DNA from: Thauera humireducens
Lineage (GTDB): Bacteria > Pseudomonadota > Gammaproteobacteria > Burkholderiales > Rhodocyclaceae
Direction: 5' to 3'
Assembly (NCBI RefSeq): GCF_001051995.2
Contig: NZ_CP014646.1
Span: 3,100,001 to 3,164,000 of the forward strand
DNA length: 64,000 bases
Shown here: positions 1-64,000 of the stretch, piece after piece
Numbering within the stretch: the stretch's first letter is position 1
Layout: every line of letters begins with the position of its first letter
The notes under the pieces: model-generated
Database searches by the model: none
The model's input: only the letters and a program-made list of their open reading frames with translations
Told to the model about the DNA's origin: nothing
Program-made: the position numbers and the translations under genes

Positions 1-1284
1 CACCACCAGTCCGCCGCGCAGGCGCAACTGGGCGGCCTCCTGCGACGTCAGGGGGCGCGCCGTCAGGCCGATGCCGGCATTCACGCTTTCGACCTGGCTC
101 GGCGTCGGCGCGCTCGCGACGTTGTCCGCGGTCAGTTCGTCCAGCGTGGCCACGACGTCACGGCTGCGGCCGTCGCGCCACACTTCCATGCGGATGCGCG
201 TGCCCGGGCGCTTCTCGCCGATCACGCGCGGCAGATCGGCCGAATCGCCGATGCGCTTGCCGTCCACGCCCAGCACCACGTCGCCGGCCTGCAGCCCGGC
301 CTTCTCGGCCGCACTGCCCGGCTCCACGCTGGCGACCAGCGCGCCGCGCGCATCGGGCAGGCCGAAGGACTGGGCGAGATCCTTGTCCACCCCCTGGATC
401 GCGATGCCCAGGCGTCCGCGCTGGACGCGGCCATGGGTGATGAGCTGGTCCTTGACGTTCATCGCCACGTCGATCGGGATGGCGAAGGAGATGCCCATGA
501 AGCCGCCGGAACGCGAGTAGATCTGCGAGTTGATGCCGATGACCTCGCCTGCCAGGTTGAACAGCGGTCCGCCGGAGTTGCCGGGGTTGATCGCGACGTC
601 GGTCTGGATGAAGGGCACATAGGTCTCGTCCGGCAGGCGGCGCGCCTTGGCCGAGATGATGCCGGCGGTGACGGTGTTGTCGAAGCCGAAGGGCGAGCCC
701 ATCGCCACGACCCATTCGCCGACGCGGGCATCGTCAGGCTTGCCGATCTTCACCGCGGGCAGGCCCTTGGCATCGATCTTGAGCAGCGCGACGTCGGTGC
801 GACGGTCGATGCCGACCACCTTGGCCTTGAACTCGCGCTTGTCGATCAGCGTCACCGTGACTTCGGACAGCGTCGCGTCGCCATCCTCTCCGGCGACGAC
901 GTGGGCGTTGGTCAGCACGTAGCCGTCCTGGCTGACGATGAAGCCCGAGCCGATGCCCTGGCGTGTGCGTGGTCCCATGCCGGGCTGGCCGGGGAAGCCC
1001 GGCGTCGGTACGCCGAAGCGGCGCAGGAAGTCGTAGAAGGGGTCGTTGGCGAACGGGTTCTGGCCGGCCATCGCCTGTTGCTGCTGCTGGACGACGCTGA
1101 TGTTGACGACGGCCGGACCGACCTGCTCGACGAGGTCGCCGAAGTCGGGCAGGCCGTAGCGGTTGGGCGCGACGAGCGAAGCACCCGGTGTCGCCTGGGC
1201 GTGGGCGGCGGGAACGAGCGGTGCCGCCGGCAGCAGGGTGGCGACGGAAACGGCAAGGGCGGTGGCGAGGAGAGGTTTGCGCAT
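1..1284 (-). CDS. HtrA/DegP-family periplasmic serine protease (3' end outside window)
   Basis: Trypsin-like periplasmic protease/chaperone of the HtrA family, which degrades or refolds damaged envelope proteins. The frame runs off the left edge, so 428 codons are present and the end of the second PDZ domain is missing. Visible parts: a signal peptide ending near the AHAQ at residue 30, a Q-rich loop (about 66-70), then the protease domain with triad H128 (in TNAHVV), D164 (in RRTDVALL) and S237 (in NPGNSGGP), then a first PDZ domain with GIAIQGV. The start is the ATG at 1284; an in-frame ATG at 1296 would add four residues. Whether it is DegP, DegQ or MucD-type cannot be decided here. It stands alone, next to a TonB-dependent receptor in the same direction. 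Confidence 0.93.
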   Translation of the reverse strand, partial: MRKPLLATALAVSVATLLPAAPLVPAAHAQATPGASLVAPNRYGLPDFGDLVEQVGPAVVNISVVQQQQQAMAGQNPFANDPFYDFLRRFGVPTPGFPGQPGMGPRTRQGIGSGFIVSQDGYVLTNAHVVAGEDGDATLSEVTVTLIDKREFKAKVVGIDRRTDVALLKIDAKGLPAVKIGKPDDARVGEWVVAMGSPFGFDNTVTAGIISAKARRLPDETYVPFIQTDVAINPGNSGGPLFNLAGEVIGINSQIYSRSGGFMGISFAIPIDVAMNVKDQLITHGRVQRGRLGIAIQGVDKDLAQSFGLPDARGALVASVEPGSAAEKAGLQAGDVVLGVDGKRIGDSADLPRVIGEKRPGTRIRMEVWRDGRSRDVVATLDELTADNVASAPTPSQVESVNAGIGLTARPLTSQEAAQLRLRGGLVV

Positions 1285-1461
1285 GGTCGAGTCCATAAGA
1301 TTTTCGATGCCGACAGTGGCGGTGGACGCGGTTTTGCGCATCCTGTTCCCGTTATCGCATCAACACGCCACATGGGGACGGGTCGGGCGCGGATCAAGTG
1401 CGGCCGGCAGGTCCGCTGCGGGGCGTGGCGATCAGGTGCGAGTCGGGATGCGCGCAGGCGT

Positions 1462-3555
1462 TCAGAACGGCAACTGCAGCGAGACGAAGACCTGGCGCCC
1501 GGCCTCGTTCGCGGCCCGGCCCGCGTAGCGCGGCATGGCCTGAAGCGGCTTGTGGGCCAGTTCCTGGTGGGCACCGAGCAGGTTCGTGGCGGTGAGCTGG
1601 ATCTCGAGCGCTTGCGCGCCGACGCGCAGGCTGCGGCCCAGGCTCCAGTCGAGCGTGGTGTAGGCCGGCACGGTGTAGCGCTGCCCGGGGGCGTAACCGG
1701 TCCCGGCCTCGAGCGGGCCCATGTGCAGCACCGATGCGGCCGAACGCCAGGCACCGATCTCCTGCAGCCAGGTCAGGCTGGCCGAATAGGGTGCAACGCT
1801 GCGGCGCACCGCCGGATCGTCGGCACGACGCTGCATGACCGTGTGGGTCAGCAGCAGGGTGGTGCCGGCGCGCGGGCGCAGCGTCAGCTGGTATTCGATG
1901 CCGGTGAGGCGGACCTTGCCCGACATGTTGGCCCACTGCGTGCCCCCCATGATCTGGTGGATCAGGAAGGGGTTGCCGCCCAGCATGTCGCTCAGCGCCT
2001 GGCTGGGTACGAAAGGCGCCGGATCCAGCACCGGGGTGCGGCGGATGTAGTCGGTGATGTGCTCGTCGAAAACGCGCACGTCGGCCAGCCCGCCCCAGGG
2101 CAGCGGGCCGAGATAACCGAGTTCCCAGCTGTCGATCTGCTGCGGCCGGATGCCGGGATTGGGCGTGTGACGCTGGTTGACCACGCCGAGCACGTCGGTG
2201 CTGACCTGCACGTTGGCCCAGCGTTCGTAAAGGGTCGGCTGGCGCCAGGCGCGCGAGTAGCCGACGCGCCAGGCGGTGGCGGGCGCCGGTTGCCAGTTGA
2301 GGAACAGGCGGGGGGCAAGCCGCAGCGTGTCGCCCTCGATATGCTCGGCCATCGCACCGGCGTTCCACAGCCATTCGGGCGCCATGCGCCATTCGGCATT
2401 GCCGAACAGGCGCCACTCCCGTTGCGAAGGCGTGCGGCCGTCCGAGAACAGGAAGGCCGATTCGATCCGGTCCTCGCGCCACTCCGCCCCCCACAGCAGG
2501 CGCAGTCCGTCGGTCGGGCTGAAGCGGTGCTGCAGCTCGATGTTGTCGCGTACGCTCCGGCGGTTGTTGTCGACCTCGCCACGCAGTTGCGGTAGCCGTG
2601 CCAGGAAATCGCAGACCACCGTCAGCACGCAGTTGGCGCGTGAATCGACCTGCCATTCGTCGCGGGTCCGTTCGCCGTTCCGATACCAGGACAGCGACCA
2701 TTCCTCGTCCGCGCTCGGGGTGTGCCGCCACCCCAGATGCAGCGTGTAGTTGCTTTGCTCGAGGTCGCGCTCGCCGCTGCCGTCGAACAGGGTGTCGCGG
2801 AAGCCGACGCCGAGCCGGCCGTCGCTGTAGGCAGCCGAGAACTGCAGCGCATTCATCGCGTCGAGCGCGAGGTCGCCACGCAGGTTGAAGCGCCGCAGGC
2901 GTTGCGCGTCGCGCAGCCCCGACCAGCCGTCGTCGCGCTGTTCCTCGGCGCTCAGGCGCAGGCCAAGTGGCCCGTCATGCAGCACGGCCCGGCCGGCGAG
3001 ATCGGCAATGCCGTGGCTGCCGAGCCGGGTCGAAACCGAGTTGCCGGTTTCGGAGCCGGTGTGACGGGTGATGATGTTCACCACGCCGAGGAAGGCATTC
3101 GAGCCGTAGGTGGCGGAGTTCGAGCCGCGGACGATCTCGATGCGCTCGATGTCCTCCAGCAGGACCGGTAGCGCGCTCCAGTTCGCACCACCCGAATAGT
3201 GCGGGGAATAGACCGAGCGCCCGTCGATCAGCACCTGCATCTGGTTCGGATAGTCGGCGCCGAGGCCGTGGTAGGTCACCCATTGCTGGCTGCCGCGCTC
3301 CTGTGCGACCTGCATGCCGGGCACCAGGCGGAAAAGGCGGGCGAGGTCGCGATAGCCGGTGGCGGCGATCATGTCGGCGTCGATCACCGTCACCGCGCCC
3401 GGCGAATCCTGCAGCGCCTGCGGCAGTCGCGAGGCGCTGAGCACGACCGGGAGCGACTCGAAGAAGTGGGCGTCGGAATCCATCGCAGAGGCAGTCGTCG
3501 TCGTGCCCAGCGCGGGGAGCAGGACGGCGAGGGCGAGGCGTGGACGGATCGGCAT
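1462..3555 (-). CDS. TonB-dependent outer-membrane receptor
   Basis: Predicted TonB-dependent receptor that imports a siderophore, cobalamin or another scarce ligand across the outer membrane. The chosen ATG at 3555 gives 697 aa and puts a signal peptide (MPIRPRLALAVLLPAL, ending at ASA) at the N-terminus; the open frame extends 44 codons further upstream without a signal-like sequence. A plug domain follows (SPGAVTVIDADMI, VLIDGRSVYSP, IERIEIVRGSNSATYGSNAF), then a long beta-barrel ending in the outer-membrane C-terminal phenylalanine (SLQLPF). No clear TonB box was recognised before the plug. The ligand is unknown. It is divergent from oxyR, about 130 bp between starts, so it may be controlled by that redox regulator; this is inference. 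Confidence 0.9.
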   Translation of the reverse strand: MPIRPRLALAVLLPALGTTTTASAMDSDAHFFESLPVVLSASRLPQALQDSPGAVTVIDADMIAATGYRDLARLFRLVPGMQVAQERGSQQWVTYHGLGADYPNQMQVLIDGRSVYSPHYSGGANWSALPVLLEDIERIEIVRGSNSATYGSNAFLGVVNIITRHTGSETGNSVSTRLGSHGIADLAGRAVLHDGPLGLRLSAEEQRDDGWSGLRDAQRLRRFNLRGDLALDAMNALQFSAAYSDGRLGVGFRDTLFDGSGERDLEQSNYTLHLGWRHTPSADEEWSLSWYRNGERTRDEWQVDSRANCVLTVVCDFLARLPQLRGEVDNNRRSVRDNIELQHRFSPTDGLRLLWGAEWREDRIESAFLFSDGRTPSQREWRLFGNAEWRMAPEWLWNAGAMAEHIEGDTLRLAPRLFLNWQPAPATAWRVGYSRAWRQPTLYERWANVQVSTDVLGVVNQRHTPNPGIRPQQIDSWELGYLGPLPWGGLADVRVFDEHITDYIRRTPVLDPAPFVPSQALSDMLGGNPFLIHQIMGGTQWANMSGKVRLTGIEYQLTLRPRAGTTLLLTHTVMQRRADDPAVRRSVAPYSASLTWLQEIGAWRSAASVLHMGPLEAGTGYAPGQRYTVPAYTTLDWSLGRSLRVGAQALEIQLTATNLLGAHQELAHKPLQAMPRYAGRAANEAGRQVFVSLQLPF

Positions 3556-3685
3556 CGGCGGGTACGGGAGGAACGGTGGCGCGAGTATACCGGGCGTGAT
3601 CGGGCTGCGCAGGAAACGGGTGGACGGGGTAACATCGGGCGACGCCCAATTCAGGCTTTCAGCCACGCCCGCTGGGGGTAAGACC

Positions 3686-4630
3686 ATGACCCTGACCGAC
3701 CTGCGCTATCTCGTCGCCCTCGCCCATGAGCGTCACTTCGGCCGCGCAGCCGAAAGATGTCACGTTTCCCAGCCGACCCTGTCGGTGGCCGTGAAGAAAG
3801 TCGAGGATGAGCTCGGCATCCAGCTGTTCGAACGCAGCGCCACCGAAGTCAAGATCACCGAGACGGGCCGCCGGATCGTGGCGCAGGCCGAGAAGGTGCT
3901 GATGGAGGCGAGCCAGATCCAGGAGATCGCGGCTGCGGGCAAGGATCCGCTCGCCGGGCCGCTGCGTGTCGGCGTGATCTACACGATCGGCCCCTACCTG
4001 CTGCCGCGCCTGATTCCGCGTGTTCACCAGCTGGCGCCGCGCATGCCCCTCATCATCCAGGAGAACTACACGGCTCGCCTGGCCGAGGCGCTCAAGCGCG
4101 GCGAGCTCGACGTCATCATCATCAGCCTGCCGTTCGAGGAGGTGGGGGTGGTGGCGCAGCCCGTGTATGACGAGCCCTTCCGTGTGCTGATGCCTGCCGA
4201 TCATCCCTGGACGCAGCACCGCGAGGTCGATGCGCAGCAGCTGGCCGAGGATCAGCTGCTGCTGCTCGGAGCCGGAAACTGCTTCCGCGACCAGGTTCTC
4301 GAGGTGTGTCCGAGCTGCCGCAACATCGGTGGTCTGCAGCGCTCGCTGGAGGGGAGTTCGCTGGAAACGATCCGCCACATGGTGGCGACCGGACTGGGCG
4401 TGACCGTGCTGCCCAGTTCGGCCGCGGACGGAATGGCGGCCAATCCGCTCGTTGCGGTGCGGCCCTTTGCCGAGCCCCAACCGTCGCGCCGCGTCGCGCT
4501 GGCGTGGCGGGTCACCTATCCGCGCAGCGGCGCCATCGACGTCCTGCGGCGTGCGATCTTCGACAGCGAGCTGCCGGGGACCAGGCCGGTCGGCCGCGTA
4601 TCGATGCCGGAGGCAGTCGCCGGCGCCTGA
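3686..4630 (+). CDS. oxyR: OxyR, LysR-type peroxide-sensing regulator
   Basis: LysR-family regulator of the hydrogen peroxide response, 314 aa. The N-terminal winged helix-turn-helix (residues 1-65, with HFGRAAERCHVSQPTLS) is followed by the substrate-binding-like sensor domain. Two cysteines fall exactly at the positions that form the sensing disulfide in the E. coli protein: C199 (GAGNCFRD) and C208 (LEVCPSC). That is why the specific name is given rather than a generic LysR call. The ATG at 3686 is preceded by a GGGGGTAA ribosome-binding site; upstream in-frame starts would overlap the divergent TonB receptor. It is convergent with topB, with a shared terminator between them. Confidence 0.95.
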   Translation: MTLTDLRYLVALAHERHFGRAAERCHVSQPTLSVAVKKVEDELGIQLFERSATEVKITETGRRIVAQAEKVLMEASQIQEIAAAGKDPLAGPLRVGVIYTIGPYLLPRLIPRVHQLAPRMPLIIQENYTARLAEALKRGELDVIIISLPFEEVGVVAQPVYDEPFRVLMPADHPWTQHREVDAQQLAEDQLLLLGAGNCFRDQVLEVCPSCRNIGGLQRSLEGSSLETIRHMVATGLGVTVLPSSAADGMAANPLVAVRPFAEPQPSRRVALAWRVTYPRSGAIDVLRRAIFDSELPGTRPVGRVSMPEAVAGA

Positions 4631-4676
4631 GCGCGGCCGCCACCGTCCGGGGCGTCAGGTCGCCAGGCAAAGGAAA

Positions 4677-4698
4677 AAGGGCTGCGCAGGCAGCCCTT
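4677..4698. terminator. Bidirectional hairpin terminator between oxyR and topB
   Basis: A 9-bp perfect stem (AAGGGCTGC / GCAGCCCTT) around a four-base loop lies between the convergent stops of oxyR and topB. It has an A-run on the left (4674-4678) and a T-rich run on the right (CGTTTCTTCTT), so it can act in both directions. Confidence 0.85.
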
Positions 4699-4717
4699 CG
4701 TTTCTTCTTGCCGGTGT

Positions 4718-7291
4718 TCAGCTGGCCTTGCGGGACGGGCTGCGTTTCTTTGCCGGGGCTTTGGTGGCTTCGGCATCGGCGTCGCCTTCGGCGGAAGCCT
4801 TTGCCGCCGGTGCCTTGCCGGCGGCTTTCGGCGCCTTGGCCTCGAACTCGAAGCCGACCTTGCCGTCCTTGCCACGTACCAGGAAGGCCGAGAACTTGCG
4901 TCGCGTGCGCGCCGACACGAAGCCCTTCAGCAGATCGGTCTTGCCTTCGGTCAGCAGCTTGGCCATCTGCTCGCGCTCGATCGGCTGCTGCAGGATGATC
5001 TTGCCGGAGCGGAAATCGCAGCTCTTGCCGGGGCCGACCGACTTTTCGCAGACGTAGGCCATGCCATGCTCGAACACGCCACTGGCGCACTTCGGGCAGG
5101 CGCCGACCGATGCCTGGGCGGAGAAGTCGACCGCCTCGGCTTCCTCGCCCTCCTTCGGTTGGCCGAAGTCGAAGGCGGGCTGCTTGTCCTCGTTGAGCAC
5201 GATGTCGGCATTGAACAGCCGGCCCATCTTGTTGCGGAAACCGAGCAGCGGGCCGACCTTGCCCTCACGCAGCAGGGTCTCGATCTCGTCGTACTCGAAC
5301 TGGCGGCCGGCGACGATCTTCCAGGTGCTCCAGTCGCAGCTCTGGCAGGCGAACTTCTTGTAGTTCTCCTTCACCACGCCGCCGCACTTCGGGCAGGGTG
5401 TCTGCAGCGTGACGAAGTCGCCCGGCACGGTGTCGGATTCGAAGCGCTTGGCCCGTTCCACGACTTCGCGCGCCATGTCGGCGATTTCCTGCATGAAGGC
5501 TTCGCGGCTGAGTTCGCCGCGCTCCATGCGCGACAGCTTGTACTCCCAGCCGCCGGTCAGTTCGGGCGAAGTCAGCGCGGTGACGCCCAGGCCTTTCAGC
5601 AGGGTGATCAGCGAGAAGGCCTTGGCGCTCGGGATCAGCTCGCGACCGTCACGGTGGATGTACTGCTCGGTGATCAGGCCTTCGATGATCTGTGCGCGGG
5701 TGGCCGGGGTGCCCAGGCCGCGTTCGGCCATCGCCGCGCGCAGCTCCTCGTCGTCGACCATCTTGCCCGCGCCTTCCATCGCCGACAGCAGGGTGGCTTC
5801 GTTGAAGCGCGCCGGCGGCTTGGTCTGCAGCGACTTCAGCAGGATGTCGTCGGTGGTGATGGTTTCGCCCTGCTTCACTGCCACCAGTTGCGGGCCGCCG
5901 CCCTCCTTGGCGTCTTTCTCGTCACTGGCGGCTTCCTTGCCGTAGATGCTGAGCCAGCCCGGATTGACCAGCACCTTGCCTTCAGTCTTGAAGGCCTCGC
6001 CTTCGACGCGGGTGATGCGGGTGGTGATCTGATATTCGGCTGCCGGGTAGAACACCGCCAGGAAACGCTTGGTGACCAGGTCGTAGATCTTCTGCTCGGC
6101 TTCGGACAGGCTCTTGGGCAGCGTCCCGGTCGGAATGATCGCGAAGTGATCGGAGATCTTGGCGTTGTTGAAGATGCGCTTGTTCGGCTTCACCCAGCCC
6201 TGCTTGACGATCTCGTTGGCAAACGGCGCGTACTGGCCGGGCAGGTTGCGGATGACCTCGTTGACCGTCGGGATGTAGTCCTCGGGCAGGGCGCGGGCAT
6301 CGGTACGCGGGTAGGTCAGCACCTTGTGCTTTTCGTACAGCGCCTGCGCCAGTTGCAGCGTGACACGGGCCGAGAAGCCGAAGCGGCCGTTGGCCTCGCG
6401 CTGCAGGCTGGTGAGGTCGAAGAGCAGCGGCGACAACTGGGTGGATGGCTTGGCTTCCTCGGTGACCACGCCCGGCTTGCCCTCGCACTTGGTACGGATG
6501 GCCTCGGCCTGGGCCTTGTCCCAGATGCGGAATGCGGTCGCGTGCTCGTCGCCTTCGGGCTTCCTGAACTTCTCGTCGAACCAGCGCCCGGGATAATGTC
6601 CGGCCGCCGCGGCAAAGTCGGCTTCCAGCTCCCAGTAGTCGCGCGGCTTGAACTTGCGGATCTTGTCTTCGCGCTCGACCACCAGGGCCAGCGTCGGTGT
6701 CTGCACGCGGCCGACCGTCGTCAGGTGGAAGCCGCCGGTCTTGGAGTTGAACGCGGTCATTGCCCGCGTGCCGTTGATGCCGATCAGCCAGTCCGATTCG
6801 GCGCGGCAGATCGCGGCGTTGCGCAGGCCTTCGACGTCCTGGGCGGCACGCAGGTGAGCGAAGCCGTCGCGGATCGCCTGCGCAGTCATCGACTGCAGCC
6901 ACAGGCGCTGCATCGGCTTCTTGGTGCCGGCGTGCTGGGCGATGAAGTTGAAGATCAGCTCGCCCTCGCGCCCCGCGTCACAGGCATTGATGAGGCCGGT
7001 GACGTCCTTGCGCTTGATCAGCCGGGTCAGCAGCTTGAGCCGGTCCTCTGTCTTCTCGATCGGCCTGACCGCGAAGTGCGGCGGGATGACCGGGAGGTGG
7101 GCGAAGGTCCACTTGCCGCGCTTGACCTCGAATTCCTCGGGCACGGCGAGCTCGAGAAGGTGGCCGACGGCCGACGACAGCACGTAGTCGTCGGACTCGT
7201 AGTAGTCCTTCTCCTTGGTGAAGCCGCCCAGCGCACGGGCGATGTCCTGTGCGACGGAGGGCTTTTCCGCGATGATCAGTTGCTTGCTCAT
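4718..7291 (-). CDS. topB: DNA topoisomerase III
   Basis: Type IA topoisomerase that decatenates and relaxes DNA through a transient 5'-phosphotyrosine. 857 aa, starting at ATG 7291. The N-terminal TOPRIM domain shows IIAEKPSVAQDIA and the acidic DAGREGE motif near residue 106. The active-site tyrosine lies in VLTYPRTDARALPEDY. Two cysteine clusters near the C-terminus (CPKCGGVVKENYKKFACQSC and CPKC...C...C) look like zinc ribbons, followed by an Ala/Lys-rich basic tail. The protein is about 200 residues longer than E. coli TopB because of this C-terminal region. It is the last gene of the leftward run that also holds smg and dprA. Confidence 0.96.
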   Translation of the reverse strand: MSKQLIIAEKPSVAQDIARALGGFTKEKDYYESDDYVLSSAVGHLLELAVPEEFEVKRGKWTFAHLPVIPPHFAVRPIEKTEDRLKLLTRLIKRKDVTGLINACDAGREGELIFNFIAQHAGTKKPMQRLWLQSMTAQAIRDGFAHLRAAQDVEGLRNAAICRAESDWLIGINGTRAMTAFNSKTGGFHLTTVGRVQTPTLALVVEREDKIRKFKPRDYWELEADFAAAAGHYPGRWFDEKFRKPEGDEHATAFRIWDKAQAEAIRTKCEGKPGVVTEEAKPSTQLSPLLFDLTSLQREANGRFGFSARVTLQLAQALYEKHKVLTYPRTDARALPEDYIPTVNEVIRNLPGQYAPFANEIVKQGWVKPNKRIFNNAKISDHFAIIPTGTLPKSLSEAEQKIYDLVTKRFLAVFYPAAEYQITTRITRVEGEAFKTEGKVLVNPGWLSIYGKEAASDEKDAKEGGGPQLVAVKQGETITTDDILLKSLQTKPPARFNEATLLSAMEGAGKMVDDEELRAAMAERGLGTPATRAQIIEGLITEQYIHRDGRELIPSAKAFSLITLLKGLGVTALTSPELTGGWEYKLSRMERGELSREAFMQEIADMAREVVERAKRFESDTVPGDFVTLQTPCPKCGGVVKENYKKFACQSCDWSTWKIVAGRQFEYDEIETLLREGKVGPLLGFRNKMGRLFNADIVLNEDKQPAFDFGQPKEGEEAEAVDFSAQASVGACPKCASGVFEHGMAYVCEKSVGPGKSCDFRSGKIILQQPIEREQMAKLLTEGKTDLLKGFVSARTRRKFSAFLVRGKDGKVGFEFEAKAPKAAGKAPAAKASAEGDADAEATKAPAKKRSPSRKAS

Positions 7292-7403
7292 GCTCTCTGG
7301 CTATGGGGCGGGCTGGCGGGTGCCAGCCTCGGGAGTGGTGGGGCTGAAGCCGCGGATGATAAAGACGCCGCGTTGCGCCTTGCAAGCTGTGCCGGTGCCT
7401 GCG

Positions 7404-7874
7404 TCAGTGCAGGGTCGGCGCGTAATCCCAGTCGTCGTCCTCGCTCAGGAGTTCGTCGACCATCAGGGTGTCGATCGGGTGTTCCTGCTGCCACAGCACC
7501 ATCAGTACGATGACCTTCAACCGGTTGAGCGTGATGTTGAAGCCTTCCAGCGCCATGGCGCGCTCGATGATGAGTTCGCGATGTACGCCTTCGAGCACGC
7601 CGGCACTTTCCATCAGGGTGAGGAATCCACGGCAGTCGGGACTGAGGTGGGCCTGTTCCTGCTCGGAGTAGATGCGGATCGAGCCTTCATCCGGTGCCGT
7701 GCCCGGGTGGATCTCGCGCGCCACACGCCGCAGTCCGGCCAGCCATTCCAGCGCTTCGGAGATCTCCTCGTCCTCGAAACCCGCTGCTGACAGCTTGCGG
7801 GCGAGCAGGTCGGACTCCGGGCAGGCGTCGGCGTGGATGTAGCTTTCGAACAGATAGACGAGGATGTCGAACAA
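7404..7874 (-). CDS. smg: Smg protein (DUF494 family)
   Basis: Small acidic protein of the Smg/DUF494 family, 156 aa, function not established; it is regularly found beside dprA. It opens MFDILVYLFESYIHADACP and ends in an acidic stretch (LLSEDDDWDY). The start must be a TTG (7872-7874), because no ATG or GTG precedes the conserved FDILVYLFE; a GAGAGG ribosome-binding site lies five bases upstream. It lies between dprA (upstream) and topB (downstream), and the rare start codon may keep its level low. Confidence 0.92.
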   Translation of the reverse strand: MFDILVYLFESYIHADACPESDLLARKLSAAGFEDEEISEALEWLAGLRRVAREIHPGTAPDEGSIRIYSEQEQAHLSPDCRGFLTLMESAGVLEGVHRELIIERAMALEGFNITLNRLKVIVLMVLWQQEHPIDTLMVDELLSEDDDWDYAPTLH

Positions 7875-7950
7875 ATCGGCCTCTCAGGGGAACGGCGGGA
7901 ATGCGGCAGGCGATGCGCAGGGCGCATGCGGGGAGGTTGGAGTGCGGTTC

Positions 7951-9087
7951 TCAGGCGCGCTGGAAGCGTCCGCCCGGCAAACGGGTGACGTGTCCGTCCA
8001 GCTCCAGCGGCAGCAGAATGGCGTAGAGGGCATCGACCGTCAAGCCGCAACGGGCAGACAGGGTATCGAGGTCGACGGGGTCGTGCCCGACCGCAGCGAG
8101 CATTCGTGTCGCTTCGTCGTCGATGGGAAGGCGGGCCTGGGCAGGCGTGCGGGTGGCGCCGGGCAGGCTGCCTTCGGTATCCGCCGCGGCCTGCGTCGAC
8201 CAGCCTGGGCGTCCGCGCAGTTCCTCGATGATGTCCTCCGCGGTCTCGACCAGCTTGGCACCGTCGCGGATCAGGCGATGGCAGCCGCGCGCGAGCGGGG
8301 AATGGATCGAGCCCGGGATGGCGAAGACTTCGCGCCCGCACTCGGTGGCCAGGCGCGCGGTGATCAGCGAACCGCTGTTCAGCGCAGCCTCGATGACCAG
8401 GACGCCCTGTGCCAGTCCGGCGATGATGCGGTTGCGGCGCGGGAAGTTGTGCTGCAGCGGCGGCGTGCCGAGTGGAAACTCGCTGACGATCGCGCCGCAG
8501 GTCGCAATCTCGCGTGCGAGAGCCGCATTGCGGGCGGGGTAGATGCGGTCGATGCCCGTGCCGATGACGGCGATGGTGCGACCCGCAGCGGGGCCGGCAG
8601 TGAGGGCACCGCGATGTGCTGCGGCGTCGATGCCGGCCGCGAGCCCGCTGACGATGGTGAGGCCGCGGGCGGCGAGGTCGAGTGAAAAGGCCTCGGCGTT
8701 GGCCATGCCTTGTGCCGTCGCGCTGCGTGCACCGACGATGGCCAGTCCCGGATGCTGCAGCAGGGCCGGATCGCCCTTCACGAAGAGCATCACCGGCGGA
8801 TCGGGAATCTCGAGGAGGCTGCGCGGATAGGCCTCGTCCGCGAGGGTCAGGACGTGGCTGCCGGGCTCGGCTGCCCAGGCGAGCGCCGGGTCGATGCGGT
8901 CGCGCACCGGGGGAGCGAGCAGCGCGTCTGCCAGCTTGCCGCCGATGACGTCCGCGACGCTGCTGCGCCCCGCGGCAAAGATGTGCTGCGGAAGTCCGAA
9001 GGCCGCAAGCAGGCTGCGCTGTCTTTCGGCCCCCAGTCCGGGTACCGAGGTCAGGCGCAGCCAGTCTTCGAGATCGTCCGCGGCCAA
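7951..9087 (-). CDS. dprA: DprA, DNA-processing protein for natural transformation
   Basis: DprA/Smf loads RecA on incoming single-stranded DNA during natural transformation. 378 aa, with an N-terminal helical region (DWLRLTSVPGLG), the Rossmann-type DNA-binding core (LAIVGARSATAQGM, VSGLAAGIDAAAHRGAL, TIAVIGTGIDRIYPARN, EFPLGTPPLQHNFPRRNRIIAGL), and a C-terminal winged-helix domain (residues about 310-378, LSARCGLTVDALYAIL). The open frame begins at a TTG (9085-9087); no better start was found before the conserved region, so the exact N-terminus is uncertain. It is 39 bp downstream of the LysM gene and likely cotranscribed with it and smg. Confidence 0.95.
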   Translation of the reverse strand: MAADDLEDWLRLTSVPGLGAERQRSLLAAFGLPQHIFAAGRSSVADVIGGKLADALLAPPVRDRIDPALAWAAEPGSHVLTLADEAYPRSLLEIPDPPVMLFVKGDPALLQHPGLAIVGARSATAQGMANAEAFSLDLAARGLTIVSGLAAGIDAAAHRGALTAGPAAGRTIAVIGTGIDRIYPARNAALAREIATCGAIVSEFPLGTPPLQHNFPRRNRIIAGLAQGVLVIEAALNSGSLITARLATECGREVFAIPGSIHSPLARGCHRLIRDGAKLVETAEDIIEELRGRPGWSTQAAADTEGSLPGATRTPAQARLPIDDEATRMLAAVGHDPVDLDTLSARCGLTVDALYAILLPLELDGHVTRLPGGRFQRA

Positions 9088-9126
9088 GAGTGTATCTGCA
9101 GGGGGTGTCTGCAGGGCGCCTGCCGG

Positions 9127-10155
9127 TCAGGGCTTGCGCGCTGCGTCGCCGATGGTCACGGGGCCATCGGTCTCCATCACCAGCGCGTAGGACACGCGGT
9201 CGAAGACGCGGAACACGAACACCACGCCGAAGCGCTTCTCGGGCAGGTTGAAGACTTCCTTGCCGTCCTCGCCCTTGTACTCGACGGCGCCGCGGTTGCG
9301 GAACAGCGACAGCACGTGGCCGCGCTCGATGCCGTCACGTGCGCCCACGTTCAGCGAGATGACGTTCAGGCGGCCGGTCTCGGTAACGCCGCGGTAGATC
9401 GACATCACGCGGCCATCCACCTCCTGGTCCGGGGCGTGAGGCGCATACGAGAACACGCTGGGGCTCTCGCTCGGCACCATGAGGTCGCCGGTGCCGATTT
9501 CCTCGACCGCCGACAGGATCTCGAGGGTGGCGGGCTCGCCGTGCTCGGTCACGCGGGCGGTGCCGAGGTAGTCGGCCTCGTAGGCGATCGTTTCACGGGT
9601 GACGGGATCCTGCAGCGGACGGGCCGGGCGCAGGATCTGCCAGACCTCGGTGTCGGGCTTGACGTTCTTGGCGAACACCGTGTCGCCCGAGCCGGTCAGC
9701 ACGCGGCTGGTTTCGGTCGCGACGATGGTGGCTGCGTCCTCGAGGCGAGCCTGGTCGACGACGAGCGGCTTGTTGAGGAAAGGCTCGATGACGTGAAGCG
9801 GGATGCTCGGCACCGCGGTATCGAGCTGTTCGTTGTAGACCTGCGGCTGCAGCTTGTCGCTGCCCCCGACGCGACGACCGATCGTCAGCCACGGGCCGCT
9901 GCGGTCGAGCATGATCACCTGACCCGGATAGATCAGGTGCGGGTTGCGGATCTCGTCGCGGTTCAGGCGCCAGACTTCCGGCCAGCGCCAGGGTTCGCGC
10001 AGGAAGCGGCCGGAGATGTCCCACAGCGTGTCGCCCTTGATCACCGTGTAGCTGTCGGGCGCATCGTCGGCGAGCTGTATCCCGGACTGTGCGATCGATG
10101 CACCGCTGAAGAGCGTCGCAATGCCGACGAGGAGAGGGAATATAATTCGGATCAT
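9127..10155 (-). CDS. LysM-domain secreted protein
   Basis: Predicted periplasmic or envelope protein with one LysM peptidoglycan-binding domain. The ATG at 10155 gives 342 aa and an N-terminal signal peptide (MIRIIFPLLVGIATLFSG, cleaved near IAQS); the frame opens 29 codons further upstream without a signal. The LysM domain is at about residues 35-85 (SYTVIKGDTLWDISGRF, NPHLIYPGQVIML). The rest is beta-rich and not recognised. Genes of this type commonly precede dprA in betaproteobacteria. It is divergent from def. The exact role, for example tethering to the wall, is inferred from the domain only. Confidence 0.88.
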   Translation of the reverse strand: MIRIIFPLLVGIATLFSGASIAQSGIQLADDAPDSYTVIKGDTLWDISGRFLREPWRWPEVWRLNRDEIRNPHLIYPGQVIMLDRSGPWLTIGRRVGGSDKLQPQVYNEQLDTAVPSIPLHVIEPFLNKPLVVDQARLEDAATIVATETSRVLTGSGDTVFAKNVKPDTEVWQILRPARPLQDPVTRETIAYEADYLGTARVTEHGEPATLEILSAVEEIGTGDLMVPSESPSVFSYAPHAPDQEVDGRVMSIYRGVTETGRLNVISLNVGARDGIERGHVLSLFRNRGAVEYKGEDGKEVFNLPEKRFGVVFVFRVFDRVSYALVMETDGPVTIGDAARKP

Positions 10156-10329
10156 TGATCGCTTCCGGTGGTAGCGGGGCGTACGGATCAAGCTGAGGAA
10201 CGCCGTCGGCCTGGTTATGTCGAATGCGCAGTGGAACGGCAAGCATTCCGCCGTACTCCTTCAGCACATGCGCATGCGTGTGAAATCACTTGAAATTCTG
10301 CACTTAAAGGTTTATTGCGGCAAGCATTC

Positions 10330-10833
10330 ATGGCACTTCTACCCATCCTTCGCTATCCAGACCCACGTCTCCACACGCGTGCCGCGCCGGTGGAGCAGGT
10401 GGACGATGACATCCGCCAACTCGTCGCCGACATGGCCGAGACCATGTATGAGGCGCCAGGCATCGGTCTTGCGGCAACCCAGGTCAATGTCCACAAGCGC
10501 GTCGTCGTGATCGACGTCACCGAGGACAAGTCCGGGCTCATGGCGCTGATCAATCCCGAGATTCTCGAGCGTTCGGGCGAGCAGGTATGCGAGGAAGGCT
10601 GCCTGTCCGTACCCGGAATCTACGAGAAGGTGATCCGTGCCGAGCGTGTGAAAGTTCGCGCCATGGATGAAAACGGCCAATCGCGCGAGATCGAGGCCGA
10701 GGGCCTGCTGGCGGTTTGCATCCAGCATGAGATCGATCATCTCGACGGCAAAGTCTTCGTCGAATACCTCTCCTCGCTCAAGCTCAGCCGCATCAAGGGC
10801 AAGCTGGCGAAGAAAGCGCGCATCACCGCGTGA
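10330..10833 (+). CDS. def: Peptide deformylase
   Basis: Removes the N-formyl group from nascent proteins in the cytoplasm. 167 aa. All three family motifs are present: GIGLAATQ (residues 44-51), EGCLS (89-93, metal ligand C91) and QHEIDHLDG (132-140, ligands H133 and H137, catalytic E134). The start is the ATG at 10330 ([14 protein letters not shown]), not the in-frame codon 15 bp upstream. Its stop overlaps the fmt start as TGATG, the usual def-fmt pair in which one enzyme adds and the other removes the formyl group. Confidence 0.97.
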
Positions 10834-11792
10834 TGGACGTCGCTCCGCTCCGCGTGGCGTTCGCCGGAACGCCCGAGTTCGCCGCCTCCGCGCTCGAGGC
10901 CATCCTGGCGGCGGGTTATGAAGTGCCGCTGGTGCTGACCCAGCCCGACCGTCCTGCCGGCCGCGGCATGAAGCTCACGCCCAGCCCGGTGAAGCAACTG
11001 GCGCTGGCGCGCGGCATCGAGGTCGACCAGCCCGAGAAGCTGCGCACCGACGAGCAGCGGTCGCGCCTGGTCGCGTGTGCACCCGACGTGCTGGTGGTGG
11101 CCGCCTACGGGCTGATCCTGCCCAAGGCCGTGCTTGAGCTGCCGCGCCTGGGCTGCATCAACATCCATGCCTCCCTGCTGCCGCGCTGGCGTGGCGCGGC
11201 GCCGATCCACCGTGCGATCGAGGCGGGTGACGCCGAGACCGGCATCACCATCATGCAGATGGACGAAGGCCTCGACACCGGGGCGATGCTGCTGACGCAC
11301 GCGCTGCCCATCCTGCCGACCGACACCACCGCCACTCTGCACGACCGTCTGGCGACACTGGGCGGCAAGGCCATCGTCAGCGCGCTGGCCGAGCTGGACA
11401 AGGGCGGCCTGACGCCCGTGCCGCAACCGGCGGAAGGCGTGACCTACGCCGCCAAGATCGGCCGTGCCGAGGCCACGCTCGACTGGACGCGGCCTGCGGT
11501 CGAACTTGAGCGCGCGATGCGTGCCTTCGACCCCTTCCCCGGCCTGGCTGCCTCGCTGCGGGGCACGGTCATCAAGTTCTGGTCCGCACAGCTCGCTGAC
11601 GCCCAGGGCGAGCCCGGCACGGTGCTGGCCGCCGACGACGGGGGGGTGCTGGTCGCCTGCGGCCACGGTGCCTTGCGTTGCACGGTGTTACAGCGTCCGG
11701 GCAGCAAGCGCCTGCCGGCGGGGGAATTCCTGCGCGGATTTCAGGTCTCTGTCGGCGAACGCTTCGCATCGGGCGAGGCCGGTCCGGCTTGA
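10833..11792 (+). CDS. fmt: Methionyl-tRNA formyltransferase
   Basis: Formylates initiator Met-tRNA using 10-formyl-tetrahydrofolate. 319 aa. The N-terminal catalytic domain (about 1-205) shows [15 protein letters not shown], the [16 protein letters not shown] loop and [17 protein letters not shown]; the C-terminal tRNA-binding domain follows. The ATG at 10833 overlaps the def stop; a GTG one codon earlier is also possible. Translational coupling to def is likely. htpX follows after about 60 bp. Confidence 0.97.
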
Positions 11793-11851
11793 TGCCGGGC
11801 GCCTGCGCCCCCATCTGTCGAACAACCCGCATCTTTAGGAAGGACCCCGCA

Positions 11852-12697
11852 ATGTTCGGAAACTGGATCAAGACCTCCATCCTGATGGCCGGCATCGTCG
11901 CGCTGTTCGGCGCGATGGGTGCCGCCATCGGCGGCCAGCAAGGCATGCTGATTGCCCTCGTCGTGGGTGGCGCGATGAATTTCTGGGCCTACTGGTTCTC
12001 GGACAAGGCCGTGCTGAAGATGTACAACGCACGCCAGGTCGATGCCAGCACCTCGCCCTACCTGTACAACATGGTGCGCGAGCTGGCGCAGCGTGCAGAC
12101 CTGCCCATGCCCAAGGTCTACATCATCGATGAGGACCAGCCCAACGCCTTCGCCACCGGCCGCAACCCTGAGAACGCCGCGGTGGCCGCCACGACCGGCA
12201 TCATGCGCATGCTGTCCGAACGCGAGTTGCGCGGCGTGATGGCGCACGAGCTGGCCCACGTGAAGAACCGCGACATCCTGATCTCGACCATTTCGGCCAC
12301 CGTGGCCGGTGCGATCTCGATGCTGGCCAACTTCGGGATGCTGTTCGGCAACCGCGACGGCGAGGACCGCCCGAATCCGATCGTGTCGATCGCGATGATG
12401 ATCCTCGCGCCGCTGGCCGGCATGATCATCCAGATGGCCATCAGCCGTACGCGCGAGTTCGGCGCCGACCGTGGCGGCGCGGAGATCTCCGGCGACCCCG
12501 AGGCACTCGCCAGCGCGCTGGCGAAGATCGACGCCTACGCCCGCGGCATTCCGATGCACACCGCCGAGCAGCACCCGGAAACGGCGCAGATGATGATCAT
12601 GAACCCGCTGTCGGGGGGCGGTCTGCGCGGCCTGTTCTCGACCCACCCGGCGACCCAGGACCGCATCGCCCGCCTGCGCGCGATGATCGGGCGCTGA
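11852..12697 (+). CDS. htpX: HtpX, inner-membrane zinc metalloprotease
   Basis: M48-family protease of the inner membrane that degrades damaged membrane proteins. 281 aa, with two N-terminal membrane segments (about 8-27 and 32-50), the zinc motif HELAH at 132-136, two further hydrophobic segments around residues 145-200, and the third zinc ligand glutamate expected in [11 protein letters not shown]. The ATG at 11852 has an AGGAAGGA ribosome-binding site. It is the third gene after def and fmt and is closed by a strong hairpin. Confidence 0.96.
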
Positions 12698-12730
12698 GCC
12701 TGTCATGACCTGCGGCATCGGCCGCGGTGT

Positions 12731-12769
12731 GAATCGCCCCGCCGCCCGTCCCGGGCCGCGGGGCGATTC
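12731..12769. terminator. Hairpin between htpX and the MscS-type channel gene
   Basis: A perfect 12-bp stem (GAATCGCCCCGC / GCGGGGCGATTC) with a 15-base loop that can itself pair, between two convergent genes. A short T run (GTTTGGG) follows on the htpX side. It probably terminates htpX and may also act on the opposite gene. Confidence 0.75.
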
Positions 12770-12786
12770 GTTTGGGTGCGCGGGTT

Positions 12787-15700
12787 TCAGCGCGCCGGCG
12801 ACGCTTCGTCTCCCGCTGCGGGTGCGGCACGGGAGATCGTCTCGAGTCGCGCTTCCTTGCCGTCGATGCTGCGCACATGCACGTCGATCTGGTTGAAGGC
12901 GATGTCGATGCCGTGCTCCCTGAACAGTGCATCGATGCGGCGGTTGATCTCGTCGATAGCGAGGTTGCGGTCCGCGAGTTCGCGCACGTGGATGCGCAGC
13001 TCGTGGTCCAGTGTGCTGGCGCCGAAGGCGAGGAACAGCGCCATCGGCGCCGGTTCCTTCAGCACGCGCGGGTTCTCGTCGGCGATCTGGAGCAGCAGCC
13101 TGCGCGTCAGCGCCAGATCGGAGCCGTAGGCGACGCCCACCTTCACCGTCACCCGCGTCACCGTGTCGGTCAGCGACCAGTTCACCAACTGGCCGGTGAC
13201 GAAGGTCTTGTTGGGGACGATGATCTCCTTGCGGTCGAAGTCGGTGATCGTGGTGGCGCGGATCTGGATGCGGCTGACCGTGCCCGACAGGTTGCCGATG
13301 GTGACGACGTCGCCGATGCGCACCGGGCGCTCGAAGAGGATGATCAGACCGGATATGAAGTTGGCGAAGATCTCCTGCAGACCGAAGCCCAGACCCACCG
13401 ACAGTGCCGCCACCAGCCACTGCAGCTTGTCCCAGCTCACGCCCAGCGTACCCAGCGTGGCGACGATGCCGATGCCGGCGATGAGATAGGACAGCAGCGT
13501 GGTGATGGCGTAGGCGCTACCCTGCGCCAGCTTGATGCGCGACAGCACCAGGACTTCGAGCAGGCCGGGCAGGTTGCTGGCCAGCGCGAACGCGAGCGCG
13601 GCGATGACCAGCGCGCCTAACACATCGCGCAGGCTGATCGGCACCAGGGTCGCGGTGGCGCCGGTGCCGCTGGCGTACTCGTACAGAGTGATGTTGTCGA
13701 GGTAGGCGAAGACCGTGATCAGGTCGGCCCACACCCAGTACAGGCCGCCCAGCAGCGCGCCGAGCAGGCCGAGGCGGATCAGGCGCAGCGACTGCTGGCT
13801 GACCTTCTCGACATCGATCACCGGCCGTTCGAGGATCTCGGGGTCGCTCGCGACCTCAAGCACGGCTTCGCGCTCGGCTGCCTCGCGCCGTTCGACCGCT
13901 CGCTTGTGTTCCAGACGCCGCGCCGCCACGGCCAGGCCGCGCACCGCAGTGGCCTCGGCCATACGCCAGACGATGAGCACGAACAGCGTGTCGATCAGGC
14001 GGCCGGTGAGCTTCAGCGCGGTGTAGTAGTAGCCCATCGCCAGCGCACCGATCAGCGCCAGCGGCATCAGCGCCAGCACGAGGCCGATCACCACACGCAA
14101 GGGCGACGGTGCCGCATCATGCGGGCGCTGGTGCGACAGCAGGCGGCCCATCAGCCAGGCCATCACGGCATAGCTGGCGAGCAGGGTCAGCATCCCCAGC
14201 ACGTCGTCCGCGAGTCGTTCGGGCTGATGTTCGGCGATGGCGACGACCAGCACCACCGCCAGCACGACCAGACCGAGGCGGCTGAGCCGGCGGTGCAGGG
14301 CGCGGATCAGCTCGGGCCGCCACTCGAAGTGGCGTTCGGCCACACCACCGGGCGACAGCACGCGGTAGGCGGTGTAGAACACCAGCCAGGCCTCGGCCAT
14401 GTCGATCAGGCCGATGCCCAGTGCCATGTTCTGACCGCGTCCGTCCATCTGCAGGGCGAGCCCGGCAAGACCCAGCAGCAGGCTCACCGGCAGGGCCAGC
14501 AGCAGGTTGAGGAGGATGGCCAGCGGCGTGTGATATTGCGTGTCGCGGCGCACGTAGCCGATGTCGGCGTGCAGGCTGGCGAGCTTGTCGCGCAGCCAGC
14601 GCCGGCGCACCAGCAGCAGCACCGAGAGCAGCAGTACCGGCAGCAGCACCAAGGGGCGTGCCAGCAAGCCTTCCCACAATTGCGTGGTCACGGCCCGCCA
14701 GGGCATGGCCGCGATCTGCTGCTCGAGCGCCGCGGGCAGGCTCTTCACCCATTCGAGATCGAGCGGGCGGTTGCTGGGCACCCAGAAGATCTGTTCATCG
14801 AGTGTCGCGCGCAAGCGGTCGGCGGTCGCCTGCAGCTGGGTCTCGTGCAGTTGCAGGCTGACTGATTCACCGAGGACGGCATTGAGCTCGTGGTTCAGGC
14901 GCTCCAGGAGTTCTGCCCGTGTTTCGAGCAAGGCAAGCAGGGCTTCGCGTTCGCTGTTGTCGGGCGGCGCGGGCTGCCCGGCCAGCAGTGTGTCGAGGTA
15001 GGCCGCCGGGCTGCCCAGGGCCTCGCGCTGCTTGTTGAGCTCGAACTGGTAGAGGCGGACGTCGGCGATCTGGTGGGTCAGTTCAGTGTCGACGCTCGGT
15101 ACGGGCAGCGCACGACGCTGCTCGTTGAGGATGCGCGACAACAGCGGGCTGCCCTGCAGGATGTTGATCTGTTCGGCGATCAGGTTGCTGTTGCGGTTGA
15201 GGGCGTCGAGGCGCTGGCGGGTGTCGAGGTTGCGCTGCTTGAGTACGGCGAGTTGCTCGGTGGCACGCAGCAGGTAGGCCGACAGCGTCTGGTTGGTGGC
15301 GGTCTCGCGCGCCAGCAGGCTGCCGTCGGCCGCCGCGGTTTCCTGGCCAGCCAGCTTTTGCACCGTTTGCAGGGTCTGTGCCCGCCGGCGTTCGCCGATC
15401 GCGGCCTGGATGACCTCCATGTCACGTTCGATCTCGTCCAGCTCGAAGGTGGCCAGTTCGCGCTGCGCCTGGGCAAGTTCCTGCAATTGGCTGCTGCCCG
15501 ACAGTTCCGCCAGCTGCAGTGCGGCGCGCGCATCGAGGGCATGCCATTCGGCCGCCAGGGACTCGCGGCGTTCGGCGCTGAGCGCACGGTTCGCCTCGCG
15601 ACCGCTGCGCAACGCGGATTCGATGGCCTGCATGCGGGCCTGCGTCGCAGCGATCTCGGACTGGGTACGTTCGGTGCTGGCGCGCAGGCTGAGGGCGCTG

Positions 15701-16104
15701 GCCTGGTCGAGTTCGGCACGCCAGCGCGCGAGTTCGGCGTTGGCCTGTGCCAGCCGGGCCTCGAGTGCGTCCAGCGTCTCTGTCGGCGGGATGGTGAGCG
15801 CGGCGGGTGGCGTCGATTGCTGGCGCGCAAGCTTGTCGCGTGCCTCCTTGATGAGCGCTGGTGCCTGGTCGAGCTGCCGGCGCAGGTCCGCGAGCCGGCG
15901 CCGGGCGTCCTCCGCCGCAGCGAGCTGGGCGAGCGCCTGCTGCAGGTCCTGCTGTGCGGCGCGCAACTCGGCTTCGGGCAGTTGGCGTTCGCTGAGCGTG
16001 TCGAGCCGTGCCTGCAATTCGCTGGCGACGGGGCGGGTTGCCGGCTGGGCGAAGGCGATCAGGGGCAGGAGCAGCAGAAGGAGCAGGATGCGCAGTCGAA
16101 GCAT
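12787..16104 (-). CDS. Large MscS-family mechanosensitive channel (MscK/MscM type)
   Basis: Predicted 1105-aa inner-membrane channel that opens under membrane tension in hypo-osmotic shock. It has a signal peptide (MLRLRILLLLLLLPLIAFAQ), a long periplasmic coiled-coil region rich in Gln, Ala, Glu and Arg (about residues 25-480), several transmembrane helices (about 500-860) and a C-terminal MscS domain. In the MscS domain the Ala/Gly-packed pore helix reads VAALSVGLGFGLQEIFANFISGL, followed by RPVRIGDVVTIG in the beta domain. The start is the ATG at 16104; the frame opens at a TTG three codons earlier. It may correspond to MscK (KefA) or MscM (YjeP); family length and layout fit either. Confidence 0.92.
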   Translation of the reverse strand: MLRLRILLLLLLLPLIAFAQPATRPVASELQARLDTLSERQLPEAELRAAQQDLQQALAQLAAAEDARRRLADLRRQLDQAPALIKEARDKLARQQSTPPAALTIPPTETLDALEARLAQANAELARWRAELDQASALSLRASTERTQSEIAATQARMQAIESALRSGREANRALSAERRESLAAEWHALDARAALQLAELSGSSQLQELAQAQRELATFELDEIERDMEVIQAAIGERRRAQTLQTVQKLAGQETAAADGSLLARETATNQTLSAYLLRATEQLAVLKQRNLDTRQRLDALNRNSNLIAEQINILQGSPLLSRILNEQRRALPVPSVDTELTHQIADVRLYQFELNKQREALGSPAAYLDTLLAGQPAPPDNSEREALLALLETRAELLERLNHELNAVLGESVSLQLHETQLQATADRLRATLDEQIFWVPSNRPLDLEWVKSLPAALEQQIAAMPWRAVTTQLWEGLLARPLVLLPVLLLSVLLLVRRRWLRDKLASLHADIGYVRRDTQYHTPLAILLNLLLALPVSLLLGLAGLALQMDGRGQNMALGIGLIDMAEAWLVFYTAYRVLSPGGVAERHFEWRPELIRALHRRLSRLGLVVLAVVLVVAIAEHQPERLADDVLGMLTLLASYAVMAWLMGRLLSHQRPHDAAPSPLRVVIGLVLALMPLALIGALAMGYYYTALKLTGRLIDTLFVLIVWRMAEATAVRGLAVAARRLEHKRAVERREAAEREAVLEVASDPEILERPVIDVEKVSQQSLRLIRLGLLGALLGGLYWVWADLITVFAYLDNITLYEYASGTGATATLVPISLRDVLGALVIAALAFALASNLPGLLEVLVLSRIKLAQGSAYAITTLLSYLIAGIGIVATLGTLGVSWDKLQWLVAALSVGLGFGLQEIFANFISGLIILFERPVRIGDVVTIGNLSGTVSRIQIRATTITDFDRKEIIVPNKTFVTGQLVNWSLTDTVTRVTVKVGVAYGSDLALTRRLLLQIADENPRVLKEPAPMALFLAFGASTLDHELRIHVRELADRNLAIDEINRRIDALFREHGIDIAFNQIDVHVRSIDGKEARLETISRAAPAAGDEASPAR

Positions 16105-16242
16105 CGGGGGCAAGGCCTGGGGTGGGAAGCCGGAAGCGTGGGAATGCGCAGTTTACCCACGGCGGTTATGCTTAGGGCAGGCGCTGCAGCGCGATGCACC
16201 TGCCGCATCGCATCCGGGGCAGTGCGTGAAGGGGAGCGGCCC

Positions 16243-18210
16243 ATGAAGCCTCATGTCTTCGTCGCCATGCCGTTCGGCATCAAGCCGGGTCACGACGGCG
16301 CGCCGATCGACTTCAACCGCATCTACGACGATTACCTGGTCCCTGCGCTGGCGGCAGCGGGGCTGGAGGCGTTTCGCGTCGAGCAGGAACTGCGTGCCGG
16401 AGACATCCGCACCGACCTGTTCCAGGAGTTGCTGCTCGCCGACCTGGTGGTGGCCGACCTCACGCTCGACGATCCGAATGTCTGGTACGAGCTCGGGGTG
16501 CGCCACGCCTTGCGCGCGCACGGCGTGATCCTGGTGCAGTGGCCGCGGCCGGCGCAGCCCTTCGACCGCTACACCGAGCACAAGCTGCATTACCGGCTGA
16601 AGGACGGCCGGCCTGACCCCGCGACACTGGCCGAGGATCGCGCGGCCCTGACCCGCATGGCGGAGGCGGCGCTGCAGGCCTGGCAGGACCGCCAGCGGAG
16701 TCCGGTGTACAGCCTGCTGCCGCACCTGCGGGAGCCGGACTGGAAAACCCTTCTGCCGGGGGTGCGCAACGCGTTCACCGTCGCCTGCGAAGAATGGATG
16801 CGCCGCATGGCGGTGGCGCGGCAGAACGGCCGTGCCGGTGACATCCTGGTACTGGCCGACGAGATGCCGACGCGCGCACTGCGTATCGAGGCCCGCCACG
16901 CGGCGGGTGAAGTCCTGCTCAAGCTGCGCCATCACGATTTTGCCCTCGAGCAGTTCGAGGCCGTGCTCGCGCTCGATGCCGGATACAAGCCGGCGCGCGA
17001 ACGGAAGGCTGTCTGCCTCGGCCGCCTGGGGCGCCTGGAGGAAGCGCGCGAATGGGTGCGCCGGCTGAGCGAGACGTATCCGCACGATGCCGGGGTGTGG
17101 GCCTTGTCAGGCCGCATCGAGACGGACAACTGGGTGAGCCGCTGGTGGCGAGACGGCGCGTCTGCGGCGGAACTGCGCGGGGCCGCGGAGTCCGAAGATG
17201 CTGCGCTGGCCGAGGCGATCGAACCGTATCGCAAAGCCTTCGTCATTGATCCCGCGCACCATTGTTCCGGCGTCAAGGCGCTCATGCTGCTGAGATTGCG
17301 ACGCCATCTGGGGGGCGACGGCGAGCCGGCTCCGATCGACGACCTCGTCGGCGGGGTGCGATGGGCGGCGCTGAGTGCGCAGGAACGCAACCCCCAGGAC
17401 TGCAGGGCCCGCGCGAGTCATGCCGCGTTGTGCCTGCTGGTGGAACCGCTCGAGACGGTTTGCCGGGCGTACGGCGCCACGGCCGCGGCCGCCAACGGCG
17501 ACTGGATTGCGCTCGCCTCCAGCCGCCAGACCTTGTGCCTGCTGCGCGACCTCGAATTCCGCCCGCGCGAGACGGCGGCGGCGCTCGGGATCATCGACCG
17601 CGAGATCGCCCGCAGCACGCCGCCCTTGCAGCCGCGGCGCGTGTTCCTGTTCAGCGGGCACATGATCGACGCCCCCGATCGTGCCAGCCCGCGCTTTCCG
17701 CCGGACAAGGAAGGGATCGCGGCACGGAGGATCGCGGCGGCGCTCGATGCGCTCGGTGCGGGCCCCGGCGACCTGGCGCTGGCCCAGGGTGCCAGCGGGG
17801 GCGACCTGCTGTTTCTCGAGGCCTGCAAGGTGCGCGGCGTGCGCCTGCAGTTGATGCTGCCCTTTGCCGAGCCGGCGTTCATCGAGCGCTCGGTCCGGCC
17901 CGCCACGGACGGCGCGCGCTGGTGCGCGCGTTATCGCGCCTTGCGTGCCGGGTTGCCGGATGCGCCGCGCACGATGCCGGCTGAACTGGGCCCGCTGCCC
18001 AGGATCAGCCCCACGGCGTGGATGGATCCCTACGAGCGCTGCAACCGCTGGCTGTTGTACACGGCCCTGGCGCTGGGGATCGACCGCGTGCATTTCCTCT
18101 GCCTGTGGAACGGCGACGGTGGCGACGGCTCCGGCGGTACGGCGCACATGTACGAGGAGGTCAGGCGCAGGACGGGCCGCGTCACCTGGATCGACGCCCG
18201 AACGCTGTGA
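16243..18210 (+). CDS. Three-part protein: TIR/deoxyribosyltransferase-like + helical repeats + SLOG-like domain
   Basis: 655 aa, no signal peptide, so cytoplasmic. Residues 1-100 form a Rossmann-like domain: FVAMPFG at 6-12, FNRIYDDYLVPAL, then VVADLT and NVWYELG with E83 where TIR and nucleoside 2-deoxyribosyltransferase folds carry their catalytic glutamate. Residues about 165-450 are Ala/Arg/Leu-rich helices like TPRs (resembling the so-called TRAFs-binding/DUF4071 region). Residues 467-655 resemble SLOG nucleotide-binding domains: VFLFSGH (467-473), GASGGD (516-521), LPF, and GDGSGGT (627-633). The ATG has an AAGGGGAG ribosome-binding site. It is a single-gene unit divergent from the channel gene. 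Function unknown; a nucleotide-sensing or NAD-type effector role in stress or phage defence is inference from the folds. Confidence 0.75.
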   Translation: MKPHVFVAMPFGIKPGHDGAPIDFNRIYDDYLVPALAAAGLEAFRVEQELRAGDIRTDLFQELLLADLVVADLTLDDPNVWYELGVRHALRAHGVILVQWPRPAQPFDRYTEHKLHYRLKDGRPDPATLAEDRAALTRMAEAALQAWQDRQRSPVYSLLPHLREPDWKTLLPGVRNAFTVACEEWMRRMAVARQNGRAGDILVLADEMPTRALRIEARHAAGEVLLKLRHHDFALEQFEAVLALDAGYKPARERKAVCLGRLGRLEEAREWVRRLSETYPHDAGVWALSGRIETDNWVSRWWRDGASAAELRGAAESEDAALAEAIEPYRKAFVIDPAHHCSGVKALMLLRLRRHLGGDGEPAPIDDLVGGVRWAALSAQERNPQDCRARASHAALCLLVEPLETVCRAYGATAAAANGDWIALASSRQTLCLLRDLEFRPRETAAALGIIDREIARSTPPLQPRRVFLFSGHMIDAPDRASPRFPPDKEGIAARRIAAALDALGAGPGDLALAQGASGGDLLFLEACKVRGVRLQLMLPFAEPAFIERSVRPATDGARWCARYRALRAGLPDAPRTMPAELGPLPRISPTAWMDPYERCNRWLLYTALALGIDRVHFLCLWNGDGGDGSGGTAHMYEEVRRRTGRVTWIDARTL

Positions 18211-18214
18211 GGAT

Positions 18215-18261
18215 GCGCACGCTGATCGCCGCGCGACACGGACGCACGGCGATCAGTGCGC
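18215..18261. terminator. Inverted repeat between convergent genes
   Basis: A 10-bp perfect stem (CTGATCGCCG at 18222-18231 / CGGCGATCAG at 18247-18256), extended by GCGCA/TGCGC with a one-base bulge. It sits across the gap between the stop at 18210 and the convergent LysR gene and covers that gene's stop codon. There is no clear T run, so its role as a terminator is tentative. Confidence 0.45.
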
Positions 18262-19107
18262 CGTCGCTTGCGTGCGGATGAGGTTGGCGAGTGTCGCCAG
18301 GGCGCGGGGTGGGGCATCGGATCTGCGCGACACCATCCCGGTCGGCACCAGCCCGATCTCGGCCGGCACAGCGCGCATCTCCAGCCGCCGCGCATGCGCC
18401 GACTGCGCGACGATGCGCCGCGGCATAAGTGTCCAGCCCAGGCCGACCGACACGCAGCCGAGGATGCCTTCCAGCGTGCCGAACTCCATCGCGTCGGCCT
18501 GGGCATGGCCTAGCGCGCGCTGCAGGGCGATGGCGCGTGCGCGGTAGGCGCAGCCCTCGCGGAACAGGATCAGCGGACTCAGCACCGGATCGGTGCCGGG
18601 GGCGAAGACCTGCACCAGTTCCTCGACCACCAGTTCGTCGAACTGCAGCGCCGGATGCACCACCGGGCCGGCGACGAAAGCGCAGTCGAGCTTGTGGGCG
18701 AGCACGTGGTCCACCAGCGTTGCGCTGGTATCGGCCCGCACGCGCAGCTCCAGCGCGGGGTGGGTGGCGCGCAGTTCGCTCAGTGCAGGTGGCAGGTAGA
18801 GCGCGGCGAAGGTCTCCATCGAACCGATGCGCAGTTCGCCCGCCTCGTCGCCGGCCTGGCGCACGGCGGCGACCGTCTGGCGTTCGAGGTTGAGCATGCG
18901 GCGTGCGTAGTCGAGCAGCACCCGACCCGCAGGGGCGAGTTCGACGCCGCGGCCGGAGCGGAAGAACAGCTCGGTGCCCAGTTCCTCCTCCAGCCGGCGG
19001 ATGCGGGCGGTGACGTTGGACTGCACGGTGTTGAGCTTGCGCGAGGCAGCGAGGATGCCGCCTTCGTCGACGACGGCTTCGAAGGTGCGCAGGGCGAGGA
19101 GCTCCAT
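18253..19107 (-). CDS. LysR-family transcriptional regulator
   Basis: 284 aa. N-terminal winged helix-turn-helix (residues 1-60, TFEAVVDEGGILAASRKLNTVQSNVTARI) followed by a substrate-binding-like effector domain (about 88-280, ELRIGSMETFAALYLPP, LDCAFVAGPVV). It is divergent from the MFS transporter gene at 19213 with 105 bp between starts, the usual layout for a LysR regulator controlling its neighbour. The effector is unknown, but a substrate of that transporter is a reasonable guess. Confidence 0.9.
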   Translation of the reverse strand: MELLALRTFEAVVDEGGILAASRKLNTVQSNVTARIRRLEEELGTELFFRSGRGVELAPAGRVLLDYARRMLNLERQTVAAVRQAGDEAGELRIGSMETFAALYLPPALSELRATHPALELRVRADTSATLVDHVLAHKLDCAFVAGPVVHPALQFDELVVEELVQVFAPGTDPVLSPLILFREGCAYRARAIALQRALGHAQADAMEFGTLEGILGCVSVGLGWTLMPRRIVAQSAHARRLEMRAVPAEIGLVPTGMVSRRSDAPPRALATLANLIRTQATAH

Positions 19108-19212
19108 TCCGCTATCTCCAAAAAAGAACTGTTCGTTCTATAAGATTCGCTTGTATCGATATCGTACGCCGACTATCGTTCGGTATCCACGAGCCGACAG
19201 CACACGAACGCC
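19108..19212. promoter_or_regulatory. Divergent promoter region of the LysR/MFS pair
   Basis: A 105-bp region, AT-richer than its surroundings, between two divergent starts. It contains the 8-bp palindrome TATCGATA (19154-19161) and a second imperfect TATCG...GGTATC element about 20 bp further on, compatible with LysR-type T-N11-A binding sites. No promoter hexamers were assigned with confidence. Confidence 0.4.
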
Positions 19213-20421
19213 ATGAACGACCAGATCCAACGCATGAAGGTGCTCGGCGCCGGCATCTTCAGCCTCATTCTCGCGCTGGGTGTCGCGCGCTTCGCCTATA
19301 CGCCGCTGCTGCCGCTGATGCAGCAGCAGGCCGGCCTGAGCCTGGCCGAGGGCGGCTGGCTGGCGGCGATCAACTATGCGGGCTATCTGTCGGGCGCGCT
19401 GATCGCGGCCTCGATCAGCGATCTGGTACTGAAGGACCGCCTGTTCCGCGTCGGCATGGTGGTGGCCGTGCTGACCACGCTGATGATGGGCCTGACCACC
19501 AACGTGACGCTGTGGGCGGTGTCGCGCTACTTCGCCGGCCTCTCCAGCGCGGCGGCGATGCTGCTCGGGACCGGGCTGATCCTGAATTGGCTGATCCGCC
19601 ACAACCACCGCAGCGAGCTGGGCATCCACTTTGCCGGCATCGGCCTGGGCATCGCCGGCTGTGCGGCCGCCGTTGCACTGATGGGGCCGTCGCTCGACTG
19701 GCGCACGCAGTGGTTCGTGTTCACCGCCATCGCGTGCGTGCTGCTGGTGCCCGCGCTGGGCTGGCTGCCCGCGCCCGACACCAGTCCGGTGACCAGGAGC
19801 GGTGCGCCGATGCACGACAACCCGCCCAGCCCGCTGTTCCTGCGCCTGTTCATGGCGTCCTACTTCTGCGCGGGGGTGGGCTACGTGGTCAGCGCGACCT
19901 TCATCGTCGCCATCGTCGATCGCCTGCCAGGCCTGGAAGGGCGCGGCACCATGAGCTTTCTCGCCATCGGTCTGGCAGCCGCGCCGGCCTGTATCGTGTG
20001 GGACTTCGTCGCGCGCCGCACCGGCGAGCTCAACGCGTTGATCCTCGCCGCGGTGCTGCAGATCGTCGGCATCCTGCTGCCTGTGGCGGTGGGCGGACTG
20101 GGTGGTGCGATCCTGGGTGCGCTGCTGTTCGGCGGTACCTTCATCGGCATGGTCAGCCTGGTGCTGACGATGGCCGGGCGCTACTACCCGACGCGGCCGG
20201 CCAAGATGATGGGCAAGATGACCCTCTCCTACGGTGCCGCGCAGATCATCGGCCCGGCGGCGACCGGCTGGCTGGCGGCGAGCTTCGGCAGCTACGCCGG
20301 CGGGCTCTACCTGGCCGCGGGCATGATGGTGCTGGGTACCCTGCTGCTGTTCATGCTGAAGGCGGTGGAGCGGCGCGACATCGCGGCACGCGCGTCCGCC
20401 GAGCCATGCATGCAGGCCTGA
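19213..20421 (+). CDS. YbfB/YjiJ-family MFS transporter
   Basis: Major facilitator with about 12 predicted membrane helices, 402 aa. It opens with a long hydrophobic helix containing ALGVARFAYTPLLPLM, a sequence typical of the YbfB/YjiJ branch. A short cytoplasmic loop around residues 190-210 (PAPDTSPVTRSG) divides the two six-helix halves. The start is the ATG at 19213. The substrate is unknown. Divergent from, and probably regulated by, the LysR gene. Confidence 0.88.
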   Translation: MNDQIQRMKVLGAGIFSLILALGVARFAYTPLLPLMQQQAGLSLAEGGWLAAINYAGYLSGALIAASISDLVLKDRLFRVGMVVAVLTTLMMGLTTNVTLWAVSRYFAGLSSAAAMLLGTGLILNWLIRHNHRSELGIHFAGIGLGIAGCAAAVALMGPSLDWRTQWFVFTAIACVLLVPALGWLPAPDTSPVTRSGAPMHDNPPSPLFLRLFMASYFCAGVGYVVSATFIVAIVDRLPGLEGRGTMSFLAIGLAAAPACIVWDFVARRTGELNALILAAVLQIVGILLPVAVGGLGGAILGALLFGGTFIGMVSLVLTMAGRYYPTRPAKMMGKMTLSYGAAQIIGPAATGWLAASFGSYAGGLYLAAGMMVLGTLLLFMLKAVERRDIAARASAEPCMQA

Positions 20422-20589
20422 GGCCCGCGGTAGGCGATTTACCTTGCGGATTTGACGTTTTCCGGGTGCCGGGGTGAGGCGATGCGTGGTATTTTCCCGC
20501 CTGCTGCGAAAGCACGTCCACGTGTCGCGCATGTCGACCGGGAGCCGCCACCGCGTTGGCGTCACAAGACCAGAATCTAGGGGAAAAGA

Positions 20590-22830
<2,241 letters not shown>

Positions 22831-22868
22831 TCGAAGGCCGGGCAGACCCCGGCCAGTGCAGGCAGAAG

Positions 22869-22902
22869 AGCCGGTGTCCCGCGAGGGACATCGGCTTTTT
22901 TC
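22869..22902 (+). terminator. Intrinsic terminator of icd
   Basis: A 12-bp stem (AGCCGGTGTCCC / GGGACATCGGCT, one G-T pair) closed by a GCGA tetraloop and followed directly by six T residues. A textbook rho-independent terminator about 40 bp after the icd stop. Confidence 0.93.
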
Positions 22903-23008
22903 ATGGCCTTGGCCGTGCATCGCCATGTCCGGCGCGGGAACTCGCGACACGCTGCTGCGGACTGACGGAAGCAGACCCTCGTTGCAGTTTCTCCCAAGTA
23001 TCGACCCT

Positions 23009-23476
23009 ATGCTCAGAACGCTGAAACAGCTCTTCAATACCCTGACTCCGCCGACGGCCGAACTCGCCGTACCGGAACACACCCTCCAGCTCGCGGCCGC
23101 GGTCCTGCTGATCGAGATGATGCGTGCCGACAGCCACTGCGGGCACGAGGAGCGTCAGGCCGCGGTCGATGCGCTCGCGGTCAAATTTGCCCTGGGAGAC
23201 GACGAAGTCGCGCGCCTGATGGAGCTCGCCGATGCGACCTCGCGCGACGCGCCGGATCTCTACTCCTTCACCTCGAAGCTCAACCGGGGCTTCAACCCCG
23301 AGCAGAAGGTGAGGATGGTCGAGTACCTGTGGCAGGTCGCCTATGCGGATGGGCAGTTGAGCCACCATGAGACGCACCTGATGCTGAAGCTCGGCGACCT
23401 GCTCTACATTCCGCGCGGTGACTTCGTGGCCGCCAAGCAACGCGCACGTGCGGCGGCCGGTCTCGCTGCCGAGTGA
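23009..23476 (+). CDS. TerB-family (tellurite-resistance-like) protein
   Basis: 155-aa soluble, largely helical protein of the TerB/DjlA-N-like family. Features typical of that fold are VLLIEMMRADSHCGHEERQAAV at residues 32-53 and the repeat YLWQVAYADGQLSHHETHLM near 108-127; both place acidic and histidine residues where TerB binds metal. The role of these small TerB-only proteins is unknown, and the name does not imply tellurite resistance. Start at ATG 23009; no strong ribosome-binding site. It lies between the icd terminator and the FNR-type promoter of the next gene. Confidence 0.82.
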   Translation: MLRTLKQLFNTLTPPTAELAVPEHTLQLAAAVLLIEMMRADSHCGHEERQAAVDALAVKFALGDDEVARLMELADATSRDAPDLYSFTSKLNRGFNPEQKVRMVEYLWQVAYADGQLSHHETHLMLKLGDLLYIPRGDFVAAKQRARAAAGLAAE

Positions 23477-23554
23477 GCCGTCCGCCATACCGGAACCGCG
23501 TCCCGATTCCAGCCTGCATTGCGTGGGCGTCGTGTTGCCACACTTTGAGGCGCT

Positions 23555-23568
23555 TTGATGCACATCAA
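23555..23568 (+). promoter_or_regulatory. FNR/ANR-type binding site
   Basis: TTGAT-GCAC-ATCAA, an exact match to the FNR/ANR consensus TTGAT-N4-ATCAA. Its centre (23561.5) lies 41.5 bp before the start point predicted from the -10 element at 23591, the position of a class II FNR-activated promoter. Confidence 0.85.
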
Positions 23569-23590
23569 AATGGCAATCTGGTGCCGCCTG

Positions 23591-23596
23591 TATCCT
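23591..23596 (+). promoter_or_regulatory. -10 element of the FNR-type promoter
   Basis: TATCCT, placed so that transcription would begin near 23603, about 50 bp before the hemerythrin start codon. No good -35 hexamer is present; the FNR-type site takes its place. Confidence 0.6.
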
Positions 23597-23652
23597 CGTA
23601 GCCTCGGATGCCCGGATTCTGGGCATTTCCGGCATCATGGAGGAAAAGCGGC

Positions 23653-24117
23653 GTGCCCATTACCTGGAACCCCGAGCTCGATACCGGCATCGACGTGATC
23701 GATCAGCAGCATCGACGCATTGTCAATTACATCAACGCGCTAGAAGTGGCCAATGCAACCCGGGACCGGGCTGCAATCGGGCGTACGCTTGATGAACTGG
23801 TCGAATACACGATTTCGCACTTTGCCTTCGAGGAAAGCCTGCAGGAAGAAGCCGGCTACGCCTTCAGCAAGCCGCACAAGCGTGTGCACGAGCTGTTCGT
23901 GCGGCGGGTCAATGAGTACGTCGAGCGTCACCGCCTGGGCGACGACATCGGCGATGAACTGTACAAGTTGCTCGCGACCTGGCTGGTCAACCACATCAAG
24001 CGCGATGACAGCGACTACGTCGGCGCGGTGAAGGCGAACATGATCGGCATCATCGCCGAAAAGCGCGAACGTCAGGACGGCGGCTGGTTCCGCCGCTTCT
24101 TCCGCAGGGCGGCCTGA
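23653..24117 (+). CDS. Bacteriohemerythrin
   Basis: 154-aa oxygen-binding protein with a non-heme di-iron site. All expected ligands are visible: H20 (DQQHRR), H56 and E60 (SHFAFEE), H75 and H79 (HKRVHE), H114 and D119 (NHIKRDD). The GTG at 23653 is chosen because TGGAGGA lies at a suitable distance and the protein then starts at the conserved ITWNPELDTGI; an ATG 15 codons upstream lacks such a site. The FNR-type promoter in front suggests it is made at low oxygen, where it could scavenge or deliver oxygen. The C-terminus is basic (WFRRFFRRAA). Confidence 0.94.
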   Translation: MPITWNPELDTGIDVIDQQHRRIVNYINALEVANATRDRAAIGRTLDELVEYTISHFAFEESLQEEAGYAFSKPHKRVHELFVRRVNEYVERHRLGDDIGDELYKLLATWLVNHIKRDDSDYVGAVKANMIGIIAEKRERQDGGWFRRFFRRAA

Positions 24118-24136
24118 CTACGCCGCGGCAGGCTGC

Positions 24137-24520
24137 TCAGGCCGCACGGCACTCGTTTGCGAGCGGGGCCTGAGTACGTCCATCCAGCAGCAGGCCCTTC
24201 CATGGCAGGTCGATCCACACGAGGCCGCTGGCGGCATCCTCGAAGCGCGGCAGGCCGGAATAGGACGGGTCGCGCTCGAGTTGGTAGTGACGCCCATTCC
24301 AGTCGAGTTGTAGGCGGTGATTGACCTTGTCCCGCACCTCGCGTTGCAGCGCCAGGCGGATGCCTTGCTCGCAGCGGTAGTCGCCGCTGGGCAGGGCGAA
24401 CTCGAACTGACCGGCCTGGGTGGAGATGCCGCTGTCGGGCTCGACCACCCTGGGCGGCTGGACGGTGCAGGCGGTAACCAGAAAGGCGAGGGTCAGGCTG
24501 GCGGGGATGGCGCGGATCAT
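24137..24520 (-). CDS. Small putative lipoprotein
   Basis: 127 aa from the ATG at 24520. The N-terminus is a lipoprotein signal (MIRAIPASLTLAFLVTACTV) with lipobox LVTAC, so the mature protein should be anchored by its cysteine at about residue 18. The rest (GQFEFALPSGDYRCEQGIRLAL, LDWNGRHYQLERDPSYSGLPRFED) is beta-rich with one further cysteine pair (RCEQG and NECRAA) and resembles small C-type-lysozyme-inhibitor-like domains; this resemblance is weak. It is convergent with the hemerythrin gene. Confidence 0.7.
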   Translation of the reverse strand: MIRAIPASLTLAFLVTACTVQPPRVVEPDSGISTQAGQFEFALPSGDYRCEQGIRLALQREVRDKVNHRLQLDWNGRHYQLERDPSYSGLPRFEDAASGLVWIDLPWKGLLLDGRTQAPLANECRAA

Positions 24521-24725
24521 GAGCGGCGGTCCTTCGAGGCGAGTCGCACGATTGTAGATTGATCGTCGCGAGGATGCCGGCGCCGCTGTCGGCCCGCCCC
24601 GGCAAGGACTTCCTGCCGGGGCGCGGGCCGGACTCCAGCGCGGCACATGCCCTGCCGTTTCCCGGCCATCGTCCAGGCACGACGTCATGCGCCGCCGGTC
24701 GGCCTGGGCGACCTTGCCGCACGGA

Positions 24726-26366
<1,641 letters not shown>

Positions 26367-26514
26367 GGTCGCTTCCTGAAGGAAAAATTCGGGGCCGGCG
26401 AGGCGGGCACAGGGCACCGCGACCGGCGAAACCGTTATTTTCCTTCAAATCGGGGCTGTGATTGCATGGGCGTTTTCAATCGTTGCGATCGACTGCGCCT
26501 TGCCCGCGCCGTGT

Positions 26515-27036
26515 TCAGCCCGTCCACAGCGGCGCCCCTGCCGCGTCCCGATAGCTGAGATAGGCGCGCAGATCGAACTCGTACTGGTGGTACTGCGGCT
26601 CCATGTGCAGGCACAGCTGGTAGAAGGCCTTGTCGTGCTCGCGCACGCGCAGGTGCGCGAGCTCATGGACGACGATCATGCGCAGGAACGCCAGCGGCAC
26701 CTCGCGGAAGAGGGTCGAGACACGGATCTCGCGTTTGGCCTGCAGGCGGCTGCCCTGCACGCGCGAGACTGCGGTGTGGGTGCCGAGCGCGTTGCGGATC
26801 ACGTGCAGCGTGTTGTCGAAGCAGACCTTGCTGAGTGGCGGTGCCGCACGCATGTGCTCTGCCTTCAAGACCTGCACGTAGTCGTACAGTGCGCTGTCGG
26901 AGCGCACCGTGTGCGCGTGCGGATAGCGCTTGCAGAGTACCTCGGCGAAGCGGCCCTGTTCGATCAGCGCGGCGACCTGTTCGCGCAGATGCGGCGGGTA
27001 GCCGGCGAGATAGTCGGGGGCGGCCCTGGGGCGCAT
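26515..27036 (-). CDS. YgjP-like M48-type metallopeptidase
   Basis: 173 aa, cytoplasmic, related to the YgjP/DUF45 metal-dependent protease family. The zinc motif is HELAHLRVREHDKAFY (about residues 124-139), that is HExxH followed by a third histidine at the spacing seen in this family. The substrate is unknown. Start at ATG 27036. The cytochrome c' gene lies 40 bp upstream in the same direction and they may be cotranscribed. Confidence 0.85.
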   Translation of the reverse strand: MRPRAAPDYLAGYPPHLREQVAALIEQGRFAEVLCKRYPHAHTVRSDSALYDYVQVLKAEHMRAAPPLSKVCFDNTLHVIRNALGTHTAVSRVQGSRLQAKREIRVSTLFREVPLAFLRMIVVHELAHLRVREHDKAFYQLCLHMEPQYHQYEFDLRAYLSYRDAAGAPLWTG

Positions 27037-27076
27037 GGTGGTTGTCCTGGGGGTGGTGTTCAGAAGTCCCGTCGGC

Positions 27077-27523
27077 TCACTTCTTGAATTCGTCGTGGCA
27101 CGACTTGCAGCTCGCGTGGACCTTGTCGTAGGCCGCCTGGGCGGCTGCCTTGTCGCGCGTCTGCGCGGCCTGCGCCAGGGCGTCGGTCAACGCGAAGAAG
27201 GTGATGCGCTCGGCTTCGAAGGCCTGCGGGCGCTCCCACACCGCGGCTTTGGCCTTGGTCGGGGGGTAGTTGGTATCGGGCCCGAAGTGGCCCCAGGGCG
27301 CATCGCGGCGGCTCACCAGCTCGGAAGCCAGGCGGGCGAATTCGTCGGGCTGGTAGCGGTTGTCGCGCAGCATCTTGCCCATCGGCTCGAAGCTGCGCAG
27401 CATGGCCTTGAAGGCGTCCTGGCGCTGCTTCACCGGCTGTCCGGGCCGGGTGTCTTCGACCGGACCGCTGCAGGCGGCGAGGGTCAGCAGGATCAGCAGG
27501 GAAGGAAGGGCGAATCGGGGCAT
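27077..27523 (-). CDS. Cytochrome c' (class II) lipoprotein
   Basis: 148 aa. The N-terminus is a lipoprotein signal with lipobox LTLAAC (Cys18), and the single heme motif CKSCH lies at residues 139-143 close to the C-terminus, the arrangement of class II cytochromes c'. The body is a predicted four-helix bundle. These periplasmic proteins bind NO or CO or transfer electrons; which applies here is not visible. The membrane anchor is less usual, since most cytochromes c' are soluble. Neighbour of the YgjP gene. Confidence 0.88.
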   Translation of the reverse strand: MPRFALPSLLILLTLAACSGPVEDTRPGQPVKQRQDAFKAMLRSFEPMGKMLRDNRYQPDEFARLASELVSRRDAPWGHFGPDTNYPPTKAKAAVWERPQAFEAERITFFALTDALAQAAQTRDKAAAQAAYDKVHASCKSCHDEFKK

Positions 27524-27648
27524 GGCGTACTCGTGAGGTTTCGGGTGATGTCGACGGGCATGGCGCCCGGTGACAATGGAGGCCGTCCGGCCGGACGAAG
27601 TTCAATCGGACCGCTGCCGGGGCGAGGGGGCGCGTTGCGCAGGGGCCG

Positions 27649-29199
27649 CTAGGCGGCTTCGATCTCGACCCGGTTGCGGCCCTTGCGCTTGGCAGCGTAG
27701 AGCGCCATGTCGGCGCGGCGGATGAGGTCGGACAGATGCGTTTCGCCCGGTCGGAGCGTCGCGATGCCGAAGGAGGCCGTAACCGGGCAAGGCAGGGCGT
27801 TGGTGTCGTGTGCAGCCGCCTCCGCGATGCAGTGGCGCAGGGTTTCGGCAACGATCAGCGCCTGTTCGAGATCGGTATGCGGCATCAGCACGACGAACTC
27901 CTCGCCCCCGAAGCGGGCCAGGATATCGGTGCTGCGCAGGCGGTCGCGGATGACCCTGACGACCGTCTGCAGCACCTTGTCACCCTCGGGGTGACCCCAC
28001 TCGTCATTGATCCGCTTGAAGTGGTCGACGTCGAGCGCGAGCAGCGAAACGGCCCCGCCGTGGCGGCGCGTTCGCTTGAATTCGAGATCGGCCAGGACGT
28101 CGAACTGGCGGCGGTTGTAGGCACCGGTGAGCGGGTCGACCGAGGCCTGCGTCTCCAGCCTCGAGGTCAGTTTCTGCAGGGCGCGCATGTTCCGCTGGTT
28201 GCGCCGCGAGGCGGCGAGCATTGCCAGGGCGCCGGCGACCAGTACGAGGTTCAGTGCGATCCAGAATGGAATTGCATCCTTTACGCTCGACCACCACAGG
28301 CTCAGCATGCGTTCGCGGGTGATCGAGGTGATGACCCACAGTTCGTGATCGGGCATGTAGGTCCAGGTCTGCCGGCGCAGTGCCTTGTCGAAGGGTGAGA
28401 TGTCCTCACGCTTGATCAGGCCGGGGCGTGTATCGGCCGGCGGCAGGTCATCCGGCAGTTTGACACTTTCCTCGGTCGGGCGGTTGGTCATGACGGGCAG
28501 GCGCGTGATGACGTGGCCGTCGGCCTTGATGATGCCCAGCCCTGCCCCTTCGACCTCGAGGGCTTCGGCGAGGTCGCGGTTGAACACCGAAAGGTCGATG
28601 ATCGCGACGATCACGCCGTCGAAGCTGCCATCGGCCGTCCGGAGCGGACGGCTCAGGCTGAAGAACCAGCGATCCGGATAGGCGCGCGAGGCACGGACCG
28701 GGCCGATGTACAGCCGCCGATTCGGGTCGTCGCGCAATGCAGTGAAGTATTCGCGATCGCTGACGTCGGGGCGGGGCCCGTCGTTCGCCCAGTGCTGGAT
28801 CTGTCCGTCCCGCGACAGTACGAGCAGGTCGATCAGCTTGGCGTCGAGGGCGCCCAGCCTGCGGAGTTCGTCGCCGAGCGCAGGTGTGTCCCGCCGCCCC
28901 GCGAGGTCGCTCACCACGTACTCGTAGAGGTTCAGCGTCTGCTCGATCTGCGACAGCAGCGCCCGGTGCTGCAGCGTCTGTGCTTCGTCGCCGCGCACGA
29001 GCGCCTCCTTTCGCCCTTCGATGAGCTGATGGACGATCAGGCTGTTGAGGCCGGCGAGCAGGATCGCGCAGACGAAGACGATTGCCCGTGGCAGCAGCAG
29101 GGAATCAATCAGCCGGTCGGTCCGGACAACGCGCGGTTCGGTCGGCGCACTCAACGGGAACTCATTTTGCAGGGATGGAGGGCAAGCGCGCCTGCGCAC
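27649..29199 (-). CDS. Diguanylate cyclase with periplasmic sensor domain
   Basis: Membrane-bound GGDEF protein that makes cyclic di-GMP. Up to 516 aa; the frame opens at a GTG (29199) and a TTG 15 codons later is also possible, so the start is uncertain. A first membrane helix (about 38-58) leads to a periplasmic Cache/PDC-like sensor (about 60-305, with DREYFTALRDD and SRPLRTADGSFDGVIVAIIDLS), a second helix (about 313-335), and a GGDEF domain with RFGGEEF. The product-inhibition site RSTD lies five residues before GGEEF. Single gene; the signal is unknown. Confidence 0.92.
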   Translation of the reverse strand: MRRRACPPSLQNEFPLSAPTEPRVVRTDRLIDSLLLPRAIVFVCAILLAGLNSLIVHQLIEGRKEALVRGDEAQTLQHRALLSQIEQTLNLYEYVVSDLAGRRDTPALGDELRRLGALDAKLIDLLVLSRDGQIQHWANDGPRPDVSDREYFTALRDDPNRRLYIGPVRASRAYPDRWFFSLSRPLRTADGSFDGVIVAIIDLSVFNRDLAEALEVEGAGLGIIKADGHVITRLPVMTNRPTEESVKLPDDLPPADTRPGLIKREDISPFDKALRRQTWTYMPDHELWVITSITRERMLSLWWSSVKDAIPFWIALNLVLVAGALAMLAASRRNQRNMRALQKLTSRLETQASVDPLTGAYNRRQFDVLADLEFKRTRRHGGAVSLLALDVDHFKRINDEWGHPEGDKVLQTVVRVIRDRLRSTDILARFGGEEFVVLMPHTDLEQALIVAETLRHCIAEAAAHDTNALPCPVTASFGIATLRPGETHLSDLIRRADMALYAAKRKGRNRVEIEAA

Positions 29200-29266
29200 T
29201 CTGGTGGGGCGCGGGCGACCTGGCGAGAATACCGGAAATCGCCTTGCCCCCCCGTGTCCGTGCGCC

Positions 29267-30361
29267 TCAGCGTGACGTGCGTTGCACTAACAGGCGCCGC
29301 AATGGCTCGCCGACGACGGTACGGAAGCGCGGGCTGTGCAGGCAGATGCCGCCGACGAGCCCGACCAGGCAGCCGAGCACGGTGTCGATGAAGCGCGACT
29401 GGATGAGTTCGGCGGGCACGGCGTGGCCCAAGGTGGCTGCTTCGGCAAGCAGGATGGTCAGCGGCGTGATGAACACGACCGCGAACCCGTAGTGCCGTAC
29501 GACCGTGCTCTCGATGATGAAGGCGAGGATGACCACCAGCAGGCTCACGCTCCAGGGCGTCAGCGGCAGCATCAGGATGGCCCACGCGAGCAGCATGCCC
29601 AGGGCGGTGCCCAGCACGCGGTGCAGTTGGCGGTTCCAGACTGCGCGCAGCGTCACGCCCTGGATCACCGCAAGGCAGCTGACCGGCACCCAGTAGGGAC
29701 GAGGCAGTTGCAGGGCCAGCGCGATCGCGAGCGCGAGGCCGACGAAGACGCCGATGACGACCGCGTCGAACACCACGAAGTCGAAGGTGGGAGGCGGGAG
29801 CGGCGCCACCGGTTCAGCCGGCTGCAGGCGCAGGATGTAGAGGCTGTAGAAGAAGCCGATCAGTGCGGCGAGCAGCACGCCCATCGTCAGCAGGCCGACC
29901 TTCAGCGGGATCTCCTCGACGGTGCCGGGCGTGTAGGCCGCGATCGAGGCGGCCATGACGAAGAACAGGCTGCCGGGCGGTCCGACCCGGTAGAAGCGGC
30001 ACACCATCGTCACCACGATCGCGACGAAGCTCAGCATCCACACCATCAGCACCGGCATGAAGTGGCCGATCGCGCCCACGGCGTAGCTGGCCGACATGCC
30101 GAAGCCGCAGGCCATCATCCACACCATGCGATGGTTCAGTGGCGTGTTCGGCAGGTACAGGAAGGCCAGTCCGCCGAGCGAGGAGATCAGCCCGTAGTCC
30201 AGCCGGCCGAATCCGGCCCCCACCGCCAGTGGCAGGCCGCAGGCGAGGGCGGCGGCCAGCGGCATCTGCCAGCGGCGAGTGCTGGGATTGATGGTGGTGA
30301 GATGGCGCCATTCCGTGCGCACGAAGGCGCCAAGGCGGCGCAGGAGGGACGGGCTTTCCAT
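29267..30361 (-). CDS. FUSC-family inner-membrane protein
   Basis: 364 aa from the ATG at 30361 (MESPSLLRRLGAFVR), the first start after which the sequence looks conserved. It has about ten predicted membrane helices in two groups separated by a short Pro-rich loop (PAEPVAPLPPP, about residue 185). The second group (about 195-340) with LPRPYWVPVSCLAVIQG and HRVLGTALGMLLAW matches the fusaric acid resistance/YccC-like FUSC domain, linked to export of aromatic acids. The usual large cytoplasmic domain of AaeB-type exporters is absent, so this is a short form. Divergent from the parA-like gene, about 90 bp between starts. Confidence 0.85.
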   Translation of the reverse strand: MESPSLLRRLGAFVRTEWRHLTTINPSTRRWQMPLAAALACGLPLAVGAGFGRLDYGLISSLGGLAFLYLPNTPLNHRMVWMMACGFGMSASYAVGAIGHFMPVLMVWMLSFVAIVVTMVCRFYRVGPPGSLFFVMAASIAAYTPGTVEEIPLKVGLLTMGVLLAALIGFFYSLYILRLQPAEPVAPLPPPTFDFVVFDAVVIGVFVGLALAIALALQLPRPYWVPVSCLAVIQGVTLRAVWNRQLHRVLGTALGMLLAWAILMLPLTPWSVSLLVVILAFIIESTVVRHYGFAVVFITPLTILLAEAATLGHAVPAELIQSRFIDTVLGCLVGLVGGICLHSPRFRTVVGEPLRRLLVQRTSR

Positions 30362-30452
30362 GCTCGGGAGCCAGAGGTGAAATGCGATGTGTAACACACC
30401 CGCGGCGACGCTTGCGATAGCATCCTGCCGTATTACCTTTTCCGGATGACAC

Positions 30453-31112
30453 ATGAGCGCCCCCACGCTGATTGCCCTCATTTCGCAAAAGGGCGGATCG
30501 GGCAAGACCACGGTGGCGATGCAACTGGCGGCGGGCCTGGCACTGGCCGGCTACCGCGTTGCGCTGGCCGATCTTGACCCGCAGGAAAGCGCCTCGCGCT
30601 GGGCCGAATCCGCATCGCCCGAAAGCCCCTTCCCGGCGCAGCTGGTGCGCCTGCAGGGCAAGCCCAAGGACATGGCGCGCACGCTGAAGCCTGTCGCCAA
30701 CGGCGTCGATATCGTGGTCATGGATTGCCCGCCGTCGATCGAGCACTCGCACACCATGAGCGCGCTCGAGCTGTGCGACCTCGCGCTGGTGCCGGTGGTG
30801 CCCAGCCCGACCGACCTGTGGGCGACGCGCGGCATCGAGCGTCTGATCCTCGATCGCCAGCAGCAACGTCCTGCGCTGCGCGGCGCCTTGCTGCCCAACC
30901 GGGTGACGCGCACGGCACTGGCGGGCGACGTGCTCGACGTGCTGCAGGATTTCGAGCTGCCGGTGCTGGATGTCTCCTTGTCGCAGCGCAGCGCCTATGC
31001 GCTGAGCGCCGTGCGCGGTACCTCCGTGTTCGGGCTCGGCCGTGCTGCGGCCGCTGCCCAGGAGGAGGTCGAGCAACTGGTCTCGGCCGTACTCGGACTG
31101 ATCGAAGGATGA
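30453..31112 (+). CDS. ParA-family ATPase (orphan, partition-like)
   Basis: 219-aa ParA/MinD-type ATPase. The deviant Walker A motif KGGSGKTT is at 13-20 with signature lysine K13; ALADLDPQESAS and VVMDCPPS follow as the other nucleotide-binding motifs. There is no N-terminal DNA-binding domain, so it is a short ParA. Such proteins form dynamic gradients on the nucleoid to position a cargo such as a plasmid, a microcompartment, granules or a chemotaxis array. No parB gene follows; instead the next gene, four bases on, encodes a basic protein that may be its partner. Confidence 0.9.
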   Translation: MSAPTLIALISQKGGSGKTTVAMQLAAGLALAGYRVALADLDPQESASRWAESASPESPFPAQLVRLQGKPKDMARTLKPVANGVDIVVMDCPPSIEHSHTMSALELCDLALVPVVPSPTDLWATRGIERLILDRQQQRPALRGALLPNRVTRTALAGDVLDVLQDFELPVLDVSLSQRSAYALSAVRGTSVFGLGRAAAAAQEEVEQLVSAVLGLIEG

Positions 31113-31115
31113 TTC

Positions 31116-31682
31116 ATGGTTAGCACGAAGAACACTCAGTCGCGCTTGCGTGAAACGCTCAAGCAGGAGGACAGCTCGCTGGCCGAGCGTCTCCCCGCAC
31201 CGCCCAGGACCCCGGCTGCGAAGCCTGCAAGCCGGAAGACGCCGACAGCGGCGCCTGCAGCGCGTACGCGGCAGAAACCAGCCGCGGTGAGCGCGCCGGC
31301 TGCGGCTGCTGCGCGTCAGGCCGAGGCGAAGCCCCCCGCCGCCTCCGGCGCCGAACCCAAGGCTGCATCCCGCCCCGCTTCGGTGGACCGACCCCCCAAA
31401 GCGCGCTCCCCGGCGACCGAGAAGACCAAGCCCGGGAAGACGAAGGCAGACAAGGACAGGCACGAGAAGGTCGCGCGCGACTCTTTCTCGATGCCGGCCA
31501 GCGAGCACAAGCGCATCAAGGCACTGCGTGACGCGCTGGCGCAGGCGGGCTACGAGGCGAGCAAGTCGGAAGTGCTGCGCGCAGGCGTGGCGCTGCTGGC
31601 CAGCCGCGGGCTGGGCGAGATCATCAACCTCGTCGGTGATTTGCCCAAGGTGCCCAAGGGCAAGCGCGGCAAGAAGCGTTGA
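31116..31682 (+). CDS. Basic low-complexity protein with C-terminal RHH-like segment
   Basis: 188 aa, starting at ATG 31116, four bases after the parA-like stop. Residues about 15-115 are almost only Ala, Pro, Lys, Arg, Ser and Thr and are predicted to be disordered. The C-terminal part (about 118-175: FSMPASEHKRIKALRDAL and SKSEVLRAGVALLAS) has the strand-helix-helix pattern of ribbon-helix-helix DNA-binding or dimerisation domains, and the end is very basic (KGKRGKKR). No known family was recognised. The position suggests an adaptor or activator of the ParA-like ATPase; this is inference. Confidence 0.75.
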   Translation: MVSTKNTQSRLRETLKQEDSSLAERLPAPPRTPAAKPASRKTPTAAPAARTRQKPAAVSAPAAAAARQAEAKPPAASGAEPKAASRPASVDRPPKARSPATEKTKPGKTKADKDRHEKVARDSFSMPASEHKRIKALRDALAQAGYEASKSEVLRAGVALLASRGLGEIINLVGDLPKVPKGKRGKKR

Positions 31683-32382
31683 CTCCTGCTGCGGGGTGAT
31701 CGGCGCCTCGTTTGGCACGGCGGGCCGCATTCCGGCACACCTGCGGACCGGGAAGCAGGCATGCCGGGCCTTCAGGTGCTGTACCGTCGATCGATTGCGT
31801 CGGCGGCATGGGCGGGAGCGTTGTCGTGTCGCCGTCCAGCAGGCGTTCGACTTCGACCACGGCCCGGCTTTCGGTCGGCTTGAGGTGAAAACCCATGCGT
31901 TGTGCCAGCGCGATCATCGACCGGTTGGTGGCAAGCACCCGCCCGTACATGCGCGCAAGGCCGCGACGGCTTGCGCTGTCGATCAGCGTCGCGATCAGCC
32001 TGCGTGCAATGCCGTTTCCTTGCCAGTCGTCGCCCACGACCAGGGCGAACTCGCAACTGCGGCCGTCGGCGTCGAGGCAGTAGCGGCCGGATGCGACCTC
32101 TTGCTCGTCGCCCTCGCGTGCCGCGAGCACGATGAATGCGACGCACTCGGTGGGGTTGGGTGAACAGATGCAGCGGGCTTCGGCTTCCTCGAGGCGGAAG
32201 TCGCCCCGCCCGAAGCGGAAGTAGCGCGTGCCGTAGGACAGCGACTCGACGAAGCGGAGGGTGCGTTCAACGTCCTCCGGGCACACCGGACGCAGTGTCA
32301 ACGTGGTGCCGTCGGCGGCGCGCCAGACATTGAATGGACGATGGTGTGGGGGAACTGGCGCGGGAGCCGGGTGCGCGCGCAT
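31624..32382 (-). CDS. GNAT-family N-acetyltransferase
   Basis: 252 aa from the ATG at 32382. The acetyltransferase fold covers about residues 18-170: LRPVCPEDVERTLRFVESL at the start and VVGDDWQGNGIARRLIATLIDSA around the acetyl-CoA pyrophosphate loop (Q/RxxGxG/A type: WQGNGIA). It resembles the GNAT domain linked to protein acetylation (PatZ-like), but alone. The last roughly 55 residues are Pro-, Cys- and Arg-rich and unlike the family; they overlap the opposite gene by 59 bp, so the true C-terminus may lie earlier if there is an error or frameshift. Confidence 0.82.
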   Translation of the reverse strand: MRAHPAPAPVPPHHRPFNVWRAADGTTLTLRPVCPEDVERTLRFVESLSYGTRYFRFGRGDFRLEEAEARCICSPNPTECVAFIVLAAREGDEQEVASGRYCLDADGRSCEFALVVGDDWQGNGIARRLIATLIDSASRRGLARMYGRVLATNRSMIALAQRMGFHLKPTESRAVVEVERLLDGDTTTLPPMPPTQSIDGTAPEGPACLLPGPQVCRNAARRAKRGADHPAAGVNASCRACPWAPWANHRRG

Positions 32383-32540
32383 GGGCTTGAGCCGAGTGCA
32401 GAAGAATCCGCGTGATTGTCCTTGGCCTTCATTGCAGGAAGATGACAGGGCGCGCACGCGGGCTGGGGTGCCCGAGGCGAGCGGGGCTGGACAGGCGCGA
32501 TGCAGCGGTCAGGCGGTGAGCGGCGCGTCGTCTGGCTTGC

Positions 32541-33452
32541 CTAGCGCAGCACGAAGTCGGCGTCGGGCTGCGGCGCCGGGGGCGGTGTCTCGCCCAGCAT
32601 CTCGCGCAGGCTGGCGTCGATGCCGGCGACGATGGCGTTGAGTGCGAGGTCGTTGGGCATGGTGCCGAAGGGTTCCTCGATCTCGTCGCTGAGGGCTTCG
32701 AGCGCAAAGAATGTGTAGGACACGAAGGCCACGACCAGCGGCGTCATCACCCCGATCGAATCGACCAGGCCGAAGGGCAGCAGCATGCAGTAGAAGTAGG
32801 AACTGCGATGCAGGATCACCGAGTAGGTGAAGGGCAGCGGCGTGTTGGCGATGCGCTCGCAGCCGCCCAGCGCGGCGGACAGGTCATCCAGCCCGGCTTC
32901 CATGTGCTGGGCGAGGATCGGCGAGAGCTGGCCGGCCTCGCGTTGTGTGGCCAGCCACTGGCCGAGCCACACCAGGATCAGGTTCGGTGCTGAACGCGTG
33001 CCGGTCAGGCGCTTGCGGACATCTTCGGGTAGCAGACCTTCGAGCCCGGTGTCGCAGGGCTGCCGGCGGAGCTGGTTGCGCATGGCGGTGGCGAAGGCCA
33101 CCAGCCCGAGCACGAAGGGGCGCACCCCGTCGCCGCGGGCGGTGAGTGTCAGCGCCTGGCGGGCGAGGTTGCGGGTGGCGATCAGCACGGCGCCCCACAG
33201 CTTGCGCGCTTCCCAGTAGCGATCGTAGCTCGCGTTGATGCGGAATCCGAGAAAGATCGCGAGCGCGACCCCCATCAGCGAGAAGGGTGCGGCCGTCAGC
33301 GTGACCTTCCAGTGGAATAGCTCGCCGTGCACCACGAAGACCGCGCACGACAACAGGAAGACGAAGAGTTGCTGCCAGAAGATGCGGTGAATCAGCGAGC
33401 CGCGACGGACGAACAGCAGTCGGATCCAGTGCGGACGGGGACGAACGATCAC
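32541..33452 (-). CDS. Bestrophin-family anion channel
   Basis: 303 aa. Member of the bestrophin/UPF0187 family of membrane channels. Typical features are LLFVRRGSLIHRIFWQQL before the first helix, LAIFLGFRINASYDRYWEARKLWGA (about residues 65-90), and LPFTYSVILHRSSYFYCMLLPFGLVDSIG near the pore. The start is taken as the GTG at 33452, which overlaps the stop of the upstream gene as GTGA; this is an ordinary coupling overlap, and the longer upstream frame lies inside that gene. Confidence 0.9.
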   Translation of the reverse strand: MIVRPRPHWIRLLFVRRGSLIHRIFWQQLFVFLLSCAVFVVHGELFHWKVTLTAAPFSLMGVALAIFLGFRINASYDRYWEARKLWGAVLIATRNLARQALTLTARGDGVRPFVLGLVAFATAMRNQLRRQPCDTGLEGLLPEDVRKRLTGTRSAPNLILVWLGQWLATQREAGQLSPILAQHMEAGLDDLSAALGGCERIANTPLPFTYSVILHRSSYFYCMLLPFGLVDSIGVMTPLVVAFVSYTFFALEALSDEIEEPFGTMPNDLALNAIVAGIDASLREMLGETPPPAPQPDADFVLR

Positions 33453-34363
33453 GGTGAGGGGTGGGGCAATCGGGCAAAGCGGGATTCTGGCAGGTTTTCG
33501 CGTGCCTGAACGGTCTCGTGTGTGGTCAATGCGCGGCCGGCTTCCCATGCGACCATGGCTGCCTTGCGTTCGCTGCCCCAGCGATATTCGCCGACATCGC
33601 CGCCTTCGCGCAGCACGCGATGGCAGGGAATGAGGAAGCCGATGGTATTGGCTGCCAGGGCGCTGCCGACGGCACGCGCGGCGCGCGGCGCGCCGGCCCG
33701 GCGGGCAAGCTGTCCATAGCTCAATATCTGGCCGGATTCGACGCGCAGCAGTGCCTCCCAGACCTTGATCTGGAAGTTCGTGCCGTGCAACACGAGATGA
33801 ATGCGCCCGCGGGTCGGCGTGAGGGGAAAGATCCGCTGCGCCAGGGCCTGAGCCTGTGCAGGGTCAGGCACGAGCGTGGCCGCAGGCCAGCGCGCCCGCA
33901 GTTCGTCGAGCAGGCGAGGGTCGTCGGCCGTACCGAAGGCGAGATGGCATACGCCGCGCGGTGTCCACGCGATCAGCGCGTCGCCGAACGGCGTGGGGGC
34001 GACGCCGTGGCCGATGTCGATGCCGCGACCGGCAGTGCGGATCTCGCCCGGCGTCATCGCTTCGCAACTGACCATCAGGTCGTGCAGGCGGCTGGTGCTG
34101 CTAAGGCCCGCGTCCTCGGCAACGGTCAAGGTGTCGGCGGCGGCGAGCTGATGGCGCGCGTACTCCTTGGTCAGGAACTGCAGGAAGCGCTTGGGCGAGA
34201 TGCCCGCCCATTCGGCGAAGACCCGCTGCAGGTGTTGCGGGCTAAGGTGCACCGCCGCCGCGATCTCGTCGAGCGTGGGTTGTTCGCGGGCGTGCGCGCG
34301 GATGAAGGCGATGGCCTTGGCGACGCGCGCATAGTGGCGGGAGGGGTGTTCGGCGGGTGACAT
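33449..34363 (-). CDS. Ada-like protein: AraC-type HTH fused to O6-alkylguanine-DNA methyltransferase
   Basis: 304 aa from the ATG at 34363 (MSPAEHPSRHY). Residues about 10-105 form an AraC-type helix-turn-helix domain (TLDEIAAAVHLSPQHLQRVF, WAGISPKRFLQFL). Residues about 115-285 are the methyltransferase with acceptor cysteine C247 in IPCHRV. The N-terminal zinc domain of full Ada (which repairs methylphosphotriesters) is missing, so how it would sense damage is unclear. It repairs O6-alkylguanine by transferring the alkyl group to its cysteine. Overlaps the bestrophin start. Confidence 0.93.
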   Translation of the reverse strand: MSPAEHPSRHYARVAKAIAFIRAHAREQPTLDEIAAAVHLSPQHLQRVFAEWAGISPKRFLQFLTKEYARHQLAAADTLTVAEDAGLSSTSRLHDLMVSCEAMTPGEIRTAGRGIDIGHGVAPTPFGDALIAWTPRGVCHLAFGTADDPRLLDELRARWPAATLVPDPAQAQALAQRIFPLTPTRGRIHLVLHGTNFQIKVWEALLRVESGQILSYGQLARRAGAPRAARAVGSALAANTIGFLIPCHRVLREGGDVGEYRWGSERKAAMVAWEAGRALTTHETVQARENLPESRFARLPHPSP

Positions 34364-34457
34364 GGTCGGCAGGACTCCGGATGGCTGCGCCAGCGTGTGC
34401 CTGAAGTATGTCAGCCCCTTGCCGGCGATCAATCCGATTCTTGCGGACCGATGCCGG

Positions 34458-34490
34458 GCATGCGTGGAGCGCGACCGGCTCCACGCATGC
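34458..34490. terminator. Perfect 13-bp hairpin after the OprD porin gene
   Basis: GCATGCGTGGAGC / GCTCCACGCATGC with a 7-base loop, eight bases past the porin stop. It is a strong stem but lacks a T run on the porin side, so it may be a weak terminator or an mRNA 3'-end stabiliser. Confidence 0.6.
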
Positions 34491-34498
34491 GCCCAGGC

Positions 34499-35764
34499 TC
34501 AGAAGACGCTGAACGGGTAGTCGATGAAGATGCGGACTTCGTTGCCCGAGGTGTTGTAGGCGCGAGCGTCATCCGAGACGCGCAGTGCGGAAGCGCGCAG
34601 GCGCACGTTCAGATCCTTGGCTGCACCGTTCTGCACCTTGTACGACAGCTGGTTGAAGAACTCGCGCTCCTTGCCGTTGCGGGTGGTACCGGCGTCGATG
34701 TCGCTGCCGCGAACGTAGGCGACGCGATAGCTCAGGCCCGGGAAGCCGTACTGGGCGAAATCCACTGCGTAGCTGAGCTGCCAGGAGCGCTCGTCCTTGC
34801 CGTTGAAGTCGGACCAGTAGGAGTTGGCCAGCCAGATCGAGTTGCCGCCGTCGCCGATGCCGCCGGCGTTCTGGTAGAAACCGTAGTCGTAGCCGACGTC
34901 GCCGCTGCTGCGCTGGTAGGCGAGGGTGAAGGCATGCGGTCCGGTGGCGTAGGTCGCGGCCAGGCTCCAGATGCGGTTCTTGCTTTCGTTCGCGTCGAAG
35001 TCTTCGTCGAACTGGGTGCGGTAGCCGTTGAAGTCGAAGGTCAGCGCGTTGCTGGCGATCGGCATCGTGTAGTTCAGGTTCAGGTACTGGCGCTTGAGCA
35101 CGTCCTCGACGTCGGAGGCGTACACCGAGGCGCTCAGCGCGTCGTTGAACTTGTAGCTGCCGCCGATCACGTCGATACCCTTCAGCCCGCCGCTGTCGCG
35201 GCCTTCGTCGCTCTTGCGCGACTGGGCGTGGAAGGTGCCTGCGGTCAGCTCGAGGCCGTCGATCTCGTTCGACGTGATCATGGTGCCGGTGAAGCTCTCG
35301 GGCAGCAGGCGCGAGCTGTCGTGATTCAGCACGGGCAGGTTAGGGCGCAGGTCGCCGTAAGCGAGCACGGTGTTCGACAGGCGCAGCTTGATCGAGGCGC
35401 CGCCCTTGGCGAGGTCGTCATCCACTTCGCCCGTCGTCGGGTTCTGGTAGAAGAAGTCGATACCGCCTGCACCGGCCCGGCCGCGACCGCCATCGAGGCG
35501 TACCGCGTAGGCGGCGAAGGCATCGATGCCGACGCCGATGGTGCCCTGCGTGAAGCCGGAGCTGAAGTTAGCGATGGCGCCCTGGCCCCATTCGGCCTTG
35601 TCCTGGCGGCCCTGCTTGTAGTCACGGCTGATGTAGGCGTTGCGCAGCAGCACGTCGAGCGCGCTGTCCTCGACGAAACCCTTGGCATCGGCCTGCCCGG
35701 CGGCCAGCGCCGGGCTTGCGCTCGCCAGTCCCAATACGATCAAAGCGGCAAGCTTGCTCGACAT
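34499..35764 (-). CDS. OprD-family outer-membrane porin
   Basis: 421 aa from the ATG at 35764: signal peptide MSSKLAALIVLGLASASPALA, then GFVEDSALDVLLRNAYISRDYK, which is the hallmark opening of OprD porins (plugging of basic amino acids, aromatic acids or carboxylates). An 18-strand barrel is expected, and the chain ends in the outer-membrane phenylalanine (YPFSVF). The substrate is unknown. Single gene, divergent from the MFS-type gene. Confidence 0.93.
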   Translation of the reverse strand: MSSKLAALIVLGLASASPALAAGQADAKGFVEDSALDVLLRNAYISRDYKQGRQDKAEWGQGAIANFSSGFTQGTIGVGIDAFAAYAVRLDGGRGRAGAGGIDFFYQNPTTGEVDDDLAKGGASIKLRLSNTVLAYGDLRPNLPVLNHDSSRLLPESFTGTMITSNEIDGLELTAGTFHAQSRKSDEGRDSGGLKGIDVIGGSYKFNDALSASVYASDVEDVLKRQYLNLNYTMPIASNALTFDFNGYRTQFDEDFDANESKNRIWSLAATYATGPHAFTLAYQRSSGDVGYDYGFYQNAGGIGDGGNSIWLANSYWSDFNGKDERSWQLSYAVDFAQYGFPGLSYRVAYVRGSDIDAGTTRNGKEREFFNQLSYKVQNGAAKDLNVRLRASALRVSDDARAYNTSGNEVRIFIDYPFSVF

Positions 35765-36014
35765 GTTGTGTGGTCCTGTAAGTTGATGGTGTTCTGATCG
35801 GGCGCGCCGTAAGTGGCGCATGCGGCGCGGATTCTCGCACTCATGCGTAGCGGCTGCAGGACGCTGTGGCGGGATTGCATCAGTTCGCCCCTTGCGCTCC
35901 GGAGCGTCTGACGGGACCGGGTCGTCGGCGCGGCGTGCGAACTCGGTGCGCGGTATCGGGTCCAGTGAAAACGTGGCGGGGCGCGATCCCGCCGTCCCTG
36001 CGGAGGCCCCGCCC

Positions 36015-37352
36015 TTGACGACCTGGCAGCAGCGCCTGTTCGATGTCCGCCGCGACGAAGTGCTGCCGGTGTGCCTGGCGGTGCTGTTCTTCTTCTGCGT
36101 GCTGGTGGCGCTGATGATCCTGCGTCCGGCGCGCGAGGCGCTCGGCCTGCGCGGCGGCATCGATGCGGTGCGCTGGCTGTTCATGGGCACCGCGGTGGTC
36201 ACGCTCTTGGTCAATCCACTGTTCGGCTGGCTGGTGAGCCGCTTGCCGCGGCTGCAGTTCATCTCGGCGACCTACGCCTTCTTCGCCTGCAGCCTGGTGG
36301 GCTTCTTCCTGCTGCTGGTGCTGGCGCCCGCGGCGGTGGGTGTGGTGAGCGGACTGGTGTTCTACGTGTGGTTCAGCGTCTTCAACCTGTTCGCGACGAT
36401 GGTGTTCTGGGCGCTGATGGCCGACCGCTTCACGCTCGAGCAGGGCAAGCGCTTCTTCGGGCTGATTGCGGTGGGCGGCACGCTGGGGGCGATCGCCGGT
36501 CCATGGCTGGCCTCGCAGCTGGCAACGCCGCTGGGGACGCCGACCTTGCTGCTGGTCTCGGCCGGGTTCCTGGCGGCCGGGCTGGCGGCGGCGTGGGGCA
36601 TCGCGCGCGTCCGCCCATTGCTGCCTGCCGCGACACCGGGCGATGCGGTGGCCACCGTCGATGCGCAGGCGCCGATTGGTGGCAGCGCCTGGGCGGGCGT
36701 GCGGGCGGTGTTCGGCTCGCGCTACCTGCTCGGCATCGCCGCCTATGTGGTGATTCTGGCGGTGATGGCGACCTTTCTCTATTTCACCCGGCTGCAGATG
36801 GTGGCCGAGCTGGGCGACGACCTCGACCTGCGCACGACTGTGTTCGCACGCATCGACCTGATCACCCAGGTCGCCACCTTGCTGCTGCAGGCGCTGGTGG
36901 CGGGGCGGCTGATGCAGTGGGTGGGCGTGCCGCTGACGCTGGCCCTGCTGCCGCTGACCACCGCGCTCGGCTTCATCGGGCTGGCGCTGGTTGGTTCGCT
37001 GGCAGCGCTGATCGCCTTCGAGGCGAGCTTCCGCGCGGTGCAGCGGGCGCTGATGCGGCCGGCGCGCGAGACGCTGTTCACCGTGCTGCACCGCGAGGAC
37101 AAGTACAAGGCGAAGGCCTTCATCGACACCTTCGTCTATCGCGGCGGCGATGTGATCGGCGCGCAGCTCGAAGGTCTGCTCGGGCGGCTGGGCATGGGGC
37201 TGGCGGCGCTGGCCAGCGTTGCCGTGCCGCTGGCGCTGATGTGGGCGGTGCTGGCTCTGTGGCTGGGGCGTACGCAGCAGGCCATGGCCGAGTCGCTTGC
37301 CGCAGAAGGAAGCGGACCGGAGCGGGCCGCCTTGCCGCGGTCGTCATCGTGA
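36015..37352 (+). CDS. MFS-type membrane protein, nucleotide-transporter-like
   Basis: About 445 aa with some twelve predicted membrane helices. The layout and the segment FFFCVLVALMILRPAREALGLRGG resemble the NTP/NDP exchange transporter (Tlc) branch, as do RALMRPARETLFTVLHREDKYKAKAFIDTFVYRGGD near residues 340-375. Free-living bacteria also carry such proteins, with unknown substrates. The TTG at 36015 is preferred because GGAGG ends eight bases before it and the upstream 65 codons look non-coding; GTG at 35946 or 35973 and ATG at 35820 are in frame. An aldo/keto reductase gene follows after about 35 bp. Confidence 0.75.
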   Translation: MTTWQQRLFDVRRDEVLPVCLAVLFFFCVLVALMILRPAREALGLRGGIDAVRWLFMGTAVVTLLVNPLFGWLVSRLPRLQFISATYAFFACSLVGFFLLLVLAPAAVGVVSGLVFYVWFSVFNLFATMVFWALMADRFTLEQGKRFFGLIAVGGTLGAIAGPWLASQLATPLGTPTLLLVSAGFLAAGLAAAWGIARVRPLLPAATPGDAVATVDAQAPIGGSAWAGVRAVFGSRYLLGIAAYVVILAVMATFLYFTRLQMVAELGDDLDLRTTVFARIDLITQVATLLLQALVAGRLMQWVGVPLTLALLPLTTALGFIGLALVGSLAALIAFEASFRAVQRALMRPARETLFTVLHREDKYKAKAFIDTFVYRGGDVIGAQLEGLLGRLGMGLAALASVAVPLALMWAVLALWLGRTQQAMAESLAAEGSGPERAALPRSSS

Positions 37353-37387
37353 CGTCCCGGAGCCAGACTCTATTGGAGGAACCCGAC

Positions 37388-38338
37388 ATGATCTCCCGCC
37401 GTGATTACCTGAAGTTGTGCGTCGCCACCGGCGTCGCGCTCGGCACAAAGAGCGTCCCGTCGCTGGCCGCGAACGCGGACAAGCAGCTGGCGCTCATCAC
37501 CCGCGCCATCCCCGCGTCCGGCCAGCGCCTGCCCGCCGTGGGCCTGGGTAGCTCGGCCACCTTCGCCGAGGTGGCGGGCAGCGAGGACGTCGCCGCCGTG
37601 CGCGAGGTGCTGCAGGCGCTGATCGCGCATGGCGGGCGGGTGTTCGACACCGCGCCGTCCTACGGTGCGTCGGAGGCGGTGGCGGGGCGCGTTGCCGCCG
37701 AGCTCGGCATCACCGACCAGGTGTTCTGGGCGACCAAGCTCAATGTGGCCGGATGGGGCGGCGGGCGGGCCGACCCTGCGGCGGCGCGGGCGCAGCTCGA
37801 GACCTCGTTCCAGCGTCTGGGCAAGCCGGTGCTCGACCTCATCCAGGTGCATAACCTCGGCGATGTGCCGACCCAGCTCGGCCTGCTCAAGGAGCTGCGT
37901 GCCGACGGGCGCGTGCGCTACATCGGCGTCACCACCACCTTCCCGCGCCAGTATGCGGAGCTCGAGCAGATCCTCGCCCGCGAGCCGGTCAACTTCATTG
38001 GCATCGACTACGCGATCGACAACCGAACGATGGAAGAGCGCATCCTGCCGCTGGCGCAGGACCGCGGCGTGGGCGTGCTGGTCTATGCGCCCTTCGGGCG
38101 CACCCGGCTGTGGGAGCGCGTGCGCGGCCATGCGGTTCCCGAGTGGGCGGCTGAATTCGATGCGCACTCGTGGGCTCAGTTCTTCCTCAAGTTCGTGCTG
38201 TCGCATCCGGCCGTGACCGTGGCCACGCCCGCGACCAGCAAGGCACGTCACATGATCGACAACCTTGGCGGCGCGCTGGGGGTGCTGCCCGATGCAGACA
38301 TGCGGCGGCGGATGATCGCCCTGGTCGAGGACTTGTGA
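37388..38338 (+). CDS. Aldo/keto reductase with Tat signal
   Basis: 316 aa. The N-terminus MISRRDYLKLCVATGVALG carries a twin-arginine motif (RRDYLKL), so the protein is probably exported folded to the periplasm. The rest is the aldo/keto reductase barrel: HGGRVFDTAPSYGASEAV contains the conserved Asp and Tyr, followed by VFWATKLN (Lys) and LDLIQVHN (His), which complete the tetrad. Periplasmic members are uncommon, and the cofactor cannot be inferred. The start ATG has a GGAGGAA ribosome-binding site. Follows the MFS-type gene and may be cotranscribed. Confidence 0.88.
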   Translation: MISRRDYLKLCVATGVALGTKSVPSLAANADKQLALITRAIPASGQRLPAVGLGSSATFAEVAGSEDVAAVREVLQALIAHGGRVFDTAPSYGASEAVAGRVAAELGITDQVFWATKLNVAGWGGGRADPAAARAQLETSFQRLGKPVLDLIQVHNLGDVPTQLGLLKELRADGRVRYIGVTTTFPRQYAELEQILAREPVNFIGIDYAIDNRTMEERILPLAQDRGVGVLVYAPFGRTRLWERVRGHAVPEWAAEFDAHSWAQFFLKFVLSHPAVTVATPATSKARHMIDNLGGALGVLPDADMRRRMIALVEDL

Positions 38339-38469
38339 GGTCTTCGTTGCAACATCCTGTTTTTCTGGAAAAAACATGAGGCAGCGCAACCGCTGGCTAT
38401 TCCGGCTGGATGGCTTGTATCGCAAGGTCATGATGGCCATAATGCGTGATTGCTCGCCTAGCTCATGCC

Positions 38470-40080
38470 ATGTCCAGCTTGCCGCTTACCTCCGTCGAGG
38501 ATCGACTCTACGTATTGCGTACCCGTTGGGAGGGCTATACCGCGGACGGCAGCTTCGAGCACTTCATCGAGTTCGCAGTTGCCATCAATAGCCTGGCCGA
38601 GCACTTCAACCGCTTGCGCTTGCCGGGGCTGGTGAGACTGTGCGAGGGGCTCGAGAATGCCGCGCTCGCCAAGCTGGGCGACCAGTCGGCCCACCCCTTG
38701 CCGCAGCAGGACATCGTGTCGCTGCAGCGCCAGCTCGACACGCTGCTGGGTGCGGTGGGCACGTCGCGTGCGCCGGTGCCCGTGCGCCGTGCCGAAACGC
38801 CGTCGACGGCCTTGAAGGAGATCGATTGGGTGAAGCCCCGCTCGGTCTGGGTGGTTGCGGATGCCAACGGGCATGAGCTGGCCGAAGGCCTCAGCCGGCA
38901 GTTGCACTACTTCGGTTTCCAGGTGTTCCAGCTGTGCTGGGATTGCGCATTGCCGCAAGCCGAGGCGCCGCTTGCCGTGCTGTTCGTGCCCAGCCATACC
39001 GTAGCGCAGCCGAAGGACCTCGCCCGTATCGAGCAGGTCCGCGCGGCCTGTCCGGCGAGCCAGCTGTTCTTCCTGGGCGTAAGGTCCGAGATCGATCCGA
39101 TCGTGGTGTTGATGCGCGCCGGAATCGACGTGACGATTCCGGCCGACGAACAGTCTTCGACGGTACTGAGCCGCGTGCTCGACCTGGTCCAGACGCACGA
39201 ACAGGAAAAGCACAGGGTGCTGGTCGTCGAGGATTCGCGGGTTGCGGCTGCGCTGATCCAGCGCACGCTGGCCGAGCATGGCATCGACAGCCACGCGATC
39301 GGCGACCCCGGCACTTTGCTGGAAGTCCTCCGCGATTACCGGCCGGACCTGATCCTGATGGACATGCACATGCCGCGTTTCAATGGTGTCGAGGCCACGC
39401 GCGTGCTGCGCCAGATGTCGGCCTATCAGTCGATCCCGATCGTCTATCTGTCGGGCGAGTCCGACATCGGCATGCAGGTCGAGGCGCTGCGTCTCGGCGG
39501 CGACCAGTTTCTCATCAAGCCCTTCAACCCGGTGCTGCTTGCCGCGGTCGTCAAGACCAAGATCGCCCGCTTCCGCGAAACCCAGCGTTCGAGCCGGGTC
39601 GATGGCCTCACCGGCCTGCTCAACCATACCGCCGCCAAGGCGCGGCTGCAGGCTTTGGTTGCTGCCGCGGTCGAGCCGGCGCGCATCACGGTGGCGATGA
39701 TCGACATCGACCACTTCAAGTCGATCAACGACACCTACGGCCATCCGGTCGGCGACCAGGTCATCCGCGGCCTCGCCTGGCTGCTGAAGGCGCGCTTGCG
39801 CGCCACCGACCTGATCGGCCGCTACGGCGGCGAGGAGTTCATCGTCGCCCTCCCCGATGTCGATCCCGAAATGGCGCGAAACGTCATCGACCGCATCCGG
39901 ACGGACTTTGCCGCGCTGCCTCATGCGCATCCCGGCGGGGTGCTTTACGCGACCTTCAGTGCCGGGATCTCGGTCTATCCGGAGGTCGATGCCGCTGCCG
40001 GACTGACCGAAGCGGCCGATGGCGCCTTGCTGCAGGCGAAACGACTGGGGCGCAATAGGGTGGAGTTCGCGTTTGCGTGA
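38470..40080 (+). CDS. Response regulator with two REC-like domains and GGDEF output
   Basis: 536 aa, cytoplasmic. The first about 110 residues are helical and may be an Hpt-like or docking domain. A degenerate receiver follows (about 125-245; it lacks the acidic pair and the phospho-acceptor Asp). Next is an intact receiver (about 250-370: VLVVEDS, LILMDMHMPRFNG with the acceptor Asp, and IKPF). The GGDEF domain (about 380-535) has RYGGEEF and the I-site RATD. It resembles PleD. Start ATG at 38470; the frame opens 8 codons earlier at a GTG. No partner kinase gene is adjacent. Confidence 0.93.
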   Translation: MSSLPLTSVEDRLYVLRTRWEGYTADGSFEHFIEFAVAINSLAEHFNRLRLPGLVRLCEGLENAALAKLGDQSAHPLPQQDIVSLQRQLDTLLGAVGTSRAPVPVRRAETPSTALKEIDWVKPRSVWVVADANGHELAEGLSRQLHYFGFQVFQLCWDCALPQAEAPLAVLFVPSHTVAQPKDLARIEQVRAACPASQLFFLGVRSEIDPIVVLMRAGIDVTIPADEQSSTVLSRVLDLVQTHEQEKHRVLVVEDSRVAAALIQRTLAEHGIDSHAIGDPGTLLEVLRDYRPDLILMDMHMPRFNGVEATRVLRQMSAYQSIPIVYLSGESDIGMQVEALRLGGDQFLIKPFNPVLLAAVVKTKIARFRETQRSSRVDGLTGLLNHTAAKARLQALVAAAVEPARITVAMIDIDHFKSINDTYGHPVGDQVIRGLAWLLKARLRATDLIGRYGGEEFIVALPDVDPEMARNVIDRIRTDFAALPHAHPGGVLYATFSAGISVYPEVDAAAGLTEAADGALLQAKRLGRNRVEFAFA

Positions 40081-40171
40081 GAGTCTGGCGTTCGACGTAG
40101 CGCATGGAAGGTTTGCGCCGGCGCTTCTGCGAGCGTGATTTTCAGCAACTGGGGCGGGTGTGTGAGCTCCG

Positions 40172-40876
40172 CTAGGCGGCGCCAGCCTGCACACGCTGCT
40201 TCGCTTCGTGCAGCATGTGCAGGGTGATCTTGTGCACCTCGGCCTTGCTGGCTTCGATGTGAGATCGGATCGCAATCGCAGCTTGAGCCGCTTTGCGCTG
40301 TGCGATCAGCCGAAGGATCTCCCGGTGTTCATCGTAGGTGATGTCGACGCGGCTGGCCTGAGTGAAGTCGAGCCGGCGGATGATCCGAATCTTCTCGGTG
40401 ACCTCTTGATGGACTCGCGCCATTTCCAGATTCCCCGTGGCGAGGATCAGCTGATGGTGGAATGCCTCGTCGAGTGCCCAGACCTGATTGCCATCGGTTA
40501 GACGCTCGCCCTCCGGGATCGCCCATACATCGAGAAGGGGGCCGATGTCCGGTGCCGACTCGGCTTCACAGAGCTGCTTCACTGCCGCGAGTTCGAGAAC
40601 GATCCTCAAGTCGTACAACTGATCGAAGCGCTTGAAGTCGAACGGGCGAACGCTCCAGCCACTTCGGAACGACACCTGAAGGTAGCCCTCTCGTTCCAGG
40701 CGATAGAGCGCATCACGGACTGGCGTACGCGACACCGTGTGGCGCGTTGCCATCTCGGTTTCGGTAAATCGATCGCCAGGCAAGAAAACGAAGTCGAAGA
40801 TATCCTTCTTGATTCGTTCGTACACCTGATCCGCGAGCTGATTCGTCTTGTTCGGGATGGGTCGAAGCTGTTCCAT
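40172..40876 (-). CDS. GntR-family regulator (FCD type)
   Basis: 234 aa: N-terminal winged helix-turn-helix (about 12-75, DRFTETEMATRHTVSRTPVRDALYRLEREGYL) and a C-terminal helical FCD ligand-binding domain (about 85-220, with EAFHHQLILATGN and the metal/ligand histidines). Last gene of the leftward transport/hydrolase operon, and the obvious candidate regulator of it, binding the operon's substrate or product as effector. Confidence 0.92.
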   Translation of the reverse strand: MEQLRPIPNKTNQLADQVYERIKKDIFDFVFLPGDRFTETEMATRHTVSRTPVRDALYRLEREGYLQVSFRSGWSVRPFDFKRFDQLYDLRIVLELAAVKQLCEAESAPDIGPLLDVWAIPEGERLTDGNQVWALDEAFHHQLILATGNLEMARVHQEVTEKIRIIRRLDFTQASRVDITYDEHREILRLIAQRKAAQAAIAIRSHIEASKAEVHKITLHMLHEAKQRVQAGAA

Positions 40877-40923
40877 GTTTCACCTTTCTGTGCCGGGCGA
40901 TGAGGCAATGCGTGAAGGTCAAG

Positions 40924-41718
40924 CTAGAGCAGGAAGCGTAGCCCCACGATGAGCAGGACGCCACCGAAGGACAGCCGAATGAGTTGCGGAGGCAGCGAGT
41001 GGGCGAGGATCACGCCAAGCCTTGCGAAGGGAACGCTGGTCAGGGCAAGGCAGATGAAGGCCGGCCACATGATGTAGCCAAGCGACCATTCGGGTAGCGA
41101 AGGATGTCCCCAACCCACGATGGCAAAGCTCACGGCACCGACGAGTGCGATCGGCATCCCGCACGCTGAAGAGGTCCCGACGGCCAAGGGCAGGGGCGCG
41201 CCGCAGCGGGAGAGCCATGGAACGCTCAGTGTCCCACCGCCGATGCCGAACAGCGCCGACACCCCGCCGATGACGGCCCCTGCGGCCCCCATGCCGACCG
41301 GCGTCGGTGCGCTTTGGGTCGGCTTTGGCTTGAAGCCGATCACGACCCTTAGCGCGATCACGATCAGGAAGATGCCGAAGAGTTTGCCCAGCACGCCCCC
41401 GCTGAGCCTGCCGGCGATAAAGACCCCTGCGACGGCGCCGATGACGAGTCCCGGTAGCAGGAGGAAGAACCACTCGCGCTTGACGCTGCCGCGCTGGATG
41501 TGACCCCAGGCCGAGGACGCCCCGGTTACAGCGATTGTCGCCAGGGAAGTGCCGACGGCCAGGTGCATGGCCACATCCGCCGACACGTTCTGCTCGGCGA
41601 ACGCAAGCATGAGCGCGGGAACGATCACCAGTCCGCCGCCAATCCCGAACACGCCCGCCATGGTGCCCGCGACGGCGCCCACCGCGAGGTAACTGAGGAT
41701 GATCAGTCCAATGCTCAC
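40924..41718 (-). CDS. TauE/SafE-family (TSUP) permease
   Basis: 264 aa, eight predicted membrane helices in two repeated halves (FGIGGGLVIVPALMLAF near residues 24-40 and FGIGGGTLSVPWLS near 138-151), typical of the TauE/SafE sulfite- or organic-acid-exporter family. The start is a GTG at 41718 with GAGGAC in front. It lies inside the amide-hydrolase operon and may export a sulfur- or carboxyl-containing product, which would fit a sulfonated or acid product; this is inference. Confidence 0.88.
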   Translation of the reverse strand: MSIGLIILSYLAVGAVAGTMAGVFGIGGGLVIVPALMLAFAEQNVSADVAMHLAVGTSLATIAVTGASSAWGHIQRGSVKREWFFLLLPGLVIGAVAGVFIAGRLSGGVLGKLFGIFLIVIALRVVIGFKPKPTQSAPTPVGMGAAGAVIGGVSALFGIGGGTLSVPWLSRCGAPLPLAVGTSSACGMPIALVGAVSFAIVGWGHPSLPEWSLGYIMWPAFICLALTSVPFARLGVILAHSLPPQLIRLSFGGVLLIVGLRFLL

Positions 41719-41727
41719 GATACGTCC

Positions 41728-43089
41728 TCAGAAGGTGGGCCGGCGGCGGTGCCAGTCGGTTATGGACTGGTAGAGCATGCCCACATCGACCAGCGTCTGC
41801 TCCCGTGCGGCAGGGGCAACGAGTTGCATGCCGACCGGCAAGATGCCAGTGCTGTCGAATCCCGTAGGCACGACCAGGGTGGGAAGGCCGAGGTTCGTGA
41901 AAGGCAGATTGAATACCGGCGAGCCCGTTGCGGAGAGTCCCGCTGGGGCGGCAGATGGGGCCGCCGGGGTCAAGAGGGCATCGACCTGCCCGAACACTTC
42001 AGCGAACACGGACCGGTATTGCGCACGGATACGCTGCGCCCGCAGATAGTCTGTCGCCTTCAGGCCCTGACCATCGGCGAGATAAGCCCGAACCTCGGGC
42101 GTGTAGCGGTCCGGTGTCCGCGCGTACCAGTCCGAGTGGAAAGCGGCCATTTCCGACTGCATCACCACCGCGTGTGCGGCTGCGGCGGCTTCGAACCCTT
42201 CGGGCAGTTGGACGGCCACCACGCGAACCCCGGCGTCTTCGAAGGCACGACGCGCGTCGTCGATACCGGTCTGCACGTCGCGGCTGGCACTTGCGAAGTA
42301 GGGATGATCCACGAAACCGATGGTGAAGTCCCGGCGTGCATGCAGCTCGAGCGGTTGGTATGGGAGTGCCCAGGTGAACTCGTCTTCCGGGTCGGGACCG
42401 GCGATGCCGTTGTAGAGCAGCACGGCGTCCTCGACCGAATGCGTGAAGCCGCCGATATGGTCGAGCGTCCAGCTTGCCGGGATCACCCCAGCCTTGCTGA
42501 CGCGCCCGAATGTTCCCTTGAGGACAGTGAGTCCGTTGTAGGCAGCCGGTCGCGACAGCGACCCCGCCGTCTGGGAGCCGAGGGCGAACATGGCCATCGA
42601 GGCAGCGACACTGGCTGCCGAGCCACTGCTGGAACCGCCGGGTGTGTGTGCGTAATTCCATGGATTTGCGGTCTTGGGCGGACCGCCCATGTGTGCGAAT
42701 TCAGTCGTCGTCGTCTTGCCGAGCATGACGGCGCCCTGCTCTTCCAGCCTGTCGATGACGGTCGCGTTCTTGTCAGGCTGGAAGCCCGCGAGAACACGTG
42801 ATCCGGCCTCGGTCGGAAGTTGCCGCGTGTGGATGATGTCCTTCGCGCCAAACGGAATGCCAAACAGCGGCGGGATCGCCGCCATGGTGCCGAGTCTGGC
42901 GTCGAGTGCCTTGGCCCGGTCCCGCGCCGCCTCAAGTCCGAGGTGTGCCCACGCCCTGATCGTGGGTTCGCGCTCGGCGATGCGTCGGACGTGTTCTTCG
43001 ACGAGTTCGCTTGGCGAGATCGCTCCGTCATTGAGAAGCCGATGTGCCTCGGCAATCGAGTCGAGGTTTTCGTGGCTGCGCAGCATCAT
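41728..43089 (-). CDS. Amidase (amidase signature family)
   Basis: 453 aa. Hydrolyses an amide bond with the Ser-cis-Ser-Lys triad: K83 (GAKD), the Ser loop GGSSSGS at 151-157 and the nucleophile Ser177 in GSQTAGSLSRP. The start is the ATG at 43089, preceded by AGGAGA and overlapping the nitrilase stop by four bases; the in-frame ATG at 43086 is nearly equivalent. It probably acts after, or in parallel with, the nitrilase-type enzyme on the same imported compound. Confidence 0.94.
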   Translation of the reverse strand: MMLRSHENLDSIAEAHRLLNDGAISPSELVEEHVRRIAEREPTIRAWAHLGLEAARDRAKALDARLGTMAAIPPLFGIPFGAKDIIHTRQLPTEAGSRVLAGFQPDKNATVIDRLEEQGAVMLGKTTTTEFAHMGGPPKTANPWNYAHTPGGSSSGSAASVAASMAMFALGSQTAGSLSRPAAYNGLTVLKGTFGRVSKAGVIPASWTLDHIGGFTHSVEDAVLLYNGIAGPDPEDEFTWALPYQPLELHARRDFTIGFVDHPYFASASRDVQTGIDDARRAFEDAGVRVVAVQLPEGFEAAAAAHAVVMQSEMAAFHSDWYARTPDRYTPEVRAYLADGQGLKATDYLRAQRIRAQYRSVFAEVFGQVDALLTPAAPSAAPAGLSATGSPVFNLPFTNLGLPTLVVPTGFDSTGILPVGMQLVAPAAREQTLVDVGMLYQSITDWHRRRPTF

Positions 43090-44051
43090 TGTTCTCCTGA
43101 GACGGACGGGACGTAGAAGCGGGGTCCGAAGGAAGGGACGACCGTCATATCGACAGCTGTCTGCCTGACACGGACGACTTGAGGCGGACAGGGACCGTAG
43201 AGGTCGTCCCGCAGGAACTTCCGCAGCGGAAGGCGGTACTGAGTGCGTTCGATCATCTCGGGATCTACCGTCAGCGCGACCGCACGCCATGGCGCAGCGT
43301 CGAGCATGGCGACCACCTCGCCAGTCGGGTCGCAGCCACAGCTCTTGCCGAAGTAGTCCAGGCTCTGGTCGCTTGCGGGTGTCTCGTGGCCAGCGCGATT
43401 CACGCCGAGGACGTAGATGCCGTTCTCCATCGCACGCGCGGCACATTCCTGGACCCAGCGCTCGCCCCGCTCGGCGCCCGAGGACGCCGCAGGAATCACG
43501 ATCAGTTCGGCACCCTGGCGGGCCAGGGTGCGCGCCGCTTCGGGGAAGGAGCGGTCGAAGCAGATCAGCACGCCAACGCAGACGCCTCGAACCTCGAACA
43601 CCGGTAGGGCATCACCGGGCGCGAAGTAATAGGCTTCGTCGGTCGTCAGCGTTTCGAGATGGAGGGTCGGGACATGGGTCTTTCGATAAACCCCTCGGCA
43701 CGCCCCTTGCGGATCGATCAACACCGCGCTGTTGTAGTAGCGGACGAGGTTGTCGGGTGAGACCCATTTCTCGAAGAGCGTCACCAGGACGAAGACTCCC
43801 CTGGCCTTCGCACGCGCGGCGAATCGCTTTACCGTCTCGCCATCCAGGGTTTCCGCGTGTGCGAAGGCCGTTTGGTCCCGGGTCTGGCAGAAGTACGGGG
43901 TGGCCATCAGTTCTGGAAAGACGACCAGGTCGGTATCCGGGCGTTCGAGAAGCGCCTCGTCGAACGCCCTTTCGAGCGTGGCAAGGCGGTCACCCAGGGT
44001 CTCGCCGGGAAGGCAGGGGCCGCATTGCAGCCCCAGGACGCGGAGGCTCAT
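43086..44051 (-). CDS. Nitrilase-superfamily carbon-nitrogen hydrolase
   Basis: 321 aa with the catalytic Glu-Lys-Cys triad: E47 (FPELMATPY), K124 (YRKTHVP) and C164 (LICFDRSFPE). The motifs resemble N-carbamoyl-amino-acid or beta-ureidopropionase-type amidohydrolases more than true nitrilases. Starts at ATG 44051, overlapping the binding-protein stop (ATGA). The substrate is unknown, but position in the operon implies it is the imported compound. Confidence 0.92.
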   Translation of the reverse strand: MSLRVLGLQCGPCLPGETLGDRLATLERAFDEALLERPDTDLVVFPELMATPYFCQTRDQTAFAHAETLDGETVKRFAARAKARGVFVLVTLFEKWVSPDNLVRYYNSAVLIDPQGACRGVYRKTHVPTLHLETLTTDEAYYFAPGDALPVFEVRGVCVGVLICFDRSFPEAARTLARQGAELIVIPAASSGAERGERWVQECAARAMENGIYVLGVNRAGHETPASDQSLDYFGKSCGCDPTGEVVAMLDAAPWRAVALTVDPEMIERTQYRLPLRKFLRDDLYGPCPPQVVRVRQTAVDMTVVPSFGPRFYVPSVSGEQ

Positions 44052-45040
44052 TTCACACCACCGTCGATGGGCATGGTCGAAAAGCGCGGTTCGACGATGT
44101 CTGCAAACACCATGTCCGTCTTGATGTTGCCGACGAACTTCTGCATGGCGATCGCGTTGTCGAATGCCTTGGGCGTGATCTCGACGCCCTGCGGATAGAC
44201 GTTGTTGGCGAGCATGCGCTTGACCGCAGTATCGACCACCGCAGCGTCCAGGCTCGGAAACTCCTTCCGCGCAACAGCCTGCGCCTTCTCGGGCGAGGTG
44301 TGCATCATCTTCAACGAGTCGCCGATCGCGCTCACGAAGCGCTTGACCAGGTCGGGATTGGAGTCGATGAGCTGCTGGGAGGTGTTGATGGTCGAGAAGG
44401 CATACTCCGGATAGTCCTTCGGGAATTCGTAGATGACCTTCAGCCCTTGGGAGAGGCCTTGTTCGACCTGGGGTTGATAGGCGACGGCGATGTCGGCGCG
44501 TCCGGCGATCACCGGACCCAGCTCGGATCCGTTCTGGACCTCGGTGACCGTGACGTCCGTCTGAGGGCTGAGCTTCGCATCTGCGATCATTCGCTTCAGA
44601 AGAGTGTTCGACGTTCCCGGGGCAAGGCCGACCACGACCTTCTTGCCCTTGAGGTCCGCCGGTGAGGAGAACTCGACCTCCTGGCGTGCCAGCACCCAGA
44701 CGGGCGCGCTGTTTGCGACCGCGCTGATGGCTTTTGCCTTTCCGCCCTTCTCCTGAGCGAAGCCAACGTGTTCAGGTCCATGCACCGAGAACTGCGATTC
44801 GCCTGCCAGGACGGATGCCAGGGCCGTGGGTCCGGAACCTGCGGAGCGAACCACCGGTACATCGAGGCCGTGGTTCCTGAAATGGCCTTCATGTTTTGCC
44901 ACGTAAACCGGCAAATAAAGCAGCGAATGGAAGGCCTCTGTAACGAGGATCGTATCCATCTTGTCGGCGGCGACTGCGGGCTGGTGAGCGAGCGCGGTGC
45001 CCAGGGCGATGGCGGAGAGGAGCTTCGAGACGGATTTCAT
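44048..45040 (-). CDS. ABC transporter substrate-binding protein (NMT1/SsuA-like)
   Basis: 330-aa periplasmic binding protein: signal peptide MKSVSKLLSAIALGTALAHQPAVAA, then ILVTEAFHSLLYLPVYVAKHEG and VVVGLAPGTSNTLLKRM, the pattern of the NMT1/THI5/SsuA-type family, which includes receptors for sulfonates, nitrate and thiamine precursors. Captures the substrate and delivers it to the permease. The ligand is not readable. Confidence 0.92.
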   Translation of the reverse strand: MKSVSKLLSAIALGTALAHQPAVAADKMDTILVTEAFHSLLYLPVYVAKHEGHFRNHGLDVPVVRSAGSGPTALASVLAGESQFSVHGPEHVGFAQEKGGKAKAISAVANSAPVWVLARQEVEFSSPADLKGKKVVVGLAPGTSNTLLKRMIADAKLSPQTDVTVTEVQNGSELGPVIAGRADIAVAYQPQVEQGLSQGLKVIYEFPKDYPEYAFSTINTSQQLIDSNPDLVKRFVSAIGDSLKMMHTSPEKAQAVARKEFPSLDAAVVDTAVKRMLANNVYPQGVEITPKAFDNAIAMQKFVGNIKTDMVFADIVEPRFSTMPIDGGVK

Positions 45041-45073
45041 TTTGAATTTCCTTCTGACGATGACGGGGAGGGA

Positions 45074-45907
45074 TTACTTGCCGGACCACGAGAGGATGTT
45101 TTTTTCGATGCGCGAGACGATCACGTAGAGGGTGGTGGCGACGAGCATCAGGACGATCACGCCCACCCACACGGCATTGAGATTGAAGAGGTTGCCGGCC
45201 ACGAAGATCATTCGGCCGAGGCCCTTGTCCGAGGCGATGAACTCGCCGCCGATCTCCGCGATCAGCGCGAAGCCGATGTTCAGGCGCAGTGCGGAGATGA
45301 TCCACGGCAGGGTTGCGGGGATGACAAGCTTGGCGAAGATCTGGCGTCGCGTCGCTTTGAGCGAACGCATCAGATTCACGAGGTTGTCGTCGATCTGGTG
45401 CGTACCCTGGTAGGCCGACAGGAGGGCCACCACGAAGGTCGCCACGAAGGCCAGCGCGACTTTCGACAGCATTCCCGAGCCGAACCAGATGATGATCATC
45501 GGGGCGAGAGCGATCTTCGGAAGGCCGTTGAGCGCGACCATGAAGGGATCGATGACCCGCGCGACCTTGCTCGAGTACCACAGCGCCAATCCCGAGATCG
45601 AGCCGAGTACGCTTCCGAGCAGGAAGCCGACGACCGTTGCATAGACGGTGGTCAGGGTGTCGTCCAGCAACTGGCCGCTTTCGATCAGCCTGAGGGCTTC
45701 CTTGGCGATCCCCTCGGGGGACCCCATCAGGAAGGGATTCACCCAGCCGATGTTGACCGCCAACTGCCAGAGAGCAAGGACCGTGGCGATGATCGCGCCT
45801 CGCCAGAGATTGTCCGTGATGAACGGCGTGTTCTTGAGCTGGTTGAAGGTGAGCGCCTTGCGCCCCTTGGTTCCCCTGCCGGGGACGGTTGCCTGTGCGA
45901 TAGCCAT
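45074..45907 (-). CDS. ABC transporter permease (SsuC/TauC-like)
   Basis: 277 aa from the ATG at 45907 (MAIAQATVPGRG). About six membrane helices; the EAA-type loop in the middle (LMRSLKATRRQIFAKLVIPATLP, about residues 175-195) contacts the ATPase. The fold matches permeases for sulfonates, taurine and related small solutes. It overlaps the ATPase stop by one base (TAATG), so translation is coupled. Confidence 0.92.
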   Translation of the reverse strand: MAIAQATVPGRGTKGRKALTFNQLKNTPFITDNLWRGAIIATVLALWQLAVNIGWVNPFLMGSPEGIAKEALRLIESGQLLDDTLTTVYATVVGFLLGSVLGSISGLALWYSSKVARVIDPFMVALNGLPKIALAPMIIIWFGSGMLSKVALAFVATFVVALLSAYQGTHQIDDNLVNLMRSLKATRRQIFAKLVIPATLPWIISALRLNIGFALIAEIGGEFIASDKGLGRMIFVAGNLFNLNAVWVGVIVLMLVATTLYVIVSRIEKNILSWSGK

Positions 45908-46737
45908 TAGTGTGCCGCTCCCATCTGGATGTCGAGGTCGGACCAGATCTGATCGAAGAACTCGTGGTATTCGGCGTCGCTGCGCGCCTTGAGACACGAC
46001 CCGTGCTTGCGGGCCAGACCGACGTCGTAGATCTTCTTGACGGTCGTCGGGCGCTTGCTCATGACGGCGATCCGGTCGGACATCGAGATGGCCTCACCGA
46101 TGTCATGCGTGATCAGCACCACGGTCTTGCCGAATTCGCGCAGGATCGAAACGATCTCTTCTTCGAGCACGAGACGTGTCTGGTAGTCGAGCGCGGAAAA
46201 GGGCTCATCGAGCAGGATCACGTCGGGATCGGTGATCAGGGTGCGGATGAGCGCGACCCGCTGCCGCATGCCCCCGGAGAGCTTGCTCGGGTAAGCCTCT
46301 GCGAAGTCTCCCAAGCCGTAACGCTTGAGATAGCGATGGGCGAGCTCATACCGCTCTTCCTTGCGCTTGCCTGCAATCTCGAGCCCCAGGCTGACGTTGT
46401 CGATGATCGTGCGCCATGGAAAGAGCAGATCGGTCTGCAGCATGTAGCCGATCCGGGCGGGGCGCTTGGCGTCCTGCTTGCCGTGCAGGGTGATGTGCCC
46501 GCCACTTGGCTCGAGGAGCCCGGCAATGATGTTGAACATCGTGGTCTTGCCGCATCCGCTCGGCCCGACGATGCTGATGAACTCTTTCTTGCGGATTCCG
46601 AGGGTGATGTCCCGAATGACCTCGATGAGCCCGCCATCTGCGTCCTGGAAGTGTTTCTTCACCCCTTGGAGAGAGACGGCGAGCTCGCCGCCCACAGGTC
46701 GATCCACTCGTGGCGGATCTGCAATCAATGCACTCAT
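45907..46737 (-). CDS. ABC transporter ATP-binding protein (SsuB/TauB-like)
   Basis: 276 aa from the ATG at 46737, with GGAG six bases before it. Walker A GPSGCGKTT (58-66), signature LSGGMRQR (153-160) and Walker B VILLDEPF (173-180) followed by the switch histidine in LITHDIGEA. Energises the importer. First gene of the seven-gene leftward operon. Confidence 0.93.
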   Translation of the reverse strand: MSALIADPPRVDRPVGGELAVSLQGVKKHFQDADGGLIEVIRDITLGIRKKEFISIVGPSGCGKTTMFNIIAGLLEPSGGHITLHGKQDAKRPARIGYMLQTDLLFPWRTIIDNVSLGLEIAGKRKEERYELAHRYLKRYGLGDFAEAYPSKLSGGMRQRVALIRTLITDPDVILLDEPFSALDYQTRLVLEEEIVSILREFGKTVVLITHDIGEAISMSDRIAVMSKRPTTVKKIYDVGLARKHGSCLKARSDAEYHEFFDQIWSDLDIQMGAAH

Positions 46738-46807
46738 ACGACGCTCCAACAGTCATCTGTCTATCGATACCAGCGGGAAGGATTACTTCCGCCAGTGCTG
46801 CTTGCTT

Positions 46808-46839
46808 TGCATGCCATCTTGTATTCAAGAATGCATGCA
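46808..46839. promoter_or_regulatory. Imperfect 32-bp inverted repeat, possible GntR operator
   Basis: Inverted repeat centred at about 46823.5, 13 of 16 positions paired, with the core CTTG-TATT-CAAG and outer GCATGC arms placed symmetrically 12 bp from the centre. It is about 70 bp upstream of the operon's first start codon. Two-fold symmetry suits a dimeric regulator such as the GntR protein at the end of the operon; that link is inference. Confidence 0.5.
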
Positions 46840-47090
46840 CATCTAAGCGAGAGACGTGCCAGTTGCTTTTCTGCGTATGAAAAGTGCGATTAATCAGTCT
46901 TTTAGGTGGATTTCTTTCGCCCTTCAGGCGGGGCTGCGGGCGAAGTTGACCGCTGGCCTGGTCGCATATTGGTGCAGGTGCACATGAACGCGCCCCATTT
47001 CAATGCGCGCAGCCACTACGACGCTGAAGGGCTTGCTTGCGTGGAGCCGTCTCCGAACAGCGCTATCCGCAAGGGGCGAGAATGAGAAAA

Positions 47091-47121
47091 GGGCGGGGAA
47101 CCCTGCCGGATTCGCCCGCCC
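47091..47121 (-). terminator. Terminator of gyrB
   Basis: On the minus strand a 7-bp GGGCGGG/CCCGCCC stem is followed by TTTT, about 70-100 bp beyond the gyrB stop. Stem bases are at 47091-47097 and 47115-47121, and the T run corresponds to the AAAA at 47087-47090. Confidence 0.75.
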
Positions 47122-47186
47122 CTTGCTGGTCGTCTGCCAGTTTTTACCTAGCAATTTGCCAATTTATGTCTCTCGCTACAACAACA

Positions 47187-50846
<3,660 letters not shown>

Positions 50847-50885
50847 TCAGATCAGGCGTTGGGTTGATCGAAGGGTGGGTCTGGC

Positions 50886-52352
<1,467 letters not shown>

Positions 52353-52470
52353 GGCGGTTTCGGAATAAATGTGCGGCAATATAGTCAAGCGGTGCGCCGG
52401 ACACGCTGCGGTGTACGGCGAACCGGCTTGTGGTGTGTGTTGTCTGAGGAGCCTGCATGGGCGGCCTCTC

Positions 52471-52490
52471 GACGTCGGCTTGGCGACGTC
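52471..52490. repeat. Inverted repeat GACGTCG-N6-CGACGTC
   Basis: Perfect 7-bp arms around a 6-base loop in the dnaA-rpmH gap. Each arm contains the palindrome GACGTC. Function not known; it may bind a regulator or only form a hairpin. Confidence 0.5.
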
Positions 52491-52542
52491 TGCCTTGACG
52501 GCGAGGCTCAGGAAGCCGACATTCTAACCCCGCAGGGGGGAC

Positions 52543-52551
52543 TTATCCACA
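52543..52551 (+). promoter_or_regulatory. Consensus DnaA box
   Basis: TTATCCACA, an exact match to the high-affinity DnaA box, just upstream of the AT-rich segment. Confidence 0.85.
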
Positions 52552-52571
52552 GGGCGTCCCAAAAATTGTTA

Positions 52572-52600
52572 TTGACAAACATGGGATTATCCATTTAACT
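52572..52600 (+). promoter_or_regulatory. rpmH promoter
   Basis: -35 TTGACA (52572-52577, consensus), 17-bp spacer, -10 TTAACT (52595-52600), so transcription should begin near 52607, about 25 bp before the rpmH start. The sigma-70 spacing is ideal. Confidence 0.85.
52587..52595 (+). promoter_or_regulatory. Near-consensus DnaA box inside the rpmH promoter
   Basis: TTATCCATT, matching the first seven positions of the DnaA box. It lies within the spacer and touches the -10 element of the rpmH promoter, where bound DnaA could block RNA polymerase. Confidence 0.55.
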
Positions 52601-52631
52601 CTCGCGTTTGACCTAACACTGGCAGCCGATC

Positions 52632-52766
52632 ATGAAACGCACTTATCAGCCCTCCGTTGTCCGTCGCAAGCGCACCCACGGCTTTCTGGTTCGCATGAAG
52701 ACCCGTGGCGGCCGTGCGGTCATCCGCGCACGTCGTGCCAAGGGCCGTCATCGCCTCGCCGTCTGA
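52632..52766 (+). CDS. rpmH: Ribosomal protein L34
   Basis: 44-aa very basic protein of the large ribosomal subunit, opening [24 protein letters not shown] and ending [11 protein letters not shown], the conserved L34 sequence. First gene of the rightward origin operon, with its own strong promoter. rnpA follows at once. Confidence 0.97.
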
Positions 52767-52767
52767 G

Positions 52768-53130
52768 GTGACGCCGCTCACGAGCGCTGACCAGAGTTTC
52801 CGCAGCGCTCACAAATTGCACAAAACGGATGAGTATTCATCCGTTTTTGCTTTTCGGCGGGCCCTGCGTGGCCGCTTCTACATGCTCCACTACCGCCCCA
52901 ACGGTCTCGATACGGCCCGACTCGGCGCGGTGGTCGCGAAGAAGCTCGCCAAGCGCGCCAACACGCGCAACCTGGTCAAGCGCATCGCGCGCGAATGCTT
53001 TCGGCGCAACCGCGAATCGCTGCCCGCGGTCGACATGGTTGTCCGTCTGCATGCGTCGGTCGCCACGGCGACACGTGCCGAGCTGAACCAGGATCTGCTT
53101 GCTCTGTTCCAAAGGCTGCCCCGGCAATGA
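52768..53130 (+). CDS. rnpA: Ribonuclease P protein component
   Basis: 120 aa from the GTG at 52768, one base after the rpmH stop (the frame also opens inside rpmH). Binds the RNase P RNA and helps cut tRNA 5' leaders. Recognised from [18 protein letters not shown] and the RNR motif region [21 protein letters not shown]. Its stop overlaps the yidD start as ATGA. Confidence 0.93.
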
Positions 53131-53336
53131 AAACCGTCTTGATCGCCCTGCTGCGTTTTTACCGCTACGCGATCAGTCCCATGCTGGGGCGCAATTGCCG
53201 TTTTCACCCGACCTGTTCCGAGTACGCGATCGAAGCGGTGCAGCGCCATGGCGCCTTGCGCGGCGGCTGGCTCGCGGCCAAGCGGGTGGGGCGTTGTCAC
53301 CCTTTCAATCCGGGCGGGTATGATCCCGTTCCCTGA
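53127..53336 (+). CDS. yidD: YidD, membrane-protein insertion efficiency factor
   Basis: 69 aa. Small amphipathic protein that assists YidC. The family core [29 protein letters not shown] with its three conserved cysteines (C39-region and CHPFNPGG at the end) is clear. Starts at ATG 53127, overlapping the rnpA stop by four bases, and is followed by yidC after about 20 bp. Confidence 0.95.
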
Positions 53337-53356
53337 CCTGAGATAGAACGAATCCG

Positions 53357-55021
53357 ATGGATCAACGCCGCCTCATCCTCTTCCTGATTTTCTCCTTCTC
53401 GCTGGTGATGCTGTGGGAAGGCTGGATCAAGCACAACAACCCGCAGCCGGCGCCGCAGGCGACCGCAGCGGCTGGCGTCGCCGCGACCGCCAACGCCGAT
53501 GGTTCGGTGCCGACCCCGTCGGCCAGTCTGGGCGCGGGGCAGAGCGCCGTGCCGGGCGAGCAGGTGGCCACGGCCGCCGCGCCGCGCGTGGTGGTCGAGA
53601 CCGACCTGCTGCGCGCCGAAGTCTCCGCTCAGGGCGGTGACATCGTTCGCCTGGCGCTCAAGCAGCACAAGGCCAGCGGCGAAACCGAGGCCGACTTCGT
53701 GCTGCTCGACGATGGCACCACCCGTCACCAGTACGCGGCCCAGTCGGGCCTGATCGGCGAAGGGCTGCCGACGCACAAGACGGTGTTCGCATTGCCGGGC
53801 AGTGCGTTGTCGCTGAAGGATGGTGAGGACAGCGTGGTCCTGCGCCTGCAGGCGCCCGAGCAGAACGGCATGCAGGTCACCAAGGTGATGACGTTCAAGC
53901 GCGGCAGCTATCTGATCGACGTCGCGTACGAGATCCGCAACGGCAGTGACCAGCCGATCGCGCCGCACGCCTATTTCCAGCTCACCCGCGACGGCAATCC
54001 GGCCGAGCAGGTCGAGGCCTTCGGCGTCACGACCTTCACCGGCCCGGCCGTCTTCACCGATGCCGGCAAGTTCCAGAAGGTGCAGTTCGACGACATCACC
54101 GATGGCGACGCCAAGTTCGTGAAGACCGCCAGCGACGGCTGGGTGGCGATGGTGCAGCACTACTTCGTCAGTGCATGGCTGCCGGAGCAGGGCGTGCAGC
54201 GTGAGTATTTCGCCCGCGCGCTGGGCAACAATCTGTTCTCCGCTGGCCTGATCATGCCGGTTGCAGCGATCGCGCCGGGCACCGAGGCGACCGTCGGTAC
54301 CCGCCTGTACGCGGGGCCGCAGGAGCAGGACAAGCTCGAAGGCATCGCCCCGGGCCTCGATCTGGTGGTGGACTACGGCTGGCTCACGGTCATCGCCGCG
54401 CCGCTGTTCTGGGTGCTGTCCTGGCTTCACAGCCTGACCGGCAACTGGGGCTGGGCGATCATCCTGGTCACCGTGGCACTCAAGGCGATCTTCTTCCCGT
54501 TGTCGGCCGCGAGCTACAAGTCGATGGCCAAGATGCGCGTGCTCGGTCCGCGCCTGCAGCGCATGAAGGAGCTGTACGGCAACGACAAGGCCAAGATGCA
54601 GCAGGAGATGATGAATCTCTACCGCACCGAGAAGATCAATCCGCTCGGCGGCTGCCTGCCGATCCTGGTGCAGATCCCGGTGTTCATCGCGCTGTACTGG
54701 GTGTTGCTGGGCAGCGTCGAGATGCGCCATGCGCCCTGGCTGGGCTGGATCCAGGATCTGTCGGCCAAGGATCCGTACTTCATCCTGCCGGTCATCATGG
54801 GCGTGTCGATGCTGATCCAGATGAAGCTGAACCCGACGCCGCCGGATCCGATCCAGGCGAAGGTCATGATGGCGATGCCGATCATCTTCACCTTCATGTT
54901 CCTGTGGTTCCCGTCCGGCCTGGTGCTGTACTGGGTGGTCAACAACGTGCTGTCGATCGCCCAGCAGTGGCAGATCACGCGGATGATCGAAAGTGCAAAA
55001 CCCGGCAGCAAGGCCGCCTGA
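53357..55021 (+). CDS. yidC: Membrane protein insertase YidC
   Basis: 554 aa. Inserts proteins into the inner membrane with or without SecYEG. N-terminal anchor ([20 protein letters not shown], residues 4-23), a low-complexity Ala/Gly/Pro linker, the large periplasmic domain (about 65-335), and the conserved C-terminal helices with [43 protein letters not shown] and [15 protein letters not shown]. Overlaps mnmE by 29 bp. Confidence 0.98.
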
Positions 55022-56351
55022 CACGATCGCGGCCATCGCGACGGCACCGGGCCGCGGCGGCATCGGTGTCGTCCGCGTCTCGGGTGCCCGCCTGCGTGAC
55101 TTCGCGACGGCGCTCTGCGGCCGCGAGCCGCAGCCACGGCGGGCCGTGTTCACCGCCTTCCGCGACGCCGCGGGCGTCGCGATCGACGAAGGCATCCTGC
55201 TGTACTTTCCCTCCCCAGCTTCCTTCACGGGCGAAGATGTGCTCGAACTGCAGGGCCATGGCGGCCCGGTGGTCATGCAGATGCTGCTCGAGCGCTGCCT
55301 GGAACTGGGCGCCCGCCTGGCCGAGCCGGGCGAGTTCACCCGCCGCGCCTTCCTGAATGGCAAGCTGGACCTGGCTCAGGCCGAGAGCGTGGCCGATCTC
55401 ATCGAGGCCTCGACCGCGGCAGCGGCGCGTTCAGCGGTCCGCTCCCTGTCGGGCCGATTCTCCGATGAGATCAGGCGCATCGTCGATGCGCTGATCGACC
55501 TGCGCATGCTGGTCGAGGCGACGCTGGACTTTCCGGAGGAAGAGATCGAGTTCCTCGAGCGCGCGCGGGCGATGCCGCGGCTCGACGAGATCCGTGAACA
55601 CCTCGTAGGCGTGCTCGATCGCGCGCGTCAGGGCGCGCTGCTGCGCAGCGGCCTGAACGTGGTGCTCGTCGGCGAACCCAACGTCGGCAAGTCCAGCCTG
55701 TTGAATCAGCTCGCCGGCGAAGACCGCGCGATCGTCACCGACATTGCCGGCACGACGCGCGACGCGCTGCGCGAGACGATTCAGATCGAGGGCATCCCGC
55801 TGCACATCATCGACACCGCCGGCCTGCGCGAGACCGCCGATACGGTGGAGCGCATCGGCATCGAGCGGACGTGGCGCGAGATCGAGCGTGCCGACGTGAT
55901 CCTGAGGCTGGTCGATGCAAGCGTGGTGGCCACGGATGCCGCGCTCGAGGCGATTGATGCCCGCCTGCCGCAAGCGGCCGAGCGCATCACCGTCGCCAAC
56001 AAGATCGACCTGTGCGGCCTCGTGCCGGGCCGTTCCGAGGAGGGCGGACAGGTTCGCCTGCAGGTGTCGGCAAGGAGCGGCGCCGGCATGGACCTGGTGC
56101 GCGCCGAACTGCTGCGCATCGCCGGCTGGCACGCGCATGGCGAGGATGTCATCCTCGCCCGCGAGCGGCACCTTCACGCCTTGCGCGTGGCGTTGGCGCA
56201 CGTGGATGCGGCTGCGACCCAGTCGGCGGCGCTCGAACTCTTTGCCGAGGAGCTGCGGCTGGCGCAGGAGAGTCTGGGCGAGATCACCGGCGAGTTTACG
56301 GCGGACGACCTGCTGGGGGTCATCTTCTCGCGGTTCTGCATCGGCAAGTGA
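54993..56351 (+). CDS. mnmE: tRNA-modification GTPase MnmE (TrmE)
   Basis: 452 aa. With MnmG it adds the carboxymethylaminomethyl group to the wobble uridine of some tRNAs. N-terminal folate-binding domain ([22 protein letters not shown]), helical domain, inserted G domain ([28 protein letters not shown]) and the C-terminal CIGK tail. Starts at a GTG inside the end of yidC, so it may be translationally coupled. The usual partners mnmG and rsmG do not follow in this window. Confidence 0.97.
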
Positions 56352-56385
56352 GGCGGCACACCCGCGTCCGGTGTCTGACACATGA

Positions 56386-56414
56386 GACAAAGCCCGCTGC
56401 GTGCGGGCTTTGTC
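56386..56414. terminator. Terminator between mnmE and the sulfide dehydrogenase-type gene
   Basis: A perfect 12-bp stem (GACAAAGCCCGC / GCGGGCTTTGTC) with a 5-base loop, T-rich on the right (TTTGGC) and A-rich on the left, between convergent genes. Works for mnmE and probably for the opposite gene. Confidence 0.85.
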
Positions 56415-56441
56415 TTTGGCGCTTGCTGCGGCCGTCGGGGC

Positions 56442-57824
56442 TTACGAGAACATGTCCTCGTAGATCAGCCGCGCCCAGTTGAAGTCTTCCGGAATCGTGG
56501 CCGGCGAGCGTTCGTTGAAGTCCATCTGGGTCTGCTCGATGATGCCCTGGTCGTTTACCCTGTAGTCGAACTGGACCGAGATGCCTTCCTGCGGGTTGGT
56601 GTTCACCATCATGTAGCAGAGGTTGTCCGGTAGGATGTAGCTCGGTTCGCGCCCGGCTTCGCGCTCGGCGATGTAGCGTGCGACGATGCGTGCATGACGG
56701 TTGGCGACGTGCCCGGCCTTCGGGTAGAAGGCGAATTGCGGCGACACGAAACCGACTGCGTCGCCGATGACATAGACATCCTTGTCGTTGCGGTCGTGCA
56801 GGAAGAGTGGATCGACGTCGGCCCAGCCGCCGGGACGCCCGGCGCCGGGCTGTGGCACGACACCCGCTTTCCAGGCCAGATCGCCGGCCTGGTGCGGAGC
56901 CATCAGGATGGCGTGGTCGAAGCGGAAGTCGCCGGCCTCGGTCCTGATCTCCTTCTTGAACGGGTCGACTTCTTCGATGCGCGCATTCGGCACGTAGGTG
57001 ATGATGTCCTTATAGAGCTCTTCGAACGCTGCGCGGAAGCCCGGACCGATGGGACGCACGCCGTCCTTATGATCGAGGATGATGATGCGCCCCGGGATCT
57101 TCTTCTGCTTGAACATCGAGGCGATGAGGCAGGCGCGTTCGTAGGGGCTGGGCGGGCAGCGCTGCGGAGGGGGCGGCAGGGTCATGACCAGGTCGCCGCC
57201 CTTGAAGGCGTGCAGTGCGTTCTTCAGATGGAAGTGCTCTGCATTGGGAATGTAGGCGGCGGGAAAGCGAGCACGTGTCGCTTCGGCCATGCGCCGATCG
57301 TTGGCGAACCAGGCTTCGTAGTTGTAGCGGATGCCCGGCGCGATAATGAGGTAGTCGTAGGCGATGCTGCCCGCAGCGGTGACGACGGCCTTGCGATCGC
57401 GCTCGATCTCCAGGATCTCGGTCTGGATGAAGCGGTAGCCGTACTTCTCGGCGACGGCGAGATAATCGTGGGTGAGGAACTGGGTGTCTACGGCATCGAC
57501 CAGCCACTTGTTGCTCATCGGGCAGGAGAAGAAGACCGGGTTGCGTTCGAGCAGCACCACCTCAAGATGAGGGGCGTACTGGCGGAGATACTTGGCCGCA
57601 GTGACGCCACCCCAGCCGCCGCCGCAGATGACGACGCGCGGGTTCTTGCCGCGTGGGGCCAGGGTGTCGGTCGATCGTCCGATCAGGAAGGGCAGGGCGC
57701 GCGCGGTGTCGGGCGATGGCGAGGCGCCCATGGCGAGCGTGGGGGCTGCGGCCGCGGCTGCGGCCGCGATACCGCCGGCGGCGGCGAGAAATCGCCGGCG
57801 CGGGTGCGAGGTTTGTTGGGTCAT
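56442..57824 (-). CDS. Flavocytochrome c sulfide dehydrogenase-type flavoprotein (FccB-like)
   Basis: 460 aa. N-terminal Tat signal (RRRFLAAAGG) predicts export of the folded flavoprotein. The FAD domain (RVVICGGGWGGVTAAKYLRQ) and NAD-type fold fit sulfide:acceptor oxidoreductases. Three cysteines match those used by FccB: C101 (SCPMSN, where FAD is linked covalently), C223 (CPPSPYER) and C403 (CYMMVN), the last two forming the redox disulfide. It should oxidise sulfide in the periplasm. No heme subunit gene (fccA) is adjacent, so its electron acceptor is unknown. Confidence 0.87.
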   Translation of the reverse strand: MTQQTSHPRRRFLAAAGGIAAAAAAAAPTLAMGASPSPDTARALPFLIGRSTDTLAPRGKNPRVVICGGGWGGVTAAKYLRQYAPHLEVVLLERNPVFFSCPMSNKWLVDAVDTQFLTHDYLAVAEKYGYRFIQTEILEIERDRKAVVTAAGSIAYDYLIIAPGIRYNYEAWFANDRRMAEATRARFPAAYIPNAEHFHLKNALHAFKGGDLVMTLPPPPQRCPPSPYERACLIASMFKQKKIPGRIIILDHKDGVRPIGPGFRAAFEELYKDIITYVPNARIEEVDPFKKEIRTEAGDFRFDHAILMAPHQAGDLAWKAGVVPQPGAGRPGGWADVDPLFLHDRNDKDVYVIGDAVGFVSPQFAFYPKAGHVANRHARIVARYIAEREAGREPSYILPDNLCYMMVNTNPQEGISVQFDYRVNDQGIIEQTQMDFNERSPATIPEDFNWARLIYEDMFS

Positions 57825-58134
57825 GATGGCTCCCGTTTCGTCAGCCGCCCCGGTGCGGGATGCCGCCGGGGCTTAATAGGCAGGCGCGTACGCCTGCAGG
57901 CAAGTGTCCGCCGGAGGCGGCACGACGGACCGCCGATGTAAGGATCGGCATGGTGGGTCCGGCCCGGGCTGGCATCGCGCCGGCTCAGTGCGGAACGGAT
58001 GATGCCGTAAGTGAGCGCTCGCGACGAGGCGTGACGTTGGGTAGGCCGGCTGGCACAATGCCGGGGCGCAACGGGTGGGCTCGCGTTTGCGCAGCGTGCG
58101 GGCTCCCGGCGGACAGTGGCTGTAATCTATCTCG
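57825..58134. other. Intergenic region between divergent genes
   Basis: 310 bp between the FccB-like start and the methyltransferase start. A TAATCT -10-like hexamer at about 58122-58127 lies just before the tam start. A TGGCACAATGCCGGGG sequence near 58051 resembles only half of a sigma-54 promoter and was not called. No gene was recognised. Confidence 0.5.
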
Positions 58135-58914
58135 ATGGAGTCGAAAGTGAGTTGGGAGCCCGAGCGCTACCTGAAGTATGGCAGTCTGCGCTTGCGCCCT
58201 GCGCTGGACCTGCTCATGCGGGTCAGGCACGACAGTCCCAGGCGTGTGGTCGACCTGGGGTGTGGTCCGGGGACCGTCACGACCGTGTTGGCCGAGCGAT
58301 GGCCAGATGCCGAGATCATCGGTGTGGATTCGTCCGCCGAGATGTTGGCGCGTGCGGCTGCGGCGTATCCGCGCCTGATGTGGGTCGATGCGGATATCGC
58401 GCACTGGCGGACGGATGTGCCGGCTGATGTGATCTTCTCCAATGCGGCGCTCCATTGGCTGGACGACCACGAGGGCTTGTTTGCGCGCCTCGCGGCAAAT
58501 CTGGCTCCAGCCGGGGCGCTTGCGGTTCAGATGCCGGCCAACTTCGATGCGCCGTCGCATCGCAGCATTCGCGCACTTGCTGACGGGGCGAAATGGTCGT
58601 CGTGCCTTGCCGGCGCGCGTATGGGGTCGGTGATGACTGCGGAGCGCTACTGGACGCTGATGTCGTCACTGTTTCACAGCGTTGAGTTGTGGGAGACGAT
58701 TTACTGGCAGCGACTGCAGGGCGAGAACGCGGTTCTCGAATGGTTGCAGGGTACGACACTGGTGCCGTATCTCGCGCGCCTGGATGAGGGGCAGCGCGCG
58801 GAGTTTCTGGCAGAACTTGGCGTCGAGCTGTTGCGCGCCTATCCGGTTCGAGCGGAGGGCGACGTGCTCTTTCCGTTCAAGCGTCTCTTCATGATCGGCG
58901 CGGGGGTGCGCTGA
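58135..58914 (+). CDS. tam: Trans-aconitate 2-methyltransferase (Tam-like)
   Basis: 259 aa. SAM-dependent methyltransferase that detoxifies trans-aconitate, an inhibitor of aconitase. Recognised from WEPERYLKYGSLRLRPALDLL at the start, SAM motif VVDLGCGPGTVTTVL (about 38-52), and the ALHWLDDHEGLFARLA segment, the order seen in Tam. The stop codon (58912-58914) ends immediately before the first parS site. Confidence 0.9.
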   Translation: MESKVSWEPERYLKYGSLRLRPALDLLMRVRHDSPRRVVDLGCGPGTVTTVLAERWPDAEIIGVDSSAEMLARAAAAYPRLMWVDADIAHWRTDVPADVIFSNAALHWLDDHEGLFARLAANLAPAGALAVQMPANFDAPSHRSIRALADGAKWSSCLAGARMGSVMTAERYWTLMSSLFHSVELWETIYWQRLQGENAVLEWLQGTTLVPYLARLDEGQRAEFLAELGVELLRAYPVRAEGDVLFPFKRLFMIGAGVR

Positions 58915-58930
58915 TGTTTCACGTGAAACA
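58915..58930. promoter_or_regulatory. parS site (ParB-binding), perfect 16-mer
   Basis: TGTTTCACGTGAAACA, identical to the conserved chromosomal parS consensus and fully palindromic. It begins right after the tam stop and ends six bases before the next gene's start, where a ribosome-binding site would be expected. Confidence 0.95.
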
Positions 58931-58936
58931 ATTCTG

Positions 58937-59707
58937 ATGGAAGTCGAGTTTCTCGTTCTGGCGCTCGGGGTCGCTGCGCTGTTTGCTGGTTTCGTGGACG
59001 CGATCGTCGGTGGCGGCGGCTTGATCCAGTTGCCGGCCCTTTTTACCGCCTATCCGGGCGTCGCGCCGGCTACGCTGTTCGGAACGAACAAGCTTGCCAG
59101 CGTCATCGGTACGACCAGCGCCGCGATCCAGTACAGCCGTCGGGTGGCCATCCCCTGGGCTGTCGCTGCCCCGGGGGCAGTCGCGGCCCTTGTCGGTTCG
59201 TGGTTTGGGGCGAAGGCCGTTGCCTTTCTCGATCCGGCACTCCTGCGACCGCTCATCCTGATGTTGATGGTTATGGTCGCCGTCTATACCTTCGTGCGCA
59301 AGGATCTCGGTTCGATCTCGACGGAGCCGATCCATGGGGCGCGCTCGGTAACCCTGGCAGTATCGATTGGTGGAGTGGTTGGCTTCTATGATGGCTTCTT
59401 TGGGCCAGGTACCGGCAGCTTCCTGATCTTCCTCTTCATCCGTTTCCTTGGCATGGATTTCCTGCGGGCCTCCGTCACCGCCAAGATTCTGAATGTGGCG
59501 ACGAACGTTGCCGCAATCGCGTACTTTGCCGGGAATGTCGAGTTGATGTGGCAGCTTGCGGCGTTGATGGCGGTGTGCAATCTGACGGGGTCGGTTGTTG
59601 GATCGCGGATGGCAATGCGGCATGGAACCGGGTTCGTGCGCAAGATGTTCCTTGCCGTGGTCAGCGTTTTGATTGCAAGACTGGCGTACGACACCTTTCT
59701 CCGCTGA
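58937..59707 (+). CDS. TauE/SafE-family (TSUP) permease
   Basis: 256 aa, about eight membrane helices, TSUP family (FVDAIVGGGGLIQLPALFTAYPG at 19-41 and GFFGPGTGSFLIFLFIRFLG near 154-173 are the two repeated GGG/GPG motifs). It is close to YfcA-type members. Substrate unknown. It is unusual for its position: one parS ends six bases before the ATG and another begins nine bases after the stop, and no ribosome-binding site is visible. Confidence 0.9.
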   Translation: MEVEFLVLALGVAALFAGFVDAIVGGGGLIQLPALFTAYPGVAPATLFGTNKLASVIGTTSAAIQYSRRVAIPWAVAAPGAVAALVGSWFGAKAVAFLDPALLRPLILMLMVMVAVYTFVRKDLGSISTEPIHGARSVTLAVSIGGVVGFYDGFFGPGTGSFLIFLFIRFLGMDFLRASVTAKILNVATNVAAIAYFAGNVELMWQLAALMAVCNLTGSVVGSRMAMRHGTGFVRKMFLAVVSVLIARLAYDTFLR

Positions 59708-59716
59708 TCCGGGCGG

Positions 59717-59732
59717 TGTTTCACGTGAAACA
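59717..59732. promoter_or_regulatory. parS site (ParB-binding), perfect 16-mer
   Basis: Second exact TGTTTCACGTGAAACA, 802 bp from the first, nine bases after the TSUP stop. Two sites close together near the origin are typical of a chromosomal parABS centromere. Confidence 0.95.
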
Positions 59733-59773
59733 TACTGCCAAGTATGTTTGCCTGAATGCTCTCATTCTCGCCG

Positions 59774-59782
59774 TGGTAAAAT
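59774..59782 (+). promoter_or_regulatory. Extended -10 promoter element
   Basis: TGGTAAAAT: the extended TG motif one base before a TAAAAT hexamer. Transcription would begin near 59789 and could cover the weak frame at 59874 and speE. No good -35 was seen. Confidence 0.5.
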
Positions 59783-59873
59783 CGCTCGTCCGATTCGTCG
59801 TCCCCGTCCGCTCGGGGCATGAACGGACTTTGCCTCATCGCAGCGCTGTGCCGCGGCAGCGTCCAAGGCATTG

Positions 59874-60200
59874 ATGCGCGAATGGGGGCCTCAGCAGACA
59901 CCCTTCGCGCCGAAGAGTGTCGCGAAGGCGGACTGGCGTTTTGGGGCGGGCTTCTTTCGTTTCATGCCGAGCACGGTGTGCCGGCCGGCGTCAGCGGGGC
60001 GGTCGTGCGCGTGGAGTCCTACTCGCCTTTGCCGGCAAGCGCCGATGTGGTGCGCGATAGGAATGTCTGCAACCATTCGCGAGGCAATAAGGATCGTGTG
60101 CGTACTGGGTGCTCCCGTGTTATCGATGCTTTTCAGCCCGATGAGCGCGTCGAGCATCGGCGTATGCGTGGGCGCCTGCCCGTCGAGGCCTGAGCGATGA
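59874..60200 (+). CDS. Weak open frame overlapping speE start, doubtful gene
   Basis: 108 codons, opening MREWGPQQTPFAPKSVAK, ending with an ATGA overlap with speE, the geometry of coupled genes. The first about 40 codons have GC-rich third positions like real genes here, but the rest is Cys-, Trp- and Ser-rich with one hydrophobic segment (IRIVCVLGAPVLSMLF) and no family resemblance. Could be a small membrane protein, a decayed gene or chance. Confidence 0.25.
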   Translation: MREWGPQQTPFAPKSVAKADWRFGAGFFRFMPSTVCRPASAGRSCAWSPTRLCRQAPMWCAIGMSATIREAIRIVCVLGAPVLSMLFSPMSASSIGVCVGACPSRPER

Positions 60201-61081
60201 AGGGGCGTCTGCTTCCGGCTCAGGAGGGTGTTCTTGCCGAACAGCTTAGCGCCGACGTGGGTTTCTTCTGCCGTGCGGGGCGTCTGCTCGAGAAGGGGCG
60301 TTCCGAGTGGCAGGATTACGAGGTGTGGGATACGCCCGCCTTCGGCCGCCTGTTCCGTCTCGATGGCTGCTTCATGACCTCGGAGCGTGACGAGTTCTTC
60401 TACCATGAGAACCTGATCCATGTGCCGGGCATGGCTCACGCCGGGTTACGCAAGGCCCTGATCGTGGGTGGAGGCGATGGCGGTTCGGCGGAGGAGTTGC
60501 TGAAGTATCCGGGCATCGAGCGCATCGTGATCGCGGAGCTCGACGAGAAGGTGGTGGAGATCTCCCGCCGATATCTTGATGCCGTGCACCATGGATCGCT
60601 CGATGATCCGAGGGTCGATATTCGAATTGGCGATGGCATGCAGTACTTGATGTCCGACGGGCCGGCTGCCGGGGAGCGCTATGAGCTGATCGTGCTCGAT
60701 CTGACCGATCCGGTGGGGCCCGCCGAGGCCCTGTACTCGGAAGACTTCTTCCGTGCAAGCAACGCCTTGCTGGCCGACGACGGCGCATTGAGCTTGCACA
60801 TCGGGCCGCCGATCTTCCAGCCCGAGCGTGTACGCGAACTCGTCCAGCGCCTGCGACGGGTGTTCCGGTTTGTCAGGCCGTATTTCCTTTATGTCCCGCT
60901 TTACGGAAGCCTTTGGGGGCTGGCGACCGCTTCCAATCAACTTGATCCCTGCGCACTGGGAGCCGACGAGATCGAGCGGAGGCTTGCCGAGCGCCGGATT
61001 GCGCGCCTTCAACATTACAATGGCGCTGTTCATTGCGCACAGTTTGCCCTTCCCAACCATCTGCGCGCGTTGCTGGCCTGA
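60197..61081 (+). CDS. speE: Spermidine synthase-like aminopropyltransferase
   Basis: 294 aa. Transfers an aminopropyl group from decarboxylated SAM to putrescine. The fold is shown by FYHENLIHVPGMAH (about 68-81), the dcSAM-binding GGGDGGSAEE (91-100), AELDEKVVEISRRYL, IRIGDGMQYL and the catalytic-loop LDLTDPVGPAEALYS. Start at ATG 60197. The speD gene that would supply dcSAM is not in the window. rsmB follows about 40 bp later. Confidence 0.9.
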   Translation: MKGRLLPAQEGVLAEQLSADVGFFCRAGRLLEKGRSEWQDYEVWDTPAFGRLFRLDGCFMTSERDEFFYHENLIHVPGMAHAGLRKALIVGGGDGGSAEELLKYPGIERIVIAELDEKVVEISRRYLDAVHHGSLDDPRVDIRIGDGMQYLMSDGPAAGERYELIVLDLTDPVGPAEALYSEDFFRASNALLADDGALSLHIGPPIFQPERVRELVQRLRRVFRFVRPYFLYVPLYGSLWGLATASNQLDPCALGADEIERRLAERRIARLQHYNGAVHCAQFALPNHLRALLA

Positions 61082-61119
61082 AGCGGCCGGCGACGCGTGT
61101 CGCCCGAATCAGGTCCCTC

Positions 61120-62493
61120 GTGAATTCGTCTTCCGCTGCGCCTCGTCGCGCTCATGTCCGCCCGCGCTCGCACGCGGCGCCGGTTCGCACATCGCGGTCT
61201 GCTCCGCCCCCGGCTCTGCCGGTCGACAGCCTTGGCTATGCCATGCTGCGGGCTGCCGAACTGGTTGCTGGCGTGATCGAGGGCGGCAATCTCACCGACG
61301 CCTTCGAGCGCATGCTCGAAGCCCATCGGGATTGGCCCGAATCCACGCGCGGGGCTGTGCGCGATCTCGCCTGGACGACGCTGCGCGACTTCGGTCGCGG
61401 CGATGCCGTGCTCGACCGCCTGCTGCACAGCCCGCCACCGACCCTGGTCCAGGCCCTGTTGCTGGTGGCCGTTCAGCGCCTGAGCCAGCGTCCTGCGCAG
61501 GCCCACACGGCGGTCGACCAGGCGGTGCAGGCAGTGGCGACGGCGATGCCCGGCCTGAAAGGCATGGTCAATGGGGTGCTGCGCAACGCGCTGCGGCAGC
61601 AGTCCGAATGGGCAGGATGGATTGGCGCGAGCCGGGTGTCGGCGCACGCGTATCCAGCCTGGTGGATCGAACGGATCCGGGCGTCCCTGCCCGAGCAGTG
61701 GGAGGCCGTGCTCGCGGTGGGTAATCAGCGTCCGCCGATGGCGTTAAGGGTGAATCTGCGTCGCTGCACGCTCGAGGCCGCGCGTGCCGAACTCGCCGCG
61801 GCGGGAATCGAGGCAAAGCGCCTGGGCGATGCCACCCTGTTGCTGGCGCAGCCAGTGGCCGTGGCGCGCCTGCCGGGTTATGCCGAGGGCAGGGTGTCGG
61901 TGCAGGACGCAGGCGCCCAGCAGGCCGCTCGACTGCTGGCCCCACGGGACGGCGAACGCGTGCTCGACGCCTGCGCTGCGCCGGGCGGCAAGACGGCGCA
62001 CCTGCTGGAGTCCGCCGACGTCGAGCTGCTCGCCCTCGAACTGGAGCCGCAGCGCGCTCAGCGTATCGGCGCCAATCTGGAGCGCCTCGGCTTGCGCGCC
62101 GAGATCCGTGTGGCCGATTGCTGCGACCTGCGCAGCTGGTGGGACGGGCGGCCATTCGATCGCATCCTCGCCGACGTGCCGTGCTCGGCATCCGGTGTCG
62201 TGCGCCGTCATCCGGACATCAAGTGGTTGCGTCGCGACGAGGACATCGCGGGCTTCGCGAAGCAGCAGCGGCGCATCGTCGATGCGCTTTGGCAGACGCT
62301 GGCGCCGGGTGGCACAATGCTTTACGTGACCTGCTCTGTGTTCGAGCAGGAGAATGCGGCGCAGATCGCACGCTTCCTCGATCGCCATGCCGATGCCGAA
62401 TGCGTGCCCATCCATGCTGCCTCCGACTGCCAGTTGCTGCCCGACGCCGAACATGACGGCTTCTACTTTGCCCGGCTCCGCAAGCAGGCGTGA
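61120..62493 (+). CDS. rsmB: 16S rRNA m5C967 methyltransferase RsmB
   Basis: 457 aa from the GTG at 61120; the frame opens 29 codons earlier inside speE, and the N-terminal about 40 residues are low-complexity, so the start is uncertain. An N-terminal NusB-like domain (AWTTLRDFGRGDAVLDRLL, QALLLVAVQRL) is followed by the SAM methyltransferase (VLDACAAPGGKTAHLLE) with both cysteines of the m5C mechanism in DVPCSASGVVRRHPDIKW and VTCSVFEQEN. Overlaps the next gene by 41 bp. Confidence 0.95.
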   Translation: MNSSSAAPRRAHVRPRSHAAPVRTSRSAPPPALPVDSLGYAMLRAAELVAGVIEGGNLTDAFERMLEAHRDWPESTRGAVRDLAWTTLRDFGRGDAVLDRLLHSPPPTLVQALLLVAVQRLSQRPAQAHTAVDQAVQAVATAMPGLKGMVNGVLRNALRQQSEWAGWIGASRVSAHAYPAWWIERIRASLPEQWEAVLAVGNQRPPMALRVNLRRCTLEAARAELAAAGIEAKRLGDATLLLAQPVAVARLPGYAEGRVSVQDAGAQQAARLLAPRDGERVLDACAAPGGKTAHLLESADVELLALELEPQRAQRIGANLERLGLRAEIRVADCCDLRSWWDGRPFDRILADVPCSASGVVRRHPDIKWLRRDEDIAGFAKQQRRIVDALWQTLAPGGTMLYVTCSVFEQENAAQIARFLDRHADAECVPIHAASDCQLLPDAEHDGFYFARLRKQA

Positions 62494-63055
62494 CCGCGCC
62501 CTGCGCGTCGTCGCGCTGCTCGCATTGATGGCGTGTGCGACGCTTGCACGCGCCAACGAGGCGCGTATCGTGAGCGCCGAGGTCGTCGCAGGCGAGGGCG
62601 GTTACGTGCTCAACGCCGACATCGACGTCGAGCTCAACCCCCGCTTGGCCGACGCGGTGAGCCGGGGCGTATCGCTGTACTTCACCACCGAGCTGCGCAT
62701 CGAGCGTCCACGCTGGTACTGGCTCGACGAGGTCGTCGTCGATCGCAGTCTCGATTACCGGCTGTCCTACCATCCGATCACGCGCAGCTATCGCCTTTCG
62801 ATCGGCAGTTTCCATCAGAGCTTCGACTCCCTGGACAGTGCCGTACGCACGATGCGCAGGGTGCGCAACTGGCAGGTTGCCGAGCTCGCCGAGTTGACGG
62901 CGGGGGTGTCGCACGAGGTTGCGCTCCGCTTCCGCCTCGATACCTCGCAACTGCCCAAGCCCTTCCAGGTCACGGCGATCGGCAGTCGGGACTGGAACCT
63001 CGGCACCGACTGGGCGACGTGGACCTTCCTTCCGGGTGCGGCGGGCCAGCGATGA
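62453..63055 (+). CDS. DUF4390-domain protein
   Basis: 200 aa. An N-terminal signal or anchor (about 15-33, ALRVVALLALMACATLARA) precedes a beta-rich domain of the DUF4390 family (LNADIDVELNPRLADAVSRGV, YRLSIGSFHQSFDSLDSAV). Such genes sit between rsmB and ntrY in many betaproteobacteria; the function is not established. ATG at 62453 lies inside rsmB. Its stop overlaps the next start (ATGA). Confidence 0.87.
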   Translation: MTASTLPGSASRRDRALRVVALLALMACATLARANEARIVSAEVVAGEGGYVLNADIDVELNPRLADAVSRGVSLYFTTELRIERPRWYWLDEVVVDRSLDYRLSYHPITRSYRLSIGSFHQSFDSLDSAVRTMRRVRNWQVAELAELTAGVSHEVALRFRLDTSQLPKPFQVTAIGSRDWNLGTDWATWTFLPGAAGQR

Positions 63056-64000
63056 AACGCATCCTTCTCGTCATTGCCGCTGCGCTGGCAGGCATTTCGC
63101 TGTTCCTGCTCACCTCGGCGAGCTCGAACTCCGATCTCTTCGCCAGCAGCTATCCTTACCTGCTTGCCTTCAATGGCGTGCTCGCGGTGGTCCTGGGCGG
63201 ACTGGTGGGCGTGCAGTTGCGCCAGCTATGGCGCGAGTACCGCTCGCGCCAGTTTGGCTCGCGGCTCAAGTACCGGCTGGTGCTGATGTTCGGGCTGATG
63301 GGCGTCGTTCCCGGTCTCGTGATCTACGCGGTGTCGCTGCAGTTCGTGGTGCGCAGCATCGAGTCGTGGTTCGACGTTCGGGTGGAGTCTGCGCTGGAGG
63401 GCGGCATCGCGCTGGGGCAGAACGCGCTCGACTACCTCGTCAGCCAGATGGGTGACAAGGCAGGGGACATGGTGCTGGAGCTCGAAGACGCGAGCACGGT
63501 GTCGGCGGTCATGTTGAACCGGCTGCGGGAACAGGCGGGCGTTGGCAGCGTCACGGTGATTGCCGCCAATGGCCAGGTGCTCGCTACGGCGGCCGATGCG
63601 ATGTCAGCCCTGCTTCCGGACCTGCCCAGCGTCACCCAGCTGCGCCAGGCGCGGCAGACACGGATCTTCCATGCGATCGAGAGCCAGAAGGATGGCCGGC
63701 TGGTCATCCGTGTCATCGTGCCGATTCCCCTGCGCACGCTGGCGGGCGAACCCAACCTGCTGCAGCTGACACAGGCCGTGCCCGAGAGCTTCGGCCGCCA
63801 TGCCGAGGCGGTGCAGGATGCATACCGCGAATACCAGCAGCTCACCCTCGGGCGCGAGGGGCTGAACCGCATCTACACGCTCACGCTGACCCTGACGCTG
63901 TTGCTGGCATTGCTGACCGCACTCGCCGCCGCCTTCATCATCGCGCGCCGGCTGGCAGCGCCGCTGCTGATCCTGGCCGAAGGGACGCAGGCGGTCGCAC
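63052..64000 (+). CDS. NtrY-type sensor histidine kinase (5' part)
   Basis: The first 316 codons of a large membrane kinase; the rest lies outside. Two membrane helices (about 4-22 and 36-54) and a third (about 75-98) precede a periplasmic sensor (about 100-280), then a further helix (about 283-303) and the start of a HAMP domain (RRLAAPLLILAEGTQAVA). The layout and the rsmB-DUF4390 context match NtrY, the partner of NtrX in nitrogen or redox regulation. The catalytic domains are not visible here. Confidence 0.85.
   Translation, partial: MKRILLVIAAALAGISLFLLTSASSNSDLFASSYPYLLAFNGVLAVVLGGLVGVQLRQLWREYRSRQFGSRLKYRLVLMFGLMGVVPGLVIYAVSLQFVVRSIESWFDVRVESALEGGIALGQNALDYLVSQMGDKAGDMVLELEDASTVSAVMLNRLREQAGVGSVTVIAANGQVLATAADAMSALLPDLPSVTQLRQARQTRIFHAIESQKDGRLVIRVIVPIPLRTLAGEPNLLQLTQAVPESFGRHAEAVQDAYREYQQLTLGREGLNRIYTLTLTLTLLLALLTALAAAFIIARRLAAPLLILAEGTQAVA

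Follow-up and report, generated by a model that had tools for sequence, protein, structure and literature searches.

The question raised by this locus is what a single gene, coding for a Rossmann-like domain, a TPR-S superhelix and a SLOG domain in one chain, does between a channel gene and a regulator gene of Thauera humireducens. On balance, the protein encoded in the window (the whole stretch of 64,000 nucleotides that was analysed) appeared somewhat likely to act, in one polypeptide, as sensor and transducer of a bacterial conflict system of the TPR-S type, for defence or cell death. Comparison of loci suggests that it probably helps to switch on cell suicide or defence, because related genes often adjoin lipase, protease or pore-forming genes. 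The features concerned are as follows (window positions, except for the last).

12787-16113, minus strand: MscS-type channel gene, neighbour
16230..16236, plus strand: likely ribosome-binding site aggggag, 6 nt ahead of the ATG, read directly
16243..18210, plus strand: whole gene, NDT/DNPH1-like domain - TPR-S - YpsA-type SLOG (655 aa plus stop)
16243..16674, plus strand: Rossmann-like domain of the NDT/DNPH1 (DrHyd) kind, residues 1-144
16417..16419, plus strand: codon 59, Leu (Met in most family members), opposite the acid Asp80 of DNPH1; Asp not conserved
16489..16491, plus strand: codon of E83, aligned with the nucleophile Glu of DNPH1
16765..17628, plus strand: TPR superhelix, residues 175-462 (AlphaFold model and structural alignment)
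16936..17292, plus strand: core of Pfam TPR-S (PF20308), residues 232-350, E 6.8e-14, above the cut-off
17632..18207, plus strand: SLOG domain of the YpsA type, residues 464-655
18253-19107, minus strand: LysR regulator gene, neighbour
G000:C1:3035245-3041238 (L086 9246-15239), minus strand: 1997-aa lipase-CHAT-TPR-S-like protein, encoded at a distance of 75 kb from the window gene

The complete genome comprises 4.17 Mb and carries the gene as a single copy. Its dN/dS over the whole length was 0.28-0.33 against three same-genus orthologues, and the reading frame is therefore considered to encode a selected protein under purifying selection. All the motifs that had been read in the preliminary description (VFVAMPFG, NVWYELG with E83, GASGGD and GDGSGGT) were found in the 655-residue translation. 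A database search gave 2047 matches at E<=1e-3 (7996 candidates scored), NCBIfam offered only generic TPR-type names below cut-off, and a scan for promoters and terminators detected neither. The frame stays open for 451 codons further upstream (14890-18210, plus strand), antisense to the MscS channel gene, which is an effect of G+C content and not a longer protein.

The long helical middle noted earlier proved to be a TPR domain bearing the TPR-S signature at residues 232-350, with a score of 52.7 bits (curated cut-off 27.6). The proposed SLOG-like C-terminal domain was borne out as well: residues 464-655 have a SLOG fold of the YpsA type, about 15% identical to Bacillus YpsA. Of 45 relatives, only 10 gave even a weak YAcAr Pfam match (best E 0.0056), and the SLOG domain of the window protein gave none. 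The NDT/DNPH1 (DrHyd) superfamily fold is present at the N-terminus, where E83 had been assigned to the place of a catalytic glutamate. In an ungapped alignment this residue falls opposite the nucleophilic Glu of Rcl/DNPH1 (E104 in human DNPH1, according to the available excerpt of PMC10603095), and all 96 full-length homologues (A1) and all 34 N-domains of a more diverse set (A2) have Glu there, in agreement with that assignment. The acid Asp80 of DNPH1 lies 24 residues ahead of the nucleophilic Glu, and the equivalent position 59 was Met in 90, Leu in five and Arg in one of the 96 homologues and Met in 31, Leu in two and Arg in one of the 34 N-domains; Asp occurred there in 0/96 and 0/34. 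Judged from these alignments, the nucleophile Glu is kept in the family and the acid Asp is not, the catalytic Asp80 of human DNPH1 and nucleoside 2-deoxyribosyltransferase being replaced by Met or Leu, and catalysis may therefore be lost or different. Residues 81-90 of the AlphaFold model had a mean pLDDT of only 53. As for TIR profiles, the PADLOC TIR effector gave 19.1 bits on the window protein, and of 34 relatives, eight matched Pfam TIR_2, at best with E 0.022.

TPR-S conflict systems, and a link of TPR-S to the kinase ASK1, were reportedly predicted by Burroughs and Aravind in 2020 in J Bacteriol. The window protein shares with such systems a TPR-S above the Pfam cut-off, Rossmann-like domains of the NAD type and, in its relatives, killing effectors; it differs in being a three-domain single polypeptide with a C-terminal SLOG and without an adjacent effector. 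The likeness to ASK1 (MAP3K5) lies in its N-terminal half, the window protein having a TPR-S superhelix like that of ASK1. Among solved structures, ASK1 was the only strong match of a same-genus NDT-TPR-S protein, L096 (3.8e-7 and 5.2e-7). A profile of 14 NDT-TPR-S proteins, from which the window protein was left out, gave a single continuous alignment with ASK1 that starts within the thioredoxin-binding domain and runs through the last of the TPRs (E 8.3e-16); against an ASK1 structure without the thioredoxin-binding domain the value was 8.8e-13, and the best generic TPR reached 1.1e-7. The profile has YElGvR opposite YHLGVR, so that ASK1 carries His at the catalytic Glu position. With the window protein as sole query, ASK1 was not found by sequence; in the full model, residues 7-460 align with ASK1 95-641 (rmsd 10.7). 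Unlike ASK1, the window protein keeps the Glu and has a SLOG domain, and no kinase domain was among its Pfam matches.

The immediate neighbours of the window gene code for the MscS channel, the LysR regulator and an MFS protein, and no effector gene lies beside it; no SIR2 or macro effector was found there either, and the same-genus copies whose surroundings were read also lacked an adjacent effector. The earlier designation as a lone gene is accordingly right for this window, with its MscS and LysR flanks, and does not extend to relatives, in which effector neighbours are common; overall, the preliminary interpretation that one polypeptide could both sense a nucleotide and act on NAD or a nucleotide was partly supported. 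Patatin was considered as the effector in this genome and rejected, since none of its four patatin genes is near the window gene.

Among 84,980 species genomes scanned, 67 related loci were found and then classified by HMM. Intact fused genes were present at 17 and broken or cut ones at three, separate SLOG and NDT-TPR-S genes at 20, and longer SLOG proteins at 12 (11 with TPR-S). At the remaining 15, SLOG and effector genes occurred without an intact N-domain gene, and the N-terminal part is therefore not always needed. Three of four long TPR-S/SLOG proteins scanned had a cyclase domain (L053, L059 and L064; L062 had none), and both cyanobacterial proteins scanned (L017 and L018) had SLATT_1 in front. 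In relatives, the parts of the window protein are thus either fused or encoded by separate neighbouring genes, near patatin, caspase or lipase-CHAT genes. A patatin phospholipase gene lay within 300 bp at 24 of the 67 loci (same strand in 23), ten of which represent one Bradyrhizobium arrangement, whereas the other 14 come, judged from the record titles, from several phyla. A patatin, caspase or lipase-CHAT gene was within 3 kb at 34 loci; by hand estimate, a patatin neighbour within 3 kb would arise by chance in about 0.6% of cases (four patatins in 4.17 Mb). Some effectors bear a TPR-S of their own, such as patatin in L023, trypsin in L102 and lipase-CHAT in L002. The neighbouring patatin of relatives, not the window gene, resembles the CapV-type patatin effector of CBASS, with hits to PADLOC phospholipase effectors (2e-48); the window protein itself was hit by no CD-NTase model, and there is no CD-NTase among its immediate neighbours. 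The L102 fusion of TPR-S with a trypsin-like peptidase (5903-8859) lies directly upstream of an NDT-TPR-S gene, and in L103 (316-1731) SLOG is fused to a glycosyl hydrolase 108 of the lysozyme type as well as to a peptidoglycan-binding domain.

Because no effector is adjacent in this genome, the window protein would act in trans. The best candidate partner is the 1997-aa protein, which contains DUF7379, an alpha/beta-hydrolase (PGAP1/LCAT-like) region and a CHAT protease, together with a sub-cut-off TPR-S match (24.4 bits vs 27.6); this unlinked gene is perhaps the effector partner here. Within the genus, 24 of 29 genomes had the lipase-CHAT gene, including 18 of 19 with a SLOG part versus 6 of 10 without (Fisher p 0.036, ancestry ignored); the six genomes that have it without any SLOG part argue against the partnership. 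It adjoined the free SLOG gene in eight of the 13 genomes with a free SLOG (one partial), and in two other genomes it lay 54-58 kb from the fused gene. The fused gene occurred in six of the 29 genomes and never together with free SLOG (0/29, expected 2.7, p 0.017, ancestry ignored). Shared ancestry is disregarded in these same-genus tests, and seven of the 29 have a completeness below 90%. In G022 and G015 the MscS channel and LysR genes flank an empty site, a SLOG-only gene stood beside the MscS channel gene in G013, in which LysR was missing, and in three other genomes the fused gene was at other sites; family genes were absent from the sites in G018 and G023 (L134 and L135).

In the favoured sensor/transducer reading, either the N-terminal domain or a TIR protein from another locus would produce an NAD- or ADP-ribose-derived nucleotide, and the SLOG and/or TPR-S parts would bind this NAD-type nucleotide. 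Binding might then cause a conformational change or oligomerisation that licenses the effector acting with the window protein in trans.

Plasmids bear on a different possibility. Among 72,556 plasmid records, 25 matched and 14 were opened, 11 of which had an annotated NDT-TPR-S-type gene (six confirmed by HMM). A TIR gene was annotated within 6 kb at 10 of these 11 loci and within 300 bp at six, two of which share the same protein, and all three plasmid TIR genes scanned were ThsB_TIR. It is conceivable, though we give it only a minority chance, that both Rossmann-like domains and TPR-S merely bind the signal of a separate TIR protein, as in Thoeris (ThsB TIR plus SLOG-bearing ThsA), with which the window protein shares, by analogy, nucleotide sensing via SLOG. 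The close TIR genes on plasmids favour this passive role, as does ASK1, whose His shows that the fold also has a non-catalytic use. However, the invariant Glu speaks for catalysis, and the four TIR genes of this genome are all at other places, so that the window gene, in contrast to Thoeris, has no TIR neighbour. The plasmid proteins moreover have no SLOG domain, and their identity is only about 25-33%.

Several other features of these elements were recorded. A TIR gene follows the NDT-TPR-S-type gene within 4-6 bp in L142 (2896-4542) and L151 (3971-5621), and such a pair might be a Thoeris-like unit of two genes. DUF4231 was in the stretch shown at four NDT-TPR-S-type loci, and the one scanned was SLATT. 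One further opened locus had a free SLOG gene between TIR genes, and two others were without annotation. In L140 and L145, a cluster of TIR, QueC-like, DNA glycosylase-like, TIR and sugar kinase genes adjoins the NDT-TPR-S gene and a double SLATT protein. No match was found in 50,697 phage records, which is neither for nor against defence.

A doubtful explanation makes the protein a self-contained signal maker, in which an N-terminal NADase or ADP-ribosyl cyclase forms a product read by its own SLOG, alarm and sensor in one, with the loss of NAD harmful in itself. The universal conservation of E83 fits this, and so does the fusion to SLOG, whose Thoeris relatives bind cyclic ADP-ribose isomers according to the accessible portion of PMC9503650. 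On the other hand, Asp80 has given way to Met or Leu, the N-domain gene is not intact at 15 of the 67 SLOG loci, and the effectors of relatives are separate lipases and proteases, so that NAD depletion would not be needed. A housekeeping role in stress or nucleotide metabolism is improbable: it would suit a single monocistronic gene between channel and regulator genes with no effector beside the genus copies read, but not the patchy occurrence in 6/29 genomes, the empty, SLOG-only and alternative sites, or the effector neighbours of relatives.

The sensor/transducer reading can be extended to animals, although this step is tentative and rather unlikely to be right as a whole. The thioredoxin-binding and TPR half of ASK1 might be the animal form of the bacterial NDT-TPR-S unit, its Glu lost to His; the window protein might resemble the ancestor in a single polypeptide, producing or reading a nucleotide derived from NAD, with an added SLOG receptor, and switching on the lipase-CHAT protease whose gene is 75 kb away. 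The ASK1 thioredoxin-binding domain is described as thioredoxin-like in the available part of PMC10972558. The literature search found no paper on the window protein, the architecture of which may still be in print, and no passage of DefensePredictor with SLOG, patatin or DUF4071. As far as seen, a single chain that includes a SLOG receptor and has its candidate lipase-CHAT partner at an unlinked locus represents a variant of the kind said to have been predicted in 2020, and that prediction may or may not extend to the degeneration of the active site in the thioredoxin-binding domain of ASK1. If these readings are true, ASK1's poorly understood thioredoxin-binding domain would be a spent nucleotide-processing domain in origin, and the window protein would offer, in one gene, a compact model for the reading of a nucleotide alarm and its transfer to bacterial lipases, caspases and pores.
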